Positions 1 through 64,000 of a DNA stretch of 64,000 bases are shown here, in pieces (within the stretch, counting starts at the first letter, position 1; each line of letters opens with the position of its first letter). The notes beneath the pieces were generated by a model. It was not told the origin of the DNA. It made no database searches and saw only the letters and a list, made by a program, of their open reading frames with translations. The stretch lies in NCBI RefSeq assembly GCF_937958655.1, contig NZ_CALGNH010000025.1, forward strand, positions 95,622-159,621. The letters are read 5' to 3'. The position numbers were made by a program, and so were the translations under genes. This DNA comes from an uncultured Winogradskyella sp. GTDB taxonomy: Bacteria; Bacteroidota; Bacteroidia; Flavobacteriales; Flavobacteriaceae.

Positions 1-555
1 CGTAATTTAGTAATTTCGCTCTCACTTGCCATATTACTTATTGCCTTATTTATGGCCTATTTATTCCGTTCATTTAGAATGATTATAGTATCGCTAATAC
101 CCAACCTACTACCACTTTTGGTAACCGCAGGTTTAATGGGCTATGTTGGCGTACCTATAAAACCATCTACAATATTAGTATTTAGTATTGCTTTTGGTAT
201 TTCGGTAGATGACACTATTCACTTTCTTGCAAAATACAGACAAGAGTTACAAGCCAACCATTGGAAGATTAAAAAATCAGTATATGCAGCCTTAAGAGAA
301 ACTGGCGTAAGTATGTTTTACACTTCTATTGTATTATTCTTTGGCTTTTCTGTATTTACAATTTCTAGTTTTGGTGGTACGGTTGCTTTAGGAGCATTAG
401 TGTCAATTACCTTATTATTTGCAATGCTTTCTAATCTGCTATTATTACCGTCTTTGTTATTATCCCTAGAAAGAAACATTGCAAATAAAGAAGTATTGCG
501 TAAACCAGCCATTGATATTATTCCGTCGGAAGATGGTCACGAAGAGGGGAAGTAA
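1..555 (+). CDS. MMPL/RND-family exporter, C-terminal part (5' end outside window)
   Basis: The open frame enters from the left edge without a start and ends at TAA 553-555, leaving 184 residues. It holds the last group of transmembrane helices of an RND-type protein. The helix with GISVDDTIHFLAKYR (about residues 63-77) matches the charged transmembrane motif of MMPL-type RND proteins, where paired Asp and a His take part in proton coupling. The soluble tail is short and ends in acidic residues. Such proteins export lipids or hydrophobic compounds across the inner membrane; the substrate cannot be read from this fragment. The downstream gene is convergent. Confidence 0.8.
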   Translation, partial: RNLVISLSLAILLIALFMAYLFRSFRMIIVSLIPNLLPLLVTAGLMGYVGVPIKPSTILVFSIAFGISVDDTIHFLAKYRQELQANHWKIKKSVYAALRETGVSMFYTSIVLFFGFSVFTISSFGGTVALGALVSITLLFAMLSNLLLLPSLLLSLERNIANKEVLRKPAIDIIPSEDGHEEGK

Positions 556-570
556 ATGTTATAAAAATTT

Positions 571-924
571 TTACTCGTATTTACTGAGTCTTTTTTTTAA
601 ATCTACGATTATACCCTCTTTTAATTTTAAATTTTCTTCATATTGCGCTATCAGTTTTTCTGAAAGTTGGTTAATAATATATGCGTTTGTAGATTTTCCT
701 TTATTATGACTAATTGTAACATTGTCTTGCATCAAAAGTTCTTCTGGCTGTAAGTCAAACAATTTTGATATAGAATCGATATAAGAAACCCAACTGTTAC
801 TCTCACCATTTTCAATACGCGCGTAAGTGCTTTGAGATATGTTTAAATAATCAGCAACTTGTTCTTGACTTAAACTTTTTTGTTTTCTTAGTCCTTTAAT
901 TTTTTTAGCAACTAATGCATTCAT
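571..924 (-). CDS. XRE-family helix-turn-helix transcriptional regulator
   Basis: This is a 117-residue protein. Residues about 6-62 form an XRE/Cro-type helix-turn-helix: RKQKSLSQEQVADYLNIS is helices 2-3 and QSTYARIENGES is the recognition segment with its usual IENGE ending. The remainder is polar, and residues 85-117 look like a coiled coil, suggesting a dimer. It is convergent with the exporter fragment and divergent from the small secreted protein at 1093, so that gene could be a target; this is inference from position only. Ligand and targets are unknown. Confidence 0.85.
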   Translation of the reverse strand: MNALVAKKIKGLRKQKSLSQEQVADYLNISQSTYARIENGESNSWVSYIDSISKLFDLQPEELLMQDNVTISHNKGKSTNAYIINQLSEKLIAQYEENLKLKEGIIVDLKKRLSKYE

Positions 925-1092
925 AAATTGGATTTTCTATTAAAACAAATATAATTAAAAATGATGTTATCTAAAAATAGGGTAGTTTTATGCAAAATGT
1001 AGATTGTATATATTTGGTATATGTTTTAGTTTTAGATATCAAATAATTGATAGCTCTTTTTTTAAAGAGTATAACCTAAACCAAATTAAATT

Positions 1093-1379
1093 ATGAAAAA
1101 AGTATTTTTTTCTTGTTGGGAGTAATCCTAATTGGCACAACTTTTGCTTTTAACGATAAAGTTAAAGTTGAATTAAATGAAACCATTACATCATCTGAAG
1201 ACTTTATAAAAAGATGTTGTACTAGAACCGCAACTAATGGCGATGAAAGAGCTACCGTAAGAAAATGCTCTGAAAATGCAGATAGTGCAGTAGCTTATGG
1301 AGACGCATGTCGTTCTGCAAATTTTGCTGCTCAAAGAGCACTTGGGGCATCAGTAGAAGTTATAGAAGACAAAGACTAA
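1093..1379 (+). CDS. Small secreted protein with its frame broken at a T7 tract
   Basis: ATG at 1093 reads MKKVFFSCWE and stops at TAA 1123-1125. The frame one base back is open to TAA 1377-1379 but has only TTG (1113) as a start. If the T7 tract at 1105-1111 had eight Ts, or if one T is re-read, the two frames join as MKKVFFFLLGVILIGTTFA, a good signal peptide, followed by about 70 mature residues. The mature part has a CC pair near its start, two more Cys, and an alanine-rich end. I recognise no family. The break may be a sequencing error, a real mutation, phase variation, or slippage; the good signal peptide favours a gene active at least until recently. Confidence 0.55.
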
Positions 1380-1392
1380 AAATAAAATTTTT

Positions 1393-2121
1393 ATGACAAG
1401 GTATTTTCTTTTATGTGTTTTAATTTTGAGTTGTTTTGTGTCTTTAGCACAAAAAGATAATTTGGAAGTTGAATATTCAATAGATGTTGTTGATGAGTCT
1501 GACATGTTCGGTACAATAATTTTTTACAAAGGCATCCTTAAGTCAGATAATATAAAAAGTGAATTTAAATTAACCACAAAAGATACGTTGATAGATTCAG
1601 AGCTTTTTGGCTTATTTGAAAACCATTCACCAAGTTTCCAAAAATTGTTTTATAAAGATTTAGGAAATTCAGTGATTAATTATAAGGAAACTCGTGGGTT
1701 AAAAAATGCTAAAATAGTTAAAGATAAGTCTAAAATTACTTGGACACTCTCCGAAGAGACCAAGATAATTGATGGCTCTAAATGTAATAAAGCTTCATGC
1801 GAGTTTAGAGGCAGAAAGTATGAGGTTTATTATGATAAGGACATCGATTTTAAAGATGGGCCATTTAAATTTAGTGGTTTACCAGGGCTTATTATTGAAG
1901 TGAATTCTTTAGATGGTGCGGTTAAAATGAAGGCGAATTTAATTACATATACGCTAGAGGAAGTACCTATTAATCCTTACGAGGGTTTGGTGGATATCAT
2001 TTCTTTTTCTGATTATAAGAAACAGTACGTGAAACATTTTAAAAAAATGACAGGTTATAGATCTGACATAGATTCCGAAGTTTTTATACCAAAAAGATAT
2101 ATAGAATACCTTGTTGAATAA
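1393..2121 (+). CDS. GLPGLI family protein
   Basis: This 242-residue protein has an N-terminal signal peptide (MTRYFLLCVLILSCFVSLAQ) and the family-defining motif GLPGLI at about residues 162-167, inside a segment of alternating strands. GLPGLI proteins are secreted proteins found in Bacteroidota and have no established biochemical role. They are often paired with a large TonB-receptor-like outer-membrane protein, as here: the next gene starts inside the last codons of this one, so the two are probably translated together. The start is the ATG at 1393, 13 bases after the stop of the small secreted protein. Confidence 0.88.
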   Translation: MTRYFLLCVLILSCFVSLAQKDNLEVEYSIDVVDESDMFGTIIFYKGILKSDNIKSEFKLTTKDTLIDSELFGLFENHSPSFQKLFYKDLGNSVINYKETRGLKNAKIVKDKSKITWTLSEETKIIDGSKCNKASCEFRGRKYEVYYDKDIDFKDGPFKFSGLPGLIIEVNSLDGAVKMKANLITYTLEEVPINPYEGLVDIISFSDYKKQYVKHFKKMTGYRSDIDSEVFIPKRYIEYLVE

Positions 2122-4756
2122 TAGTTTTATTTTTAGAAATAAATATTTAAAGGTTGTAAAATTAATATTTACAGCCTTTGTTTTTTTTGGATCTGCAAAT
2201 AGTTTTGCTCAGGTTAAGGTACAAGGAACCGTAAAAGACAGCATTTCTAATTTACCAAATATTACCATACTTTTAAAAAACAGAGAAACAAATAAAACCT
2301 TAGATTATACTATTACGGATGATAAAGGAAAATATAGTTTACAATTTACGGGTAACATAAATGAGTTAGCTCTAGAGTTTAGAAGTTTAATACACTCAAC
2401 ACAAACAATAATTTTAGCTAACAAAATAATAATTGGTAATACTTTAAAAATAAACATAAAACTTAAGCAAAAAATTAATGAACTAGATGATGTTATAATT
2501 AAAACTCAAAAACGTATAACTTTAAAAAAAGACACTACAATTTATAATGTTGAACAATTTAAAGATGGTACAGAGAAGACTATCGAGGATATACTAAAAA
2601 AACTTCCAGGAATTAAAGTTGAAAACAATGGAGAAATAAAATATAAGGGGAAAAGTATAAAAAAACTGCTTCTAGATGGCGATGATTTATTTAACTCAGA
2701 CTACACTATAGCTTCAAAGAACATAAGCGCAGATATTATTGATAAAGTACAAGGTATTGACAACTACGATGAAAATTCATTAAAAAAAGGATTGCGAGAT
2801 TCTGATGCCGTTGTACTTAACTTAGTACTTAAAAAAGGTGAATTTGATTTTTCTGGTAATACAGATATAGCCTATGCCTACAGGGATTATTACAAGGCCA
2901 ATTTTATTGGGTTATTAATAAATAAAAAAGTTAAATTCTATAATTATACCTCTTTAAATAATATAGGCCATAGTCCTAAACTGTCAACAAATAAAACCAA
3001 TCTAAATTCAGAAAAACTTATAAACGAAGGAAATTTTACTTCAATTTTAGATAATTCCTTTCATAATTTCAACAACAATTTTACAAATAGTACTAATATA
3101 TTATTTAAACTATTTCAAAATTCTGATTTACGTATTAATTTAATTGCGCTAAAGGATTCTCGCAATCGAGCCAACTTCAATTCTTTAATGATAAATGACG
3201 TAAACCAGACTTTAATTACAACTAGTGAAAAAATAAAGAAAAAACCTGTTAACCTAAAGACTGAAATTTTATTTAAAAACAAAGAAAAAGATAGTTTACA
3301 TTGGAGTTATTTAGGCATATACGATTACAGAGATATAAGCACTAATATTAACAGCAATAATAACTCACTATTTCAAAACTCAGATTTACAAAGTAAGCGT
3401 TTTCTATTGCTGAATAAATTAGATTTAACCTACAGAATAGGCAGAAAAACCGCTCTAGAAACAGTTTTAAATTATAGCATCAGTGAAGCACCACAAAAAT
3501 TAAGTTTGTCACCTACTACTCAGTTTAATAATGGTAATTCTTTTTTAGAATTTAACAACCAGAACAGTAGATTTAAAAAAGAATATGCGTTATTTAAAAG
3601 TGATATTATTGGTTTAGACAAACTAAATCAATATAAAATTGAAGCAGGGATTAACATAGTTAATAATAATTTTAAGTCAACCCTAATAAATACCAATACT
3701 AATCAAAATACAGAAAGCAACTTTAAAAACGATACAGAATATAAGATTAGAAGTTACTTTTTAAACTCTAGCTACAATTTTAAATTTAAGAACAGTAATT
3801 TGGTATTAGGTTTAAAATTAATGCACAATAACCTAATGCTCATAGATAAATTTAATAATGATCTGAATGAAAATTCTCTCTTAATTTTACCTGTTTTGAA
3901 ATTTAATTATAAAATTTCTAAAATTTGGGGTTTTTCTGTAAATTATAATTTTAATGAATTACTGCCCAAAGAAGATAAGTTATTCAGAAATTTAGTACAA
4001 ACAGACTATAGAAGTTTTGTTAGTAACGATATAGCCCTAGACAACTTAAAATCTCACAGTTTAAATATTAATTTTAAATATTACGATTTTTATAATAGAA
4101 CAAGTCTAGATTTTGGATTTCAATATAATCATAATAAAAATGGATATTTTTTTAATAATATTATAAATGAAGAACTTACAATTACCAATTCATTTTTAAA
4201 AAATGAAGGTTTAGATAATTACAACTTTTCTTTAAACACTGAAACTTTTGTGCTACCATTAAGCTCAACTCTACAATTAAACACAAATTATGCAATAGCA
4301 GAAGATTTAAATACTTTAAATGAATCTGATTTTAGAGATATCACTATTAACGATCTGCAAGTGGAGTTTATTTGGCGAACTGGCTTTAAATTACCAATAA
4401 ATTTTGAAAATACTTTTATTTTCAATAATTCCACCTTCAAAACAACTAAAAAAAATTCTGTAAGCACTATTACTAATCAATTTAAAACTATTTTTAAAAT
4501 TAGAGAAAATCTAGATTTTAAAGCGCTATATAGTTATATAAAACCAAATATTTCAAATAATAGAGATTTTGACTTTATTGAATCTGAACTATATTACAGT
4601 CCAAAAAAAAGTAATTTTTCTTACTCCATTATAGCTAAAAATCTTCTAAACGAAAGAAAATTTGAAGTTCAAAATATAAGTGACTTTTCCACTTCACGCT
4701 TTTCGTACAACCTCATAGAAAGATATATCATGCTTAAAGTTGGTTTTTCTTTCTAA
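2111..4756 (+). CDS. TonB-dependent-receptor-like outer membrane protein with carboxypeptidase-regulatory-like domain
   Basis: The protein has 881 residues. After a signal peptide ending near NSFAQ (about residue 34) comes a CarboxypepD-regulatory-like beta domain (about 37-115), then a plug-like domain (about 140-240, with EDILKKLPGIKV and LLLDGDDLF), then about 600 residues rich in aromatic and Asn-containing strands, ending in a terminal Phe typical of outer-membrane barrels. There is no ATG near the signal peptide, so a TTG start (2111 or 2114) is used; it overlaps the GLPGLI gene by 11 bp. The pair is probably one operon. Cargo is unknown, and there is no clear TonB box. Base composition is even lower in GC than in the neighbouring housekeeping genes. 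Confidence 0.8.
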   Translation: MLNNSFIFRNKYLKVVKLIFTAFVFFGSANSFAQVKVQGTVKDSISNLPNITILLKNRETNKTLDYTITDDKGKYSLQFTGNINELALEFRSLIHSTQTIILANKIIIGNTLKINIKLKQKINELDDVIIKTQKRITLKKDTTIYNVEQFKDGTEKTIEDILKKLPGIKVENNGEIKYKGKSIKKLLLDGDDLFNSDYTIASKNISADIIDKVQGIDNYDENSLKKGLRDSDAVVLNLVLKKGEFDFSGNTDIAYAYRDYYKANFIGLLINKKVKFYNYTSLNNIGHSPKLSTNKTNLNSEKLINEGNFTSILDNSFHNFNNNFTNSTNILFKLFQNSDLRINLIALKDSRNRANFNSLMINDVNQTLITTSEKIKKKPVNLKTEILFKNKEKDSLHWSYLGIYDYRDISTNINSNNNSLFQNSDLQSKRFLLLNKLDLTYRIGRKTALETVLNYSISEAPQKLSLSPTTQFNNGNSFLEFNNQNSRFKKEYALFKSDIIGLDKLNQYKIEAGINIVNNNFKSTLINTNTNQNTESNFKNDTEYKIRSYFLNSSYNFKFKNSNLVLGLKLMHNNLMLIDKFNNDLNENSLLILPVLKFNYKISKIWGFSVNYNFNELLPKEDKLFRNLVQTDYRSFVSNDIALDNLKSHSLNINFKYYDFYNRTSLDFGFQYNHNKNGYFFNNIINEELTITNSFLKNEGLDNYNFSLNTETFVLPLSSTLQLNTNYAIAEDLNTLNESDFRDITINDLQVEFIWRTGFKLPINFENTFIFNNSTFKTTKKNSVSTITNQFKTIFKIRENLDFKALYSYIKPNISNNRDFDFIESELYYSPKKSNFSYSIIAKNLLNERKFEVQNISDFSTSRFSYNLIERYIMLKVGFSF

Positions 4757-4797
4757 ATTTATAATTTGTCTGCTTATAATTTAAATAAAAGCATTCA

Positions 4798-4805
4798 TAT
4801 CTTTG
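4798..4805 (+). promoter_or_regulatory. -7 box of the asnS promoter
   Basis: TATCTTTG matches the Bacteroidota sigma-A -7 consensus TAnnTTTG and is 19 bases before the asnS ATG. No TTG sits at the ideal upstream distance, so only the -7 element is claimed. Confidence 0.55.
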
Positions 4806-4824
4806 CACCTTAAAACAAATTAGA

Positions 4825-6276
4825 ATGGAGCATACAAAAACAGTAGCAGAATTATTGCTGCAAGACATGAGTTTAAAGGATGTAACCTTTCAAGATGTTA
4901 CCGTAAAAGGATGGGTAAGAACCTTTAGAGCTAACCGATTTATAGCTTTAAATGATGGTTCTACTATTAATAATATTCAGTGTGTTGTAGATTTTGAAAA
5001 CTTTGACGAAGCCCTTTTAAAACGCATAACTACTGGAGCAGCTATCCATATTAAAGGTGAGTTGGTAGAAAGCCAAGGCAAAGGACAATCGGTTGAGATA
5101 CAAGTTAAAGAACTTGAAGTATTAGGAGATTCTGACCCAGAAACCTATCCTATTCAACCCAAAAAACATACGTTTGAATTTTTAAGAGAAAATGCACACT
5201 TAAGAACACGTACCAACACATTTAGTGCTGTAATGCGACTGCGTTCTTCATTGTCATTTGCCATACATAAGTATTTTAATGAGAATGGGTTCTATTATAT
5301 GCATACGCCAATCATCACAGGTAGTGATGCAGAAGGTGCTGGTGAAATGTTTAGAGTAACTGGTTTAGATGCCAAAAAACCTCCTTTAACTGAAGATGGA
5401 GAGGTAAACTACAAAGAAGACTTTTTTGGTAAAGAGACCAACTTAACGGTTTCTGGCCAACTGGAAGCTGAGACCTACGCCATGTCTCTTGGAAAAGTTT
5501 ACACCTTTGGACCAACATTTAGAGCAGAAAATTCTAACACGTCTCGTCATCTTGCCGAATTCTGGATGATTGAACCTGAGGTTGCTTTTATGGATTTAGC
5601 CGGTAATATGGATTTGGCCGAAGACTTTATGAAATCTGTTTTAAGCTATGTTTTAGAGCACAATAAAGAAGATTTAGAATTCTTAGATAACAGGCTAAAA
5701 GATGAAGAAAAAAGATTGCCGCAAGCACAGCGTAGCGATATGAGCTTAATTGAAAAAATTAAGTTTGTAGTAGACAACAATTTTAAGCGTGTAAGTTATA
5801 CCGAAGCTATAGATATACTCAGAAATTGTAAACCAAATAAAAAGAAGAAATTTAATTATATTATTGAAGAATGGGGAGCAGACTTACAATCTGAACACGA
5901 ACGTTTCTTAGTAGAAAAACATTTTAAATGCCCAGTTATCTTATTTGATTATCCAGCAAATATAAAAGCATTTTATATGCGTTTAAATGAAGATGGAAAA
6001 TCAGTAAGAGCCATGGATATATTATTCCCAGGAATAGGAGAAATGGTTGGTGGTTCTCAGCGTGAAGAGCGTTTAGACGTGCTCAAAGAAAAAATGAAAG
6101 CCCTAGATATACCCGAAGAAGAATTATGGTGGTATTTAGATTTACGTAAATACGGAACCGCAGTACACTCTGGCTTTGGCTTAGGTTTTGAACGTTTAGT
6201 AATGTTTGCCACAGGAATGAGTAATATTAGAGATGTAATACCATATCCAAGAACACCACAAAACGCAGAGTTTTAA
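4825..6276 (+). CDS. asnS: Asparaginyl-tRNA synthetase
   Basis: This 483-residue class IIb aminoacyl-tRNA synthetase charges tRNA-Asn with asparagine in the cytoplasm. An N-terminal OB-fold anticodon-binding domain (about residues 20-110, [18 protein letters not shown]) is followed by the class II core. Motif 2 is seen as [21 protein letters not shown] (two halves around residues 235-255), and motif 3 as [12 protein letters not shown] near the C-terminus. Length is normal. The [16 protein letters not shown] segment supports Asn rather than Asp specificity, and a separate aspS lies at 28492. It is followed by a strong terminator and then rpoN, an order I recall as common in flavobacteria. Confidence 0.95.
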
Positions 6277-6286
6277 AATTATATTT

Positions 6287-6323
6287 AAACCTGTTAGGAA
6301 CAAGAATCCTAACAGGTTTTTTT
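6287..6323 (+). terminator. Intrinsic terminator after asnS
   Basis: The 13-bp arms AAACCTGTTAGGA and TCCTAACAGGTTT flank a 7-base loop and are followed by a T7 run. It lies 11 bases after the asnS stop and separates it from rpoN. Confidence 0.85.
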
Positions 6324-6350
6324 CTTATTTTTATATGCAATAGAAAACAT

Positions 6351-7817
6351 ATGTCCCTAAAACAATTTTTACAATTTAAACTTTCTCAAAAGCTATCTCC
6401 GCAGCAGATACAGCTTATGAAGCTGATTCAACTACCTACACAGGCTTTTGAACAACGTTTAAAGCAAGAGTTAGAAGAAAACCCAGCCTTAGATACTGGT
6501 AAGGAAGCTGATGCATCAGATGATAATTTAGACGAGTTTGACAACAGCTCTGATGATTTTAATGACAACGAAACCATAGATGCCGATGATATTAATGTAG
6601 ACGAGTATTTAAGCGACGATGAAATACCAGATTACCGCACACATGCCAATAATTACAGTGCTGACGATGACGAGAAGAGTGTGCCTTATGCAGCAGGAAC
6701 CTCGTTTACGCAACATTTAACCAATCAATTAAATACGTTTAGACTCTCTGAACAAGACGAAGAAATTGCTTATTTCTTAGTAGGTAGTGTAGATGAAAGC
6801 GGTTATATACGTCGGTCTTTATCTGATATTACAGATGATTTAGCCTTTACACAAAATGTGTATACAACCGAAGAGGAAGTAGAAAAAGTTCTCGAAGTTG
6901 TACATCAGTTAGATCCTGCTGGTGTGGGTGCAAGAAATCTACAAGAGTGCTTAAGTATTCAGTTAAATAGAAAAGAACAAAATCCCGATGTTGAGTTAGC
7001 TTCTAATATTATAAACAAGGCCTTTGAACAATTTACTAAGAAACACTATGAAAAATTGATGCATAAATTTAGCATCAACGAAGCGCAACTTAGAGACGCC
7101 ATAGAAGAAATAGAACGTTTAAACCCTAAACCAGGTGGGTCTTACGCTGGTAATAATAAAATTGTGGAACATATAGTTCCAGATTTTGCTATTAAGATTG
7201 TAGATGGCGAATTAACACTTACTCTAAATGGGCGTAACGCACCAGAGCTTCATGTTTCTAGGGAATATAACAACATGCTTAAGGGTTATAAAGACAGTAA
7301 ACAAAAGTCTAAAGCACAAAAGGATGCTGTACTATTTATAAAGCAAAAGCTAGACGCAGCCAAGTGGTTTATCGAGGCGGTGAGACAACGTCAACAAACA
7401 TTATTTGTAACCATGAGTTCTATAATGCATTATCAAAAAGACTATTTTTTAACTGGTGATGAGCGGAAGCTAAGACCAATGATTCTTAAAGATATTGCAG
7501 ACGAAATAGAAATGGATGTATCTACAGTATCGCGTGTTGCTAACAGTAAATACGTGGATACGCCTTATGGTACAAAACTTATAAAAGAATTTTTCTCTGA
7601 GTCCATGACCAATGACCAAGGTGAAGAGGTATCTACCCGAGAAATAAAGAAAATTTTGGAAACCGTAATTGAATACGAAAACAAAAAGAAACCTTTAACT
7701 GACGAGGCCTTATCCAAAATTTTAAAAGACAAAGGCTATCCAATAGCAAGACGAACTGTTGCTAAGTATAGAGAACAGTTAGATATTCCTGTAGCGAGAT
7801 TAAGGAAAGAACTTTAG
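6351..7817 (+). CDS. rpoN: RNA polymerase sigma-54 factor
   Basis: The 488-residue protein shows the full sigma-54 layout. Region I is Gln/Leu-rich (residues 1-45, LSPQQIQLMKLIQLPTQAF), region II is strongly acidic (50-110), and the core-binding domain spans about 115-310. A helix-turn-helix is near 375-400 (DIADEIEMDVSTVSRVAN), and the RpoN box ARRTVAKYRE lies at residues 466-475, where it contacts the -24 element. It directs RNA polymerase to -24/-12 promoters and depends on AAA+ activators; none of those activators is in this window. Twelve bases separate it from the next gene, so the two are probably co-transcribed. Confidence 0.96.
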   Translation: MSLKQFLQFKLSQKLSPQQIQLMKLIQLPTQAFEQRLKQELEENPALDTGKEADASDDNLDEFDNSSDDFNDNETIDADDINVDEYLSDDEIPDYRTHANNYSADDDEKSVPYAAGTSFTQHLTNQLNTFRLSEQDEEIAYFLVGSVDESGYIRRSLSDITDDLAFTQNVYTTEEEVEKVLEVVHQLDPAGVGARNLQECLSIQLNRKEQNPDVELASNIINKAFEQFTKKHYEKLMHKFSINEAQLRDAIEEIERLNPKPGGSYAGNNKIVEHIVPDFAIKIVDGELTLTLNGRNAPELHVSREYNNMLKGYKDSKQKSKAQKDAVLFIKQKLDAAKWFIEAVRQRQQTLFVTMSSIMHYQKDYFLTGDERKLRPMILKDIADEIEMDVSTVSRVANSKYVDTPYGTKLIKEFFSESMTNDQGEEVSTREIKKILETVIEYENKKKPLTDEALSKILKDKGYPIARRTVAKYREQLDIPVARLRKEL

Positions 7818-7829
7818 GGTTTAAAAGCG

Positions 7830-8438
7830 ATGAAAGATTTTATCCTTAAGAGCATATCCGTTGTTTTTCATCCATTAATCATGCCCATTCTTGGTGTTAT
7901 GTTTTACTTTCATAAAACACCAAGGTTTATTCCAGATCCACTAAAAATTGCAAAAATATTTTCTATAGGTATACTAACCATTGGGCTACCTATACTACTC
8001 TTCTTTTTACTTAAAACAATTAATAAAGTACAATCTATACACTTAAAAAGCACAAGAGAAAGAATCATACCTCTATTTATTAATTGTATTATAATTGTAT
8101 TGATACTATACAGAGTTTTTACACCAAACGAAATCGTAGAATTGTATTATTTCTTTCTTGGTATACTTTGCTCCACTTTAACTTGCTTTATTTTGGCACT
8201 ATTTAAGATTAAAGCCAGTATACACATGATAGCAGCTTCTGGTTTTTTTATGTTTGCTATAGCAGTTGGCATACACTACCAAATTAACATTAATGGAACA
8301 ATAGCCTTAATGATGATTATTTTGGGCGCTATTGCCACCTCTAGATTACATCTAAAGGCGCATACCAATCAAGAATTAATTATTGGGCTATTTACAGGTA
8401 TTTTTCCACAACTCGTATTTCTTAATTACTGGTTATAA
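7830..8438 (+). CDS. Multipass membrane protein, PAP2-like
   Basis: This 202-residue protein has about six hydrophobic helices. The end (SRLHLKAHTNQELIIGLFTG, about residues 170-189) resembles the last PAP2-phosphatase motif, in which a His after a Ser/Arg-containing helix is part of the active site. The other two PAP2 motifs are not clear (a basic KSTRER stretch lies near residue 71), so enzyme activity is uncertain. It follows rpoN closely and overlaps the convergent PorT-like gene by 6 bp at the 3' end. Confidence 0.6.
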   Translation: MKDFILKSISVVFHPLIMPILGVMFYFHKTPRFIPDPLKIAKIFSIGILTIGLPILLFFLLKTINKVQSIHLKSTRERIIPLFINCIIIVLILYRVFTPNEIVELYYFFLGILCSTLTCFILALFKIKASIHMIAASGFFMFAIAVGIHYQININGTIALMMIILGAIATSRLHLKAHTNQELIIGLFTGIFPQLVFLNYWL

Positions 8439-9137
8439 AATATAAAACATCAGACCTATTTTTAAAGCCGTTGTGTCTATAGCATTATCATTAATAACCG
8501 CATTATCACCATTAAAAATTGGATTAAGACCGTAGTACAAATGAAAGTTCCAAGTGTCGTAACCTACACTAAGGGTTAAACCGTATTGAATTTTATCAAA
8601 ATCATCAATGTTAGATAAGGTCTGATTGCCATTATCACTTTTAAATTTTGCTGAATTATACAGTACATATCCCAACTTAAAACCAGTATAAATACGCCAG
8701 AAATTATATTGAGATGCTGAGGAGGTTCTCCACCTAAACTCTAATGGAAATTCTACAAGATAGCTTGTGAATTTATTTTTACTCACATTAATTTCACGTT
8801 CGTCTATAATATTAAAAATAATAGCATCGTCTATTTCTAAAATAGATATATTTTGATTATAAGAATTGGAGGAAAGCCCCAAACCCAAACCAATTGCTAA
8901 ATTTCTGCGTTTGTTTATAGGCATATCTCTTATAAAACCTAAATGAAATCCCGAAGAGAATCCATTTTGAGATACTCCATTTGGTCTATTATTTAAAAGG
9001 TTATACGTCACAGAGGCGTAAAACTGATCTTCTCTATAATCTTTATACAATTCTACATTATCAGCATTATTGTTATTTTGAGACATCACCAAAATACCAA
9101 GAGATACAAAGTATAAAAACATATAAAATTTCTTCAT
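8433..9137 (-). CDS. PorT-like outer membrane beta-barrel protein
   Basis: The 234-residue protein has a signal peptide (MKKFYMFLYFVSLGILVMSQ) and then alternating strands with Gly and aromatic residues (FHLGFIRDMP, LAIGLGLGLSSNSYN, EFPLEFRWRTSS, YGLTLSVGYDTWNFHLYYGLNP) as in small eight-stranded barrels. It ends in an aromatic/hydrophobic terminus. Length, topology and position beside exbD genes match PorT/SprT, an outer-membrane component needed for the type IX secretion system and gliding. That assignment rests on resemblance and synteny as I remember it, not on an alignment; a generic porin-like barrel is the alternative. Confidence 0.6.
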   Translation of the reverse strand: MKKFYMFLYFVSLGILVMSQNNNNADNVELYKDYREDQFYASVTYNLLNNRPNGVSQNGFSSGFHLGFIRDMPINKRRNLAIGLGLGLSSNSYNQNISILEIDDAIIFNIIDEREINVSKNKFTSYLVEFPLEFRWRTSSASQYNFWRIYTGFKLGYVLYNSAKFKSDNGNQTLSNIDDFDKIQYGLTLSVGYDTWNFHLYYGLNPIFNGDNAVINDNAIDTTALKIGLMFYIL

Positions 9138-9173
9138 AAGCTAAATCTACAAAATCTTTATAGGTCACAAAAC

Positions 9174-9206
9174 AAAAAAACGCCCTGATTACTCAAGGCG
9201 CTTTTT
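9174..9206 (-). terminator. Intrinsic terminator after the exbB-exbD operon
   Basis: On the minus strand GCGCCTTGA and TCAGGGCG pair (one G-U) and are followed by a T7 run. It lies between the second exbD stop and the start of the PorT-like gene, so the barrel gene probably has its own promoter. Confidence 0.75.
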
Positions 9207-9225
9207 ATTAAAATTAAGATATTTT

Positions 9226-9690
9226 TTATTGCTCAGCTTTACCATTAGCAATGTACATTACTTTTAATGTATTCGCTTTTCTAAGCTCTTGCTTAATATC
9301 TGATACTAAACCTGCATGTGTGTTCTTATCAACTTTTAAACCAACAACAAATTTTGGCTTAAGTTCCTCTACTAATTCAGCTTGTGCAGCCAATACACTT
9401 GACTGTACTTCTTCGACACTAATAATAGCATCATTAAACTGAATACGAGGCTCAGTACCTAATTGCTTAAATTGGCTACTTGGTTTACCTGCATAGATAA
9501 AAGCGGTTCTATCTTTCTTAAGTTTTTCTACTTGGTCTGCACTTGGTAGAATATTCTCAATCATTAGACTACTATCTCTCATTACCGTAGCTACCATGAA
9601 AAAGAAAAGTAACATAAATACAATATCAGGTAAGGATGCTGTTGATATAGCTGGTAAATCTCCTTGTTTTCCTTTTTTAAATTTTGACAT
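9226..9690 (-). CDS. exbD: ExbD/TolR family biopolymer transport protein
   Basis: The protein has 154 residues: a short cytoplasmic tail, one transmembrane helix at about 20-40 (LPDIVFMLLFFFMVATVM) with the family's Asp at the start of the helix (D23), and a periplasmic domain. With ExbB it forms the inner-membrane proton channel that drives TonB or a related motor. It is the last gene of the unit exbB, membrane protein, exbD, exbD, 12 bp after the preceding exbD. Two non-identical ExbD copies suggest a heteromeric complex. Confidence 0.9.
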   Translation of the reverse strand: MSKFKKGKQGDLPAISTASLPDIVFMLLFFFMVATVMRDSSLMIENILPSADQVEKLKKDRTAFIYAGKPSSQFKQLGTEPRIQFNDAIISVEEVQSSVLAAQAELVEELKPKFVVGLKVDKNTHAGLVSDIKQELRKANTLKVMYIANGKAEQ

Positions 9691-9702
9691 AATTTTTACG
9701 TT

Positions 9703-10344
9703 TTAACTTTTATCAGGTTCCGCTTCAGATAACTTCATTGGATACAGTTTTTTAATGGTCTGTATGCGCTCATTAAGCTCCTCATCCTTATTAAACTGAT
9801 TTTTCTCCTTCTCCTCTAGCATTGCTTGAAACACTTTTTCAACTCCTCGGTAATCTTTTTTATTACCATATAAGCGCTTTGCTTCTCTTTCTCTAAGGAA
9901 ATTATAAGCTGCAACAAGCTCGTTTTGAACTTCTATATATTGCTCATAGGAGGTTTCTCTATCGTGCTTCATTGAGATAATTGCTTTATCAGGATGGTCA
10001 GATGAAGATTCATCTCTCTTTCCTTTACAGTAATCACAACTTTCGCCAGCGGCATTAGCACCACCACCATTATCTAAGAAGTCTATAGCTGCTTGTCTTA
10101 ATTCTTTAAGCTCCATTTGCTCATCCTCTACAAGCAATTGGTTTTGACGATTTATTAATACCGTAAATAAATTCTTTTGTTTAATAACAGGTGGCTCTAC
10201 TTCTGTATCATCAATAGGTGGCAAGCTTCTTAATAACCCTTTGTCCTTCTCAATAGTTGTTGTTACTAAGAAAAATATGAGTAATAAGAAGGCAATGTCA
10301 GCCATTGAACCTGCATTTACTTCTGGTGCCGATCGTTTTGCCAT
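9703..10344 (-). CDS. exbD: ExbD/TolR family protein with an extended Cys-containing periplasmic domain
   Basis: At 213 residues this is longer than a usual ExbD (about 140). The helix with the conserved Asp is at about 16-35 (MADIAFLLLIFFLVTTTI, D17). The periplasmic part contains an insertion around residues 95-115 with a CDYCKGK motif in a Gly/Ala-rich and charged stretch, and a long helical, charged C-terminal extension after residue 130. The CxxC could be a disulfide or a metal site. It is 6 bp from the upstream membrane protein and 12 bp from the downstream exbD, clearly one operon. Confidence 0.88.
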   Translation of the reverse strand: MAKRSAPEVNAGSMADIAFLLLIFFLVTTTIEKDKGLLRSLPPIDDTEVEPPVIKQKNLFTVLINRQNQLLVEDEQMELKELRQAAIDFLDNGGGANAAGESCDYCKGKRDESSSDHPDKAIISMKHDRETSYEQYIEVQNELVAAYNFLREREAKRLYGNKKDYRGVEKVFQAMLEEKEKNQFNKDEELNERIQTIKKLYPMKLSEAEPDKS

Positions 10345-10350
10345 ACCCTA

Positions 10351-10800
10351 TTATTTACTAATTAATTTTTTTACTCCTGCAAAAAGCATTGCTATTGCCG
10401 CAACTACAATTAGTATGTAAAACGCCGTTAATCCAGCACCTACCATTTGAGATTGTGCATCTGTTGCAAAACCGTCTTGTAGTTTATATTGTTTAGCATC
10501 ACCTCCAGCAGATAAATATGAGATTATTAATACTGCCGCAAATGCTCCTATACCTATTAACGTATTTTTTAGCCCTGAGGTATTTGTGAATAGATTTTTT
10601 AAAACAAAAACCACCACAAATAGTAAAACAAGACCCAAAATAATGTAAGCAATAATTGCCATTGGCTCTACAATAGCAGTATCACCTGCTAGTGCTGCTG
10701 CTTTAATGTCCTCATCGCCTTTGGCTATAATTCTTCCTAAGAAGACTATACCTAGCACGCTAAGAACTAAAGCTACTATTTTTAATATTTTGTGTAACAT
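10351..10800 (-). CDS. Conserved membrane protein of the exbB-exbD operon
   Basis: This 149-residue protein is predicted to have four transmembrane helices (about residues 5-25, 45-70, 78-98 and 122-145) and short loops, one of which has SAGGDAKQYKLQDGF. I do not recognise a domain. Its tight placement between exbB (17 bp) and exbD (6 bp) argues that it is an accessory subunit or assembly factor of the same inner-membrane motor. Confidence 0.75.
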   Translation of the reverse strand: MLHKILKIVALVLSVLGIVFLGRIIAKGDEDIKAAALAGDTAIVEPMAIIAYIILGLVLLFVVVFVLKNLFTNTSGLKNTLIGIGAFAAVLIISYLSAGGDAKQYKLQDGFATDAQSQMVGAGLTAFYILIVVAAIAMLFAGVKKLISK

Positions 10801-10817
10801 AATTTAAATGGTCTTTT

Positions 10818-11582
10818 TTATTTTTTGTGTTTTACTAATAAATCCATCAATGTAATTGATGCATCTTCCATATCATTTACAATACTATCTATCTTAGCGA
10901 TGATGTAGTTATAAAATATTTGAAGAATAATAGCCACAATAAGACCAAATACTGTTGTTAAAAGTGCTACCTTAATACCACCCGCTACTAATGAAGGTTG
11001 CATATCTCCTGCCGCTTCAATTTTATCAAAGGCCTGAATCATACCAATTACCGTACCCATAAAACCAAGCATTGGTGCTAGAGCTATAAATAATGATATC
11101 CAAGATACATTCTTTTCTAATTGACCCATTTGTACACCTCCATAGGCAACAACAGCTTTTTCAGCAGAATCAATATCTTCATCTGCTCTGTCTAGACCTT
11201 GATAAAAGATAGAAGCCACTGGCCCTTTTGTATTTCTACAAACTTCTTTTGCTGCTTCTAACCCACCTGAGTTGAGTGCATCTTCTACATTTTGAGTTAA
11301 TTTTTTTGTGTTTGTCGTAGAAAGGTTTAAAAAGATAATTCTCTCAATAGCAATTGCTAATCCTAGAATTAAACATAATAATACAATTCCCATAAATCCT
11401 GGCCCACCTTCGATAAAACGCTTTTTTAATTCTTGATGGAAATTCAAGTCTTCTGCTGGTGCGTCATCTTGAGTCATAGTTGTTACTGTTGCTGTTGTAC
11501 TTGCTAAAGTTGTTGCGTTAGCATTAACAGTTCCGAAAGCCATTAGACATGTTATGGCAAGGATAGAAAATAATCTTTTCAT
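10818..11582 (-). CDS. exbB: MotA/TolQ/ExbB proton channel family protein
   Basis: The 254-residue protein has a cleavable-looking N-terminal segment (LAITCLMAFGTVNANA, about 7-22), a helix at about 57-80, and the paired helices of the MotA/TolQ/ExbB domain at about 160-180 (SLFIALAPMLGFMGTVIGMIQ) and 200-230. The motif LGFMGTVIGM and the following polar residues line the proton path in ExbB. It is the first gene of a four-gene operon with two exbD genes, and powers TonB-type or related energy transfer to the outer membrane, which fits the many TonB receptors. Confidence 0.92.
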   Translation of the reverse strand: MKRLFSILAITCLMAFGTVNANATTLASTTATVTTMTQDDAPAEDLNFHQELKKRFIEGGPGFMGIVLLCLILGLAIAIERIIFLNLSTTNTKKLTQNVEDALNSGGLEAAKEVCRNTKGPVASIFYQGLDRADEDIDSAEKAVVAYGGVQMGQLEKNVSWISLFIALAPMLGFMGTVIGMIQAFDKIEAAGDMQPSLVAGGIKVALLTTVFGLIVAIILQIFYNYIIAKIDSIVNDMEDASITLMDLLVKHKK

Positions 11583-11658
11583 TGTTCTGAATCTTAAATT
11601 TTATTAGTTAAAGTGATAAAGATAAAAAAAATAATGTAATCCAATCTTAAAATCTAAG

Positions 11659-11746
11659 CAGAGAGGAAGGGATTCGAACCCTCGATACCCTTTTGGAGTA
11701 TACACACTTTCCAGGCGTGCGCCTTCGACCACTCGGCCACCTCTCT
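11659..11746 (-). tRNA. tRNA-Ser(GGA)
   Basis: On the minus strand the acceptor arms AGAGAGG and CCTCTCT pair perfectly and are followed by discriminator G. The anticodon arm is CGCCTGGAAAGTGTG with anticodon GGA, the long variable arm TACTCCAAAAGGGTA is that of a class II tRNA, and the T loop is GGGTTCGAATCCC. It reads UCC and UCU. No CCA is encoded. It lies between exbB and the asparaginase gene. Confidence 0.95.
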
Positions 11747-11821
11747 GTAAACCTTAATTTAAAATTACAGAAGACCAAATAACGAAAAAAACTTTAAACA
11801 CTAAAATTTAAGCCGTTAATT

Positions 11822-12847
11822 TTAGGTCAATTCTCCACGTAATGACGTTTCAAAATAATTTTTGAAGTCTTTTGGTTTTGTTTTATACCCTATAAGGTAC
11901 ATTAATTTTACTAAAGCAGCCTCTGTGGTTATATCTTTTCCGGAGATAACTCCTACAGCTTTTAATTGCGAACTTGTTTCGTATTGCCCCATTACAACAC
12001 TACCACCAGAACATTGTGTAACATTAACGACATATAAGCCTTTATGTATGGCTTTTTGTAAGCTGTTGATAAACCAGTCTTCCATTGTTGCATTACCAGA
12101 GCCATAAGTTTCTATTATAAGTCCTTTTAAATTTTCTGTTTGTATTAGGGCCTCAACAAAAGGTTTTGAAATGCCAGGAAATATTTTTAGAATCCCAATA
12201 TTTGTATCCATATTGGTGCGTACAATAAGATCATCTGACGAATTATGCATCCATAAAAATTCATGATTTACTTTTAAATGTACTCCAGACTCTACTAAAG
12301 TTGGGTAGTTTGGAGAGTCAAAAGCTTCAAAATGTTCTGCATTAATTTTAGTTGTTCTATTACCTCTGTATAACTTATATTCAAAATAAAGCCCAACTTC
12401 CTTAATAACAGGAATTCCATTTTTATGCAATGATGCTATTTGTATTGAAGTTATTAAATTTTCTTTTGCATCAGTTCTTAAATCGCCAATAGGTAATTGC
12501 GAACCCGTAAATATCACTGGCTTTCTTAAATTTTCTAACATAAAACTTAGAGCAGAGGCAGAATAGCTCATAGTGTCACTGCCATGCAACACCACAAAAC
12601 CATCAAAAATATCATAGTTATTCTTAATAATTTTTGCAATGTCCGCCCAATACTTCGGATTCATGTTAGATGAATCTATAGGTTCGTCAAAAGACAGGGT
12701 TTCAATGTTACAATCCAACAAACGGATTTCTGGAATACGATCTAACAGACTCTTAAAATTAAAAGCCTTAAGTGCGCCAGTATCAACATCTTTTATCATG
12801 CCAATGGTACCTCCTGTATATATTAATAAAATGTTAGGTTTTTGCAT
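11822..12847 (-). CDS. ansA: Type I (cytoplasmic) L-asparaginase
   Basis: The 341-residue protein has both catalytic signatures of the family: TGGTIGM at residues 11-17, with the nucleophilic Thr, and LHGSDTMSYSASALSF near residues 87-102, with the Thr-Lys-Asp relay region followed by GDLRTDAKENL. It has no signal peptide, so it acts in the cytoplasm, turning asparagine into aspartate and ammonia. It ends 3 bp from TatD, in the same direction, and the two are probably co-transcribed from the tatD promoter. Confidence 0.92.
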   Translation of the reverse strand: MQKPNILLIYTGGTIGMIKDVDTGALKAFNFKSLLDRIPEIRLLDCNIETLSFDEPIDSSNMNPKYWADIAKIIKNNYDIFDGFVVLHGSDTMSYSASALSFMLENLRKPVIFTGSQLPIGDLRTDAKENLITSIQIASLHKNGIPVIKEVGLYFEYKLYRGNRTTKINAEHFEAFDSPNYPTLVESGVHLKVNHEFLWMHNSSDDLIVRTNMDTNIGILKIFPGISKPFVEALIQTENLKGLIIETYGSGNATMEDWFINSLQKAIHKGLYVVNVTQCSGGSVVMGQYETSSQLKAVGVISGKDITTEAALVKLMYLIGYKTKPKDFKNYFETSLRGELT

Positions 12848-12850
12848 AAG

Positions 12851-13618
12851 TTAAACACCAAAGATGTCTTTAGAATTTTTTGTTGTGACTTTTGCTATTG
12901 ATTCCTCACTGATACCATAAAGTTCCGATAATTTTTCTAATACCTTATATATATATAAACTTTCGTTACGTTTTCCTCTATAAGGCTTAGGTGCCAAGTA
13001 AGGCGCATCTGTTTCTAATACAATATGCTCTAAATCTATTTGATTAATAAATTGATCTATTTGTCCATTTTTAAAGGTTACCACTCCACCTATTCCTAAT
13101 TTCATATTATAAGATATAGCCTTATGGGCTTGCTCTAAATTCCCAGTAAAGCAGTGAAAAATACCGAATAAACCATCTGACTTTTCTTGCTCTAAAACTT
13201 CAAAAATCTCATCAAAAGCGTCTCTGCAATGTATTACTATTGGTAATTTATAGGTTTTAGCTAAATTAATTTGATACCTAAACGCCTCTATTTGTATATC
13301 TAAAGTCGTTTTATCCCAATATAAATCTATACCAATCTCACCAACAGCATAAAATCGTCGTTCCGCCAGCATATCTTCAACATGCTGAAGCTCTTTTTTA
13401 TAATTAGCTTTAACATGCGTAGGATGCAAACCCATCATTAAAAAAATATGCTCAGGAAAGTCTGCCTCTAGCTGAAGCATAGATGCTGTGTACGAAGAAT
13501 CAATAGCTGGGATAAAAAACCGGCTAATATTGGCGTCAATAGCCCGTTTTACCATTGCAGATCTATCGTCATCAAAAGCCTCACTATATAAATGAGTATG
13601 GGTGTCTGTTATAATCAT
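12851..13618 (-). CDS. tatD: TatD family metal-dependent hydrolase (DNase)
   Basis: The chosen start (ATG at 13618) gives 255 residues beginning MIITDTHTHLYSEAF, the expected N-terminus; an upstream in-frame ATG at 13657 would add residues unlike the family and run through the promoter. Metal ligands are seen in THTHL, GEIGIDLYW, IHCRDAF, FHCFTG and ETDAPYLAP. TatD proteins are cytoplasmic 3'-5' nucleases acting on DNA ends. A -7-like TATTTTTG lies just upstream on the minus strand. Confidence 0.92.
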   Translation of the reverse strand: MIITDTHTHLYSEAFDDDRSAMVKRAIDANISRFFIPAIDSSYTASMLQLEADFPEHIFLMMGLHPTHVKANYKKELQHVEDMLAERRFYAVGEIGIDLYWDKTTLDIQIEAFRYQINLAKTYKLPIVIHCRDAFDEIFEVLEQEKSDGLFGIFHCFTGNLEQAHKAISYNMKLGIGGVVTFKNGQIDQFINQIDLEHIVLETDAPYLAPKPYRGKRNESLYIYKVLEKLSELYGISEESIAKVTTKNSKDIFGV

Positions 13619-13666
13619 TGGACAAAAATAGTTGTTTATAATATTATATTTACACAAATTAAAAAA

Positions 13667-14134
13667 ATGGAAACGCTTAGAGATTTTCTAACAGATAAGG
13701 GCTATTCTAAAATTAAATTAAAGTTTACAAAAACACATCATTTTGAAATAAAAGCCTCTATTAATGGTGTAAATGGTAGATTTATTTTAGACACTGGTGC
13801 CTCTAGTAGTTGTGTTGGTTTTGAAGCTATTGATCGATTTAATCTTAAGGTTAAAGACTCCGATATTAAAGCGACAGGCGCTGGTGCTTCTAATATGCAA
13901 ACTAAGATATCTAAATCTAACACGCTAAAAATTGGCAAATGGAAAAAGAACCGTATTAGTATAATTTTGTTTAATCTCTCGCATGTTAATACTGGTCTTA
14001 TAAATCATAACGCAGATCCTGTTGATGGTATTATTGGTGCCGATATCCTTAAAAAAGGCAAGGCTATTATTGATTATGAAAAAAAGTATCTTTATTTAAA
14101 ACTCAAAGAAATTTCTCTAACTAAAGATTCTTAA
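13667..14134 (+). CDS. Retropepsin-like aspartic protease domain protein
   Basis: The start is placed at ATG 13667 (METLRDF), giving 155 residues; the longer frame from 13592 would overlap the divergent tatD gene. The active-site motif FILDTGASSSCVG is at about residues 42-54, with hydrophobic strands after it and a second loop DGIIGADILKKG near 122-133, the pattern of single-domain clan AA (retropepsin-like) proteins, which dimerise to complete the active site. There is no signal peptide. Substrate is unknown. The gene is divergent from tatD and 35 bp before the response regulator. Confidence 0.82.
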   Translation: METLRDFLTDKGYSKIKLKFTKTHHFEIKASINGVNGRFILDTGASSSCVGFEAIDRFNLKVKDSDIKATGAGASNMQTKISKSNTLKIGKWKKNRISIILFNLSHVNTGLINHNADPVDGIIGADILKKGKAIIDYEKKYLYLKLKEISLTKDS

Positions 14135-14169
14135 GTAAATTTATAATTGAATTAATAGCATCTTACTAA

Positions 14170-14793
14170 ATGAATCCATCTCTCATCATTGCCGATGATC
14201 ACCCTCTGGTACTAAAAGGTCTCAAGGATTTTCTTAACGAAAATAGTTATAACGTCCTGGCAAGTGCGAAAAATGGCAAGGAAGCCTTAACATTAATAAA
14301 AGCTCATGTCCCAGACATTGCTATACTAGATATACAAATGCCATTTTACACAGGATTAGAAATTGCACAAAAATGTAATGAGGCTAAATTGGCGACAAAA
14401 ATTATACTTATTACTTTTGAAAAGGATGAAAAAATCTACGACGAGGCTAAGAATTTGGGCGTTTATGGTTACGTTTTAAAAGAATTTGCACTAGACGAAA
14501 TTGAAGCATGCATTGCTTCTGTTATAAATGGTAAACCTTATTTTAGTCCAGAACTTATTAATTACATAGAAGTCAACAGAGCGCCAGAAGGTTTAAAAAA
14601 ATTATCTAAAACAGAAATTACGGTTTTTAAGCTTATCGGTGCTAATAAAAGTACGCCTGAGATTGCAGAAACATTAAATATTTCGGTTAGAACCGTTGAA
14701 AAACACAAAAATAACATACGACGAAAACTTGCATTAGACTCTAAATCAACAAGTTTATACCTTTCTGCCAAAGAAAATATAAAGTTTCTTTAA
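14170..14793 (+). CDS. NarL/FixJ-type response regulator (REC + LuxR HTH), orphan
   Basis: This 207-residue protein has a receiver domain at residues 3-120, with acidic pocket DD (9-10), phospho-acceptor D54 in AILDIQMP, a Thr in LITFEK and the Lys in YVLKEF. A LuxR-type helix-turn-helix is at about 143-203 (LSKTEITVFKLIGANKSTPEIAETLNISVRTVEKHKNNI). No histidine kinase is adjacent. Directly after its stop codon begins the first of two 66-bp repeats containing TACCTAT, which matches the TACYYMT heptamer bound by NarL-type domains, so it may control those units. This link is inference. Confidence 0.92.
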   Translation: MNPSLIIADDHPLVLKGLKDFLNENSYNVLASAKNGKEALTLIKAHVPDIAILDIQMPFYTGLEIAQKCNEAKLATKIILITFEKDEKIYDEAKNLGVYGYVLKEFALDEIEACIASVINGKPYFSPELINYIEVNRAPEGLKKLSKTEITVFKLIGANKSTPEIAETLNISVRTVEKHKNNIRRKLALDSKSTSLYLSAKENIKFL

Positions 14794-14857
14794 AATTACG
14801 TAGTTCTACCTATAGTATCGCTTTATTTTAATTCAGAAATTTACACTGTTATTAATT
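14792..14857 (+). repeat. 66-bp direct repeat, copy 1 (candidate promoter/operator module)
   Basis: It is 61/66 identical to the copy at 14955. Both contain TACGTAgttcTACCTAT, in which two TAC half-sites are 10 bases (one helical turn) apart, followed by an AT-rich stretch with TTCAGAAATTTACA. The copy starts on the last bases of the response-regulator stop codon. About 43 bases after it comes a terminator, so the module looks like the promoter of a short transcript. Confidence 0.75.
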
Positions 14858-14930
14858 AAGGGTTAATAACGAGCTATTAATTAGTTCTTAGGGGATTACC
14901 AAGCCTTGGGCATTTGTCCAAGGCTTTTTT
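14858..14930 (+). ncRNA. Candidate small RNA 1 with terminator
   Basis: There is no open frame. The segment between repeat copy 1 and the hairpin AAGCCTTGG-gcatttgt-CCAAGGCTT with T6 (14901-14930) is a short unit that would give an RNA of roughly 70-120 nt, depending on the start site. It could instead be only the terminator of the response regulator gene; the second, similarly built unit argues for a real RNA. Confidence 0.35.
14901..14930 (+). terminator. Intrinsic terminator of unit 1
   Basis: The 9-bp perfect stem AAGCCTTGG/CCAAGGCTT with an 8-base loop is followed by a run of Ts. It is 107 bp after the response-regulator stop. Confidence 0.85.
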
Positions 14931-14954
14931 CTTGAGTTTTATTGAAAAAAGTCA

Positions 14955-15020
14955 AAAATTACGTAGTTCTACCTATAGTATGGCTTCATTTTAATTCAGA
15001 AATTTACAGTGCTATTAATC
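14955..15020 (+). repeat. 66-bp direct repeat, copy 2
   Basis: This is the second copy of the 14792 module; the five differences are all single substitutions. The paired TAC half-sites and the TTCAGAAATTTACA block are unchanged, which suggests that these parts matter. The downstream sequence differs from that after copy 1 except for a shared AGTTCTTA. Confidence 0.75.
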
Positions 15021-15077
15021 TAAGTCCCAAGTTTAAGTTCTTAAAGCTCTGAATGCTTTAACGTTCAGAGCTTTTTT
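15021..15077 (+). ncRNA. Candidate small RNA 2 with terminator
   Basis: There is no open frame between repeat copy 2 and the hairpin AAAGCTCTGAA/TTCAGAGCTTT with T6 (15043-15077). Built as unit 1: repeat, short spacer, terminator. The next gene, a 37-residue peptide, starts 13 bases after the T run, so this transcript either stops before it or attenuates it. Confidence 0.35.
15043..15077 (+). terminator. Intrinsic terminator of unit 2
   Basis: The 11-bp perfect stem AAAGCTCTGAA/TTCAGAGCTTT has a 10-base loop and is followed by a T run. Confidence 0.8.
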
Positions 15078-15089
15078 AAATACGAAGTT

Positions 15090-15203
15090 ATGCACACAAT
15101 GAAAGAAAACACCTCAAAAAAAGATAAACTATTTATGATATTACTTATAGTAAGTTCTGTAATCGTAATATCAGCTAATATAGCCGTTAATTTTTTTAGT
15201 TAA
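15090..15203 (+). CDS. 37-residue single-pass membrane peptide
   Basis: ATG 15090 to TAA 15201-15203 encodes a basic, polar N-terminus (MHTMKENTSKKDK) and one strongly hydrophobic helix (LFMILLIVSSVIVISANIAV), a typical small membrane protein. An internal ATG at 15099 is an alternative start. It stands between the unit 2 terminator and the bidirectional terminator at 15234. No homolog is known to me. It could be a chance frame, but the amphipathic layout and the flanking terminators support a gene. Confidence 0.45.
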   Translation: MHTMKENTSKKDKLFMILLIVSSVIVISANIAVNFFS

Positions 15204-15233
15204 TTTAGTTAGTTGCTCTTAATTTATTAGGAG

Positions 15234-15268
15234 AAAAAAAGCGCAACCACTCTTGGGTTGCGCTTTTT
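15234..15268. terminator. Bidirectional intrinsic terminator before odhB
   Basis: GCGCAACC/GGTTGCGC with a 7-base loop is flanked by A7 and T5, so it can end both the plus-strand small-gene transcript and the minus-strand odhA-odhB transcript. Confidence 0.85.
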
Positions 15269-15289
15269 CTTATTAAATATTGTATTGTA

Positions 15290-16504
15290 CTACATTTCTA
15301 ATGCTCCCTTTGGGTCATTATCCATTAATAATTCTGTTGGATTTTCTAAGGCTTCTTTGACGGCAACCAAGAAACCTACAGATTCTTTACCATCTATTAT
15401 TCTGTGATCGTAAGATAACGCTACATACATTATTGGACGTATATCTATCATACCATTAATAGCAACTGGTCGTTCTACAATATTGTGCATACCTAAAATC
15501 CCACTTTGAGGAGGGTTGATAATCGGTGTAGACAACATACTACCAAAAACACCACCATTGGAGATGGTAAAAGTTCCTCCCGTCATTTCATCAACAGTTA
15601 TTTGACCATCACGCGCTCTTAACGCTAAACGTTTTACCTCAGCCTCTACTCCTCTAAAGCTCAGATTCTCGGCATTTCGTATAACAGGCACCATTAAACC
15701 TTTTGGCCCTGATACTGCAATACTAATGTCGCAAAAATCGAAAGAAATCATTTCCTTACCATCAATCATAGAGTTAACGGCAGGATACATTTTTAATGCA
15801 CGCACCACAGCAAGCGTAAAGAAACTCATAAAACCAAGACTTACACCGTGCTTAGCTTTAAAGTCTTCTTTATATTGTTTTCGCAAATCAAAAATTGGAG
15901 ACATATCAACCTCATTAAATGTGGTTAACATAGCCGTTGTATTTTTTGCCTCAACTAATCGTTCTGCAACTTTACGTCGCAGCATTGACATTTTACTGCG
16001 GGATGATCCTCTACTTCCTCCAGATGGTGTACCCATAGATGGTGTAGCTTTTACAGCATCGTCTTTTGTAATTCTACCATCTTTACCTGTGCCAGAAACG
16101 GATTTGGTATCTATACCTTTTTCATCTAATATCTTTTTAGCTGCTGGGCTTGGAGTACCAGTAGCATACGATTTAGATTCAGTAGCTACAGGTTTTACTT
16201 CCTCTTTTTTAGGAGCTTCAGCTTTCTTTTCTTCTTTTGCTGGTGCATCACTACCTGCAGGCTTTTCTGCACTTGTATCAATTAAACAAACTACAGCACC
16301 AACTTCAACAGCATCACCTTCTTCTGCTTTAAGGGTTATAGTACCACTAGCTTCAGCTGGCAGTTCTAAGGTAGCTTTATCACTATCTACTTCGGCAATG
16401 GCTTGATCTTTTTCTACATAATCTCCATCTTGCACTAACCATTCTGCGATTTCTACTTCAGTGATTGATTCGCCTGGTGAAGGCACTTTCATTTCTAAAA
16501 TCAT
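15290..16504 (-). CDS. odhB: Dihydrolipoyllysine-residue succinyltransferase (E2 of 2-oxoglutarate dehydrogenase)
   Basis: The 404-residue protein has an N-terminal lipoyl domain with the lipoylated Lys at residue 43 ([10 protein letters not shown]), an Ala/Lys/Pro-rich linker, a peripheral E1/E3-binding domain at about 115-150 ([14 protein letters not shown]) and the catalytic acyltransferase domain, with the active-site His in SYDHRIIDG near residue 375. It transfers the succinyl group to CoA in the TCA cycle. It follows odhA on the same strand with a 114-bp gap occupied by a palindromic repeat. E3 is not in this window. Confidence 0.95.
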
Positions 16505-16516
16505 AATGTTTCTTTT

Positions 16517-16616
16517 GTCATTCCGAACTTATTTCGGAATCTCATTATTTAATTATTTCATTTATTTAGATGCCTGCATTCGCTTCGGCAAGCTCAGCGA
16601 AACATACAGGGATGAC
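16517..16616. repeat. Interspersed palindromic repeat between odhA and odhB
   Basis: This 100-bp element is bounded by near-inverted GTCATTCC and GGGATGAC. It contains two hairpins: ATTCCGAA/TTCGGAAT, and a longer one built from CCTGcaTTCGCT and AGCGAAacataCAGG. It has no coding frame. Its form matches the REP-like intergenic elements that I recall as common in flavobacterial genomes. It may stabilise or partly terminate the odhA-odhB mRNA. Confidence 0.7.
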
Positions 16617-16618
16617 AT

Positions 16619-19378
16619 TTACTTTCTTTGATTGTTTTTGGTTTTATCAAAAACATAATCTATGACTTGCTGATGTCTAATTTTTGAACGGACCGAACTA
16701 CCTGCGGCAGGTGCTCCATAAGGTCTTCTACTTGCAGCTCTCCATTGTCTTGCATCTTTAAAATGCATTAGCATATGACTATAAGCTCCCATATTCCTTG
16801 GCTCCTCTTGTGCCCAGACGATATCATCCGCATTTTTATACGTTTTTATAACTGCTTTGATTTGGTCTACTGGCACCGGAAATAATTGTTCTATCCTAAC
16901 AAGAGCCACATCATATCTTCCTAACTCTTCTTGCTTTTCTAGTAAATCATAGTAAAATTTACCAGTTACAAAAACTAGGGTTTTTATTTTGTCTTTCTTC
17001 GCATTAACATCATCAATCAGCATCTGAAAACTTCCATTTGCAAATTCTTCAACTGTAGAAATTACCTTAGGATGACGTAACAAACTCTTAGGTGTAAAAA
17101 CAATTAAAGGCTTTCTGTAATTAGCTTTCATTTGCTTACGTAACAAATGGAACATGTTGGCGGGAGTTGTACAATCCGCTACAAACATATTATCCTTTGC
17201 GCATACTTGTAAATAACGTTCCATACGACCAGAAGAGTGCTCTGCACCTTGACCCTCGTAACCATGAGGCAGTAGCATTACTAAACCATTAGATGTTTTC
17301 CATTTGTCTTCACCTGATGATATGTATTGATCTATCATAATTTGGGCTCCATTACTAAAGTCGCCAAATTGAGCTTCCCAAATAGTTAATGTATTAGGGC
17401 TTGCCATGGAATAACCATAATCAAATCCTACAACACCATATTCTGAAAGCAAGGAATTAAAGACATTAAACTGCCCTTGATTTTCTGAAACATTTTTCAG
17501 TAATATTATTTCTTCCTCACTATCTTCTACTTTGACCACAGCATGTCTATGAGAAAATGTACCACGCTCTACATCTTGCCCAGATATTCTTACATTATAG
17601 CCTTCTTGTAAAAGTGAACCGTAGGCCAAATGTTCTGCCATAGCCCAATCTAACCGGTCTTCATCAAACATTTTTTGACGAGACTCTACCAAACGCTGAA
17701 TTTTTCTAATAAATTTTTTATCCTCTGGAAGATTAGAAATAACCCTTGTTATAGCTTTTAAAACCTGTTTAGACACTTTAGTATCTACAGGTTTCATCAT
17801 TTCATGTTCATCTACACGGTCAAAATCTTTCCACTGCTCGTGCATAAATGGCGAAATAACTGTCTTTTCAATTTTACGAGAATCTTCAAGTTTTTCTTCT
17901 AATTTTTCCTTGTACTCTTTTTCAATTTTAGAAACATAAGACGCTTCTATAATACCTTCTGCTATAAGACGATCTGCATAAATATCCCTTGGATTTTTGT
18001 GCTTTGCTATAGCTTTATATAATAAAGGTTGTGTAAATTTTGGCTCATCACCTTCGTTATGACCATATTTTCTATAACCTAATAAGTCTATAAAAACATC
18101 GCGCTTAAATTTCATTCTAAAATGTAACGCAAATAACGTGGCATGTACTACAGACTCAGCATCATCAGCATTTACGTGTAGTACAGGCGACAAGGTAACC
18201 TTGCCTACATCTGTACAATAGGTACTTGAGCGGCCATCTAAATAATTGGTTGTAAATCCTATTTGGTTATTAACAACAATATGTACTGTACCGTTGGTCT
18301 TATAGCCATCTAATTGCGCCATTTGCACAATTTCATATACTAAACCTTGCCCTGCAATTGCAGCATCACCATGCACAACAATTGGTAGAACCTGAGACGC
18401 ATCCTCTATTTCTGCTTTATCTTGTTTTGCCCGAGAAATTCCTTCTACAACAGCACCAACGGTTTCTAAGTGCGAAGGATTTGGAGCAATACTTAAGTTT
18501 ATTTTTTTACCTGCATCAGTTTCGCGATCACTGGTCCAGCCTAAATGGTATTTTACATCACCATCAAATACCTTTTCTTCATAGTCTTTACCGTCAAACT
18601 CGCTAAAAATATCTTTGGCCGATTTGCCAAATATATTAGTTAAGGTACTTAAACGTCCACGGTGCGCCATACCCATAACAAATTCCTTAACTCCATAATC
18701 TGCAGCAGTTTCTATCATAGCATCTAAAGCAGGAATTAAAGACTCATTACCCTCTAATGAAAAACGTTTTTGACCTACGTATTTTGTGTGTAAGAAATTC
18801 TCAAACGATACGGCTTCGTTTAATTTTTTAAGAATATTCTTTTTCTGATTTGGCGAAAACTGAGGATGATTATCATTGACATTCAACTTATTCTGAATCC
18901 AATCAATTTCTTCTGGTTTTCTTATATACATATATTCTACACCTATAGAATCGCAATATATACGCTCTAAATGATCGATAATGTTTTGCAATGTTGCAGT
19001 ACCTAAGCCTATAATCTCACCAGCAGAAAATGTGGTTTGCAAATCGCTCTGAGACAAACCAAAATGCTGAATCTCTAGTGTTGGAGCATATTTTCGTCTT
19101 GCTCTTACAGGATTTGTCTTTGTAAATAAATGCCCTCTACTTCTGTAACCATCTATGAGTTTTACAACCTGAAATTCTTTTTGTAATTGTTCTGGTATTT
19201 GTGTAGAAACCCCATCTACAATAGCGCCATCCATTCCGTAATTTTCTGAGCCAAAATCGTAACCTTGGAAAAAGGCGCGCCAACTAGGCTCTACAGAATC
19301 AGGATTTTTTAGATATTGTTCGTATAAGTCAGCAAAATATGCTGTATGTGCTGCGTTGAGAAAGGAATATTTATCCAT
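16619..19378 (-). CDS. odhA: 2-oxoglutarate dehydrogenase E1 component
   Basis: The 919-residue thiamine-diphosphate enzyme decarboxylates 2-oxoglutarate in the TCA cycle. The N-terminus (SFLNAAHTAYFADLYEQYL, PSWRAFFQGYDF) is the usual E2-binding leader. The ThDP-binding half has HRGRLSTLTNIFGK and GDAAIAGQGLVYEIVQMAQL, with the catalytic His segment SPNPSHLE represented by IAPNPSHLETVGAVVEG. The transketolase-like half has LLPHGYEGQGAEHSSGRMERYLQ in two parts. Length is normal. It is upstream of odhB in the same direction, and the pair is probably an operon. Confidence 0.95.
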   Translation of the reverse strand: MDKYSFLNAAHTAYFADLYEQYLKNPDSVEPSWRAFFQGYDFGSENYGMDGAIVDGVSTQIPEQLQKEFQVVKLIDGYRSRGHLFTKTNPVRARRKYAPTLEIQHFGLSQSDLQTTFSAGEIIGLGTATLQNIIDHLERIYCDSIGVEYMYIRKPEEIDWIQNKLNVNDNHPQFSPNQKKNILKKLNEAVSFENFLHTKYVGQKRFSLEGNESLIPALDAMIETAADYGVKEFVMGMAHRGRLSTLTNIFGKSAKDIFSEFDGKDYEEKVFDGDVKYHLGWTSDRETDAGKKINLSIAPNPSHLETVGAVVEGISRAKQDKAEIEDASQVLPIVVHGDAAIAGQGLVYEIVQMAQLDGYKTNGTVHIVVNNQIGFTTNYLDGRSSTYCTDVGKVTLSPVLHVNADDAESVVHATLFALHFRMKFKRDVFIDLLGYRKYGHNEGDEPKFTQPLLYKAIAKHKNPRDIYADRLIAEGIIEASYVSKIEKEYKEKLEEKLEDSRKIEKTVISPFMHEQWKDFDRVDEHEMMKPVDTKVSKQVLKAITRVISNLPEDKKFIRKIQRLVESRQKMFDEDRLDWAMAEHLAYGSLLQEGYNVRISGQDVERGTFSHRHAVVKVEDSEEEIILLKNVSENQGQFNVFNSLLSEYGVVGFDYGYSMASPNTLTIWEAQFGDFSNGAQIMIDQYISSGEDKWKTSNGLVMLLPHGYEGQGAEHSSGRMERYLQVCAKDNMFVADCTTPANMFHLLRKQMKANYRKPLIVFTPKSLLRHPKVISTVEEFANGSFQMLIDDVNAKKDKIKTLVFVTGKFYYDLLEKQEELGRYDVALVRIEQLFPVPVDQIKAVIKTYKNADDIVWAQEEPRNMGAYSHMLMHFKDARQWRAASRRPYGAPAAGSSVRSKIRHQQVIDYVFDKTKNNQRK

Positions 19379-19492
19379 TATTTTTTATGAGACGTTGTCG
19401 TTTCAACAAAATTTCTTCAAAAATACAACTTTTAACAAAAATAGTTCAGCTTTTAGTATATTTATAACGATTAGAAATCAACCTTTATTGAT

Positions 19493-20038
19493 ATGAAAAA
19501 AATAAGCACATACCGCAACAGATTAATTAAAATAACAGTGCTTTTTGCACTTGTATTTGTAGATGTCTCAATGGCACAAACCGATGATCTTCAATCTAAT
19601 AATTTCTGGCAAAACGTACAGTTTGGCGGTGGTATTGGTTTAAACTTTGGTAATGGCTTTTTTAATGGATCACTTTCTCCGGTAGCCATTTATAACTTCA
19701 ACCCTTATTTTTCAGCAGGTTTAGGGCTTACCGGAAGTTATAGTAGCCAGCGTAATTTTTTTAAATCTACGATTTTAGGTGGAAATGTACTTGCGCTTGC
19801 AAACCCTTATTCTCAAGTTCAGCTCTCTGCAGAGTTTGAACAGGTTAACGTTAATACCAATTTTGATTCGCAATTTGTTAGCAATGCCGATAATAATTTT
19901 TGGGCTAATGCTTTATTCTTAGGCGTCGGTTACAGATCTGGAAATGTTATTTTCGGAATTCGTTATGATGTCTTATATGATGAAGACAAAAGTATTTATG
20001 CCGATCCTTTTATGCCTTTTGTTAGGTTTTGGTTTTAG
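19493..20038 (+). CDS. Conserved secreted/outer-membrane beta-barrel-like protein next to odhA
   Basis: This 181-residue protein has a signal peptide (ITVLFALVFVDVSMAQ, about residues 14-29) and then Gly- and aromatic-rich strands (FGGGIGLNFGNGFFNG, SAGLGLTGSYSSQ, FLGVGYRSGNVIFGIRYD), ending in FVRFWF, a typical barrel terminus. Related proteins in flavobacterial genomes have, as I recall, been labelled alpha-ketoglutarate decarboxylase because of this position beside odhA; nothing in the sequence supports an enzyme. It is divergent from odhA, and its 3' end meets a long inverted repeat. Confidence 0.75.
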   Translation: MKKISTYRNRLIKITVLFALVFVDVSMAQTDDLQSNNFWQNVQFGGGIGLNFGNGFFNGSLSPVAIYNFNPYFSAGLGLTGSYSSQRNFFKSTILGGNVLALANPYSQVQLSAEFEQVNVNTNFDSQFVSNADNNFWANALFLGVGYRSGNVIFGIRYDVLYDEDKSIYADPFMPFVRFWF

Positions 20039-20187
20039 GCAGCCCATCCTAGCCTTCCTAGAGGGAAGGAACCCTAACTCGGATGTTATCCTTAAAACGA
20101 TTATTTTGAAATATTTGGTCGTGTTATCTATAAATCACTTATTAAGTAATGCTTTCCCTTACCTCTAGAAAGGGTTAGGGATGGGCT
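20039..20187. repeat. Inverted-repeat-bounded intergenic element (MITE-like)
   Basis: The ends AGCCCATCC-TAGCCTTCCTAG (from 20041) and, reversed, AGCCCATCCCTAACCCTTTC (ending 20187) form an imperfect terminal inverted repeat around an AT-rich core of about 80 bp. Each end folds on itself (CCTTCCtagagGGAAGG at 20053-20069). There is no coding frame. The right end provides the last codons and stop of the convergent gene at 20175. It may also act as a terminator for both flanking genes. Confidence 0.65.
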
Positions 20188-20519
20188 TTATACCACACCT
20201 TTTGCCACTCGCGTTGCAAAATTAAAAAGGTAACATCCTCAGATAATCTTGCGGTATTCTCAGTCTTTAAAGCACGTACTTTTACTTCTGGTAGGTCAAC
20301 CTGATATAGTAGGTTTAAATAATCAGAAAATTTATTTAGAATAAGATGAAATACAGTCTCTTGCAATACCAGCTTTAGACTTGTTGGCAAGGTTTCTTTA
20401 TTAAATTCTAAATCAATATTTGCTAAATACATATCTTTATTAAGTTGAAGAATCAGTTTTTTATATAGTTGAAGTTGGTTTGCTTCGGCAATAAGATCTT
20501 CAAAATTATTAGGTAGCAT
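20175..20519 (-). CDS. Conserved hypothetical protein downstream of polyprenyl synthetase
   Basis: The 114-residue protein is mostly helical and Leu-rich with no signal or membrane segment; I recognise no domain. Its ATG overlaps the stop of the polyprenyl synthetase gene (TAATG), so translation is coupled. The last four residues and the stop come from the inverted repeat at 20039-20187, which suggests that insertion of the element replaced the original C-terminus. Confidence 0.7.
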   Translation of the reverse strand: MLPNNFEDLIAEANQLQLYKKLILQLNKDMYLANIDLEFNKETLPTSLKLVLQETVFHLILNKFSDYLNLLYQVDLPEVKVRALKTENTARLSEDVTFLILQREWQKVWYKAHP

Positions 20520-21493
20520 TACACCGGTCTATTCATTAGTTGTTGACCAAATGTTTTTAACACTTGCTTTTTATCTTCAGAAATATTTAAGGTTTCTAAA
20601 ACCAAAAATGCTTTTTTAGTATAAGCTTCAACAGCATTTTTAGTCGCTTCTGATGCACCAGAATCAATAAAAAGTGCTTTAACCTTTTTAACCTTATCAT
20701 CACTTGAGAGTGCATTATTGGTAATAGTACTTACTAAATTTTGTTGTTGCAATTCAGTTCCTAATTCTAAGGTTTTAATGTACAGATATGTCTTTTTATG
20801 TTCTAGTATGTCACCACCAACTTGTTTTCCAAAAGTTTCAGGATTTCCAAAAGCATCAAGATAATCGTCTTGTAATTGAAAGGCAATACCTAAATAGCGT
20901 CCAAAATCATAAATAGCATTTTGATTCTCTACCGAAGCCTTGGCTACAATGGCACCCATTTTCATTGCTGCACCAACTAAAACAGCTGTTTTGTATTCTA
21001 TCATTTTAAGATAGTCTGGTATGGCAACATTGTTTCGGGTTTCAAAATCAATGTCGTATTGCTGGCCTTCACAAACCTCTAAAGCGATTTTACTAAATAA
21101 TTTTGCTAAGGCTTTAAAAGTCGTTGGTTCATAATTTTCTAATAACTGATAAGCTAAAATGAGCATAGCATCTCCCGAAAGTATCCCTGTGTTTACGTCC
21201 CATTTTTCATGAACCGTTGCTTTACCTCGTCGCAATGGTGCATCATCCATAATATCGTCATGAATCAGAGAAAAATTATGAAACACCTCTACAGATAATG
21301 CCGCATTCATAGCGTCTTTGGCGTTTCCGTCAAAAATTTCAGCAGTCATTAAAGTTAATACTGGCCTTAGGCGTTTTCCACCAAGTTTTAAAATATAATT
21401 AACCGGTTGGTATAGATTTTTAGGTTCTTTTTCAACTGCAAAATCTCTTAGATATGTTATAAAAGATTTTTGGTAAGCTTCAATGTTTTGCAT
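20519..21493 (-). CDS. Polyprenyl diphosphate synthase (trans, farnesyl/geranylgeranyl or longer)
   Basis: The 324-residue protein has both Asp-rich motifs of trans-prenyltransferases: LIHDDIMDDAPLRRG near residue 76, with the basic RRG that binds the allyl diphosphate, and QLQDDYLDAFG near residue 208, which bind Mg and diphosphate. KLGGKRLRP at about 33-41 is the other conserved substrate-binding region. Chain length of the product cannot be fixed from the motif alone; it may be a precursor for quinones, carotenoids or undecaprenyl chains. Co-translated with the next gene. Confidence 0.92.
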   Translation of the reverse strand: MQNIEAYQKSFITYLRDFAVEKEPKNLYQPVNYILKLGGKRLRPVLTLMTAEIFDGNAKDAMNAALSVEVFHNFSLIHDDIMDDAPLRRGKATVHEKWDVNTGILSGDAMLILAYQLLENYEPTTFKALAKLFSKIALEVCEGQQYDIDFETRNNVAIPDYLKMIEYKTAVLVGAAMKMGAIVAKASVENQNAIYDFGRYLGIAFQLQDDYLDAFGNPETFGKQVGGDILEHKKTYLYIKTLELGTELQQQNLVSTITNNALSSDDKVKKVKALFIDSGASEATKNAVEAYTKKAFLVLETLNISEDKKQVLKTFGQQLMNRPV

Positions 21494-21510
21494 AAAGCAA
21501 AAATAGTTGA

Positions 21511-21565
21511 ATTCTGCTTAAAGACCTACAAGGTTTTAAAAACCTCACAGGTCTTTAAGTAGAAT
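21511..21565. repeat. 55-bp palindromic repeat upstream of the polyprenyl synthetase
   Basis: ATTCTGCTTAAAGACCT and AGGTCTTTAAGTAGAAT pair with one mismatch, and an inner AAGG/CCTC-type stem surrounds a short loop. It resembles the widespread flavobacterial element with GACCTGTGAGGTTTT. It separates the divergent synthetase and TetR promoters. Confidence 0.75.
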
Positions 21566-21584
21566 GTTAAATAAATATTAAAAC

Positions 21585-21618
21585 TTTGGAAACTTTTTTT
21601 GTTTTTAAAGTTTCCAAA
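21585..21618. promoter_or_regulatory. Perfect 12-bp inverted repeat: candidate TetR operator
   Basis: TTTGGAAACTTT (21585-21596) and AAAGTTTCCAAA (21607-21618) are exact reverse complements with a 10-base spacer. The spacer contains the -33 TTTG of the efflux promoter, and the right arm ends two bases before the -7 box. The site is about 80 bp before the TetR start codon. Binding would block the promoter, the usual autoregulation of TetR efflux operons. Confidence 0.75.
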
Positions 21619-21628
21619 TATACATTTG
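21598..21628 (+). promoter_or_regulatory. Promoter of the tetR-tolC-MFP-RND operon
   Basis: -33 TTTG (21598-21601) and -7 TACATTTG (21621-21628) are 19 bases apart, the Bacteroidota consensus. The next element downstream is the TetR gene, and there is no other good promoter before the RND genes. Confidence 0.75.
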
Positions 21629-21695
21629 CAGCCTAAATAATAAGTTATACTATTTCTAAAAGAAAATGAGATGTCCGTTTACGAGGACCGTTAAT

Positions 21696-22301
21696 ATGAG
21701 AGAAAAAATTATACTAAAATCCACAGAGCTATTTCTTACACTGGGCTTTAAAAGTGTAACTATGGACGATATTGCCAATGAACTAGGTATGTCTAAAAAG
21801 ACCATTTATGTTCATTTTAGCAATAAAACTAAACTCGTTGAAGCTGTAACATTTCATCTTTTTGATACTATTTGTGACGGTATTGATACCATTTGCGAAA
21901 ATGCACCTGACCCAATTGAAGAGTTGTATTCTATTAAAATGTTTGTGATGCAACATTTAAAAGATGAAAAGACCTCGCCTCAATATCAGCTAAAAAAATA
22001 TTATCCTCAGATACATAATCAACTAAAGTTTAAGCAATTTGAAAAAATGCACGGTTCGGTACAAGAGAGTTTACAACAAGGGGTTGAAACAGGTGTCTTT
22101 AGGGACAACATAGACATTAACTTTATTTCTAGAATGTACTTTACAGGCATGACAGGTATTAAGGATAATATGTTTTTTCCACCAGAAGAGTTTCAGATGG
22201 CATACCTTATGGAAAGTTATTTAGAATATCACTTACGTGCCATTGTCACAGAGAAGGGCTTTAAGATATTAAATCAATTTATAACAAACAATCAATCATA
22301 A
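21696..22301 (+). CDS. TetR/AcrR family transcriptional regulator of the efflux operon
   Basis: The start is taken at ATG 21696 (MREKIILKSTELF), the usual TetR N-terminus, giving 201 residues; ATG 21666 would add ten residues not typical of the family. The helix-turn-helix is residues about 22-42 (VTMDDIANELGMSKKTIYVHF). The C-terminal domain binds an unidentified ligand. It is 7 bp from the TolC gene, first in the operon, and carries a perfect inverted-repeat operator in front of it. Confidence 0.92.
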   Translation: MREKIILKSTELFLTLGFKSVTMDDIANELGMSKKTIYVHFSNKTKLVEAVTFHLFDTICDGIDTICENAPDPIEELYSIKMFVMQHLKDEKTSPQYQLKKYYPQIHNQLKFKQFEKMHGSVQESLQQGVETGVFRDNIDINFISRMYFTGMTGIKDNMFFPPEEFQMAYLMESYLEYHLRAIVTEKGFKILNQFITNNQS

Positions 22302-22308
22302 GCAACCA

Positions 22309-23652
22309 ATGAAAAACCTATTAATTTTCATTTTTTTAATGTGTTTCAGTTTTAGCTATAGCCAAGACACACCAACTAGTTTCACATTGCAAGAAGCTAT
22401 AGACTACGCCTTAAAAAACAACAGAACCGCTAAAAATGCAGCTCGCGATATTGAAGCTGCTAAAAAGCAAAAATGGGAAACAACCGCTACAGGTTTACCA
22501 CAACTTAACGCGAGTATTAATTATCAAAACTTTTTAAAACAACAGATTTCTTTAGTACCAGCAGAATTCTTTGGTGGTGAACCAGGTGAATTTGCCGAAG
22601 TTATTTTTGGCACCCAACAAAATGTAAATGCTACAGCCACACTTAGTCAATTACTTTTCGATGGTTCCTATTTGGTTGGCTTACAATCTGCCAAAGTGTT
22701 TTTAGAAATCTCTGAAAACGCCAAAAACAAAACAGATTTACAGGTTAGAAAGGCGGTAATTAATGCTTATGGCAATGTTTTACTCGCTGAGGAAAGTATA
22801 AAAATCTTTGAAAAGAACATTTCTATTTTAGAAAAAAACCTAGACGAAACCACAAAGATTTATGAAAACGGTTTGGGTGAAGAAGAAAGTATAGAACAAC
22901 TTCAAATCACCTTATCTAACGTAAAAAGCGGTTTTAATAATGCCGTACGCCTAAGAAGCATAGCATACCAAATGTTTAATATCACTATAGGTATAGACTA
23001 CAATACCAATGTTACTTTAGCAGAAAATCTTGAGCAACTTGCACAAAAAAATATTGCCTTAAACGTTTTAGAGCAAGACAATGACGTTGCCAACACTATA
23101 GATTATAAAATTGCCGCAAATGATAAAACGGCAAAAGCGTTACTACTAAAGTTAGAAAAAAGTAAAGCACTACCAAGATTAAGTGCCTTTTTAAATGGTG
23201 GTTATTTAGGTTTTAGTGACGCGTTTACATTTTTTAATCGCAATCAAAACTGGGCAGGATTTTCTGCTTTTGGTTTAAATATAGACATCCCAATTTTTAG
23301 CTCTGGTGGCAGAAATGCAGCCACCCAACGTGCCAAAATTAATCTCGAAAAATCTATAGACAATCTTACAGAAACCGAGCAGATGTTAAAACTACAGATT
23401 GAAACTGCAAAAAGCAACTACAAGTTTGCTACTGAAGACTACAATAATAAAAAAGAAAATCTTGCTTTGGCAGAACGTATTGAATCTAAAAATCAGACCA
23501 AATTTTTTGAAGGCATAGGTTCAAGTTTTGAGTTAAGACAAGCACAAACGCAACTCTACGCTGCGCAACAAGAATTATTACAAGCCTTGTTAGATGTCGT
23601 AAATTCTAAAGCAGAGCTAGAAACAATAACTAACAACATTTCAGCCAACTAA
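22309..23652 (+). CDS. TolC family outer membrane efflux protein
   Basis: The 447-residue protein has a signal peptide (MKNLLIFIFLMCFSFSYSQ) and two structural repeats of the outer-membrane efflux type, each starting with LQEAIDYALKNN- or LAERIES-like segments and long coiled-coil helices (about 140-230 and 340-430). As a trimer it forms the outer-membrane exit duct of the tripartite pump with the two following genes. Confidence 0.92.
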   Translation: MKNLLIFIFLMCFSFSYSQDTPTSFTLQEAIDYALKNNRTAKNAARDIEAAKKQKWETTATGLPQLNASINYQNFLKQQISLVPAEFFGGEPGEFAEVIFGTQQNVNATATLSQLLFDGSYLVGLQSAKVFLEISENAKNKTDLQVRKAVINAYGNVLLAEESIKIFEKNISILEKNLDETTKIYENGLGEEESIEQLQITLSNVKSGFNNAVRLRSIAYQMFNITIGIDYNTNVTLAENLEQLAQKNIALNVLEQDNDVANTIDYKIAANDKTAKALLLKLEKSKALPRLSAFLNGGYLGFSDAFTFFNRNQNWAGFSAFGLNIDIPIFSSGGRNAATQRAKINLEKSIDNLTETEQMLKLQIETAKSNYKFATEDYNNKKENLALAERIESKNQTKFFEGIGSSFELRQAQTQLYAAQQELLQALLDVVNSKAELETITNNISAN

Positions 23653-23679
23653 TCAATCAAAAATTAAAACATTTTTAAA

Positions 23680-24870
23680 ATGAAAAACATACTAAAACTA
23701 ACCCTTGTTTCCTTATTATTCCTTGCTTGCAATGGTGATAAAAAACAAACTGTAGACAGCGTTATTGAAAGTAATAGTCTAGAAGACATAAGAAAAAAAC
23801 GCGAAGAAATTGTAAATAAACAGCAAGAAATTGCAGCACAATTAAAGCGTTTAGATGAAAAAATAACAAGTTTAGACACCACCAAAAACATACCGCTTGT
23901 AACGAGCTTTAAAGCTCAAAAAGAAGTTTTTACACATTATGTAGAATTGCAAGGCAGTGTAAGTACAAAAAACAACTTGGTACTATATCCAGAATTCTCT
24001 GGGATTTTAACACGTGTGTACGTTAAAGAGGGGCAAAACGTAAGTAAAGGACAGACACTTGCTAAGATTGATGATGGCGGATTAAGCCAACAATTAGCGC
24101 AGTTAGAAATTAAGGCGAATTTAGCCAAAACTACTTTTGATAGACAAGAGCGTCTATGGAATCAAAAAATTGGTAGTGAGATACAATACTTACAAGCAAA
24201 ATCTAACTACGAAGCGCAAATACAAGCGATTAACCAATTAAAACAACAAATTGGCAAAACCTATGTTAGAGCGCCATTTTCGGGAACTATTGACGACGTT
24301 ATTACCGAACAGGGTAGTGTTGTTGGTGCCGGACAATCACCAATATTACGTATTGTAAACTTAAATGATATGTATATTGAAACTGCTGTTCCAGAACGCT
24401 ATATTACAGATGTTACTGAAGGGAAAAATGTAGAGGTTGTGTTTCCTGTTCTCAATAAAAAAATTGAAGCTCAGGTGCGCCAAGCAGGTAATTTTATAAA
24501 TCCTACCAACAGAACATTTAATGTAGAAATTGCAGTACCAAATAAAGACAAAAGCATAAAACCTAATTTAACGGCACGTCTAAAAATTAATGATTACACA
24601 AACCAAAACGCCATTTTAATACCTCAAAGTATTATATCAGAAAATGCTGAAGGAGAGCAATATGTTTATATAATCACCAACAAAAATTCAGATAACGAAG
24701 GAGAAGCCAAACGTGTTATAATTACTACCGGAAAAACACAAGGAGATGTTATTGAAGTTTTAGAAGGCCTTAACGGAAATTCTGAAATTATAAAAGAAGG
24801 TGCGCGTAGTGTAAGAAATGGGCAAACAGTAGAAGTTATTAACTATAAAGAAGATAACGATGGAGCGTAA
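23680..24870 (+). CDS. Efflux RND transporter periplasmic adaptor subunit (lipoprotein)
   Basis: The 396-residue protein has a lipobox at residues 13-17 (LFLAC, acylated Cys17). A Lys/Glu-rich coiled coil (about 30-70) is followed by the barrel-sandwich half-motifs (LTRVYVKEGQNVSKGQTLAKID, about 108-129, and YVRAPFSGTIDDVITEQG, about 202-219), a beta-barrel domain and a membrane-proximal domain. It bridges the RND pump and TolC in the periplasm. Its 3' end overlaps the RND gene by 11 bp. Confidence 0.92.
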   Translation: MKNILKLTLVSLLFLACNGDKKQTVDSVIESNSLEDIRKKREEIVNKQQEIAAQLKRLDEKITSLDTTKNIPLVTSFKAQKEVFTHYVELQGSVSTKNNLVLYPEFSGILTRVYVKEGQNVSKGQTLAKIDDGGLSQQLAQLEIKANLAKTTFDRQERLWNQKIGSEIQYLQAKSNYEAQIQAINQLKQQIGKTYVRAPFSGTIDDVITEQGSVVGAGQSPILRIVNLNDMYIETAVPERYITDVTEGKNVEVVFPVLNKKIEAQVRQAGNFINPTNRTFNVEIAVPNKDKSIKPNLTARLKINDYTNQNAILIPQSIISENAEGEQYVYIITNKNSDNEGEAKRVIITTGKTQGDVIEVLEGLNGNSEIIKEGARSVRNGQTVEVINYKEDNDGA

Positions 24871-27800
24871 GAACAAAAAACAAAGTATAGATAAGGAATT
24901 TACATTATCATCGTGGGCAATTAATAATAAAACGACGATATACGTGCTCATTGCAGTATTTTTCTTTATGGGAATTTCTGCCTTTTTTAGCATGCCTCGC
25001 GAGAATTTTCCAGAAGTGAATGAAACTAAAATTTATGTGAGTACAGTCTTTCCAGGAAATACCGCGGAGGATATAGAAAAACTAGTTACCGACCCATTAG
25101 AAGACAAACTAAAAACGGTAAGTAATTTGGTAGAATTAACCTCAACATCTCAAGAAGATTATTCTATTTTAATCGCGGAATTTGATGAAAACATTACCGT
25201 TGAGCAAGCCAAGCAAAAGGTTAAAGACGAAATAGATTCTGAAACCTCTAGCGAAGATTGGCCAACATTTAATGGCGCAAAGGTAGAACCCAATGTGTTT
25301 GAATTAAGCCTTTCTGAAGAAATGCCAATTTTAAATATTAATATTTCGGGCGATTACCCTATCGAAAAATTAAAGGAATATGCAGAGTATCTTCAAGACG
25401 AAATAGAAGATTTACCAGAAATTAAAAAGGCAGATATTCGTGGCGCACAAGATAGGGAGGTTGAAGTAGAAGTTGACATCTATAAAATGATGGCTGCGCA
25501 AGTCACATTCAATGATATTTTGGGTGCTATTGGCAACGGAAATGTTACCCAATCTGCCGGAAATTTAAAAGCTTCAGGGCAACGACGCACCATTAGAATT
25601 ATTGGTGAAATTGAGTCACCAAAAGAGCTAGAAGACTTTGTAGTTAAAACAGAAAAAGGCAATTCTATTTACCTTAAAGATATTGCAAAAGTAACGTTTC
25701 ATGAAGAGGATAAAACCACATTTGCTCGTAAGTCTGGAAAACCAGTTGTAATGCTCGATGTAAAAAAACGAGCAGGTAAAAACATGGTTGCAGCCTCAGA
25801 GCAGATTGAAGTACTTACAAACAACGCCATTAAAAATGTTTTTCCACAAGACTTAGAAGTTACCATAACCAACGATCAGTCTTCGGTAACTATCGGTCAG
25901 GTAGACGACTTGGTCAACAATATCATTTTTGGTGTTATACTGGTTGTAACGGTTTTAATGTTCTTTTTAGGATTTAAAAATGCACTCTTTGTAGGTTTTG
26001 CTATACCAATGTCTATGTTTATGTCTTTAATGATCTTAAATATTATTGGTTACAGTCTTAATACTATGGTGCTTTTTGGGCTCATTATGGGACTTGGAAT
26101 GTTGGTAGACAATGGCATTGTAGTTGTTGAAAATGTTTATCGCCTTATGGAAGAAGAGGGGCTAACACGGCTACAAGCCGCCAAAAAAGGGATTGGTGAA
26201 ATTGCTTTTCCTATCATAATTTCTACCCTTACAACGGTTGCCGCCTTTGTACCATTAGCATTTTGGCCAGGTATTATGGGTGAGTTTATGAAAATTCTAC
26301 CCATAACATTATCTATTGTTTTAGGGTCGTCATTATTTGTAGCTATCTTTTTTAATTCGGTTTTAGTATCTCAATTTATGAAAATTGAAGACAAAGAAAT
26401 GCCGCTTAATCAAATTATAAGAACCACTATAATTATTGCAGGTATTGGACTACTCATTTTATTTTTTGGCGGTGCTTACCGTGGCTTAGGAACCGTTATG
26501 ATCTTTACAGCTATTATGCTTTGGGCATACCGTTTTGTAATTCGGAAAGCCGCAAATAACTTTCAGAACAAATCTTTAGTAAAGCTAGAAAACTGGTACG
26601 AGCGTATGCTTAATGGCGCGCTGTCAAAAAAGCGCCCTTATATTTTAAGTGGTATTACGTTTTTATTGCTCATTGCTGCCTTTATGGCTTTTGGGGTTTC
26701 TGTGGCATCACAACGTACAAAAATTGAATTTTTTCCAGATAATAAACCCAATCAAATTATTGTTTACATTGAGTATCCCGAAGGTACTGCTATAGAAAAG
26801 ACAAATGCCATCACCAATCAAATTGAAAAGCGCGTTTACGATGTTATTAACCAAAGTCAATACATGGACAATGGTAAAAATTTCTTGGTAGAAAGTGCTG
26901 TTTCTCAAGTAGGTGAAGGTGCTGGTAATCCACAAACCGATGGTGGTTCTTCTGCAGAGATGCCACATAAGGCCAAAATAACGGCATCTATGCGAGAGTA
27001 CAAATACCGTCGTGGTGAGGATAGCGAAATTTTACGTCAAAAAGTACAAGAAGCTTTAGTTGGCATCTATCCAGGTGTTTTAATTTCGGTTGAAAAAGAT
27101 GCCAATGGTCCTCCAGCTGGTGCACCTATTAATATCGAAATTGAAGGTAACGATTACAACGAGCTTATTGCTACAGCAGAAGAAATGCGCGAGTTTATTA
27201 ACGCAAAAAATATTACAGGTGTAGATGAGCTTAAAATTGATGTTAATAAAGACAAACCAACAATGCAGGTTGAGATTGACCGTAAAAAGGCAGGAGAACT
27301 TGGTATTAGTGCTGCACAGATTGGGACACAATTACGTAACTCTATTTTTGGTGCAAAAGCTGGGATTTATAAAGAAAACGGTGATGATTTTGATATCTAT
27401 GTGCGTTTTGACCAAGATATAAGATATAACACAAGTGCTCTATTTAATCAGAATATTACATTTAGAGATAATACTGGTCAAATAAAAGAAATACCATTAT
27501 CTACCGTTGCTATACAGAAAAATAACTCTGGTTTTAGTGCCATTAAGCACAAAGACACTAAACGTGTAGTTACAGTATACTCAGCATTATCACCTGGTGA
27601 AACAGATGCTGGTGCTGTGGTAGCTAAGATTCAGAATGAAATGGCAAGTTTCCGCAAATTACCTGCAGATATTAAAATTGATTACACAGGACAAATTGAA
27701 GAACAAAACAAACAAATGGCATTCTTAATGGGTGCTTTTGGTTTTGGTTTATTACTAATTTTCTTCATCTTAATCTTTCAATTTAATTCAATTTCTAAAC

Positions 27801-28396
27801 CTACAATTATTATGCTGGCGATTTTATTGAGTCTCATTGGCGTATTTGGCGGATTGGTAATTTCGGGCAGTGCTTTTGTAATTATGATGACCATGGTTGG
27901 TATTATTTCACTTGCAGGAATTGTGGTAAACAATGGTGTGGTATTATTAGATTATGCGCAACTTTTAATTGATAGAAAAAAGAATGAGTTAGGCTTAGAA
28001 AAATCAGATTATCTAGAGCATGATGATCTATTCCATGCCATCGTTAAAGCTGGTAAAGCACGTTTAAGACCTGTACTTTTAACAGCAATTACAACTATTT
28101 TAGGTTTAATTCCTTTAGCTATTGGCCTTAACATTAATTTCTTTACGTTGTTTGCTGATTTTAATCCAAACATTTACATGGGTGGTGATAATGTTATTTT
28201 TTGGGGACCATTAGCGTGGACTGTAATTTATGGGTTATTAATTGCCACGTTCTTAACATTAATCGTAGTACCAATATTCTTTTATTTGAGTATGCGTTTA
28301 AAAATGTGGATGAGACGAAAAAGAACTTCTACTATAGATTTTAATGCGCAAAAGGCCTTAAACGAAAGAGATACACAACTTGCTTTAGATAAATAA
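24860..28396 (+). CDS. RND family efflux transporter permease (HAE-type)
   Basis: The 1178-residue inner-membrane pump has the two-half RND layout: one helix near residue 30, a large periplasmic loop, six helices (about 350-560), a second loop and helices at about 960-1150. The proton-relay Asp is in GMLVDNGIVVVENV (about residue 415). It is longer than AcrB (about 1050), mainly from extra sequence between the halves and a C-terminal tail. PxxPEVNETKIYV-like and SVASQRTKIEFFPDNKP segments are typical of this family. Substrates are unknown. ATG is inside the end of the adaptor gene. Confidence 0.93.
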   Translation: MERKNKKQSIDKEFTLSSWAINNKTTIYVLIAVFFFMGISAFFSMPRENFPEVNETKIYVSTVFPGNTAEDIEKLVTDPLEDKLKTVSNLVELTSTSQEDYSILIAEFDENITVEQAKQKVKDEIDSETSSEDWPTFNGAKVEPNVFELSLSEEMPILNINISGDYPIEKLKEYAEYLQDEIEDLPEIKKADIRGAQDREVEVEVDIYKMMAAQVTFNDILGAIGNGNVTQSAGNLKASGQRRTIRIIGEIESPKELEDFVVKTEKGNSIYLKDIAKVTFHEEDKTTFARKSGKPVVMLDVKKRAGKNMVAASEQIEVLTNNAIKNVFPQDLEVTITNDQSSVTIGQVDDLVNNIIFGVILVVTVLMFFLGFKNALFVGFAIPMSMFMSLMILNIIGYSLNTMVLFGLIMGLGMLVDNGIVVVENVYRLMEEEGLTRLQAAKKGIGEIAFPIIISTLTTVAAFVPLAFWPGIMGEFMKILPITLSIVLGSSLFVAIFFNSVLVSQFMKIEDKEMPLNQIIRTTIIIAGIGLLILFFGGAYRGLGTVMIFTAIMLWAYRFVIRKAANNFQNKSLVKLENWYERMLNGALSKKRPYILSGITFLLLIAAFMAFGVSVASQRTKIEFFPDNKPNQIIVYIEYPEGTAIEKTNAITNQIEKRVYDVINQSQYMDNGKNFLVESAVSQVGEGAGNPQTDGGSSAEMPHKAKITASMREYKYRRGEDSEILRQKVQEALVGIYPGVLISVEKDANGPPAGAPINIEIEGNDYNELIATAEEMREFINAKNITGVDELKIDVNKDKPTMQVEIDRKKAGELGISAAQIGTQLRNSIFGAKAGIYKENGDDFDIYVRFDQDIRYNTSALFNQNITFRDNTGQIKEIPLSTVAIQKNNSGFSAIKHKDTKRVVTVYSALSPGETDAGAVVAKIQNEMASFRKLPADIKIDYTGQIEEQNKQMAFLMGAFGFGLLLIFFILIFQFNSISKPTIIMLAILLSLIGVFGGLVISGSAFVIMMTMVGIISLAGIVVNNGVVLLDYAQLLIDRKKNELGLEKSDYLEHDDLFHAIVKAGKARLRPVLLTAITTILGLIPLAIGLNINFFTLFADFNPNIYMGGDNVIFWGPLAWTVIYGLLIATFLTLIVVPIFFYLSMRLKMWMRRKRTSTIDFNAQKALNERDTQLALDK

Positions 28397-28411
28397 AGTA
28401 AGTAAAATTAT

Positions 28412-28442
28412 AAAAATCCGAAGCAATGTCTTCGGATTTTTT
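28412..28442 (+). terminator. Intrinsic terminator of the efflux operon
   Basis: AATCCGAAG/CTTCGGATT with a 6-base loop and T6, 16 bp after the RND stop. Confidence 0.85.
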
Positions 28443-28443
28443 A

Positions 28444-28472
28444 TTGATAGTCTTATAACTTCCTTAAATTTG
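28444..28472 (+). promoter_or_regulatory. Promoter of aspS
   Basis: TTG at 28444-28446 and TAAATTTG at 28465-28472 are separated by 18 bases. The start codon follows 19 bases after the -7 box. The promoter begins on the last bases of the preceding terminator. Confidence 0.65.
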
Positions 28473-28491
28473 CAGCCTTAATATTTTTAAT

Positions 28492-30237
28492 ATGTATAGA
28501 AGTCATAATTGTGGCGAGTTACGAGCTGCACACAACAATACAGAAGTTACTTTAGCTGGTTGGGTTCAAGGTGTAAGAGATAAAGGGTTTATGGTGTATG
28601 TAGACGTACGAGACCGCTACGGTATTACACAACTGTATTTTGATGAAGAACAGACTTCTAAAGCTATTTTAGAAAAAGCACAGAAACTAGGTAGAGAATT
28701 TGTAATACAAATAACAGGCAAAGTACAAGAACGTGCCTCTAAAAATCCAAATATACCAACAGGAGATATTGAAGTTTTAGTTTCAGAATTAACCGTTTTA
28801 AATCATTCTTTAGTACCACCGTTTACTATTGAAGATGAAACTGATGGTGGAGATGATCTACGCATGAAATATCGCTACTTAGATATTCGTCGTAATCCTG
28901 TAAAAGAAAATTTAATTTTTAGGCATAAGGTGGCGCAAGCCGTTAGAAACTATTTGTCTAAACAAGATTTTATAGAGGTTGAAACACCATATTTAATTAA
29001 GTCGACACCAGAAGGAGCACGTGATTTTGTGGTGCCTTCTCGTATGAATGAAGGCCAATTTTATGCCTTACCACAATCTCCACAAACCTTTAAGCAACTA
29101 CTTATGGTAGGCGGTATGGATAAATATTTTCAGATAGTAAAGTGTTTTAGAGATGAAGATCTACGTGCAGATAGACAGCCAGAATTTACGCAAATAGATT
29201 GCGAAATGGCATTTGTTGAGCAAGAAGATATTTTAAATACGTTTGAAGGATTAACACGTCAATTACTTAAAGAAATAAATGGTGTTGAGGTTGAAAAATT
29301 TCCGCGTATGCTGTATGACGATGCCATGCGCTTGTACGGAAATGACAAACCAGACATCCGTTTTGGAATGGAGTTTGGCGAACTTAATGAAGTTGCTCAG
29401 CACAAAGATTTCAATGTATTTAATTCTGCTGAATTAGTTGTAGGCATAGCAGTACCTGGCGGAAATAAATATACCAGAAAAGAAATAGATAAACTCATTG
29501 ATTGGGTAAAACGCCCACAAGTTGGTGCTTTAGGTATGGTGTATTGCCGCTGTAATGATGATGGTACTTTTAAATCTTCAGTAGACAAATTCTACGACCA
29601 AAACGATTTAGCAAAATGGGCAGAGGTTACTGGTGCTAAAGCTGGTGATTTAATCTGTGTACTTTCTGGTGATATTAATAAAGTAAGAGCTCAATTAAGT
29701 GCTCTCCGCATGGAATTAGCTGAGCGCTTAGGTTTACGCAAGCCAGATGAATTTGCGCCACTATGGGTTATGGATTTCCCGCTTCTAGAATGGGACGAAG
29801 AGACTGAGCGCTACCACGCCATGCACCATCCATTTACCTCACCAAAACCTGGCCAGTTAGAATTATTAGACTCAAAACCAGGTGAAGTTAAAGCCAATGC
29901 TTACGATTTGGTTTTAAACGGCAATGAAATTGGTGGTGGCTCAATTCGTATACACGATAAAGCTACGCAAGCCATTATGTTAAAACATTTAGGGTTTACC
30001 GATGAAGAAGCACGAGCGCAATTTGGATTTTTAATGGATGCTTTTGAATATGGCGCACCACCTCACGGAGGTATTGCCTTTGGCCTCGATAGATTAGTTG
30101 CTATTTTGGGCGGACAAGAAACGATTAGAGATTTTATCGCCTTTCCAAAAAATAATTCTGGCCGAGATGTTATGATTGACGCACCTGCACCAATTGACAA
30201 AGCGCAACTCACCGAATTAAATCTAAGATTGAATTAA
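28492..30237 (+). CDS. aspS: Aspartyl-tRNA synthetase
   Basis: The 581-residue bacterial-type class IIb synthetase charges tRNA-Asp. The N-terminal OB-fold is at about residues 1-105 ([29 protein letters not shown] in two parts). The class II core has motif 2 ([18 protein letters not shown], about 220-237) and the bacterial GAD insertion domain at about 290-410. Motif 3 is [13 protein letters not shown] near residue 528. Length is typical of the bacterial enzyme. It has its own promoter and no clear terminator; a broken gene follows. Confidence 0.95.
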
Positions 30238-30337
30238 AATTTAGATTTTTACTTTAACGTTAGATTAATCTTCAAGGGTGTAATTTTATTTTAAAACACC
30301 AGACTATAAGCTCTTAAATTTTAAAACTAGAGTAGTT

Positions 30338-30688
30338 GTGTTAGTTGAAAAAAATCAAAAATTAATTGGTGAAATAAGTGAAGGTTTTACGATGGAATTT
30401 AATAATCTCGTTAAACTTATTAGCGACGTATACGATAAAAAACTCATCGTATACATTTCTAATCGTGTTAATTCCTAGTCCATAGATCCTATTGGTTATC
30501 AAAAATTTGTTAATTTTTTTCCAGAAATCGTTGCCTATTGTATTGTTAAAAATAAAAATACACATATATCTTCAATAGATATAGAAAAGTTATTTTTCAA
30601 ATTTAAAGTAAATGTTTTTGATGATTTAGAAGATGCTTTTGATTGGTCTGTAGTGAAATTAGAACTTTTTAAAGAAAGAAGAAATTAA
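30338..30688 (+). pseudogene. Hypothetical gene with an in-frame stop
   Basis: From GTG 30338 one reading frame runs to TAA 30686-30688 (117 codons) but is cut by a single TAG at 30476-30478 after NRVNS. Both halves read like protein (EKNQKLIGEISEGF before; PEIVAYCIVKNKNTHISS and DDLEDAFDWSVVKLELFK after), with the same amino-acid style, and the only stop is this one. It is probably a gene broken by a point mutation. I do not recognise the family. The frame is open back to 30284 without an ATG, so the start is uncertain. The 100 bp before it holds no other feature. Confidence 0.55.
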
Positions 30689-30729
30689 AACGTTCTAGTT
30701 TTTTTACTATAATTTATTAGATTTAGGCT

Positions 30730-32511
30730 ATGCCAACTAAATCTAGTTTTTTTAGAAATTTAATTATCTGGAGGTATAAGTACGTTTCTGAGAAAAACTT
30801 TGTCTTTGTTTTAAGCTTAATTATTGGATTACTAGCAGGACTAATCTCAGTTTTCATTAAAAACATCACCTTTGCCATTGAAGCTGTTTTTGAAAAAAGT
30901 GTTATTCTGTCTAAAAATAGCATTTACTTTATTCTTCCTATGATAGGTCTTTTTTTTGTTTACTTATTTGTGAAATATGTTTCAAAAAAACCAAGTAAAC
31001 ACGCTATACCATCTATTTTATATGCCCTATCTAAACGCGATGGCATTATAGAAAAACGCAAAGTATATTTACCACTCATTACTGCACCATTAACCGTTGG
31101 TTTTGGTGGTTCTGTAGGGCTACTAGGCCCAGCTATCTTATCTGCATCTGCCCTGAGCTCTAACTTAGGTAGACTTCTACATATAGACCGAAAAACAAGA
31201 AGTTTATTAATAGCTTGTGCAGCTGCTGGTGCTATAGCTTCCATTTTTAAATCGCCTATTGCCGCTATAATTTTTGCTGTAGAAGTGTTTAGTTTAGATC
31301 TAACCTTTGCTTCATTATTACCCTTACTCATTGCTTCCGTCTCTTCTGTAATTACATCCTATTTTTTTATGGGAGATAGTGTTTTATTTGACTTTAATGT
31401 TACCGATAAATTTGCCATAAAAGACACACTCTTTTATATTTTACTAGGTGTTGGAACGGGAACTGCATCCATATATTTTTCAAAAATACACTTTGGTATT
31501 ACCACTTTTTTTAATCGCTTTAAATCTGCAAGACAAAAATTAATAATTGGTGGCTTGGCTATCGGTGTAATGTTATTTTTTATTCCACCACTCTATGGTG
31601 AAGGTTTTGGATTTATAAATAATCTTATGTTGGGTAATGATATTAAAGCGCTTGGCACAACTCCTTTTGATGCATATTTAGATAATATTTGGATTGTTAT
31701 TGGTTTACTCTTTGGCATTACACTTTTTAAAGCCATTGCCATGTCTACTACTTTTGCCGCTGGCGGCACTGGCGGAATTATAATTCCGACCTTAGTTATG
31801 GGAAGTGCTTTAGGCAATGTTGTTGCCAAGATCATTAATAACTGTGGTTTAGGCTTCCATGTATCTGAGGCTAATTTTACTCTAATTGGAATGGCTGGTT
31901 TAATTGCTGGTGTATTACATGCTCCTTTAACCGCTATTTTTCTAATTGCAGAAATTACAGGTGGTTACCAATTGTTTGTACCGTTAATGATAACGGCCTC
32001 TATGTCCTTTATTATCAATAAAAACGGATTAGACCACACTATTTACACCAAAGAATTATTAGAAAAAGGGGCATTATTAACCCAAAACAAGGATAAAAAT
32101 GTACTCACAGTAATGAAATTAGATTCCGTTATAGAGCAAAACTTTGTGCTATTACATCCCGATATGACCCTAGGTGAAATGCTTAAAAATGGTGTTTCAA
32201 AATCAAACAGAAATCTGTTTCCTGTAACGGATTTGTCACAAAATTTTATTGGTATAATTTTACTCGACAACATTCGTTCTGTAATGTTTGACCAAAGTCT
32301 TTACAACTCTACCACTGTTGAAACCTTTATGCAAAAACCACCAGAAATTATTTATTATGAGCATGATTCTATGGAAGAGGTAATGAAGAAATTTCAGAGG
32401 ACTAAAGCCTGGAATCTACCAGTAATTAAGGATCAAAAGTATTATGGCTTTGTTTCAAAATCTAAACTATTAACCGCTTATCGGCACGAATTGATTAATT
32501 TTACATCCTAA
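30730..32511 (+). CDS. ClC family chloride channel/antiporter with CBS domains, gating Glu absent
   Basis: The 593-residue protein has 10-12 transmembrane helices (about 25-440) and two C-terminal CBS domains (about 460-590). The anion-path motifs are GFGGSVGLLGPAI (about 124-136) and GGTGGIIIPTLVMGSALG (about 346-363). In prokaryotic ClC exchangers the first motif holds the external gating Glu (GREGP or GLEAP); here the position is Leu. It could therefore be an ungated chloride channel rather than a proton-coupled exchanger. It is probably monocistronic. Confidence 0.9.
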   Translation: MPTKSSFFRNLIIWRYKYVSEKNFVFVLSLIIGLLAGLISVFIKNITFAIEAVFEKSVILSKNSIYFILPMIGLFFVYLFVKYVSKKPSKHAIPSILYALSKRDGIIEKRKVYLPLITAPLTVGFGGSVGLLGPAILSASALSSNLGRLLHIDRKTRSLLIACAAAGAIASIFKSPIAAIIFAVEVFSLDLTFASLLPLLIASVSSVITSYFFMGDSVLFDFNVTDKFAIKDTLFYILLGVGTGTASIYFSKIHFGITTFFNRFKSARQKLIIGGLAIGVMLFFIPPLYGEGFGFINNLMLGNDIKALGTTPFDAYLDNIWIVIGLLFGITLFKAIAMSTTFAAGGTGGIIIPTLVMGSALGNVVAKIINNCGLGFHVSEANFTLIGMAGLIAGVLHAPLTAIFLIAEITGGYQLFVPLMITASMSFIINKNGLDHTIYTKELLEKGALLTQNKDKNVLTVMKLDSVIEQNFVLLHPDMTLGEMLKNGVSKSNRNLFPVTDLSQNFIGIILLDNIRSVMFDQSLYNSTTVETFMQKPPEIIYYEHDSMEEVMKKFQRTKAWNLPVIKDQKYYGFVSKSKLLTAYRHELINFTS

Positions 32512-32551
32512 AGAGTACGCTAACCAGATTAGATTTAAGATCATCATTTTT

Positions 32552-32797
32552 ATGAAACCCATTCATTATATAACACTCATTGCATTTATAGCTTCAATAA
32601 CCAGTATTGTATGCGGTTTTATTTTAAATGTAACGTATTCTCAAAAATTAATTGGATTTGGTGTAATGGGTTTATTTCTAATCGTTTTTCCATTATTTTC
32701 TTACTACAGATGGAAAGGTAAAGACGTTAATGAATACATGCTTACCAAAGAAAATTTAGACAAAATGCGAGAAAATCAAAAGCGCAATAGGTATTAA
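32552..32797 (+). CDS. Small membrane protein
   Basis: The 81-residue protein has two transmembrane helices (about 6-28 and 33-52) and a basic, Glu/Lys/Asn-rich cytoplasmic tail with NEYMLTKENLDKMRENQKRN. I recognise no family. It is 40 bp after the ClC gene in the same direction and may share its transcript. Confidence 0.7.
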   Translation: MKPIHYITLIAFIASITSIVCGFILNVTYSQKLIGFGVMGLFLIVFPLFSYYRWKGKDVNEYMLTKENLDKMRENQKRNRY

Positions 32798-32855
32798 TAA
32801 ATTGTAACTTTTTGAAATAAAACACATTATTTTCTAATTGTGTAATAATTAGTCT

Positions 32856-32863
32856 TACCTTTG
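32856..32863 (+). promoter_or_regulatory. -7 box of the cold-shock gene
   Basis: TACCTTTG matches TAnnTTTG, 25 bases before the ATG; a TTG at 32838 lies 15 bases upstream, closer than ideal. Confidence 0.5.
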
Positions 32864-32887
32864 TACTTTAATTTTTATTTATTTATA

Positions 32888-33079
32888 ATGACTGGAACAG
32901 TTAAATTTTTCAATGATTCCAAAGGATATGGATTCATTACAAACGAAGAAACAGGAAAAGACATCTTCGTACACGTATCAAACCTTGATGGCGTAGAATT
33001 ACGCGAAGGTGACAATGTAGAGTACACAGAAGAAGAAGGAAGAAAAGGATTGGTTGCTGCTAATGTAAGCGTCCTTTAA
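32888..33079 (+). CDS. Cold-shock domain protein
   Basis: The start is ATG 32888 (MTGTVKFFND), giving 63 residues; the upstream ATG at 32861 would add an AT-rich leader. RNP1 is KGYGFI (residues 12-17) and RNP2 is DIFVHV (25-30), the nucleic-acid-binding motifs of CspA-like proteins, which melt RNA structure. It has a strong terminator, as expected for a highly expressed short gene. Confidence 0.95.
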   Translation: MTGTVKFFNDSKGYGFITNEETGKDIFVHVSNLDGVELREGDNVEYTEEEGRKGLVAANVSVL

Positions 33080-33100
33080 AACATACTTTAAAGCAGTTTC

Positions 33101-33129
33101 AACGCTCAACCTTTGGTTGGGCGTTTTTT
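33101..33129. terminator. Bidirectional terminator after the cold-shock gene
   Basis: AACGCTCAACC and GGTTGGGCGTT share a central TTT/T loop and are followed by T6. Its T run overlaps the stop codon of the convergent PrcB-like gene. Confidence 0.75.
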
Positions 33130-33589
33130 ATTTGAATACAATCGGAAACTCAGACTTTGCAATTCTAACAATGATAAACGGCTGAGTCATTACACTACTA
33201 GCCATACCATCTGGTCCTTTAGAGTATACATACACCTCAATATTGTCTAAATTAGATTTTACTTCTAATTCTATACTATGACCTCCTGTACCTTTAACAT
33301 CGCCAAAAACAGCTATAAGCGTGTACTTTGAAAAATTAATTTTAGTTTCAGAAAAACCATCAGAGACATTATTAATAGCATTTATCTTTTTCAAAAGGTC
33401 ATTCCATTGATTTGAGTCTGTAATAACTAAGTTTTGCTTTGCAAGACCCTCAGCACCAGATCCATATAAATTACCCTTACCTATTAAGAAACTATCTTCT
33501 TTTTCTAATTTATTCTGGTTTTGTATGGATTTACAGTTTAGCACAACTAGGAACATACATAGTCCCAATACTTTGTATAGCATCTTCAT
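33128..33589 (-). CDS. Lipoprotein with PrcB C-terminal-like domain
   Basis: The 153-residue protein has a lipobox (VVLNC, acylated Cys19). The mature domain (about 55-150) has the pattern of the PrcB C-terminal domain: a conserved GTGGHSIEL (compare TGGYsIeI) at about 108-116 and SSVMTQPFIIVRIAK near the end. In Treponema PrcB helps assemble a surface protease; many homologs are stand-alone lipoproteins of unknown role. It lies 6 bp after tadA in the same direction. Confidence 0.7.
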   Translation of the reverse strand: MKMLYKVLGLCMFLVVLNCKSIQNQNKLEKEDSFLIGKGNLYGSGAEGLAKQNLVITDSNQWNDLLKKINAINNVSDGFSETKINFSKYTLIAVFGDVKGTGGHSIELEVKSNLDNIEVYVYSKGPDGMASSVMTQPFIIVRIAKSEFPIVFK

Positions 33590-33595
33590 TAAGCT

Positions 33596-34045
33596 TTAAT
33601 TTAAATTTCGTTTTTCAATAAAAAATCGTTTCAAAAGTTGAGAAGCTTCTTCTGCAAGTATGCCGCTAACCACTTTTGTCTTAGGGTGAAGTTTAGAACC
33701 CATAGCCATAAATCCACGTTGCTCGTCTGAAGCTGCATAAACAATTTTAGATATTTGACTCCAGTACAATGCACCTGCACACATTTGGCATGGCTCTAAG
33801 GTAACATACAAAGTGCAATTGGTTAAATATTTACCACCCAAAAAATTTGCGGCAGATGTAATAGCTTGCATTTCGGCATGTGCAGTAACATCATTTAATA
33901 GCTCTGTAAGATTATGTGTTCTAGCTATAATCCTATCTTGTACCACAATAATGGCACCAACAGGGATTTCACCTTTTTCAAAAGCCACCTCTGCTTCCTG
34001 AAGTGCTTTTCGCATAAAATAAGTATCGTCAAATGGATTAATCAT
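33596..34045 (-). CDS. tadA: tRNA-specific adenosine deaminase
   Basis: The 149-residue protein of the cytidine/deoxycytidylate deaminase fold has the zinc motif HAEMQAI (about 56-62) and PCQMCAGALYWSQI (about 86-99), characteristic of TadA, which makes inosine at position 34 of tRNA-Arg(ACG). Length and the N-terminal MRKALQEAEVAFEKGEIPVGA are typical. It is divergent from dxs. Confidence 0.92.
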   Translation of the reverse strand: MINPFDDTYFMRKALQEAEVAFEKGEIPVGAIIVVQDRIIARTHNLTELLNDVTAHAEMQAITSAANFLGGKYLTNCTLYVTLEPCQMCAGALYWSQISKIVYAASDEQRGFMAMGSKLHPKTKVVSGILAEEASQLLKRFFIEKRNLN

Positions 34046-34095
34046 AGTTGTAAAAATACGATTCTATTTGAATAAAAAATACAATTGCAAAATGG

Positions 34096-34103
34096 TACAT
34101 TTG
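34096..34103 (+). promoter_or_regulatory. -7 box of the dxs promoter
   Basis: TACATTTG, eight bases before the dxs ATG, so the leader is nearly absent. No ideal -33 TTG is present. Confidence 0.5.
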
Positions 34104-34110
34104 TAGTTCA

Positions 34111-35874
34111 ATGGAATCATCGTTTTTAAACCATATAAACCTCCCCAAAGATCTTCGTGAACTTAAACCAGAGGATTTGCCTCATTTGGCTAAAGAACTA
34201 CGTAGATTTATCATCAATATTGTAGCGACTAAAGAAGGTCACTTAGGTGCAAGTTTAGGTGTTGTAGAATTAACAATTGCATTGCATTATGTATTTAATA
34301 CACCAAAAGATTTATTAATATGGGATGTTGGGCACCAGGCTTATGTCCATAAAATACTAACTGGCCGCAAAGCAATATTTGATACCAACAGGCAACTTGG
34401 AGGTATTAGTGGTTTTCCTAATAGAAATGAAAGCATCTATGACGCTTTTGGTGTTGGGCATTCGTCCACTTCAATTTCTGCTATATTAGGTATGGCTATA
34501 GCATCACAACTTAAAGGAGAAGACAAACAACATATTGCTGTAATTGGAGATGCTTCTATTGCAAGCGGAATGGCTTTTGAAGGCCTTAATCATGCAGGCG
34601 TTACCGATGCTAATGTATTGGTCATTTTAAATGATAACTCTATAGGTATTGACCCAAGCGTTGGTGCACTAAAACAATATTTAACCAATGTAAAAAAAGG
34701 TACGGAAAAGCAAGATAATATTTTTGAAGCCTTAAATTTTGATTACTCTGGCCCTATTGATGGCCATAATTTACCACTATTACTTTTAGAATTACAGCGC
34801 CTAAAACACGTAAAAGGTCCTAAATTTTTGCATGTGATAACAACAAAGGGTAAAGGTTTAAAACAAGCCGAAGAAAATCAGGTAACATACCATGCACCTG
34901 GAAGGTTTAATGCAAACACTGGAGAACTTCTTGCTAAGTCTAGCTCTAGTCATCCACCAAAATATCAAGACGTATTTGGCGAGACCATTGTTGAGCTTGC
35001 CTTAAAAAATAAAAATATTATTGGTATAACACCAGCGATGCCTACAGGCAGTTCTTTAAAATATATGATGGATAAAATTCCTGACCGTGCATTTGACGTT
35101 GGCATTGCAGAGCAACATGCTGTGACTTTAGCTGCTGGCATGTCCACTCAGAGTTTAATTCCGTTTTGCAACGTTTATTCTACATTTTTACAGCGTGCTT
35201 ACGACCAAGTTATACATGATGTTGCTTTACAAAATTTACCTGTTATTTTTTGTCTTGATCGTGCTGGTTTAGTTGGCGAAGATGGAGCTACACATCATGG
35301 TGTTTTTGATTTGGCTTATCTTAACTGTATTCCCAATCTTGTAATTTTTGCACCAAAAGATGCCATTGCACTTCGTAATATAATGTATACGGCCCAGCTT
35401 GGTATAAATTTCCCGTTAGTGATACGTTACCCTAGAGGTAGAGGTCATATTTTAGACTGGAAAAGACCATTTAAGCCTATAGAAATTGGCAAAGGCATTT
35501 GCTTAAAGAAAGGAAAAAAATTAGCTATACTCTCTATTGGCACTATGGCTAAGACTATTGAATATGCTACCTTAGACTTAGAAGTTTCTCATTACGATAT
35601 GCAATTTGTAAAACCGTTAGATAAACAATTATTACATAAGGTTTTTAATAAGCATACTATTATAGTTACCATAGAAGATGGAACTACCATTGGTGGTTTT
35701 GGTAGTTCTATTTTAAATTTTGCAAATACACATAACTATAAACAGCCAATTACTGTACTTGGCATTAGGGATAAGTTTATTAGCCATGGTAAGGTGTCCG
35801 AGTTACAGCAGTTAGAACATTTAGATGTATATTCCGTAAGAGAAAAAATTAAAAGTCTACTCTCGGTACCCTAG
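34111..35874 (+). CDS. dxs: 1-deoxy-D-xylulose-5-phosphate synthase
   Basis: The 587-residue thiamine-diphosphate enzyme condenses pyruvate and glyceraldehyde 3-phosphate, the first step of the MEP isoprenoid pathway. The N-terminal WDVGHQAYVHKILTGR (about 72-87) and the ThDP/Mg motif GDASIASGMAFEGLNHAG (about 146-163, followed by NDNSIGI) are visible. The catalytic Glu segment is DVGIAEQHAVTLAAGM (about 330-345). It is about 30 residues shorter than the E. coli enzyme, normal for flavobacteria. It supplies the prenyl precursors used by the synthetase at 20519. Confidence 0.94.
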   Translation: MESSFLNHINLPKDLRELKPEDLPHLAKELRRFIINIVATKEGHLGASLGVVELTIALHYVFNTPKDLLIWDVGHQAYVHKILTGRKAIFDTNRQLGGISGFPNRNESIYDAFGVGHSSTSISAILGMAIASQLKGEDKQHIAVIGDASIASGMAFEGLNHAGVTDANVLVILNDNSIGIDPSVGALKQYLTNVKKGTEKQDNIFEALNFDYSGPIDGHNLPLLLLELQRLKHVKGPKFLHVITTKGKGLKQAEENQVTYHAPGRFNANTGELLAKSSSSHPPKYQDVFGETIVELALKNKNIIGITPAMPTGSSLKYMMDKIPDRAFDVGIAEQHAVTLAAGMSTQSLIPFCNVYSTFLQRAYDQVIHDVALQNLPVIFCLDRAGLVGEDGATHHGVFDLAYLNCIPNLVIFAPKDAIALRNIMYTAQLGINFPLVIRYPRGRGHILDWKRPFKPIEIGKGICLKKGKKLAILSIGTMAKTIEYATLDLEVSHYDMQFVKPLDKQLLHKVFNKHTIIVTIEDGTTIGGFGSSILNFANTHNYKQPITVLGIRDKFISHGKVSELQQLEHLDVYSVREKIKSLLSVP

Positions 35875-36033
35875 TGTTGCAAGTTCTTTAGATGTTTCAT
35901 CATCTTTAGTTTGTATACTTTCCGTTTTATTTATTATGTGTTCTTGTGGTGTGTTTGTAATATCGTCTAACATTAAAAGGCATGCCATTACAACAACGAA
36001 AATGACCAAGCCGCCTAGAATATTGTTTCTCAT
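35857..36033 (-). CDS. Small single-pass membrane protein
   Basis: The start is set at ATG 36033 (MRNNILGGLVIFVVVMACLLMLDD), giving 58 residues; the frame from 36096 adds a less plausible extension. One transmembrane helix (about 5-24) and a polar tail with DDETSKELATLGY. It overlaps the 3' end of dxs by 18 bp on the other strand. I recognise no family. Confidence 0.6.
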   Translation of the reverse strand: MRNNILGGLVIFVVVMACLLMLDDITNTPQEHIINKTESIQTKDDETSKELATLGYRE

Positions 36034-36119
36034 AAGTAGGTGTTTATTAAAAGTATTAAGGACGAACAATAAACCAATTACATCGTTAAAAAACAAATTT
36101 ATTCGACGAAATGCATGTT

Positions 36120-37460
36120 TTATAACATTACTCCTTTGAGTTTTTTATACAATAACATGGCGTTGGTGTCCGATAATTTAGAGAGGTATAAACAAATACT
36201 TATCAAATTTTGATACAGTGATGTATGTGTTAGTTTAACCGTTTCGGGCAGGAGGTTGAGCAATAAATTATCGTAGCTAGTAAGATTTTCATCAAAATAG
36301 TTTTGAGCCAATGTTCCGTAAGCATTTAGTAATTGATTTAAAATCTCATAACCCGCAATTTCTTTATTTAAAACCTCTTCTGAATTATAGATATTCTTTA
36401 CACTGAGATTAATAATATCCTTAATCTGTGCTTTGTATTGACTAACATCTAAAAGTGCTGTTTCAAATTTACCTTCTAAAATAGCTTCCTCGTGCTCCAT
36501 AAAAATGTCTACAGATTCGTCAATTAAAGTACTTATTGCTAACGCACGCAAATAACTTACGCGGTCTGCCGTTGTTTTAAGCGCATTATAATTTTCAGTT
36601 TTAATCTTTGGTCTTACCAAATTGGTAAGGTATTCTAGTGCATATTCTTCTTGTATTAAGCCTAAATTAATACCATCTTCAAAATCTATGATTGTGTAAC
36701 AAATATCATCTGCGGCTTCAACTAAAAAAGCCAAAGGATGCCTGTTATAACTCAAATAATTAGTACTCCGTTTTATTAAACCTAATTCAGTCACCACGTC
36801 TAAGAACATATCTTTTTCGCTCTGAAAAAACCCATATTTTTTATCTACAATATGAGACGATGGTTTTTTAGGTAGAGACGCTTTAGGATATTTTATAAAT
36901 GCACCAAGTGTTGCGTAGCTTAAGCGTAAGCCACCCAATCTACCTTCTCTACTTTCTGTTAAAATTTTAAAGCCGTTAGCATTGCCTTCAAAATCACATA
37001 AATCTTGGTATTCTGCATCGGTCATTAAGTCTTTAAAAACTTTTCCTTTACCGGCTTTAAAATAAGCGCCTATAGCTTTTTCACCAGAATGTCCAAAGGG
37101 TGGATTACCGATATCATGCGCTAAAGCTGCCGCAGCTACTATGGCCCCAAAATCATTCATTTGATAACCTAGTACGCTTCTTAAATGCGGATATTTAGCC
37201 AATAATAAATTTCCAACTTTTCTACCAAGTGACCTACCTACAACACTCACTTCTAAACTATGTGTTAACCGCGTATGTACAAAATCTGTCTTAGACAGCG
37301 GTACCACCTGTGTTTTATCTTGAAGACTTCGAAACTCCGAAGAAAATATAATACGATCGTAATCAACTTCAAAACCTAAACGGGTTTCATCTTGTTCTTT
37401 TCGCAGTCTTTTATTAGTGTCGCCAAAACGTTTTAAGGATAGTAACTGTTCCCAATTCAT
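36120..37460 (-). CDS. dgt: Deoxyguanosinetriphosphate triphosphohydrolase-like protein
   Basis: The 446-residue HD-domain protein has the metal-binding His in RLTHSLEVSVVGRSLG (about 63-78), the HD pair in AHDIGNPPFGHSGEKAI (about 113-129), and the C-terminal EAADDICYTIIDFEDG (about 235-250). It hydrolyses dGTP (or dNTPs) to the nucleoside and triphosphate, and so acts on the dNTP pool that the ribonucleotide reductase at 47936-51028 supplies. It is shorter than E. coli Dgt and matches the type 2 subfamily. Confidence 0.9.
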   Translation of the reverse strand: MNWEQLLSLKRFGDTNKRLRKEQDETRLGFEVDYDRIIFSSEFRSLQDKTQVVPLSKTDFVHTRLTHSLEVSVVGRSLGRKVGNLLLAKYPHLRSVLGYQMNDFGAIVAAAALAHDIGNPPFGHSGEKAIGAYFKAGKGKVFKDLMTDAEYQDLCDFEGNANGFKILTESREGRLGGLRLSYATLGAFIKYPKASLPKKPSSHIVDKKYGFFQSEKDMFLDVVTELGLIKRSTNYLSYNRHPLAFLVEAADDICYTIIDFEDGINLGLIQEEYALEYLTNLVRPKIKTENYNALKTTADRVSYLRALAISTLIDESVDIFMEHEEAILEGKFETALLDVSQYKAQIKDIINLSVKNIYNSEEVLNKEIAGYEILNQLLNAYGTLAQNYFDENLTSYDNLLLNLLPETVKLTHTSLYQNLISICLYLSKLSDTNAMLLYKKLKGVML

Positions 37461-37585
37461 AACATTTTATTTAGAGTGTGCAAGATATAAATTGGTATAG
37501 AATAAACTTTAAAATTATCTACAGATTCTAGCAACTTTCAATGTTAACAAATTGTTTCCATTTGTAAAAAGTTATTAATATTAAT

Positions 37586-37640
37586 CTAACACTAAGCTAA
37601 CCTTATGATTACAAATCTTTAATTTTTGATTAACCTTAAA
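37586..37640 (+). promoter_or_regulatory. 11-bp phased TAAC repeats upstream of the TonB receptor (Pho-box-like)
   Basis: CTAACACTAAG (37586), CTAACCTTATG (37597) and TTAACCTTAAA (37630) lie at exact multiples of 11 bp. A -7-like TTTCTTTGC follows at 37656. PhoB boxes of other bacteria are 11-bp spaced direct repeats that replace the -35 element. The rest of the 37461-37687 gap is AT-rich, with no other feature seen. Confidence 0.4.
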
Positions 37641-37687
37641 AAGCGAATACAGCCGTTTCTTTGCATCAGCAATTTTTTATATAAACG

Positions 37688-40516
37688 ATGAAAAGATTCA
37701 ACCTTTTAGTTACCCTTATTTTCGCTCTATTTTCTTATGCACAAGAAACTGGGTCTATTACCGGAAAACTTACCGATAAAGACTTTAATGACGACCCATT
37801 ACCTTTTGCTAATGTTGTTATAAAAGGCACATCTACGGGTACAACCTCTGATATTGATGGCTTGTATATTTTTGATGAATTAGAACCAGGCGCTTACACA
37901 CTTGTATTTAGTTTTGTTGGTTATGAGACACAAGAAATTGTTACTCAAGTAACAGCAGGTCAAAAAACAACACTTAATGTCTCTATGGGAGCTTCAGCAG
38001 CTGTCTTAGATGAAGTTGTATTAACACCTGTTACCGCTAGAAAAGAAAGTGAAAGCGCTCTTTTATTAGATCAAAAGAAAGCGGTTACCATTAAACAAAG
38101 TATAGGTGCTGTTGAGCTCTCTCGCAAAGGAGTTAGCGATGCTGCTGGTGCTGTAACTAAAATATCAGGTATTTCAAAACAAGAAGGTGGAGGCAATGTC
38201 TATGTAAGAGGTTTAGGAGATCGTTACTTAAACACTACTTATAATGGTTTAACATTACCTGCTAACAATATTGAAAAGAAAAATATGGATCTTAATCTTT
38301 TTTCTTCAGATGTTATACAAAATGTTGGTGTCAGTAAAACCTATGCTGCTAATTTTTATGGTGACTTTGCTGCTGGTAATGTAGATGTTGTTGCCAAAGA
38401 ATATACAGGTGACTTCTTTTTAGATGTTAATTTAGGCTCTAACTTTAACTCTAATGCCATAGGAGAAAACTTTGTTAAAAGTGAAGGTACAGGCTATTTT
38501 GGTTTTTACAACAGGTACAGAAACAACCCTTACGCTGTAGTATTATCGCATGGTGTGGACCCACAAGGTATAGACGGAACGGTAGGTTTAGAAGGTAGTT
38601 TTTCTGGTGGAAAATCTTGGAATATTGGTGAAGAATCTCGCTTAAGTCTTTTTACAACAGCTTCTTTTGGTAGTAGTTTTGAATACCGAAGAGGCCAAGC
38701 AGCCAATGTTACAGCAGCGGCAAATACCATATTTCAGGATTCAGAGGAATTTGAGTTTTCGCGTACCACTACAGCTATGGCTAACATAGTTTACAGAATA
38801 AACAATGACCATAAAATAAAATACAATTCGTTATTTATTAATGCTGCTACGGACGAAGTTGGTCGTTTTGGTATTGATGGTCGTGGTTATAATCGTAACA
38901 CTATAGCAGATAACGATGATTTTGGTTTTTTTACGCAAAACGTACAGTTTGAGCAAGATATGATCTTTGTGAATCAAATCTTAGGAACAAGTAATTTTAG
39001 TGAAAAATTAAAATTAGACTACGGTGTTGGGTACAATGCTGTTTTAGCGCGCCAACCAGACCGTAAGCGTATTGCTTTAGAGCGTTTTGAAAACACACTA
39101 GATAACGACCCTAATACCAATGCAATCTTTTTTAGAAATGTTGAATTTGATAACCAACGCTATTTCCAAAATATCGAAGATAACGAGATTAATGCGCGTT
39201 TAAATTTAATTTATGAAACCTCTGAAGATTTAATATTTAATTTTGGATATAATGGTCGTTCTAAAGAACGTACTTTTAACAATCAACGCTATGGTTATGA
39301 CATTATTAATCCATTTACAGAGATTGCAGATGTCAATAATTTTGATGCCTTTTTTACACGCGAAAATTTAGGAGTACTTTATAATACCAGTGTTTTCCGT
39401 CCGCTAGATCCTGCAAACGGGTTAGGCAGAGAAAACTTACCAGGCCAATTAGAAAATACGTACCAAGGTAACCTTAGTGTGCATGCGTTATATACTGATG
39501 CTATTTATAAAGCTGGCGAAAAATGGACCTTCGTCCCTGGCGTAAGAGTTGAGCGTTTTAATCAAGAAATTAGTTATAACGTAATTAATCTATCGTTTAA
39601 TAATCCTGGCAGTAATGAAGCTAATGAGACATTTTTCCTTCCAAGTTTAAATATAAAATATGCGCTAACCGAAGATCAAAATCTACGTGTTTCGGCCAGT
39701 AGAACGGTATCTAACCCAGAGTTTAAAGAAGTAGCGCCATTTGTTTACGAAAATGTAATTGATCGTATTGGTGGTAATCCAGATTTATTAAATGACCCTG
39801 CGTTTTCTACTATAGTAAACTTAGATTTTAAGTACGAATGGTTTATAAATAGTGGTGAAATTTTATCATTAGGAGTCTTTAATAAAACCATTAATGACCC
39901 TGTTAACTTAGTATCTGCTAACGATGCTACAGGTACACAACGTTTCTTTAGAACAGGAGATAGGGCTGATGTATTTGGAGTAGAAGTTGAAGCTAGAAAA
40001 AAACTTATTAAAGATGAAGATGACAAAAGCATTTTAGCTGCTGGGATGAATATTACCTACACCACAACCAAGCAAGATTTAAAAACGGTTACAGGTACTT
40101 TTGGCACCAACTTTAATAGAGATTCTGACGAATTACAAGGAGCATCGCCATGGTTAATTAACGCAGATGTAAGCTATAGCCCAACATTTGGCGAGTACAA
40201 ACCCGTAGCTAACTTGGTGTTTTCTTATTTCTCGGACCGTATTGATGCCTTAGGAGCAGGGCAACTTGGAAATATTATTGAAAAAGGTGTGCCTACTTTA
40301 GACTTTGTCTGGAAGAATACCATCAACAAAAATTTTGAAATTAATGCTAGTGTAAAGAACATTCTTAACCCAACCATTGAGCGTGTTCGTGAGAATGTAT
40401 CTTTTGATCCTGTTTTAGCTAGTGATCTGGGTGTAAATCCTAATTTATCTGAATTTGCACTATCGAGTTATAAAAGAGGCGTTAATGCTAGCCTACAATT
40501 TAAATATAAATTTTAA
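37688..40516 (+). CDS. TonB-dependent receptor with carboxypeptidase-regulatory-like domain
   Basis: The 942-residue protein has a signal peptide (MKRFNLLVTLIFALFSYAQ), a CarboxypepD-regulatory-like domain (about 22-105, GSITGKLTDKDFNDDPLPFA), a plug domain (about 120-250, SRKGVSDAAGAVTKISGIS and VYVRGLGDRYLNTTYNG) and a 22-strand barrel ending in a terminal Phe (LQFKYKF). It imports a ligand across the outer membrane with ExbB/ExbD/TonB energy. The following lipoprotein is 37 bp away in the same direction. Phased TAAC repeats upstream and a PiT transporter nearby suggest phosphate-related cargo; this is inference. Confidence 0.9.
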   Translation: MKRFNLLVTLIFALFSYAQETGSITGKLTDKDFNDDPLPFANVVIKGTSTGTTSDIDGLYIFDELEPGAYTLVFSFVGYETQEIVTQVTAGQKTTLNVSMGASAAVLDEVVLTPVTARKESESALLLDQKKAVTIKQSIGAVELSRKGVSDAAGAVTKISGISKQEGGGNVYVRGLGDRYLNTTYNGLTLPANNIEKKNMDLNLFSSDVIQNVGVSKTYAANFYGDFAAGNVDVVAKEYTGDFFLDVNLGSNFNSNAIGENFVKSEGTGYFGFYNRYRNNPYAVVLSHGVDPQGIDGTVGLEGSFSGGKSWNIGEESRLSLFTTASFGSSFEYRRGQAANVTAAANTIFQDSEEFEFSRTTTAMANIVYRINNDHKIKYNSLFINAATDEVGRFGIDGRGYNRNTIADNDDFGFFTQNVQFEQDMIFVNQILGTSNFSEKLKLDYGVGYNAVLARQPDRKRIALERFENTLDNDPNTNAIFFRNVEFDNQRYFQNIEDNEINARLNLIYETSEDLIFNFGYNGRSKERTFNNQRYGYDIINPFTEIADVNNFDAFFTRENLGVLYNTSVFRPLDPANGLGRENLPGQLENTYQGNLSVHALYTDAIYKAGEKWTFVPGVRVERFNQEISYNVINLSFNNPGSNEANETFFLPSLNIKYALTEDQNLRVSASRTVSNPEFKEVAPFVYENVIDRIGGNPDLLNDPAFSTIVNLDFKYEWFINSGEILSLGVFNKTINDPVNLVSANDATGTQRFFRTGDRADVFGVEVEARKKLIKDEDDKSILAAGMNITYTTTKQDLKTVTGTFGTNFNRDSDELQGASPWLINADVSYSPTFGEYKPVANLVFSYFSDRIDALGAGQLGNIIEKGVPTLDFVWKNTINKNFEINASVKNILNPTIERVRENVSFDPVLASDLGVNPNLSEFALSSYKRGVNASLQFKYKF

Positions 40517-40553
40517 CCAAAAAAACCTTTTTAAAATTAATTTTTAAACAAAC

Positions 40554-41723
40554 ATGAAAACAAACAAATTACTTTTAGGATTCTTAACAGTGGTTTCTAT
40601 ATTAGCCACAAGTTGTGCTGCTGATGACACGGCAGATATTACTATTAACCAGGGTGACAACGGAGCTGGCACAGTTGACCCTTCTGACTTGGAAATAGGT
40701 GGGACGCTTACTTCTAACCTTACGCTTGTTACTGGTACAGAATATATTTTATCAAGTGCACTTATAGTGCCAACAGGTTTAGTTTTAACTATTGAGCCGG
40801 GAGTTGTAGTAAAAGCAACTACGGGTTCTGATGTTTATGTTGCTATAAAACAAGGCGGTATGATTATGGCAGAAGGTACATCGTCTAACCCTATTGTCTT
40901 TACGTCTAATTCTGCTACACCAAACCCTGGTGATTGGGGAGGACTTATCGTTTTAGGACGTGCTCCAATAAACTCTGTAGTTGGTGGTGATGCTACTTCT
41001 ACATCTGAAATAGGTGGTTTACCTTATGGCGGTAGCGATGTTAACGACAATTCAGGAATCATCAGATATCTACGTATAGAATATTCTGGTGGTGCTGCTG
41101 ATGCTGCTTCAGAAAATAACGGATTCTCTTTTTACGGTGTAGGTAATGGGACCACCATAGATTTTATTCAGGCGTTTGAAGGTGCTGACGATGGTGTAGA
41201 ATTTTTTGGAGGTACGGTAAACGCATCTCACATCTCTGTTGTTGGTGCTCAAGATGACTCTGTTGATTGGACCGAAGGTTTCACAGGTACACTTACAGAT
41301 GTTTACATAGAACACAGACAATCTCATGATAAAGGTATTGAAGGTGACGGATTTAATACAGATATCGGTAATAACTCTAGTCCTATATTTTGGAGTGCAC
41401 CTACAATAAACAATCTTACCATTAATGGTTTAGGATCAAGCAACGGTAATGAGGCTATTAGATTAAGAGCAGGTACAAGAGCTATTTTTAATAACGTTTT
41501 TATTGAAGGTTTTGAAGAGGCTTATGATTTGGATGATAGTGAAACAGGCAATGGTGTACTAGCTGGTGACACAAACGTAACAGACATCTCTTTTGATGAT
41601 ATCGTTTTAAGCTTAAAAAATGATACTGACGCGCAGTTTAATGAAGACACGTTCTTCTCTGGTATTGGTAATGGTACTGGCGCAGAATACAATACTTGGA
41701 ACGCTGGTTGGACAAGAAACTAA
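40554..41723 (+). CDS. Surface lipoprotein with beta-helix-like repeats, partner of the TonB receptor
   Basis: The 389-residue protein has a lipobox (LATSC, acylated Cys21) and a mature domain of short Gly/Asn/Thr-rich strands (SSALIVPTGLVLTIEPGVVV, GDWGGLIVLGRAPINS, GIRYLRIEYSGG), compatible with a right-handed beta-helix. No catalytic motif is recognised. By position it is a SusD-like functional partner, binding cargo at the cell surface, but it has no SusD fold signature. Its base composition is somewhat richer in G+C than the nearby small genes. A bidirectional terminator follows. Confidence 0.75.
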   Translation: MKTNKLLLGFLTVVSILATSCAADDTADITINQGDNGAGTVDPSDLEIGGTLTSNLTLVTGTEYILSSALIVPTGLVLTIEPGVVVKATTGSDVYVAIKQGGMIMAEGTSSNPIVFTSNSATPNPGDWGGLIVLGRAPINSVVGGDATSTSEIGGLPYGGSDVNDNSGIIRYLRIEYSGGAADAASENNGFSFYGVGNGTTIDFIQAFEGADDGVEFFGGTVNASHISVVGAQDDSVDWTEGFTGTLTDVYIEHRQSHDKGIEGDGFNTDIGNNSSPIFWSAPTINNLTINGLGSSNGNEAIRLRAGTRAIFNNVFIEGFEEAYDLDDSETGNGVLAGDTNVTDISFDDIVLSLKNDTDAQFNEDTFFSGIGNGTGAEYNTWNAGWTRN

Positions 41724-41756
41724 TGAATTCTATATAAACTAGAAAACATAGAATAT

Positions 41757-41791
41757 AAAAAAAGCATCTTCGTCATTGAAGATGCTTTTTT
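41757..41791. terminator. Bidirectional terminator after the lipoprotein
   Basis: GCATCTTC/GAAGATGC with a 6-base loop, flanked by A7 and T6, serving the lipoprotein gene and the convergent MORN-like gene. Confidence 0.88.
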
Positions 41792-41812
41792 CTATTTAAT
41801 ACTGTTTTATTT

Positions 41813-42172
41813 TTATTTGTTAGAGGCCACCTTAGCGTCAGAACTTGTCCATTGGTTAACACTTGTAATAGCATTATTAGAATAATCCACCTCTTTTAAA
41901 GTATTACCACTCCAATAAAACCATTTACCTACTTTCTTCCCTTCATCATACTTAGCCGATACTAATTTATTACCTTCTTCACAAAAACTTAACCACTCAC
42001 CATGCAACTTACCGTCAACAGTGTAATAACCAGTTTGGCTAACTTCACCATTATCATAATAATAAGTAACTTCAATTAGGTTTTTATCTTTATTTAATTT
42101 TAATTCTCTTTCCTTTTGAGCATAGGTAAGACTTACTGTCAATACTAATAAGATGGTAACTAACTTTTTCAT
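41813..42172 (-). CDS. Secreted MORN/YwqK-like repeat protein
   Basis: The 119-residue protein has a signal peptide (LVTILLVLTVSLTYAQ) and three repeats of the type YYxxGxxxxGxYxxGKxxGxW (NGEVSQTGYYTVDGKLHGEW, EGNKLVSAKYDEGKKVGKWFYW, TLKEVDYSNNAI). This is the MORN/YwqK-like repeat. YwqK is called an antitoxin in Bacillus, but in Bacteroidota such proteins are mostly uncharacterised secreted proteins, and no toxin partner lies here. Confidence 0.75.
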   Translation of the reverse strand: MKKLVTILLVLTVSLTYAQKERELKLNKDKNLIEVTYYYDNGEVSQTGYYTVDGKLHGEWLSFCEEGNKLVSAKYDEGKKVGKWFYWSGNTLKEVDYSNNAITSVNQWTSSDAKVASNK

Positions 42173-42241
42173 ATCTATTTGGGTATTATTAATGATTACG
42201 TAACAAACTTAATACTTTTTTTACATTTAAACAACACTTAC

Positions 42242-42318
42242 GTAACATTAAATTAACATTGAACCTGTAAATATTTGATTTGCAGTATTTTAAATTAATT
42301 CAATTTAGTAACATTGAA
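42242..42318 (+). promoter_or_regulatory. 11-bp phased TAAC repeats upstream of the DUF2490 operon (Pho-box-like)
   Basis: GTAACATTAAA (42242) and TTAACATTGAA (42253) are adjacent 11-bp units; GTAACATTGAA recurs at 42308, exactly 66 bp from the first. TTGATTTG at 42275, a -7-like element, lies 12 bases after the second unit. Repeats match those before the TonB receptor. Confidence 0.4.
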
Positions 42319-42389
42319 ACCTCTTTTTACAATACATTAAACTAAATGATGGGTATATGTCTTATTTTTGCTTTGTACATTTTAAACCT

Positions 42390-42977
42390 ATGAACGTTAG
42401 AATACTTATAACGACTTTAATTTTTATAGTCTGTTCACAATATATTGTTAGTCAAACCAAAAAAGAAAAAGAACAACGGATAAAACGATCTCATTTTCCT
42501 GTTAAAGCTCAAAACATTCTTAATTATTTACCTAAAGACTGTAAGCGTATAAAATATTACAAGGAAACGGATGGAAACAAGCAAAGTTTTGAAACCAAGT
42601 TTAAATATAATAGACAGTGGTTTAGTTTAGAATTTTCACCTAACGGTCGTATTGAAGATCTCGAAGTTATCATTACAATAAAAACCATTAATAGTCCTAC
42701 AAAAATAAAAATAGAGAACTATTTTAATACTAAATACTTAAAATACAAACTCATAAAAGTCCAAAAACAATTTGTTTTTGATCAAAACTCAAACGTAGAG
42801 GGTTTTATAACAAATATCCTAAATCATGACAATGGTACCATTGTAAATTATGAAATTATAGCAGAGGTTAAAACAGAGAAAAGTCGTGAGATGCGAGAAT
42901 TTACGTTTAATCAAAACGGAGCATTTATAAACTTTAGAGTTATTAAACCCACATCATATGAGTATGTCCTTTACTAA
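42390..42977 (+). CDS. Secreted protein of unknown function
   Basis: The start is ATG 42390, which gives a signal peptide (MNVRILITTLIFIVCSQYIVSQ) and 195 residues; ATG 42357 would bury the signal. The mature part is basic and rich in Lys, Ile and Asn, and I recognise no domain. Its last 20 bp overlap the start of the DUF2490 gene, so the pair is translationally coupled. Confidence 0.7.
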   Translation: MNVRILITTLIFIVCSQYIVSQTKKEKEQRIKRSHFPVKAQNILNYLPKDCKRIKYYKETDGNKQSFETKFKYNRQWFSLEFSPNGRIEDLEVIITIKTINSPTKIKIENYFNTKYLKYKLIKVQKQFVFDQNSNVEGFITNILNHDNGTIVNYEIIAEVKTEKSREMREFTFNQNGAFINFRVIKPTSYEYVLY

Positions 42978-43644
42978 GCTCATTATAATCATAGGCTTAA
43001 GCGTGGTAAGCTCATTCCTTTTTGCACAACAGGACTTTGAAGGTTTGGGTGAAACAAGTTTAACTTTAAACCATAAGATAAATAGTAAATATAAAATTAA
43101 CTTCTCGGTAAGATCTCGCTATTTTATGTATCAAGATAGTAATTTCAATTTTGAAAATAGACAATTAGATGTTGTACATTTTTCAACTCTTAACCTAGAT
43201 TACAATCATAGTCTCGGTTTAGGTATTCAGTATAGATTTAGGGAAGTTATAGATGGAGGAACTAACGAATTACGACTAACTCAACAATTTAATTATACAA
43301 AGACTAATGGAGCCATGCGTTTTGGACACCGTTTAAGATTTGAACAACGTATTTTAGAAGATGTTACAATTCTTAGATCGCGATACCGATTTGCCTTAGA
43401 CATTCCTCTTAAAGGAGAAAAACTTAATGGTGGTGAGCTCTACTTAATATGTGCTATGGAAGCATTACTTAGCCATAGCAAAGTAAATCAACCAGAGCTA
43501 GATCACCGTACCACCTCACATCTGGGATGGCTTCTTTCTGAAGCTTTAAAACTACAATTAGGCTTAGAGTATCGATTTGAAGCCATTAACAATAGCACTG
43601 AACAGAAACTTTTTATTCTAAGTGGATTAATTTTAAGAGTATAA
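42958..43644 (+). CDS. DUF2490-like outer membrane protein
   Basis: The 228-residue protein has a signal peptide (LIIIIGLSVVSSFLFAQ) and strands of the DUF2490 type: FSVRSRYFMYQD, LGIGYR-like LGLGIQYRFREV, RLRFEQRI, FALDIPLKG and GLEYRF. These are small outer-membrane barrels of unknown role. It overlaps the preceding gene and lies 115 bp before the PiT transporter in the same direction; this adjacency is what suggests a link to phosphate uptake. Confidence 0.75.
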   Translation: MSMSFTKLIIIIGLSVVSSFLFAQQDFEGLGETSLTLNHKINSKYKINFSVRSRYFMYQDSNFNFENRQLDVVHFSTLNLDYNHSLGLGIQYRFREVIDGGTNELRLTQQFNYTKTNGAMRFGHRLRFEQRILEDVTILRSRYRFALDIPLKGEKLNGGELYLICAMEALLSHSKVNQPELDHRTTSHLGWLLSEALKLQLGLEYRFEAINNSTEQKLFILSGLILRV

Positions 43645-43689
43645 TTAAGCTTTATAGTTAGATTATAAGCGGTTTGAGCAAAAAATAAA

Positions 43690-43733
43690 TAACCTCTAAA
43701 TAACGTCAGATTAAAAATAATTAAATTAATTTG
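43690..43733 (+). promoter_or_regulatory. 11-bp phased TAAC pair and -7 box upstream of the PiT gene
   Basis: TAAC at 43690 and TAAC at 43701 are 11 bases apart. TTAATTTG at 43726-43733 is a near -7 box (TAnnTTTG with one change) 21 bases after the second repeat. It is the third promoter in this 6-kb region with this spacing. Confidence 0.4.
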
Positions 43734-43759
43734 CATTCAATTATTAGCTACCCACGTAC

Positions 43760-46033
43760 ATGGAAAATCTTTATATCTATATGCTTGCTGCTTTGGCATT
43801 TTTAGCTGTTGCAGATTTAGTAGTTGGTGTAAGTAATGATGCCGTAAACTTTTTAAATTCTGCCATTGGCTCTAAAGCCGTTTCATTTAAAACCATAATG
43901 ATTGTTGCTAGTTTAGGAGTAGCAGTTGGTGCAATGACCTCTAGTGGTATGATGGAAGTGGCTCGTAAAGGTATTTTTAATCCTAGCCAATTTATGTTTA
44001 ATGAGATTATGGTGATTTTTATGGCCGTAATGCTCACAGATATACTCCTCTTAGATTTCTTTAACACCTTAGGTTTACCAACTTCTACAACAGTTTCAAT
44101 TGTTTTTGAATTATTAGGTGCATCAGTCGCTGTAGCCTTAATAAAAATTTACGGAGATAACACCCAATCCATTACAGACCTTACTAATTATATAAATAAT
44201 GAAAAGGCTATAGAAATTATACTAGGCATACTGCTCTCAGTAGTAGTCGCCTTTACAATTGGCGCTATAGTACAGTATGTATCGCGATTGTTATTATCCT
44301 TTAATTTTCAGGAAAAACCAGATTGGTATGGGTCTATCTTTAGTGGTTTTGCGATTACTTCGATTATGTATTTTATAATAGTAAAAGGATTAAAGAATGC
44401 GGCCTTTATGCCTCCGTCTGTTAAAGAGTTTTTGAGTAATAATCCGGTTACGTTTATTGCACTGAGCTTTGTAGCATTTACCATTTTATCATTACTCGCC
44501 ATTAAATTGCTCAATGCAAAGATTTATACTATTATAATCATTGTAGGAACATTTGCACTAGCTGTTGCATTTGCAGGTAATGATTTGGTTAATTTTATCG
44601 GTGTACCTATTGCGGCTTATAATTCTTATGAGGTTTGGTCTACCAGCGGAATAGAAGCAACCAATTACGCAATGGTTGCTCTCGGAGAACCTGTACGAAC
44701 AGAGCTCTGCCTTTTGTTAATTGCTGGATTAATTATGGTGCTTACATTATGGTTTAGCAGTAAGGCTAAGGCCGTTGTAAAAACTTCAGTAGATCTATCT
44801 AGGCAAGATGAAGTTAAAGAACGTTTTGAACCTAATTTTTTATCTAGAAACATTGTACGTCTCACAATTGGACTTAATGATAGTGTTAATAAAATATTAC
44901 CTAATACTTTTAAAAAGTGGTCTAATGATCGATTTGTTGAACCTAAACGTGTTATAAAAATTCAAGATAAACCAGCCTTTGACCTTGTCCGTGCTTCAGT
45001 TAATTTAATGGTAGCTAGTGTGCTTATTTCTGTTGCAACCTCAATGAAGCTTCCACTTTCTACAACTTATGTTACGTTTATGGTTGCTATGGGAACCTCT
45101 TTAGCAGATAGAGCTTGGGGCAGTGAAAGTGCTGTTTATAGAGTTGCGGGTGTACTTAACGTTATTGGAGGGTGGTTTTTTACGGCATTTAGTGCTTTTG
45201 TAGCTGCAGCAATAATGGCTTACATTTTATATCATGGAGGTGGTTATGCGCTTACAGGACTTTTAATTCTTGCTATGGTATTATTAATTAGAAATTACTT
45301 GTTGCACCGTAAGAGTTCAAAAATTATGCGCGAAGAAGATAAACTTGAACGTGCCGAGAGTAATTCTACACAAGGTGTAATTCATGAAAGTGCATCAAAT
45401 ATTGCCAACGTAATTAGTCGTGGGAATAGAATATACACTTCTGCAATTAACGGCTTGGCTGTACAGGATTTAAAAGTACTTAAGAAAAATCGTAAACAAG
45501 TTGATAAATTATCTGATGAGATTGATGATCTAAAGGATAATATCTTCTATTTTATAAGAAACCTAGAAGAACCTAGTGTCTCAGCCAGTAACTTTTACAT
45601 CAATATTTTAGGGCATTTACAAGATATGGCGCAATCGTTAGCCTATATTTCTAAAGCGAGCCATAAACATATTAACAACAATCACAGGAAATTAAAATTT
45701 AGCCAAATTAAAGAACTCAAAGATTTGGACGATAATTTAGAAGATCTATTTAAAACAACACAAACAGCTTTTGAATCGCGTTCTTTTGAACAAATTGGTG
45801 CTGTGTTAGCCAATAAGTCAAAAATCTTTGATTTGGTTAGAGAAAAAATTCAGAAACAAGTAGAACGAACACGGAGTGAAGAGTCTAGTCCAAAAAATAC
45901 AACCCTCTATTTTAATTTATTAGTAGAAACAAAAGATCTTTTAACAAATATGATGAATTTGTTGGAAGAATATTTCCACGCACATGACAGCTCTATTACA
46001 CCAGCTCAGACTACCATTGAACAAGATGAATAA
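43760..46033 (+). CDS. Inorganic phosphate transporter (PiT family) fused to a PhoU-like domain
   Basis: The 757-residue protein has PiT transmembrane helices in two inverted halves. The signatures VGVSNDAVNFLNSAIGSKA (about 24-42) and GNDLVNFIGVPIAAYNSYE (about 273-291) are the family's N-terminal and C-terminal GxNDxxN repeats. From about residue 530 there is a soluble helical domain (SASNIANVISRGNRIYTSAI, DEIDDLKDNIFYFIRNLEE, LGHLQDMAQSLAYISKASHKH) like PhoU/DUF47, the usual partner of PiT. It imports phosphate with protons or sodium. The fusion replaces a separate DUF47 gene. Confidence 0.9.
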   Translation: MENLYIYMLAALAFLAVADLVVGVSNDAVNFLNSAIGSKAVSFKTIMIVASLGVAVGAMTSSGMMEVARKGIFNPSQFMFNEIMVIFMAVMLTDILLLDFFNTLGLPTSTTVSIVFELLGASVAVALIKIYGDNTQSITDLTNYINNEKAIEIILGILLSVVVAFTIGAIVQYVSRLLLSFNFQEKPDWYGSIFSGFAITSIMYFIIVKGLKNAAFMPPSVKEFLSNNPVTFIALSFVAFTILSLLAIKLLNAKIYTIIIIVGTFALAVAFAGNDLVNFIGVPIAAYNSYEVWSTSGIEATNYAMVALGEPVRTELCLLLIAGLIMVLTLWFSSKAKAVVKTSVDLSRQDEVKERFEPNFLSRNIVRLTIGLNDSVNKILPNTFKKWSNDRFVEPKRVIKIQDKPAFDLVRASVNLMVASVLISVATSMKLPLSTTYVTFMVAMGTSLADRAWGSESAVYRVAGVLNVIGGWFFTAFSAFVAAAIMAYILYHGGGYALTGLLILAMVLLIRNYLLHRKSSKIMREEDKLERAESNSTQGVIHESASNIANVISRGNRIYTSAINGLAVQDLKVLKKNRKQVDKLSDEIDDLKDNIFYFIRNLEEPSVSASNFYINILGHLQDMAQSLAYISKASHKHINNNHRKLKFSQIKELKDLDDNLEDLFKTTQTAFESRSFEQIGAVLANKSKIFDLVREKIQKQVERTRSEESSPKNTTLYFNLLVETKDLLTNMMNLLEEYFHAHDSSITPAQTTIEQDE

Positions 46034-46063
46034 TTTAGATATCAACTACTTAAGATTATATCC

Positions 46064-46095
46064 AAATCCTCAAATCACTTTGAGGATTTTTTTTT
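46064..46095 (+). terminator. Intrinsic terminator of the PiT gene
   Basis: AAATCCTCAAA/TTTGAGGATTT with a 4-base loop and T9. Confidence 0.88.
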
Positions 46096-46143
46096 GAGTT
46101 AAACAAAATAGTAATTAAATCATACATAGATAATCCAAGGCTC

Positions 46144-46151
46144 TAATTTTG
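46144..46151 (+). promoter_or_regulatory. -7 box of the OmpA-family gene
   Basis: TAATTTTG matches TAnnTTTG, 48 bases before the start codon. Confidence 0.5.
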
Positions 46152-46199
46152 CCGTATATGAAGATATAATTGATTAATAACATCCAAAAAAATTAAAAC

Positions 46200-47051
46200 A
46201 TGAAAAAAATTTCAATTCTTTTAGTAACCACACTTCTACTGACGGCATGTGTCTCTAAGAAGAAATATATAGCGTTAGAACAAGAAAATGGTGAAATTAA
46301 AAGTCAACTAACCAAAACCCAAGTAGCAAAAGAAGATTTAGAAAATAAGTTTGCACAAATACAAGCTAGAGTAGATCGTTATAATAAGAAAATAAATGCT
46401 TTAAATGAAAATGTAGAGGGTCTTAAAGTAGAAAACGACATTAAATTAGATGTTAATGCAGATGGATCAGTAATATCTAATGAAGCTAAACGTAAAATGT
46501 TAGCGACTTTACAACAGGTAGATCCTGCAAAATTAGCAGAAGCTAAAACCTTAAAGGATTCCATGAACTTAGCAGTGCAGTATAACCTCGCTAAAACTAT
46601 GGATACGTCTGATTTAAATGAAGATGAAGACATCGCTGTAAACATTAACGAAACCGTGGTAATGATTTCTATTTCTGATAAGATGTTATTTAATACAGGA
46701 AGTTATAGAATAAGTAATAAAGCAAATAATATACTTCAAAAATTAGCAGACGTTATTAACTCGGAAGAAAGTATTAACGTAATGGTAGAAGGCCATACAG
46801 ATTCTAGAACCATTAATACCGAAAAAATCGCTGATAACTGGGACCTAAGTGTATTGAGAGCAACATCTGTAGTAAGAAAATTACAAAACAAATACAACGT
46901 AGCGCCAGAACAATTAATTGCATCTGGTCGTAGTAGCTACCAACCATTAGTTGATAATAACAGTAGAGAAAACCGCTCTAAAAACAGAAGAACTCGTATA
47001 ATTTTAATGCCAAACATTGATAAGTTTTTTGCACTGATGGACGCTAAGTAA
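46200..47051 (+). CDS. OmpA family lipoprotein
   Basis: The 283-residue protein has a lipobox (LLTAC, acylated Cys17), a coiled-coil segment (about 25-80, with VGNLKVEN-type heptads), a helical linker and a C-terminal OmpA domain (about 155-275) that binds peptidoglycan. Key motifs are INVMVEGHTDSRTI and NRSKNRRTRIILMPN. It anchors the outer membrane to the cell wall. Monocistronic, with its own promoter and terminator. Confidence 0.92.
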   Translation: MKKISILLVTTLLLTACVSKKKYIALEQENGEIKSQLTKTQVAKEDLENKFAQIQARVDRYNKKINALNENVEGLKVENDIKLDVNADGSVISNEAKRKMLATLQQVDPAKLAEAKTLKDSMNLAVQYNLAKTMDTSDLNEDEDIAVNINETVVMISISDKMLFNTGSYRISNKANNILQKLADVINSEESINVMVEGHTDSRTINTEKIADNWDLSVLRATSVVRKLQNKYNVAPEQLIASGRSSYQPLVDNNSRENRSKNRRTRIILMPNIDKFFALMDAK

Positions 47052-47070
47052 TCCATCTCTTATATTAAAT

Positions 47071-47119
47071 AAAAAAGCACCCACCCTTGCAGTTAGGGAT
47101 TGGGTGCTTTTCTTTTTCT
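47071..47119 (+). terminator. Intrinsic terminator of the OmpA-family gene
   Basis: AAAAGCACCCA/TGGGTGCTTTT encloses an inner CCCT/AGGG stem, followed by a T-rich stretch. Confidence 0.85.
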
Positions 47120-47152
47120 TTTTAGTTGTATTTTTAAACAAATACATCTGGT

Positions 47153-47872
47153 ATGAAACATCTATTTATAATTAGTCTATTGCTTGTAGCTTTTCCCTGT
47201 TCGGCTCAAAATATAACTGCTGAGGAGCTTTTACAAAAGACCATAGCCTATCACGATCCAGATGGAAATTGGTCCGCATTTGATGGACAATTTACTGTTG
47301 TAATGACTACACCTAACTCACCAAAGCGAATAAGTGCTATTAAAATTAATTTACTCAATAAATATTTTAGCGTTAGTGCAAAAAGAGATACTGTTACTAC
47401 AACATATACCATTGACAAAGACAATTGTATAATGGCATATAATGGTAAAAGTGTAGATAGCATCGTTGCTTCAACACACAATATGTCTTGCGACAGAGCC
47501 AAACTCTATAAAAACTACTATACTTATCTCTACGGTTTACCCATGAAGCTGAAAGATCCTGGCACCAACCTTAACGAAACGATAGAACTTAAAACATTTA
47601 AAGGTAAAGAGTATTTAGTTTTAAAAGTTATGTATGATGAAGCTGTAGGAAGCGATGTTTGGTATTTTTACTTTAATCCAACCAGCTATGCTATGGAAGT
47701 CTATCAGTTTTATAAAACCGATGAAAACGGTAACATAAAACCAGAATCAGGAGAGTATATTTTATTATCTGAAGAAACTCTAGTTAATGGTATAAAAATG
47801 CCAAAAGTACGAGCTTGGTATTATAATAAAGCTAATCAATATTTGGGTACAGATACTTTGATTGAGAAATAA
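47153..47872 (+). CDS. Secreted conserved protein, DUF6503-like
   Basis: The 239-residue protein has a signal peptide (LFIISLLLVAFPCSAQ) followed by TAEELLQKTIAYHDPDGNW. The mature part is made of long beta strands and resembles outer-membrane lipoprotein-sorting-like proteins (DUF6503 type), with YYTYLYGLPMKLKDPG near the middle. The family is common and uncharacterised in Bacteroidota. It has its own terminator, shared with the convergent nrdA. Confidence 0.65.
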   Translation: MKHLFIISLLLVAFPCSAQNITAEELLQKTIAYHDPDGNWSAFDGQFTVVMTTPNSPKRISAIKINLLNKYFSVSAKRDTVTTTYTIDKDNCIMAYNGKSVDSIVASTHNMSCDRAKLYKNYYTYLYGLPMKLKDPGTNLNETIELKTFKGKEYLVLKVMYDEAVGSDVWYFYFNPTSYAMEVYQFYKTDENGNIKPESGEYILLSEETLVNGIKMPKVRAWYYNKANQYLGTDTLIEK

Positions 47873-47903
47873 AAAAAGCACCTCATTTCTGAGGTGCTTT
47901 TTT
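47871..47903. terminator. Bidirectional terminator between the DUF6503-like gene and nrdA
   Basis: GCACCTCA/TGAGGTGC with a 4-base loop, flanked by A7 and T6. Confidence 0.88.
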
Positions 47904-47935
47904 GTTCTATAAAGATTATTGGCTTCACAGGAATT

Positions 47936-49735
47936 TTAACCTTCACAACTAGCACATTCTTTCTTTTGTTTAAATTTCTGTGCTGCATTCATACTATGTT
48001 GATAGTACAATGACTTTACACCTAATTGCCAAGCCGTAACGTATATTTTATTAATCTCCTTAACTGGCATATCTGGATGTACCATAATGTTTAAGGATTG
48101 TCCTTGGTCAATATGGTTTTGTCTATTTGCTGCTTGATAAATAAGTGTCATTTGGTCAATTTCAGAATAGGTCTTAAAGACATCTTTTTCTAAGTCTGTT
48201 AATCCTTCTAAGTGTTGTACAGAACCATCATAATCTCGGATACTTTTCCAAATTTCTGGTGTATCCATTCCTTTTTCTACTAACAATGCTTTTAAGAAAG
48301 GATTTTTTATTGTGGTCTTTATTTTGGCTATATCCTTAACATAACTGTTAGACCAAATTGGCTCAATACCTTGCGATACTTGTCCTAAGATAAACGCAGA
48401 CGATGTTGTTGGCGCTACTGCATTTAAGGTAGCATTACGTCTTCCGTAACCTTTTAGTACTTCTGGCTCACCAAATTTTTCTGCTAATTCCTCTGATGCC
48501 TTAACCGATTTCTCTTTAATCGTCTTAAAGATTTCACTATTTAAGTTGAACGCTTCTGCACTATCAAACGGTAACATCTTAGATTGCAGTAATGAGTGCC
48601 ATCCTAAAGCTCCCATTCCTAAGGCTCTATTTTCTTTAGCGAAGTTATACGCCTTCTCCATAAACATAAATGTTTGTCTATCATCTCTATCTGGAGAGTC
48701 TCTGTAAACTTCTAACTTTGTTACAAATTCTTCTAATACAGCGTCTAAGAAATAGACCATTGTTTCTACGGCATCTGTATCCTTCCACTTATCATAGTGT
48801 AATAAGTTGATTGAAGATAATACGCAAACAAACGACCATCTGTCATTAGTTGGTAACATAATCTCAGAGCACAGATTACTTGCATAAATTTCGTGCTTGT
48901 TCTCTTGGTAAACTTCTGGTGCTGTATTATTAGCATTATCTCTAAAGAAGATGTAAGGGTAACCTATTTCCCCTCTGCGTTGTAATACTTTTGCCCATAT
49001 AGCTCTTTTATCGGTATCGCCATCAATCATTTCTTGCATCCACTCGTTGCCAACAGTTACACCATGGGTTAACTCTTGTATTGGATTACCTTCTGTACCG
49101 ATCTCTAAAAATTCGTTTATATCATTATGTTCTATAGGTAGGTAAGGGGAAAAACGACCACGTCTCACAGAACCTTGGCTTACGACATCAACCATTTTTT
49201 CAAACAATTGCATAATATGTACAGCTCCTGAAGACTCTCCATTATTTTTTACTGGCGCTCCTCTATGACGCAGCTTACCAAAATAACCCGATGTACCACC
49301 ACCTAGCTTAGACATCATCCCAACTTCGGACTGTGTGTAGAGAATATCTCCCATATCATCAGAAATGTGAGAACCAAAACAACTAATTGGTAAACCTCGC
49401 TTTTTACCAAAATTAGACCAAACTGGCGATGCTAAAGAGTAAAAGCCTTCTGCCATGTAGCCATAAAACTTATCAGCAAAACCTGAAATCTTTAAAATTT
49501 TCTCAGCATTATCAGCAATTTCTCTAATTCTTGCTTCTGGTGTTGCGCCTTCTGTAAGGTAACCAGAGGATAAAAATTTACGACTATGTTCGGTTAACCA
49601 TTTAATTTCTGGCTCTTTATTAACCTCTTTAATGGCTTCTTTTCTGGCTTTTATTAATTCATCTTGTGGTGAAGTTTTTGCAGTTTGAGGGTTTACTACT
49701 TGATTTTCGAGGTTAAATTTAGTTTCGTTGTTCAT
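47936..49735 (-). CDS. nrdA: Ribonucleoside-diphosphate reductase, large subunit (no ATP-cone)
   Basis: The 599-residue class I NrdA reduces ribonucleoside diphosphates. It has LPISCFGSH (first active Cys), NLCSEIMLPTN and FVCVLSSINL (radical-transfer/active Cys and substrate residues) and the conserved Pro/Thr loop PTTSSAFILGQVSQGIEPIW. The C-terminal redox pair is Cys594/Cys597 (ECASC). It lacks the N-terminal ATP-cone that regulates most NrdA proteins; the first 40 residues are a polar tail. The cone is on NrdB instead. It is 3 bp after nrdB in the same direction. Confidence 0.95.
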   Translation of the reverse strand: MNNETKFNLENQVVNPQTAKTSPQDELIKARKEAIKEVNKEPEIKWLTEHSRKFLSSGYLTEGATPEARIREIADNAEKILKISGFADKFYGYMAEGFYSLASPVWSNFGKKRGLPISCFGSHISDDMGDILYTQSEVGMMSKLGGGTSGYFGKLRHRGAPVKNNGESSGAVHIMQLFEKMVDVVSQGSVRRGRFSPYLPIEHNDINEFLEIGTEGNPIQELTHGVTVGNEWMQEMIDGDTDKRAIWAKVLQRRGEIGYPYIFFRDNANNTAPEVYQENKHEIYASNLCSEIMLPTNDRWSFVCVLSSINLLHYDKWKDTDAVETMVYFLDAVLEEFVTKLEVYRDSPDRDDRQTFMFMEKAYNFAKENRALGMGALGWHSLLQSKMLPFDSAEAFNLNSEIFKTIKEKSVKASEELAEKFGEPEVLKGYGRRNATLNAVAPTTSSAFILGQVSQGIEPIWSNSYVKDIAKIKTTIKNPFLKALLVEKGMDTPEIWKSIRDYDGSVQHLEGLTDLEKDVFKTYSEIDQMTLIYQAANRQNHIDQGQSLNIMVHPDMPVKEINKIYVTAWQLGVKSLYYQHSMNAAQKFKQKKECASCEG

Positions 49736-49738
49736 GGT

Positions 49739-51028
49739 TTAAAATAAGTCGTCGCTGGTTATACTTTTAGTTCTTTTGCTGTAGTTAATTGAGCGCTTTA
49801 CAAAGAAATCTCCGTGCTTAGTACCGATGATTTCATCATCAAACCATTCGGTCTGCTCTAGTAAGCTATGATCAACATCAAAAATCTTATCGATGCCAAT
49901 ACTTTCGAGGGAATTATTAAATCTGTTTTTTATAAATTCATTTATAACATTCTTTGGAAGAAAATCTAACTCACCGGCTTCAAAAATCCAGTCGATAATT
50001 TTACTTTCAGATTCAAAGGCTTCTTCACACATCACTTTTACAATGGTGTGGTGCTCTTCACCAAACCATGTTGGATTTTCGGCTTTAATAATTTTAATAA
50101 CATCAATACCAAAATCGCCATGTATTTGCTCTTCCTTAGAGGTAGCTTCAACAACATTAGAAATACCTTTTAGCATGTTCTTATGTTTATTAAATGCCAT
50201 TATGATTAAAAATTGCGAGAATAATGACACATGCTCTATAAAGAGAGAGAATAATAAAATAGATTCTGCATATTCTTTCTTATCGTCGCTCTTTGCATTT
50301 TTTAAAGCGGTCTCTAAATAATGAACTCTTCTCATTATTACAGGGTTCTTCTTTAGTCTCTTAAATTCATTATTAAGACCTAGAATTTCTAATAAGTGTG
50401 AATACGCATCGTGGTGGCGCACTTCACTTTCTGCAAATGTTGCTCCTACAGATCCTATTTCTGGTTTTGGCATTTTCTGATAGATGTCTCCCCAAAATGA
50501 TTTTACAGCAACTTCAATTTGAGAAATTGCAAGCATTGTATTTTTTATAGCATTTTGTTCTACGATGGTAAGCTTGGTTTTAAAATCTTGTATATCACTT
50601 GTAAAGTTAAATTCTGAATGAATCCAATACGAGTGTCTAATAGCATCTACATATTCATTCAACGCTGGGTACTCGTAGGGTTTTAAATTAATTCGTTTTT
50701 CAAAAATGTTAGTCTTTCTGCTTCTAGCCTGCTCGTCTCTGTAAAGGATGTACGCTTTAGCAACATCTAAAAACTGGCTATCCATTAATTTAATTTCAAC
50801 AAGATCTTGCACTTCTTCTACAGTTGGCACATATCTATAATCCTTGCCTTTTCTATCTAATAATTCTTGCATTACATTTACGGCAATTGTATTAGCATCT
50901 TCTTTGGTGCCATTACCAACAGACATCATTGCCTTTTCTACAGCATTAGAAATTTTATTTAAAACAAACGGATTTGTTTCATAATCTCTTTTAATAATTT
51001 CTGTAATCTCTAACTGTTGTGTTTCCAT
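49739..51028 (-). CDS. nrdB: Ribonucleoside-diphosphate reductase, small subunit with N-terminal ATP-cone
   Basis: The 429-residue radical-generating subunit begins with an ATP-cone (about 8-105: IIKRDYETNPFVLNKISNAV, then YVPTVEEVQDLVEIKLM and VAKAYILYRDEQ). The ferritin-like domain follows with the metal-ligand pattern AESEVRHHDAY, in which Glu202 and His205 are ligands and Tyr209 aligns with the radical Tyr122 of E. coli. Further ligands are in LFIEHVSLFSQF and EEQIHGDFG. The C-terminal ITSDDLF binds NrdA. NrdB of this arrangement is known from Leeuwenhoekiella blandensis, where ATP/dATP control acts through the small subunit. The cofactor metal cannot be read here. Confidence 0.95.
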   Translation of the reverse strand: METQQLEITEIIKRDYETNPFVLNKISNAVEKAMMSVGNGTKEDANTIAVNVMQELLDRKGKDYRYVPTVEEVQDLVEIKLMDSQFLDVAKAYILYRDEQARSRKTNIFEKRINLKPYEYPALNEYVDAIRHSYWIHSEFNFTSDIQDFKTKLTIVEQNAIKNTMLAISQIEVAVKSFWGDIYQKMPKPEIGSVGATFAESEVRHHDAYSHLLEILGLNNEFKRLKKNPVIMRRVHYLETALKNAKSDDKKEYAESILLFSLFIEHVSLFSQFLIIMAFNKHKNMLKGISNVVEATSKEEQIHGDFGIDVIKIIKAENPTWFGEEHHTIVKVMCEEAFESESKIIDWIFEAGELDFLPKNVINEFIKNRFNNSLESIGIDKIFDVDHSLLEQTEWFDDEIIGTKHGDFFVKRSINYSKRTKSITSDDLF

Positions 51029-51853
51029 AATATATCTTTAGTTTTGAGGCTAAGAAGGCTAGAGAATAATTAAATAATTACTCTAAACTTATTTAGCTAA
51101 TGCTATAATTGTGTTGTGTTTCCTAATTAATGCTAGGATAAAAAAGGACCTGAAATCTTCTAAAAAACAGAGGCTCTTAAATGGGATGTAAAAAGCCGCT
51201 ATTAAATTCTATTTTTTACTTCGCCCTGAACAAAGATTGATAATTGTTATTAAAATAAAAAGCCTTCATAATAAACAATATCAACAAGTTTTTAACAAAT
51301 ACCTGTATAGCCTATAAAACCTACTACTTATGGGTTTTTTAGACCTATATTATTGATTATAAGGTGTTTAATGAAATTTTCTGAAAAATTACTTGTAAGT
51401 ATTGTCTTATGAAAAATATAGCTAGCAAGCGTATTTATTGAAGATTTAAGCTGTACCTATTGACAAAATAGTATCACAAAAAAAGAGTGCCTTCAGCACT
51501 CTTTTCTTCCTAATAACTAACTAAATAATGAATAAGCTAGATAAATTGCTAGTAACAAATTAACTTTAGAATTCTATCGAAACAATTAACAAATAAAATT
51601 CTACCTTATTTAATAGTTTAGATCATAAATGTAAACCCCCTATTTACAGTATTAATGATCTTTTTATACATTAAATATCAGTATTTATTTGACCGATAGA
51701 TTGAGCCATGTATGGTTGGCACTAAAAATTGTATAATCGGAAAAAAACGAAATATATGAGTTTAGCATTTTACACAAAAAAAACAACATGCTATACAATA
51801 TAATTTACAACCCATTTAAGTTATACATATATTTATAATTAATTATTTTATTT
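51029..51853. other. 825-bp divergent intergenic region between nrdB and a LytTR regulator
   Basis: No open frame of convincing length is seen on either strand. AT-rich. It holds a hairpin with T/A runs at 51478-51506 (see separate entry), a possible pair of DnaA-like boxes (ATATCAACA at 51278 and TTTTTAACA at 51289), and a palindromic stretch around 51313-51340. The nrdB leader must start somewhere within it; no clear -7 box is identified. An unannotated small RNA is possible. Confidence 0.4.
51478..51506. terminator. Orphan hairpin terminator in the nrdB-lytTR gap
   Basis: GAGTGC/GCACTC with a 5-base loop flanked by A7 and T4. It is not at the 3' end of any visible gene, so it may end an unseen small RNA on either strand. 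Confidence 0.6.
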
Positions 51854-52588
51854 ATGTTAAAAGCTGTAATTGTAGACGATGAGCCAAAGGCCATACAAAG
51901 CTTAATTTGGGAGCTTAGTAATTTTAAAGAAGAAATTGAAGTTATTAAGTCATTTACAAGTCCTGAAGATGCTCTAAAATATCTAGCAGACACAACACCA
52001 GATTGTCTGTTTTTAGATATACAAATGCCCACTATTGGCGGATTTCAGTTTTTAGAACGTCTAAACGATATTAATTTTGCCGTAATTATAACAACAGCTT
52101 ACGATGAGTATGCCATAAAAGCCCTAAAACATGACGCTATAGATTATCTATTAAAACCAATAGATTCTGACGACTTAAGAGATACAATTGCTAAAATTAA
52201 AAAATATGGTAATCGGCAAATAACCACCGCTCAATTAGAAAGTATTTTATTAAATTTTAATTCTAAGTTTGATAAAAAACGGATTACAATAAATACCGAT
52301 GGAAAACTATTATTTTTAGACGTAGATGATGTTATTTATGTAGCATCTGATGGTAACTATAGTACTTTATTTCTTAAAGATCAGAAAAAAATAGTAGTAA
52401 CTAAAAAATTAAAAGAAGTTGACGCTATTTTACCAGAGCATTATTTTTTTAGAATACATAATTCATACATTATTAACCTTAATAAAATAAAAGCTTTTAT
52501 AAAAAATGAAGGCTATGTTGTAATGGATAGCAACCATAAAATACCCGTAGCTCGCCAACGAAAATCAGATTTTTTAGAAAAATTATAA
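51854..52588 (+). CDS. LytTR-family response regulator
   Basis: The 244-residue protein has a receiver domain (1-120) with acidic pocket DDE (8-10), phospho-acceptor Asp55 (CLFLDIQMP), Thr in TTAYDEY and Lys in LLKPID. A LytTR DNA-binding domain is at about 145-244 (VDDVIYVASDGNYSTLFL, YFFRIHNSYIINLNKIKAF). It is the partner of the kinase that starts 8 bp downstream. Targets are unknown. Confidence 0.94.
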   Translation: MLKAVIVDDEPKAIQSLIWELSNFKEEIEVIKSFTSPEDALKYLADTTPDCLFLDIQMPTIGGFQFLERLNDINFAVIITTAYDEYAIKALKHDAIDYLLKPIDSDDLRDTIAKIKKYGNRQITTAQLESILLNFNSKFDKKRITINTDGKLLFLDVDDVIYVASDGNYSTLFLKDQKKIVVTKKLKEVDAILPEHYFFRIHNSYIINLNKIKAFIKNEGYVVMDSNHKIPVARQRKSDFLEKL

Positions 52589-52595
52589 TAAAGCG

Positions 52596-54521
52596 TTGGA
52601 TTTAAAAATCACATACCGGTTTACTACATTTTTTATACTTCTGTTAGCAAGTATAACGTGCAATGCTCAAGATTTAGATCTTAAAAATGCCATTAACCAA
52701 CTAACCCTTAATAGACCTAATACCTATACTGGTATCGATAGTATTTTAAAGCCGTTTAAAAAGGATAGTACAAAAATGAAACGGGTCTTAGAAGCTCTAA
52801 AACTAAATGCATTGAATGAAGGGGTGAGCTATACTTATAACTCCCTCGGCATTATAAATAGAAACTTCTCTAATTACCAAAAGTCTATTAAACTTCATAA
52901 AGAAGCTAAAATCTATGCAGATAAAGCCAATAATGATGAGCTTAGAATTATAAGTTTAAATATGATAGGCGTAGCCTACCGACGCATGGATGTAATAAAA
53001 TATGCACTAGACCACCACACACAAGCTCTAAAAATTGCTTATGAAGTTAAAAATCCATCACCCACCATAAGTTATAATATAGCCGTATCACAAAATAGCA
53101 TTGGTAATATTTATTTAGCTCTAAATCAGTACGATGTTGCTCTAATTCAGTTTAAAAAATCACTGAAGATTGAAGAAGAAACAGACAACAAACTAGGTTT
53201 AGCCATCAACTACCACAACATTGGTTATGCAGAAGAAGGTAAAGGAAATTTAGATTTGGCGCTAACTAACTATAAAAAATCATTACAGTATAATGAAGCT
53301 ATAGATTCTGAAATTGGCAGAATGATATGTGCCAATAGTATAGGTAGTATCTACCTTAAAAAAGAAGACTACCAAAAGGCCGAACCTATAATTAGAGACG
53401 CATTAAAAAAGGCGCTAACACTAAATGATCAGTTCTACATAGCGTCTTCATACATCAATTTAGGCCAATTAGAATTAGCGCTTAATCAGAATTCTGATGC
53501 CGAAAAAAATCTTAATAAAGGGCTAGAAGTCGCCAACACCTACAGTCTAAAATCATCGATTGCTTCTGCAAGCAAATTACTCTCCGAAATCTATGCTAAA
53601 AAAGAAAATTATAAAGTTGCATTAGCGTATTATCAAAATGCTGTAGCTATAGAAAACACCATTCTCACAGAAAAAAATCTACAGTATGTAAATGATATTG
53701 TCATAGAGTATGAAAACGAAAACAAAAACAACCAAATAAAGGCTTTGTTTTCTGAAAATGAAAAAGTTAGACAGCGCTTAGAGCGAAACAAACGCATTTT
53801 TTGGTACTCCTTAGTAGCATTGGTCACCACAGGTATTACATTATTTATTCTCAACAGAAATAGAACCCTTAAACGCGATAAACATATTCTAACGCTAGAG
53901 CAAGACATGCTGCAAAGCCAAATGAATCCGCATTTTATTTTCAACTCTCTTAATTCTATAAAACTTTATATAATTAACAATGACAAGGAAAATGCAGTGT
54001 ATTATCTCAATAAATTTTCAAAATTAATTCGTAAAATTTTAATTGCTTCAAAAGAAAAGGAAACCACCCTCAAAGACGAATTAGAGACCATGAAGTTATA
54101 CATGAATATAGAAAATATTAGATTTGACAATCAGATAGATTTTACAATTCATATTGATAAAACGATTAATACAGAAGTAAAAAAAGTACCGTCTTTAATA
54201 CTCCAACCCTTTTTAGAAAATGCACTTTGGCATGGTTTATCTTCAAAAAAGAAAAACAAAAAAATAAACCTTAATGTGTTAAAATATTCCGATGATTATA
54301 TCACCGTAGAAATTGTTGATAACGGCATAGGCAGACTTGCCTCAAAGAGAATTAACGATAGTAAAAAGCTAAAGCGAAAATCTCTAGGTATTGGTATTAC
54401 CAAAGCGCGCCTTGCTAATTTTTCTAAAGCATTTGAAAATTCTTATACACTAACTATTGATGATTTATACGATGGTGAGACACCTAGTGGCACAAGTGTT
54501 ACGCTCAACATTCCGGTTTAG
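52596..54521 (+). CDS. TPR-containing sensor histidine kinase of the LytS/YpdA type
   Basis: The 641-residue protein has a signal peptide (FFILLLASITCNAQ, from about residue 13), TPR units over about 85-370, a transmembrane helix (about 400-418), and a His_kinase domain with phospho-acceptor His in QMNPHFIFNSLNSIKLYI (about 441-458). The HATPase domain is at about 530-640 (FLENALWHGLSS, VDNGIGRLASKRI). It senses something in the periplasm through its TPR region and phosphorylates the LytTR regulator. The start is TTG 52596; no ATG is near the signal sequence, so the start is fixed by the signal peptide. Confidence 0.92.
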   Translation: MDLKITYRFTTFFILLLASITCNAQDLDLKNAINQLTLNRPNTYTGIDSILKPFKKDSTKMKRVLEALKLNALNEGVSYTYNSLGIINRNFSNYQKSIKLHKEAKIYADKANNDELRIISLNMIGVAYRRMDVIKYALDHHTQALKIAYEVKNPSPTISYNIAVSQNSIGNIYLALNQYDVALIQFKKSLKIEEETDNKLGLAINYHNIGYAEEGKGNLDLALTNYKKSLQYNEAIDSEIGRMICANSIGSIYLKKEDYQKAEPIIRDALKKALTLNDQFYIASSYINLGQLELALNQNSDAEKNLNKGLEVANTYSLKSSIASASKLLSEIYAKKENYKVALAYYQNAVAIENTILTEKNLQYVNDIVIEYENENKNNQIKALFSENEKVRQRLERNKRIFWYSLVALVTTGITLFILNRNRTLKRDKHILTLEQDMLQSQMNPHFIFNSLNSIKLYIINNDKENAVYYLNKFSKLIRKILIASKEKETTLKDELETMKLYMNIENIRFDNQIDFTIHIDKTINTEVKKVPSLILQPFLENALWHGLSSKKKNKKINLNVLKYSDDYITVEIVDNGIGRLASKRINDSKKLKRKSLGIGITKARLANFSKAFENSYTLTIDDLYDGETPSGTSVTLNIPV

Positions 54522-54525
54522 CCTT

Positions 54526-55098
54526 TTATTTACCAAAATTTTGTTGTGCCACCTTCTCTAACTCCGCATACCAGTCTTCACCAAATTTTCTTATCAGTGC
54601 TTCCTTTACAAATTTATAAACAGGAACTTGTAATTCTTTACCAAGAGCACAGGCATCATCACAGATGTCCCAGTTTTCATAATTTACTCCAGAAAATTCA
54701 GAATAGTCCTTAACTCGTATTGGGTAAAGATGGCAAGACACGGGTTTTTTCCAATTTATCTCGCCTTGGTTGTAAGCTTCTTCTATACCACAGAGCGCTG
54801 TATTTTTTTTATCAAAAATAACATACGCACACTCAGCCCCATTTATTAAAGGTGTCTCTAAATCACCAAAAGCTGTTTTTACAGACGTACCTGCTGCTTC
54901 TATAACCTCGACACCCTCTTTTCTTAAAAATGGTTTAACCTTAGGATAGATGTCCTCAAGAATTTTTACCTCCTCTTTCTCTAATGGCGCACCTGCATCA
55001 CCTTCTACACAACAAGCGCCTTTACATGCAGATAAATTACAGACAAAATCTTTATCTATAATATCCTCTGAAACTATTGTTTTTCCTAGTTGAAACAT
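54526..55098 (-). CDS. DUF3109 family Cys-rich protein
   Basis: The 190-residue protein has conserved Cys at CNLSACKGACCVEGDAG (about 20-36), CAYV, LCGIEEAY, PVSCHLYPIR (about 121) and ICDDACALGKEL (about 145-156). The layout is that of DUF3109/YkgJ-like proteins, thought to bind zinc or an iron-sulfur cluster. No reaction is known. It is convergent with the kinase by 4 bp and divergent from MarC. A -7-like TATTTTTG is just upstream on the minus strand. Confidence 0.85.
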   Translation of the reverse strand: MFQLGKTIVSEDIIDKDFVCNLSACKGACCVEGDAGAPLEKEEVKILEDIYPKVKPFLRKEGVEVIEAAGTSVKTAFGDLETPLINGAECAYVIFDKKNTALCGIEEAYNQGEINWKKPVSCHLYPIRVKDYSEFSGVNYENWDICDDACALGKELQVPVYKFVKEALIRKFGEDWYAELEKVAQQNFGK

Positions 55099-55189
55099 AG
55101 CACAAAAATAGTTAAACTTTACAGTAATTTAATATTGAAAATTCCTAATTAAATCTCACCTTTGCCGTGAAATTTAAAGAATAAGTGTT

Positions 55190-55771
55190 ATGCAATTAGT
55201 TTTTAAAGATATTTTCACTGCTTTTATGGTTCTTTTTGCTGTAATTGATATTATTGGCAACATCCCTATTATTATTGATCTTCGTAAAAAAGTTGGTCAT
55301 ATCCAAAGCGAAAAGGCTGCACTTATTGCAGGTGTTATTATGATTGTATTTTTATTTGTTGGTAAGAGTTTACTAAATCTTATTGGTATTGATGTTAATT
55401 CTTTTGCAGTTGCTGGTGCATTTATCTTATTTTTTATTGCTTTAGAAATGATTTTGGGTATTACCTTATATAAGCAAGAAGATAGCAACGCAATAACAGC
55501 TTCCGTTTTTCCTTTAGCCTTTCCTTTAATTGCAGGTCCTGGTAGCTTAACTACCCTATTATCTTTGCGTGCAGAGTTTGCTACAGAAAATATTATTGTA
55601 GCCATTATTTGTAATGTTATTTTTATTTACATAGTCTTAAAAACATCTACACGAATAGAACGTATTTTAGGTTCTAATGGTATTAATATTATAAGAAAAG
55701 TTTTTGGCGTAATTTTGCTTGCAATAGCTGTTAAATTATTTGCTACCAATATTAAAGCTTTACTTATTTAA
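55190..55771 (+). CDS. MarC family membrane protein
   Basis: The 193-residue protein has six transmembrane helices with the family motif VFPLAFPLIAGPGSLTTLL (about 106-124), and FFIALEMILGITLYK (about 82-96). MarC proteins have no established substrate; the old link to multiple antibiotic resistance was withdrawn. It is followed 12 bp later by a small membrane protein and a flavoprotein. Confidence 0.9.
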   Translation: MQLVFKDIFTAFMVLFAVIDIIGNIPIIIDLRKKVGHIQSEKAALIAGVIMIVFLFVGKSLLNLIGIDVNSFAVAGAFILFFIALEMILGITLYKQEDSNAITASVFPLAFPLIAGPGSLTTLLSLRAEFATENIIVAIICNVIFIYIVLKTSTRIERILGSNGINIIRKVFGVILLAIAVKLFATNIKALLI

Positions 55772-55783
55772 AATAGATTCACT

Positions 55784-55984
55784 ATGAAAATTTTCACTTG
55801 GATTCTTACTATTATTGCCGTTGGACTTGTTATTTACAATGCTACCAAACTAGATTTTAACGCCTTATTTAAAGGCGAAAGTTATAGTGCCGTACTTACC
55901 ATTATTGCTGGTTTGTGTGCAATTATTTTATTACAAATTCTGAGACTATCTAAAAAAATAGACACACTTAGCAAAAAACAGTAA
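55784..55984 (+). CDS. Small membrane protein between MarC and a flavoprotein
   Basis: This 66-residue protein has two transmembrane helices (about 3-22 and 36-55) and a Lys-rich tail (LSKKIDTLSKKQ). I recognise no family, although such small proteins are regular members of marC operons in flavobacteria. Its TAA overlaps the next ATG by one base. Confidence 0.75.
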   Translation: MKIFTWILTIIAVGLVIYNATKLDFNALFKGESYSAVLTIIAGLCAIILLQILRLSKKIDTLSKKQ

Positions 55985-56595
55985 TGAGTTTTGATGTTTT
56001 AATTATAGGTGGTGGTGCCGCAGGTCTATCTTGTGCCTTGGTATTGGGTTCCGCAATAGACAAACCCTTTGCTAAAACTAAGTCTATTGGTATATTAACA
56101 CATCAAAAAACATCGCATCTACAAAACGCATTATTTAATAATGTATTGGGATTAAAACCAGGCACTCTAGGACGAGATATTTTAATACAAGGCACAAAAC
56201 AACTTAAAACACTTTATCCTCATATTACACAAATTGACAAAGAAAAAGCAACTTGTGTAAAGCCTCTGGCAAGTGGTTATACTGTTTTAACCAACAAAAA
56301 TAAATACCAAGCTAAAATCGTTGTGATTGCTGTCGGCTACACGAGTCTTATGACTATTAAAGGTCTCGAAAAATTTATAGAGCCTCACCCAAGAGCAGCT
56401 ATTGAAAAAGATAGAATTTGGTTAAAAAACAATGATCACCTCATAGAAGCTAATTTATATGTTGCTGGTACTTTAGCGGGCTGGCGTAGTCAGTTTGCTA
56501 TTGCTTGTGGCAGTGGGTCTCATGTGGCAACCGATATTTTAACCCGTTGGAATAATGGTAAACACACTAAGGTACACGACAAGATTACTGTTTAG
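55984..56595 (+). CDS. FAD-dependent oxidoreductase (short, thioredoxin-reductase-like)
   Basis: The 203-residue protein has a dinucleotide-binding GGGAAGLSCALVLG (about 9-22) and the second FAD motif ATCVKPLASGYTVL/VVIAVGYTSLM region (about 95-120), and ends with the FAD-binding NLYVAGTLAGWRSQFAIACGSG (in two parts, about 158-179). It lacks the NADPH domain and CxxC of real thioredoxin reductase, so it is a small flavoprotein of unknown substrate. The stop of the convergent S41 protease overlaps its 3' end by 11 bp. Confidence 0.82.
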   Translation: MSFDVLIIGGGAAGLSCALVLGSAIDKPFAKTKSIGILTHQKTSHLQNALFNNVLGLKPGTLGRDILIQGTKQLKTLYPHITQIDKEKATCVKPLASGYTVLTNKNKYQAKIVVIAVGYTSLMTIKGLEKFIEPHPRAAIEKDRIWLKNNDHLIEANLYVAGTLAGWRSQFAIACGSGSHVATDILTRWNNGKHTKVHDKITV

Positions 56596-58192
56596 CATCT
56601 GAATACTGAGTGCTTAATAAAATAACTTCTTGTACCATAACATCGTCCTTATTAAGTATTTCTTCAAAAGCATTATCATCAAATAATTGTTTGGCTAAAG
56701 TTGCCTTAATCAATCGCTTTATTTGATCATTGTAAGCCACAAATGTAATATTGGTTCGCTCTTTTACATTTACATAATCTTGAAAGCGAATTACAATATC
56801 ATCACTAACTTCAAAATTATTTATAAAATCATACTTTGCAATAGTATTATAAATAGTTCTATCCTTATCTAGTTCTTCAAAAACAAAGTAACCAAAATGC
56901 CCTCGTCTACGCAGGTAATTTATAGTTTCGTTATCAAAAGAGCGATCAACTGGTACAAAAATATCTGGTATAATACCACCACCACCATAAACCACTTTTC
57001 CTTTAGGTGTTGTAAATTTTAAGGAATCGTCAACCTGTATGTTATCTTCATCTACTAATTCGCCAGTTCGTAAGCGCTTGTAATAATCATTATAATACGA
57101 TTTGTTATCCCCATTGGCATAGGGCTTTTGTATGGAACGCCCAGTTGGTGTATAATAACGAGACACCGTTAAACGGACGGCACTTCCATCTCCTAAGGCC
57201 ATTTCTCTTTGCACTAAACCTTTACCATAGGATCGTCTTCCTATTATGGTTCCTTTGTCGTTATCTTGTAAAGCACCTGCAATCACCTCACTTGCAGAGG
57301 CTGAGCTCTCATTTATTAAAACATAAATTTCGCCATCTTCAAAATCTCCACGCCGTGTAGCATAGGTATGTTCCTCTCGCCCTTTTTTATCCTTAGTAAA
57401 TAAAATAAGTTTATCGTCTTCTAAAAATTCATCAGCTATTTGTTCTGCAACTCCTAAAAATCCCCCTGGATTATCTCTTAAATCTAAGGCTAACTTCGTG
57501 GCACCTTGGTCTTGCAATAAATCTAGAGCAGATTTAAACTCCTTGTAACTAGATTCTGCAAAGCGATTCATTTTTATATAGCCTAAATCGTCTGTAAGCA
57601 TATAGGCGGATTCAACACTTTTAATTGGTATGTCTTTACGCTTTACTTCAAACTCTAACAGCTCATCATCACCTCTTCTATAAACGGTTAATTTAACTTT
57701 AGTGTTTTTATCTCCCTTTAGCTTTTTTGAAATGAGGTCTGTAGTAATTTGTTTTCCAAAAATAGTATCGCCATCAGCCAATAGAATTCGGTCTCCACCA
57801 ATAATCCCAGCACGTTCACTGGGCCCGTCCTCTGTTGGTTTTATTACGGCTATGCTATCTCTATACGGATAATAATTAATACCAATACCAACAAAATCAC
57901 CTTTCATGTTTTCGGTAATTCTTTGCAAATCTTCTTTTGGAATATAAGTAGAATGTGGGTCTAAATTATCTAAAATACCATTAACGGTTACATCTACAAT
58001 ACTATCAGTGTCCACATCGTCTACATACTCATAATCTATGTAATCAATTAATCTGTTGAGTTTATCTTTTTTACTGTTTGTTGAGAATAAATTATCCGAT
58101 GTATCGGTGAAATTTAATTTTCCACCTATAGCAACACCTACCGCAATTGCAGTTCCTATGATTAACGGTATGTATTTATTTTTTGTTGCCAT
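56585..58192 (-). CDS. S41 family carboxy-terminal processing protease
   Basis: The 535-residue protein has an N-terminal signal anchor (IPLIIGTAIAVGVAIGG), a PDZ domain (about 100-180, GIGINYYPYRDSIAVIKPTE) and the S41 catalytic domain. The catalytic Ser is in SSASASEVIAGALQD (about 295-309) and the Lys in RRSYGKGLVQ (about 318-327), a Ser/Lys dyad. It cleaves C-terminal peptides of periplasmic or membrane proteins. The C-terminal region after 400 is a lineage-specific helical domain. It is followed, on the same strand, by a deaminase gene upstream at 58223. Confidence 0.92.
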   Translation of the reverse strand: MATKNKYIPLIIGTAIAVGVAIGGKLNFTDTSDNLFSTNSKKDKLNRLIDYIDYEYVDDVDTDSIVDVTVNGILDNLDPHSTYIPKEDLQRITENMKGDFVGIGINYYPYRDSIAVIKPTEDGPSERAGIIGGDRILLADGDTIFGKQITTDLISKKLKGDKNTKVKLTVYRRGDDELLEFEVKRKDIPIKSVESAYMLTDDLGYIKMNRFAESSYKEFKSALDLLQDQGATKLALDLRDNPGGFLGVAEQIADEFLEDDKLILFTKDKKGREEHTYATRRGDFEDGEIYVLINESSASASEVIAGALQDNDKGTIIGRRSYGKGLVQREMALGDGSAVRLTVSRYYTPTGRSIQKPYANGDNKSYYNDYYKRLRTGELVDEDNIQVDDSLKFTTPKGKVVYGGGGIIPDIFVPVDRSFDNETINYLRRRGHFGYFVFEELDKDRTIYNTIAKYDFINNFEVSDDIVIRFQDYVNVKERTNITFVAYNDQIKRLIKATLAKQLFDDNAFEEILNKDDVMVQEVILLSTQYSDAKQ

Positions 58193-58222
58193 GCTATTTT
58201 TACAGAAATAAGGCGTTTAGTT

Positions 58223-58654
58223 TTAAGCCTTTAAATCTTCAATAAAATCTAATTTAATACCAGCTTTGTTTAAAAAATCTAGGCCAGAATTGTCTTTATA
58301 AGCTTGTGAATAAACAACTCTAACGATACCCGCTTGGTGAATTAGTTTACTACACTCCTTACATGGAGATAGTGTTATGTATAGTGTAGCTCCTTTGCAA
58401 GATTGTGTTGAAGCTGCAACTTTTAAAATAGCATTAGCTTCTGCGTGCAAAACGTACCACTTTGTATAACCCTCATCATCCTCGCAATAATTATCAAAAC
58501 CTGTAGGCGTCCCATTGTAACCGTCTGAAATAATCATACGATCTTTAACAATAATAGCTCCTACTTGTTTGCGTTTACAATGTGATAATTTTCCCCACTC
58601 TTCTGCCATACGGAGGTAGGCTTTATCATACCGTAATTGTTTTTTATTAGCCAT
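58223..58654 (-). CDS. dCMP deaminase-like protein (ComE operon protein 2 family)
   Basis: The 143-residue zinc deaminase has HAEANAILK (about 71-79) and SPCKECSKLIHQAGI (about 97-111), with the second half of the fold being typical of deoxycytidylate deaminases (dCMP to dUMP). The N-terminus KRKQVGAIIVKDRMIISDGYNGTP holds the substrate loop. It supplies dUMP for thymidylate synthesis. It sits 30 bp upstream of the S41 gene in the same direction. Confidence 0.88.
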   Translation of the reverse strand: MANKKQLRYDKAYLRMAEEWGKLSHCKRKQVGAIIVKDRMIISDGYNGTPTGFDNYCEDDEGYTKWYVLHAEANAILKVAASTQSCKGATLYITLSPCKECSKLIHQAGIVRVVYSQAYKDNSGLDFLNKAGIKLDFIEDLKA

Positions 58655-58738
58655 TAAAACTTATTGTACAAAGTAAGTAACGAATATAAACCGATAGAAT
58701 TGTATAAGCAATTTACTTGCCATTAAAGTTTTACAAAT

Positions 58739-59335
58739 TTAGGAAACGCTTAACAGATTGCTAGCCATAACCATAGGTATTACTAAACCAATAACTATTG
58801 CAGAAAGTACCATAACCCAATCTCTACGTGAAAATCTAAATAGTGTTTGAAACAAGAAGCCTAAAAATAAAACTATAAATACAATAACAACTTGTGCTAT
58901 TTCAATACCTAGTGCAAATTCAATTAGTATTTCTAATATATTTTCAGATTGGCCAGCAAACATTTTAAACGCTCTGGCAAATCCCAGTCCATGTATAATT
59001 CCAAAAAACAGGGTTGCAAAAAATAATAAGCCTACCTTTTGACCTCTATCCTTTTTGCCAGCCGTAAATACGTTATAAATTGCCGCTATTAGGATGGTTA
59101 CAGGAATTAAAAATTCTACAAGCTTTCCATTTACATTTACAACACCGTACGCTGCTAAAACTAAAGACAAGGTGTGCCCTAAAGTAAACATAGAAACTAA
59201 GAGAAGTACACGTTTCCAATCTTTAAACACATAAGGAACAGCTAAAATCATTAAAAAAAGTACGTGATCGTAAGCCTTTGGGTCTAGGACGTGGTTAATG
59301 CCATATTCTACATTAAACCAAAAGTTTTCAAACAT
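58739..59335 (-). CDS. HupE/UreJ-like membrane protein
   Basis: The 198-residue protein has about seven helices with the HupE/UreJ motifs GINHVLDPKAYDHVLFLM (about 13-30), LGHTLSLVLA and FFGIIHGLGFARAFKM (about 113-128), including the three His that may bind metal (nickel or cobalt in HupE). The nearby genes give no nickel enzyme, so the metal is uncertain. Monocistronic. Confidence 0.82.
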   Translation of the reverse strand: MFENFWFNVEYGINHVLDPKAYDHVLFLMILAVPYVFKDWKRVLLLVSMFTLGHTLSLVLAAYGVVNVNGKLVEFLIPVTILIAAIYNVFTAGKKDRGQKVGLLFFATLFFGIIHGLGFARAFKMFAGQSENILEILIEFALGIEIAQVVIVFIVLFLGFLFQTLFRFSRRDWVMVLSAIVIGLVIPMVMASNLLSVS

Positions 59336-59430
59336 AATTAAATCATTTGGGATGTCTCAAAGTTACGATTAAATATCAAAAAAAACCGTATTAGTTCTGT
59401 AAGCTATTTTTTAACAAAACTATAAATTAT

Positions 59431-60810
59431 TTAATCTGGAACCACGATAGATCGGTTAATCCAACATTCTATTTTAATGGTTTTTCCAATGGTACCCAAG
59501 ATGAATCCTTTCTCTTTTGATGGTGCTTTGGCTAAATAATTAGCTTCATACTGGTTGGCTATTTCTTGGAGTGTAGGATCAACTTTAGATGCTTTTTTTA
59601 CCTCTTTAGCCGCTAACCAAAATACTGCTCTTTTGTGGTAGTTGTCTTTACCACAGTCTTTAGCACTTTTAGCATACATCTGACTGATCACTATATGAGG
59701 TTTACCATTGGATGGATTTAACCTTAAGGCTTGTAGTAAATATTTTCTTGCCGCAGAATATCTGCCTTTATCTTTATAAATATCAGCAATACGAATAGCC
59801 ATATTCGATTTTTTGTAAGGTCTAGTTTCTAATTCGTAAGCTTCTTCTAAATATTTGAAAGCCTCCTCATCTTTTCCCTTTTGGAATAATACTGTAGCTA
59901 CAAAGAGCTTGGTATCAGCTGAAGGTGAAACCTCATCGTATTGTCTTACAAGTTTTTCATAAAGCTCATTTTCTGTACATTTTTTATGATATAATCTACT
60001 CACTGAACGCTTTAACCAAATAGAATCATTTTGATATGCATCTAAGTCTTTAGTGTAAAGCGGAATTAAATTACTACAATTAGCTCTTTTATCCACTAAA
60101 GCCTTAATATTGTTTTGGATAAGCGTATAATTTTTAAGATAACTTTCGTAGGCTCTTTTTTTATTTTGCTCGCTTTTATTTAGACTTCCTGTCTTTTCAA
60201 ATTCTCTTATTATAGCATTAAGCTTTTCTGAATAGTTCTGAATTTCACTATCAATTTTGTCATTAATATCATCATAACTATTAAATAATTCTGAACCTGT
60301 TTTTTTACCTTCATCAAACAAATCAATAATCAATGAAAAATAGGTGTAGAGGCTTTTAGGATGCGTAAAGGTTTGAGAATCATTTTTAAAAGCTATATCA
60401 AAGCAGTTGTATAAAGCTGTTTCATTTGTTTGCAATTTATCCTTATGTTGATATAATAATTGACAAGCCTTAGCCGCATATTCACCGCTTGGTGTAGTAT
60501 CTGAGAAATGACGCTTTCTTTTCTCCCATAACTCTAATAGCATATTAATAAAGTCTAATTTTACATCGCCCTTAGTAGATTTAATTTTATGCTCCAGTAT
60601 TTTCTCTCCATCGGCATAAATAGCTCTATTTAACTCTGGGCAATTTTTATACACAAAAAGCCAAGGCTCATAGGCCTTATCATAGTTTTTCACTTTTACA
60701 TCTTGGTGTAATAGTGAAAGTTTGGTTTTACATTCCATCTCCTTTTGAGCACAAATTGTGCTAAGGCCAAGAATTAACATTAGATATAACAAGGATAACT
60801 TTTGAGTCAT
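59431..60810 (-). CDS. Secreted TPR-repeat protein
   Basis: The 459-residue protein has a signal peptide (LLYLMLILGLSTICAQ, about 6-21), long helical segments and TPR units around 300-410 (KLFVATVLFQKGKDEEAFKYLEEAYEL, GRYSAARKYLLQALRLNPSNGKPHI, each in two parts). TPR domains bind proteins, so a structural or scaffold role in the periplasm is likely. It ends in a conserved short hydrophobic stretch with Cys. Nothing further can be said. Confidence 0.75.
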   Translation of the reverse strand: MTQKLSLLYLMLILGLSTICAQKEMECKTKLSLLHQDVKVKNYDKAYEPWLFVYKNCPELNRAIYADGEKILEHKIKSTKGDVKLDFINMLLELWEKRKRHFSDTTPSGEYAAKACQLLYQHKDKLQTNETALYNCFDIAFKNDSQTFTHPKSLYTYFSLIIDLFDEGKKTGSELFNSYDDINDKIDSEIQNYSEKLNAIIREFEKTGSLNKSEQNKKRAYESYLKNYTLIQNNIKALVDKRANCSNLIPLYTKDLDAYQNDSIWLKRSVSRLYHKKCTENELYEKLVRQYDEVSPSADTKLFVATVLFQKGKDEEAFKYLEEAYELETRPYKKSNMAIRIADIYKDKGRYSAARKYLLQALRLNPSNGKPHIVISQMYAKSAKDCGKDNYHKRAVFWLAAKEVKKASKVDPTLQEIANQYEANYLAKAPSKEKGFILGTIGKTIKIECWINRSIVVPD

Positions 60811-60892
60811 AATAAATTTGATTTACAGTTAGTTAACCCTCTTAAAGCCACAAAAAATATACCAAATCCTTAAAACGCAAACGCACCAAAAC

Positions 60893-60923
60893 AAAAAAAG
60901 CAAGCGTTTTTAATTTCGCTTGC
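60893..60923 (-). terminator. Weak hairpin after the tRNA-Leu cluster
   Basis: On the minus strand GCAAGCG/CGCTTGC is followed by T7. It is a second possible stop for transcripts from the tRNA-Leu locus. Confidence 0.5.
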
Positions 60924-61007
60924 TATTTAATTTTCTGTGCTAAAGTTGATATCGTTAAGTCAGCAGAACTCAGACCATAATTAATACTCTAAATATTTCT
61001 TTGATAA

Positions 61008-61034
61008 AACAAAACCCAACAGTAATGTTGGGTT
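61008..61034 (-). terminator. Intrinsic terminator after tRNA-Leu copy A
   Basis: On the minus strand AACCCAAC-attact-GTTGGGTT is followed by TTTTG TTTT. It begins 3 bases after the 3' end of copy A. Confidence 0.8.
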
Positions 61035-61056
61035 AGTACCTTGGGTGGGAATCGAA

Positions 61057-61076
61057 CCTGCCTGACGGTAGGCTGG
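61057..61076. repeat. 20-bp palindromic insertion in the T arm of copy A
   Basis: CCTGCCTGACGGTAGGCTGG; its halves are reverse complements with three mismatches. Removing 20 bases restores the intact T arm seen in copy B exactly. Confidence 0.85.
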
Positions 61077-61115
61077 CCCACACTTCCGAAGAAACTGGAT
61101 TTTGAATCCAGCACG

Positions 61116-61135
61116 CCTGCCTGTCGACAGACAGG
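61116..61135. repeat. 20-bp palindromic insertion in the D arm of copy A
   Basis: CCTGCCTGTCGACAGACAGG; its halves are reverse complements with one mismatch. It sits at the same tRNA position as the insertion in copy C. Confidence 0.85.
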
Positions 61136-61190
61136 TCTACACGCATTAGCTTAACTCTTACTTATAAAAAAAACAATGCCGTTAGGTTAG

Positions 61191-61272
61191 TACCTTGGGT
61201 GGGAATCGAACCCACACTTCCGAAGAAACTGGATTTTGAATCCAGCGCGTCTACCAATTCCGCCACCAAGGC
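61191..61272 (-). tRNA. tRNA-Leu(CAA), intact copy B
   Basis: On the minus strand 5'-GCCTTGG and CCAAGGT pair (last pair G-U), discriminator A. The D arm is GCGGAATTGGTAGACGC, the anticodon arm CTGGATTCAAAATCCAG has anticodon CAA (reads UUG), the variable arm TTTCTTCGGAAGT is a class II arm, and the T arm is GTGGGTTCGATTCCCAC. No CCA is encoded. The stop codon of the GIY-YIG gene occupies the three bases directly before its first base, so the two must be on one primary transcript. Confidence 0.95.
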
Positions 61273-61521
61273 TTATTTATTATCTCTAATCTGTCTTAGT
61301 TTCTCCTTACCAATTCCAGATTTCCAATATTTCTCTCTCGATCTTGCGTCTTGCCTAGATCCTTTTATAGTTTCACTATAAATCAGTTCAAAAGGTCTAT
61401 ACGCTCTAGTTGTTTTTTCTCTACCTGAATGATGTCTTAAAACTCTATCATCAATGTTCTCTGTCATACCAACATAGATATAGTTTCGTTTTAGACTTGA
61501 AATCGCGTAAACATAAAACAT
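61273..61521 (-). CDS. GIY-YIG nuclease family protein, abutting tRNA-Leu
   Basis: The 82-residue single-domain protein has the GIY-equivalent YVYAI (3-7) and YIG-equivalent YIYVG (14-18). Other conserved residues are Arg in DDRVLRHHSG (24-33), Tyr in YRPFELIYSE (41-50) and the catalytic Glu in REKYWKSG (62-69, Glu63). This is the short stand-alone form (URI/SLX1-like) without a DNA-specificity domain. It lies between truncated tRNA-Leu copy C and intact copy B, with no base between its TAA and the tRNA. RNase P cleavage would leave the mRNA ending at its stop codon. Confidence 0.9.
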   Translation of the reverse strand: MFYVYAISSLKRNYIYVGMTENIDDRVLRHHSGREKTTRAYRPFELIYSETIKGSRQDARSREKYWKSGIGKEKLRQIRDNK

Positions 61522-61543
61522 ATTAAGAACTTAATCTTCCCTG

Positions 61544-61590
61544 CGCGCCTGCCTGTCGGCAGACAGGTCTACCAATTCCGCCACTTGAGC
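61544..61590 (-). pseudogene. tRNA-Leu copy C: 5' fragment with a 20-bp palindromic insertion
   Basis: On the minus strand it begins GCTCAAG TG GCGGAATTGGTAGAC, the 5' half of a tRNA-Leu up to the end of the D loop, then a 20-bp insertion, then GCGC, after which the sequence no longer matches a tRNA and runs into the GIY-YIG gene. Its acceptor arm differs from B (GCTCAAG, not GCCTTGG), so it came from a different tRNA-Leu isoacceptor. No CTTGAGC 3' partner was found nearby. Confidence 0.8.
61548..61567. repeat. 20-bp palindromic insertion in copy C
   Basis: CCTGCCTGTCGGCAGACAGG, two mismatches between halves. It has the same position in the D arm as in copy A. Confidence 0.85.
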
Positions 61591-61602
61591 AATAATGGAC
61601 AA

Positions 61603-61610
61603 CAAAAATA
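61603..61610 (-). promoter_or_regulatory. -7 box of the tRNA-Leu C / GIY-YIG / tRNA-Leu B unit
   Basis: On the minus strand TATTTTTG matches TAnnTTTG, 13 bases before copy C. An upstream TTTTTG ends 23 bases before it. It is the only promoter seen before the intact tRNA, which has none of its own. Confidence 0.6.
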
Positions 61611-61652
61611 GAAAATATTTTTTGCCAACACACCAAAAATACATAGGTTTTA

Positions 61653-61660
61653 TACTTTTG
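61653..61660 (+). promoter_or_regulatory. -7 box of the prs promoter
   Basis: TACTTTTG matches TAnnTTTG. The start codon follows after a leader of about 70 bases with no evident structure. Confidence 0.5.
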
Positions 61661-61731
61661 CGATTAAATATTTTTCTAAATTTGACACGGTCTAAAGCAC
61701 AACTATACAACCTTAATTAATTTTTATTCCT

Positions 61732-62673
61732 ATGTCCAATAATATACCAGAAGCTAAAATTTTTACCTGTACTCAAAGCAAAGATTTAGCAGAAAAAATT
61801 GCTGCTGCGTATGGAGTAGAATTAGGAAAGGTTATAACCTCTACGTATAGCGATGGGGAATTTCAACCGTCTTATGAAGAATCTATTAGAGGTAAACGTA
61901 TATTTATTATAGGATCTACGCATCCTGAACCTAGAAACCTAATGGAGATGTTATTAATGATAGATGCTGCTAAACGTGCTTCTGCAAGACATATAACTGC
62001 TGTGATGCCTTATTTTGGATGGGCAAGACAAGACCGAAAAGACAAACCGAGAGTACCTATTGCGGCTAAACTTATAGCAAAAATGTTGGAGGCTGCAGGT
62101 GCTACTCGTATTATAACTATGGATTTGCATGCTGACCAAATCCAAGGATTCTTTGAAAAACCTGTTGATCATCTCTTTGCATCTACCATCTTTTTACCTT
62201 ATTTAAAAAGCTTAAACTTAGATAATCTTACTATTGCTTCGCCAGATATGGGTGGCTCTAAGCGTGCTTATGCTTATTCTAAAGCTCTAGGGAGCGATGT
62301 CGTAATCTGCTATAAACAACGTGCAAAAGCTAATGTAATTTCGCATATGGAGCTTATTGGTGACGTTACAGGTAAAAACGTGGTTTTAGTAGATGATATG
62401 GTTGATACAGCCGGAACATTAACTAAAGCTGCCGATTTAATGATAGAACGTGGTGCAAAAAGTGTTAGAGCCATTTGTACACATCCTATCTTATCTGGTA
62501 GTGCCTATAAACGTTTAGAAAAATCTAAACTCGAAGAACTTATTGTAACCAATTCTATTCCTCTAAAACAAAAAAGTGAAAAATTACGGGTTCTAAGCTG
62601 CGCTGAACTTTTTGCTGAGGTAATGCATAACGTGCACCATAACCAATCTATAAGCAATAAATTTGTAATGTAA
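61732..62673 (+). CDS. prs: Ribose-phosphate pyrophosphokinase
   Basis: The 313-residue protein makes PRPP from ribose 5-phosphate and ATP, for nucleotide, His and Trp synthesis. Motifs: YSDGEFQPSYEES (about 42-54, catalytic region), MPYFGWARQDRKDKPR (about 97-112, the ATP-binding flexible loop), TMDLHADQIQGFF (about 128-140) and the PRPP loop VLVDDMVDTAGTLTKAA (about 221-237). Length is normal for class I. It is divergent from the tRNA-Leu locus. Confidence 0.95.
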   Translation: MSNNIPEAKIFTCTQSKDLAEKIAAAYGVELGKVITSTYSDGEFQPSYEESIRGKRIFIIGSTHPEPRNLMEMLLMIDAAKRASARHITAVMPYFGWARQDRKDKPRVPIAAKLIAKMLEAAGATRIITMDLHADQIQGFFEKPVDHLFASTIFLPYLKSLNLDNLTIASPDMGGSKRAYAYSKALGSDVVICYKQRAKANVISHMELIGDVTGKNVVLVDDMVDTAGTLTKAADLMIERGAKSVRAICTHPILSGSAYKRLEKSKLEELIVTNSIPLKQKSEKLRVLSCAELFAEVMHNVHHNQSISNKFVM

Positions 62674-62794
62674 TTAAGGCTACTCTAACCTACAACCCAT
62701 TCCTTGTACGTAAATTAAAACCCAAATCAACGTCTTAAATTACCCTAGGCTCAAAAAATAGTCTCAAAAGGCTAGTATTTTTCTATTATATGTT

Positions 62795-62802
62795 TAAATT
62801 TG
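62795..62802 (+). promoter_or_regulatory. -7 box of the L25 gene
   Basis: TAAATTTG matches TAnnTTTG, 83 bases before the assigned ATG. An open frame also starts at 62823, but the L25 family begins at 62886. Confidence 0.5.
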
Positions 62803-62885
62803 CAGCCCTTTAAGGCAAAATTATGCTTAAAAGGATAAAGCCTCAAAATGAGGTCATTAAAAATAATTTAAACAATTTCAAAAAA

Positions 62886-63515
62886 ATGAAATCAATTACA
62901 ATCAACGGATCTCAAAGAGAAAGCGTAGGTAAGTCTTCGACTAAAACCTTACGTAATGCTGGCCAGGTTCCTTGCGTTATATACGGAGGAGACAAGTCAT
63001 TGCATTTCTCAGCACCTGAGTTGGCATTTTCTAAACTTGTATACACGCCCAATGCGCATACAGTTGTGATTGCCTTAGATAATGGTGAAACTTACAATGC
63101 AGTTATGCAAGATATTCAATTTCACCCAGTAACGGATAGAATATTACACATCGACTTCTATCAAACGTTTGAAGACAAAGAAATTACTATGGAAATACCT
63201 GTACAAGTTGTAGGTACTTCTAAAGGTGTCTTAAACGGTGGTGTTTTAAGAAGACCTTACCGTAAACTAAAAGTAAAAGCCATCCCTTCTAAATTACCAG
63301 ATTTTATAGAGGTAGATATTACTCCTTTAAAAATAGGTAGTAAACTTTATATTACTGAGTTAGAAAATGAAGATTATAAATTCTTACATCCTGATAACAC
63401 CGTAGTTTGCCAAGTAAGACGTAGTAGACTAGCAGTTGTTGATGACGAAGATGAAGATGAAGATGAAGCAGTAGAAGGTGGAGCAGATGCAGCACCAGAA
63501 GCGGTTCAAGAATAA
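62886..63515 (+). CDS. 50S ribosomal protein L25/general stress protein Ctc
   Basis: The start is ATG 62886 ([20 protein letters not shown]), the family N-terminus, giving 209 residues. An N-terminal L25 domain (about 1-90) binds 5S rRNA, a beta domain of the long CTC form follows (about 95-185), and the last 25 residues are an acidic tail ([16 protein letters not shown]). Terminator and pth follow, a common order in bacteria. Confidence 0.93.
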
Positions 63516-63536
63516 ATTAACGTATTTCAAATAATT

Positions 63537-63567
63537 AAAAGCATCCACTAATAAGGATGCTTTTTTT
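63537..63567 (+). terminator. Intrinsic terminator after the L25 gene
   Basis: AAAAGCATCC/GGATGCTTTT with an 8-base loop and T7. Confidence 0.88.
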
Positions 63568-63589
63568 ATTTTTACATAAATACAAAAGG

Positions 63590-64000
63590 ATGTTTGGATT
63601 TTTAAAAAAATGGCTTGGTTTTAGCAAAGAAACTTTACAAAATGACGAAGATCAAATGAAAAAATTTTTAATTGTTGGACTAGGAAATATTGGTGATGAC
63701 TATACCGACACCAGACATAATATTGGTTTTAAAATCCTTGATTTCTTAGCCAAAAAACAAGACATTACTTTTGAAACCGCAAAGCTTGGTGATATTACAA
63801 CCCTAAAACTAAAAGGAAGAACATTAATTCTCCTTAAGCCCAGTACTTACATGAACCTTAGTGGTAAAGCCGTTAAATATTGGCTGGATAAAGAAAAAAT
63901 TCCTTTAGATAATCTTTTAATTGTTACCGACGATCTCAATTTACCTTTTGGTGCGTTACGACTAAAAACTAAAGGTAGTGATGGTGGCCATAACGGATTA
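63590..64000 (+). CDS. pth: Peptidyl-tRNA hydrolase, N-terminal part (cut by window end)
   Basis: The frame from ATG 63590 runs to the window end (137 codons). The first 22 residues ([14 protein letters not shown]...) are a short extension; the canonical start would be the in-frame ATG at 63656 ([16 protein letters not shown]). Conserved residues: Asn in GLGNIG, the catalytic His in [17 protein letters not shown] and [13 protein letters not shown], and GSDGGHNGL at the edge. It frees tRNA from stalled peptidyl-tRNAs. Confidence 0.93.

What the first reader, a model, noticed from the sequence alone, without database searches (positions are those of the whole stretch)
61037..61590. tRNA-Leu cluster with exactly 20-bp palindromic insertions at fixed tRNA positions
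Three tRNA-Leu relics lie within 560 bp: intact copy B, 3' copy A and 5' copy C. A and C carry a 20-bp palindrome at the same D-arm site (after TAGAC), and A has another of exactly 20 bp in the T arm. Removing the inserts restores tRNA sequence exactly. The three palindromes share CCTGCCTG-type half-sites, so they belong to one family of short mobile palindromes, comparable in idea to the Rickettsia palindromic elements, which insert in genes. If A or C is expressed, each insert would form an extra hairpin in the tRNA. Pseudogene decay is simpler, but the repeated site and length suggest a specific insertion process.
Basis: partly seen in the sequence, partly recalled or inferred. Interest (0 to 1): 0.8.

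Follow-up and report, generated by a model that had tools for sequence, protein, structure and literature searches.

The report
tRNA-hugging nuclease element with hairpin-tagged scraps
Many bacteria carry a tiny DNA-cutting-enzyme gene wedged against a tRNA gene and flanked by a broken copy of that same tRNA, usually with a short hairpin pushed into one of its arms; the window holds one example, and the pattern looks like a little-noticed family of selfish DNA.

Summary
An 82-aa GIY-YIG nuclease ORF (61273-61521, -) lies between 5' relic C and intact tRNA-Leu(CAA) B. Order on the - strand: promoter-like motif, C (tRNA nt 1-21, 20-bp palindrome, CGCGC), nuclease, B, relic A (palindromes in D- and T-arm), terminator-like hairpin. 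The same order (5' partial tRNA with D-arm hairpin, GIY-YIG ORF, tRNA) recurs in Bacteroidota and Patescibacteria. A mirror form (tRNA, ORF, 3' partial tRNA with T-arm hairpin) exists; A resembles its remnant. Seeking the nuclease alone: 82 of 395 genomes of the window's phylum match; 75 of 91 loci examined have an ARAGORN-called tRNA within 460 bp, nearest always on the same strand. Inserts differ in sequence and length (13-72 nt under my filter), so '20 bp' is not the rule; arm position is. Tandem arrays and ORF-less forms occur; 20 of 22 same-genus loci are empty. Best reading: a selfish, homing-endonuclease-like element at tRNA genes; the hairpin may spoil the nuclease's target in the scrap. 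Association shown; mobility and hairpin role inferred. Closest precedent: phage SegB. Nine open-access searches listed no description.

The parts
61603..61610 (-). promoter-like -7 motif TATTTTTG (Bacteroidota type, recalled) upstream of relic C
   Evidence: sequence; the same motif stands upstream of the single tRNA in most of the same-genus empty loci printed; inference
61543..61590 (-). relic C: 5' partial tRNA-Leu (nt 1-21 plus CGCGC) with a D-arm insert
   Evidence: (L216)
61548..61567 (-). 20-bp palindrome in the D-arm of C (CCTGTCTGCCGACAGGCAGG)
61273..61521 (-). GIY-YIG nuclease ORF, 82 aa, stop codon abuts tRNA B
   Evidence: PF01541, E 8.1e-14; Y5, Y16, G18, R26, H30, E63 invariant in 14 of 14 aligned proteins
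61190..61272 (-). intact tRNA-Leu(CAA), copy B
61036..61140 (-). relic A: tRNA-Leu from the D-loop to the 3' end with two 20-bp inserts
61116..61135 (-). 20-bp palindrome in the D-arm of A
61057..61076 (-). 20-bp palindrome in the T-arm of A, breaking GTTCGATTC
   Evidence: same site in L240, L242/L308, L260, L212
61013..61034 (-). terminator-like inverted repeat AACCCAACATTACTGTTGGGTT downstream of A; a degenerate version follows B
   Evidence: sequence; direct repeat D3; inference

Best explanation
The cluster is one member of a widespread family of small selfish elements that live against tRNA genes. A unit consists of a truncated copy of the local tRNA gene, a hairpin-forming palindrome inside an arm of that copy, and an ~80-aa stand-alone GIY-YIG nuclease; it lies between the tRNA's control sequence and the complete tRNA (5' form, hairpin in the D-arm) or after the tRNA (3' form, hairpin in the T-arm). 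Proposed working: the nuclease cuts tRNA genes at a D-arm or T-arm sequence; repair from an element-bearing locus, or recombination between tRNA and unit, copies the unit in and duplicates part of the tRNA, so a complete tRNA remains; the hairpin spoils the target in the scrap. In the 5' form the nuclease would be transcribed from the tRNA promoter and the tRNA released by normal processing. Shown: architecture, same-strand linkage of nuclease and tRNA, hairpin in an arm, patchy presence, tandem copies, ORF-less forms, grouping of nuclease by tRNA type. Inferred: cutting, mobility, target protection, co-transcription. In the window C-nuclease-B is a 5'-form unit; B-A looks like a 3'-form remnant without ORF.
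For: Same-genus genome G161 has the unit at the corresponding tRNA-Leu(CAA) locus beside a prs-like gene (gene name recalled) and, without ORF, at tRNA-Leu(TAG), each scrap matching its own tRNA; G102 and G019 (other genera) have it too. In 20 other same-genus genomes no scrap or ORF lies in the 110 nt printed before tRNA-Leu(CAA). Search by nuclease alone: 82 of 395 phylum genomes; of 91 loci examined 75 have a tRNA within 460 bp, the nearest on the same strand in 75 of 75; nine other GIY-YIG hits of the own genome (L040-L042, L044-L049): no tRNA in the fetched flanks. 54 of 74 loci tested gave an insert passing the filter; 31 are in 5' forms (29 of 31 at nt 8-28, 14 of 31 at what I read as canonical 21/22); fold z median -2.3 against 0.2 for ORF controls. 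T-arm-side inserts break GTTCRANTC in 14 of 23, 5.6 expected. Nuclease tree groups by tRNA amino acid: 26 changes, shuffled mean 58.9, lowest 51 of 200. Tandem arrays, e.g. five copies at 450-bp period. TAnnTTTG within 45 nt upstream: scrap 14 of 35, tRNA 2 of 35. SegB, a phage GIY-YIG homing enzyme, cuts in tRNA genes, prefers RAWTSGAAC (my reading: the T-arm GTTCSAWTY reversed) and drives tandem amplification of tRNA plus segB (PMC13096335; outline, passages, sections 9 and 10).
Against: No cutting, movement or RNA was measured. The tRNA beside the nuclease still carries the presumed target, which a simple homing model does not explain. Hairpin positions vary inside the D-arm. 9 of 23 T-arm-side inserts lie outside the 9-mer by the automatic call (L240 and L241 look inside by eye, L246's insert letters resemble L240's); conversely two of the 14 inside (L261, L278) are ambiguous and L244's insert is not a hairpin; L294, among the 29 D-arm ones, is not a hairpin either. 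20 of 74 loci gave no insert that passes, and scraps without hairpins were not counted systematically. Scraps were sought on the tRNA's strand only. Palindromes of the same family also lie far from tRNAs in some genomes (31 distinct sites), so the hairpin may come from an independent repeat. 16 of the 91 nuclease loci show no ARAGORN tRNA (eight are weaker hits). Grouping by tRNA type is also expected from vertical inheritance; the tree has 78 columns and many open forks, and the query profile is Leu-heavy (non-Leu identities 0.459 against 0.423). The window protein has no match in 50,697 phage or 72,556 plasmid records, so a vehicle for spread is not seen. The C leader as a whole is not unusually stable as RNA (z -0.25).
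Confidence: 0.6

Rival explanations
1. Independent short mobile palindromes (REP or MITE-like) that prefer hairpin-forming DNA land in tRNA arms; only insertions into redundant tRNA scraps survive, and the nuclease is a bystander.
For: The palindrome family is dispersed in some genomes: 31 forward matches in G680, 23 in G428, matches in 11 of 12 genomes searched. In G680 it sits inside the loop of another inverted repeat whose uninterrupted form is present (L312, L313, L322). Y1 transposase (PF01797) is present in 8 of 10 genomes searched, weakly in the own one.
Against: In G102 the only copy found in 4.3 Mb, in G161 2 of 3 and in the own genome 3 of 5 are in tRNA scraps. Inserts in scraps of different genomes are hairpins of unrelated sequence. 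G161 and G131 have no PF01797 match. Pairing of flanks over 31 dispersed sites is only weakly above permutation (9 of 200 as low).
Confidence: 0.2
2. A domesticated host unit: the hairpin-bearing 5' tRNA piece is an RNA leader that controls the nuclease or the maturation of the downstream tRNA.
For: ORF and nearest tRNA are on one strand in 75 of 75; promoter-like motif before the scrap more often than before the tRNA; palindrome with the same G-U pair in several Flavobacteriaceae.
Against: Patchy presence, decay, loss of the ORF, tandem copies and mirror forms; no unusual fold of the leader; hairpin sequence and position not conserved.
Confidence: 0.12
3. Ordinary tandem duplication and decay of tRNA-Leu with chance palindromes.
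For: A and C are truncated and could not work as tRNAs; tRNA genes do duplicate.
Against: Recurrence of the same architecture in many genera and several phyla, arm positions, hairpin enrichment and linkage to the same nuclease family.
Confidence: 0.04
4. Assembly artefact of repeat-rich contigs.
For: The own genome is in 93 contigs; many loci are metagenome-assembled.
Against: Nuclease-tRNA loci are seen in genomes listed as one contig (G131, G629, G680) and the unit in isolate genomes such as Galbibacter orientalis DSM 19592 (L101) and Robertkochia marina (L120).
Confidence: 0.02

Closest known systems
SegB-type free-standing GIY-YIG homing endonucleases of T4-like phages
   Same: GIY-YIG nuclease next to tRNA genes; cuts inside tRNA genes, with a preferred motif that I read as the T-arm; tandem amplification of tRNA plus nuclease (PMC13096335; outline, passages, sections 9 and 10 seen)
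   Different: SegB is in phages and no truncated hairpin-bearing tRNA copy is mentioned in the parts seen; here an ~80-aa domain alone, on chromosomes, with a recurrent partial-copy architecture; no sequence comparison with SegB was made
UPF0213 / SLX1-like small GIY-YIG proteins
   Same: closest solved structures by profile (1zg2, 1ywl, then SLX1 chains)
   Different: the Pfam family alone does not imply a tRNA neighbour: nine other GIY-YIG hits in the own genome have none in the fetched flanks
REP sequences / RAYT systems
   Same: short GC-rich palindromes, sometimes dispersed
   Different: here concentrated in tRNA scraps in some genomes; Y1 transposase not found in two carriers
Rickettsia palindromic elements (recalled)
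   Same: palindromic DNA inside genes
   Different: those sit in frame in protein genes and are longer (recalled); these are short inserts inside truncated tRNA copies
Integrative elements at tRNA genes (recalled)
   Same: part of the tRNA is duplicated while a complete tRNA remains
   Different: the only ORF seen in the ~300-bp unit is GIY-YIG; both 5' and 3' parts are used

Membership tests
GIY-YIG nuclease superfamily | GIY-YIG catalytic domain with its Tyr, Gly, Arg, Glu residues | tested here: met
   PF01541 E 8.1e-14; Y5 Y16 G18 R26 H30 E63 invariant in 14 of 14; which of these are catalytic is recalled
SegB-type tRNA homing endonuclease | gene adjacent to tRNA genes | tested here: met
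   75 of 91 nuclease loci have a tRNA within 460 bp, nearest on the same strand in 75 of 75
SegB-type tRNA homing endonuclease | cuts tRNA-gene DNA and drives homing or amplification | not testable with these tools
   needs an enzyme assay; tandem arrays fit
SegB-type tRNA homing endonuclease | sequence kinship with SegB | not tested
   no SegB sequence compared; the window protein has no match in the phage collection at E 1e-5 and none in PHROGs at E 0.001
REP/RAYT | resident Y1 transposase | tested here: inconclusive
   match in 8 of 10 genomes, none in G161 and G131
Rickettsia palindromic elements | in-frame insertion in protein-coding genes (recalled) | tested here: not met
   the inserts studied are in tRNA copies
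Group I or II intron in tRNA | intron ribozyme | tested here: not met
   Rfam scan of the window at gathering scores: two tRNAs only; inserts are 20 bp
tRNA-targeting integrative element | site-specific recombinase | tested here: not met
   the window unit holds one ORF of 60 aa or more on its strand between C and B, GIY-YIG

The most novel reading that the evidence does not exclude
A distinct class of minimal mobile element (about 300 bp, one ~80-aa nuclease) that colonises tRNA genes across Bacteroidota and Patescibacteria, leaves the tRNA working, and disarms its own left-over tRNA scrap by an active process that puts hairpins into tRNA arms, possibly with the nuclease or a partner recognising hairpin DNA.
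Probability: 0.3. Interest if true: 0.9.

Novelty: new variant of a known kind. Interest (0 to 1): 0.75.

Why it matters
About a fifth of the sampled genomes of the window's phylum (82 of 395) have a nuclease of this kind. If the reading is right, it is a selfish gene that rides on essential tRNA genes and, in the 5' form, on their transcription. It would extend tRNA-directed homing from phages to bacterial chromosomes, explain many odd truncated tRNA copies and tRNA turnover, and offer a short, testable system: does a hairpin inside a tRNA arm protect DNA from a tRNA-cutting nuclease?

Tried and rejected
Chance palindromes and plain decay: rejected by recurrence. Intron: none in the window's Rfam scan. 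RAYT-made REPs as sole cause: two carriers have no PF01797 match. Phage or plasmid carriage of the window protein: no match, though three IMG/VR contigs hold relatives. NCBIfam: no family. A unique RNA fold of the leader: not found. Dispersed palindromes sitting in hairpin loops in general: only weak support, 9 of 200 permutations as low; 47 sites were cut to 31 by removing near-identical flanks. The automatic insert finder (74 loci, L242 left out as a repeat of L308) misplaces some inserts and reports chance alignments; its 71 rows were cut to 54 by score, position and length before counting. Phylum label on the tree: no clustering when every named phylum is kept apart (36 rows, 12 changes against 13.0), some when pooled into three groups (15 against 22.2); too thin to settle transfer between phyla. 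Papers: nine searches in an open-access library; judged from listings and abstract starts, none describes this; some lists were longer than shown; subscription journals and preprints were not covered. The passages on tRNA in PMC1564403 say nothing on this. An earlier count said 15 tRNA-linked loci in the set; the recount gives 14 of 22.

Full report
What is there. Between relic C and the intact tRNA B lies an 82-aa ORF on the same strand whose stop codon abuts the first base of B; it is a GIY-YIG nuclease (PF01541, E 8.1e-14). The other seven GC-rich long-armed 20-mers of the window are unrelated in sequence, and the genome holds five places with the palindrome, three of them here and two on contig C73.

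Same locus in relatives. The pattern GGTAGA + palindrome + CG, with up to 2 mismatches, occurs in 4 of 149 family genomes, the own one included; G120's two matches are not in tRNAs. G102 and G019, of other genera, show beside a prs-like gene (name recalled): 5' partial tRNA, the same 20-mer as in C at the same site, six further tRNA bases, a GIY-YIG ORF, and a complete tRNA-Leu(CAA). Same-genus genome G161, found by the DNA search of 60 relatives, has the same unit and, at tRNA-Leu(TAG), the same 20-mer in a scrap of that tRNA with a short spacer and no ORF. In these four cases the scrap's acceptor strand is that of the local tRNA; in the window it is not. G161's contig has the length of a record titled uncultured Winogradskyella, which also carries the same sequence around the palindrome (L183), so the window's genus is probably that one (inference). 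In 20 other same-genus genomes no scrap or ORF lies in the 110 nt printed before tRNA-Leu(CAA): 2 of the 22 read are filled.

Wide scan. Of 123 matches, 52 have an ARAGORN same-strand tRNA within 800 bp whose D-arm matches the sequence before the palindrome (at least 7 of 8); 36 of these have a GIY-YIG ORF within 120 nt of the palindrome and 16 do not. Distances to the tRNA are 249-297 bp with ORF, except 337 and 650 (both in L101, a tandem pair), and 23-155 bp without. Four further stretches have the ORF but fail the tRNA test. The pattern demands GGNAGR before the palindrome, so site constancy here is partly built in. Targets are mostly tRNA-Leu (46 of 52), with Asn, Val and Lys; by record titles the hosts include Bacteroidota, many Patescibacteria and two Nitrospirae bins. 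In 24 of 51 non-duplicate cases the first nine bases of the scrap equal those of the neighbouring tRNA (1.8% in comparisons with other loci's tRNAs); in many of the 19 that do not match in register, a second hairpin lies between acceptor and D-arm or in the D-loop, with the acceptor still upstream.

Search by nuclease, blind to palindromes. A 14-protein profile finds 15 of 60 relatives at E 1e-12 and 82 of 395 phylum genomes at E 1e-18 (its match list was cut). I examined 91 loci: all 22 given, the 29 new loci given, and 40 stretches taken by place for further listed hits, one of them a second cut of the G629 array. 75 of 91 have an ARAGORN tRNA within 460 bp, the nearest on the same strand in 75 of 75; a few loci belong to the same array (L242/L308, L230/L236, L220/L232). 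Among the 16 without, eight are weaker hits, and the G680 array (L245, read as L348) has scraps and a tRNA remnant but no tRNA call. Over 155 different proteins, drawn also from the pattern loci, 124 have a tRNA label: Leu 62, Arg 17, Ser 15, Asn 6, Cys 6, Ala 4, Pro 4, Gly 3, Lys 2, Phe 2, Met 2, His 1. Nine other GIY-YIG hits of the own genome have no tRNA in their fetched flanks.

Two mirror forms. In the 5' form the scrap is the tRNA 5' part with a hairpin in the D-arm; in the 3' form the order is tRNA with terminator, ORF, 3' part with a hairpin in the T-arm, often followed by a copy of the terminator. The insert finder was run on 74 loci and gave 71 rows, of which 54 pass score, position and length filters: 31 in the 5' form, 29 of them at tRNA nt 8-28 (L294 among them is not a hairpin) and 14 at what I read as the canonical 21/22 boundary, the window and G161 included; 23 in the 3' form, 14 of which break the T-arm 9-mer GTTCRANTC where 5.6 are expected from the span (two of the 14, L261 and L278, are ambiguous). 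Inserts run from 13 to 72 nt, the upper end set by the filter, and differ in sequence, but fold better than ORF controls (median z -2.3 against 0.2; 70% against 11% below -1.5). Copy A's T-arm insert has the same place as in L240, L242 and L260, and as in relic L212 (a viral-collection contig); A therefore looks like a 3'-form scrap whose ORF is lost (inference).

Dynamics. Tandem units occur (five copies at a 450-bp period in G629, pairs or triplets in others). In Galbibacter (L101) two units are followed by a truncated tRNA-Leu whose 5' half equals the scrap and then by a different complete tRNA-Leu(CAA); in the window, B's acceptor also differs from the same-genus form while C keeps it. So tRNA replacement may happen at these loci. 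The nuclease tree (quick search, 78 columns, many open forks) groups by tRNA type: mean identity 0.503 for the same tRNA in different families, 0.418 for different tRNAs in different families, 0.423 for different tRNAs in one genome; without Leu the gap shrinks (0.459 against 0.423).

Mechanism. The nearest experimental precedent found is SegB of phage T6, a GIY-YIG homing enzyme that cuts inside tRNA genes, prefers the motif RAWTSGAAC (which I read as the T-arm GTTCSAWTY reversed), and is needed for tandem amplification of a tRNA-segB segment (PMC13096335: outline, passages and sections 9 and 10 read). The bacterial units look like the same logic on chromosomes: cutting at a D-arm or T-arm target, repair that copies the unit and duplicates part of the tRNA, and a scrap whose target is spoiled by a hairpin. 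The weak point is that the complete tRNA still has the target. The promoter-like motif TAnnTTTG stands within 45 nt before the scrap in 14 of 35 ORF-bearing loci and before the tRNA in 2 of 35, which suggests co-transcription of nuclease and tRNA in the 5' form.

Where the hairpins come from is open. The CCTGCCTG palindrome is a broader repeat family, dispersed in some genomes, at times inside the loop of another inverted repeat whose uninterrupted form exists in the same genome, but over 31 distinct dispersed sites the flanks pair only slightly better than permuted ones. Y1 transposases were not found in two of ten carriers. I therefore keep an independent mobile palindrome as the main rival.

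Novelty. Nine searches of the open-access library listed no description of this architecture; that is not proof of absence. I rate it a new variant of tRNA-associated GIY-YIG homing systems, with a fair chance that the hairpin tagging is something new.

Noticed in passing
L007 (G000:C73) 434-453 and 526-545: Two further copies of the same 20-mer outside any tRNA called by ARAGORN, both followed by CGC as in the D-arm scraps.
   Followed up: partly
L312 (G680:C1:660100-661800): Three tandem copies (121 bp apart) of the 20-mer set inside the loop of another inverted repeat; an uninterrupted relative lies beside it.
   Followed up: partly
L101 (Galbibacter orientalis) 6741-7220: Two units and a truncated tRNA-Leu are followed by a different complete tRNA-Leu(CAA), suggesting tRNA replacement at an element-bearing locus.
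   Followed up: no
window 61190-61272: The acceptor stem of tRNA-Leu(CAA) (GCCTTGG/CCAAGGT) differs on both strands from the same-genus form (GCTCAAG/CTTGAGT), whose 5' strand relic C keeps.
   Followed up: partly
L212/L237 (IMG/VR contig 3300028786_000154): A contig of the viral collection with a GIY-YIG relative and a tRNA relic bearing palindromes at the 5' side and in the T-arm, like copy A.
   Followed up: partly
L146 2922-3046: Two ORF-less units 99 bp apart before a tRNA-Leu(CAG) in a Giovannonibacteria genome: short, possibly non-autonomous forms.
   Followed up: no
L109 (Maribacter arenosus): The unit's nuclease reads YVR where the 14 aligned proteins have YVG or YKG, so it may be inactive.
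   Followed up: no
window 61531-61710 (-): The 59-aa ORF reads through the tRNA scrap and is probably not a gene.
   Followed up: no
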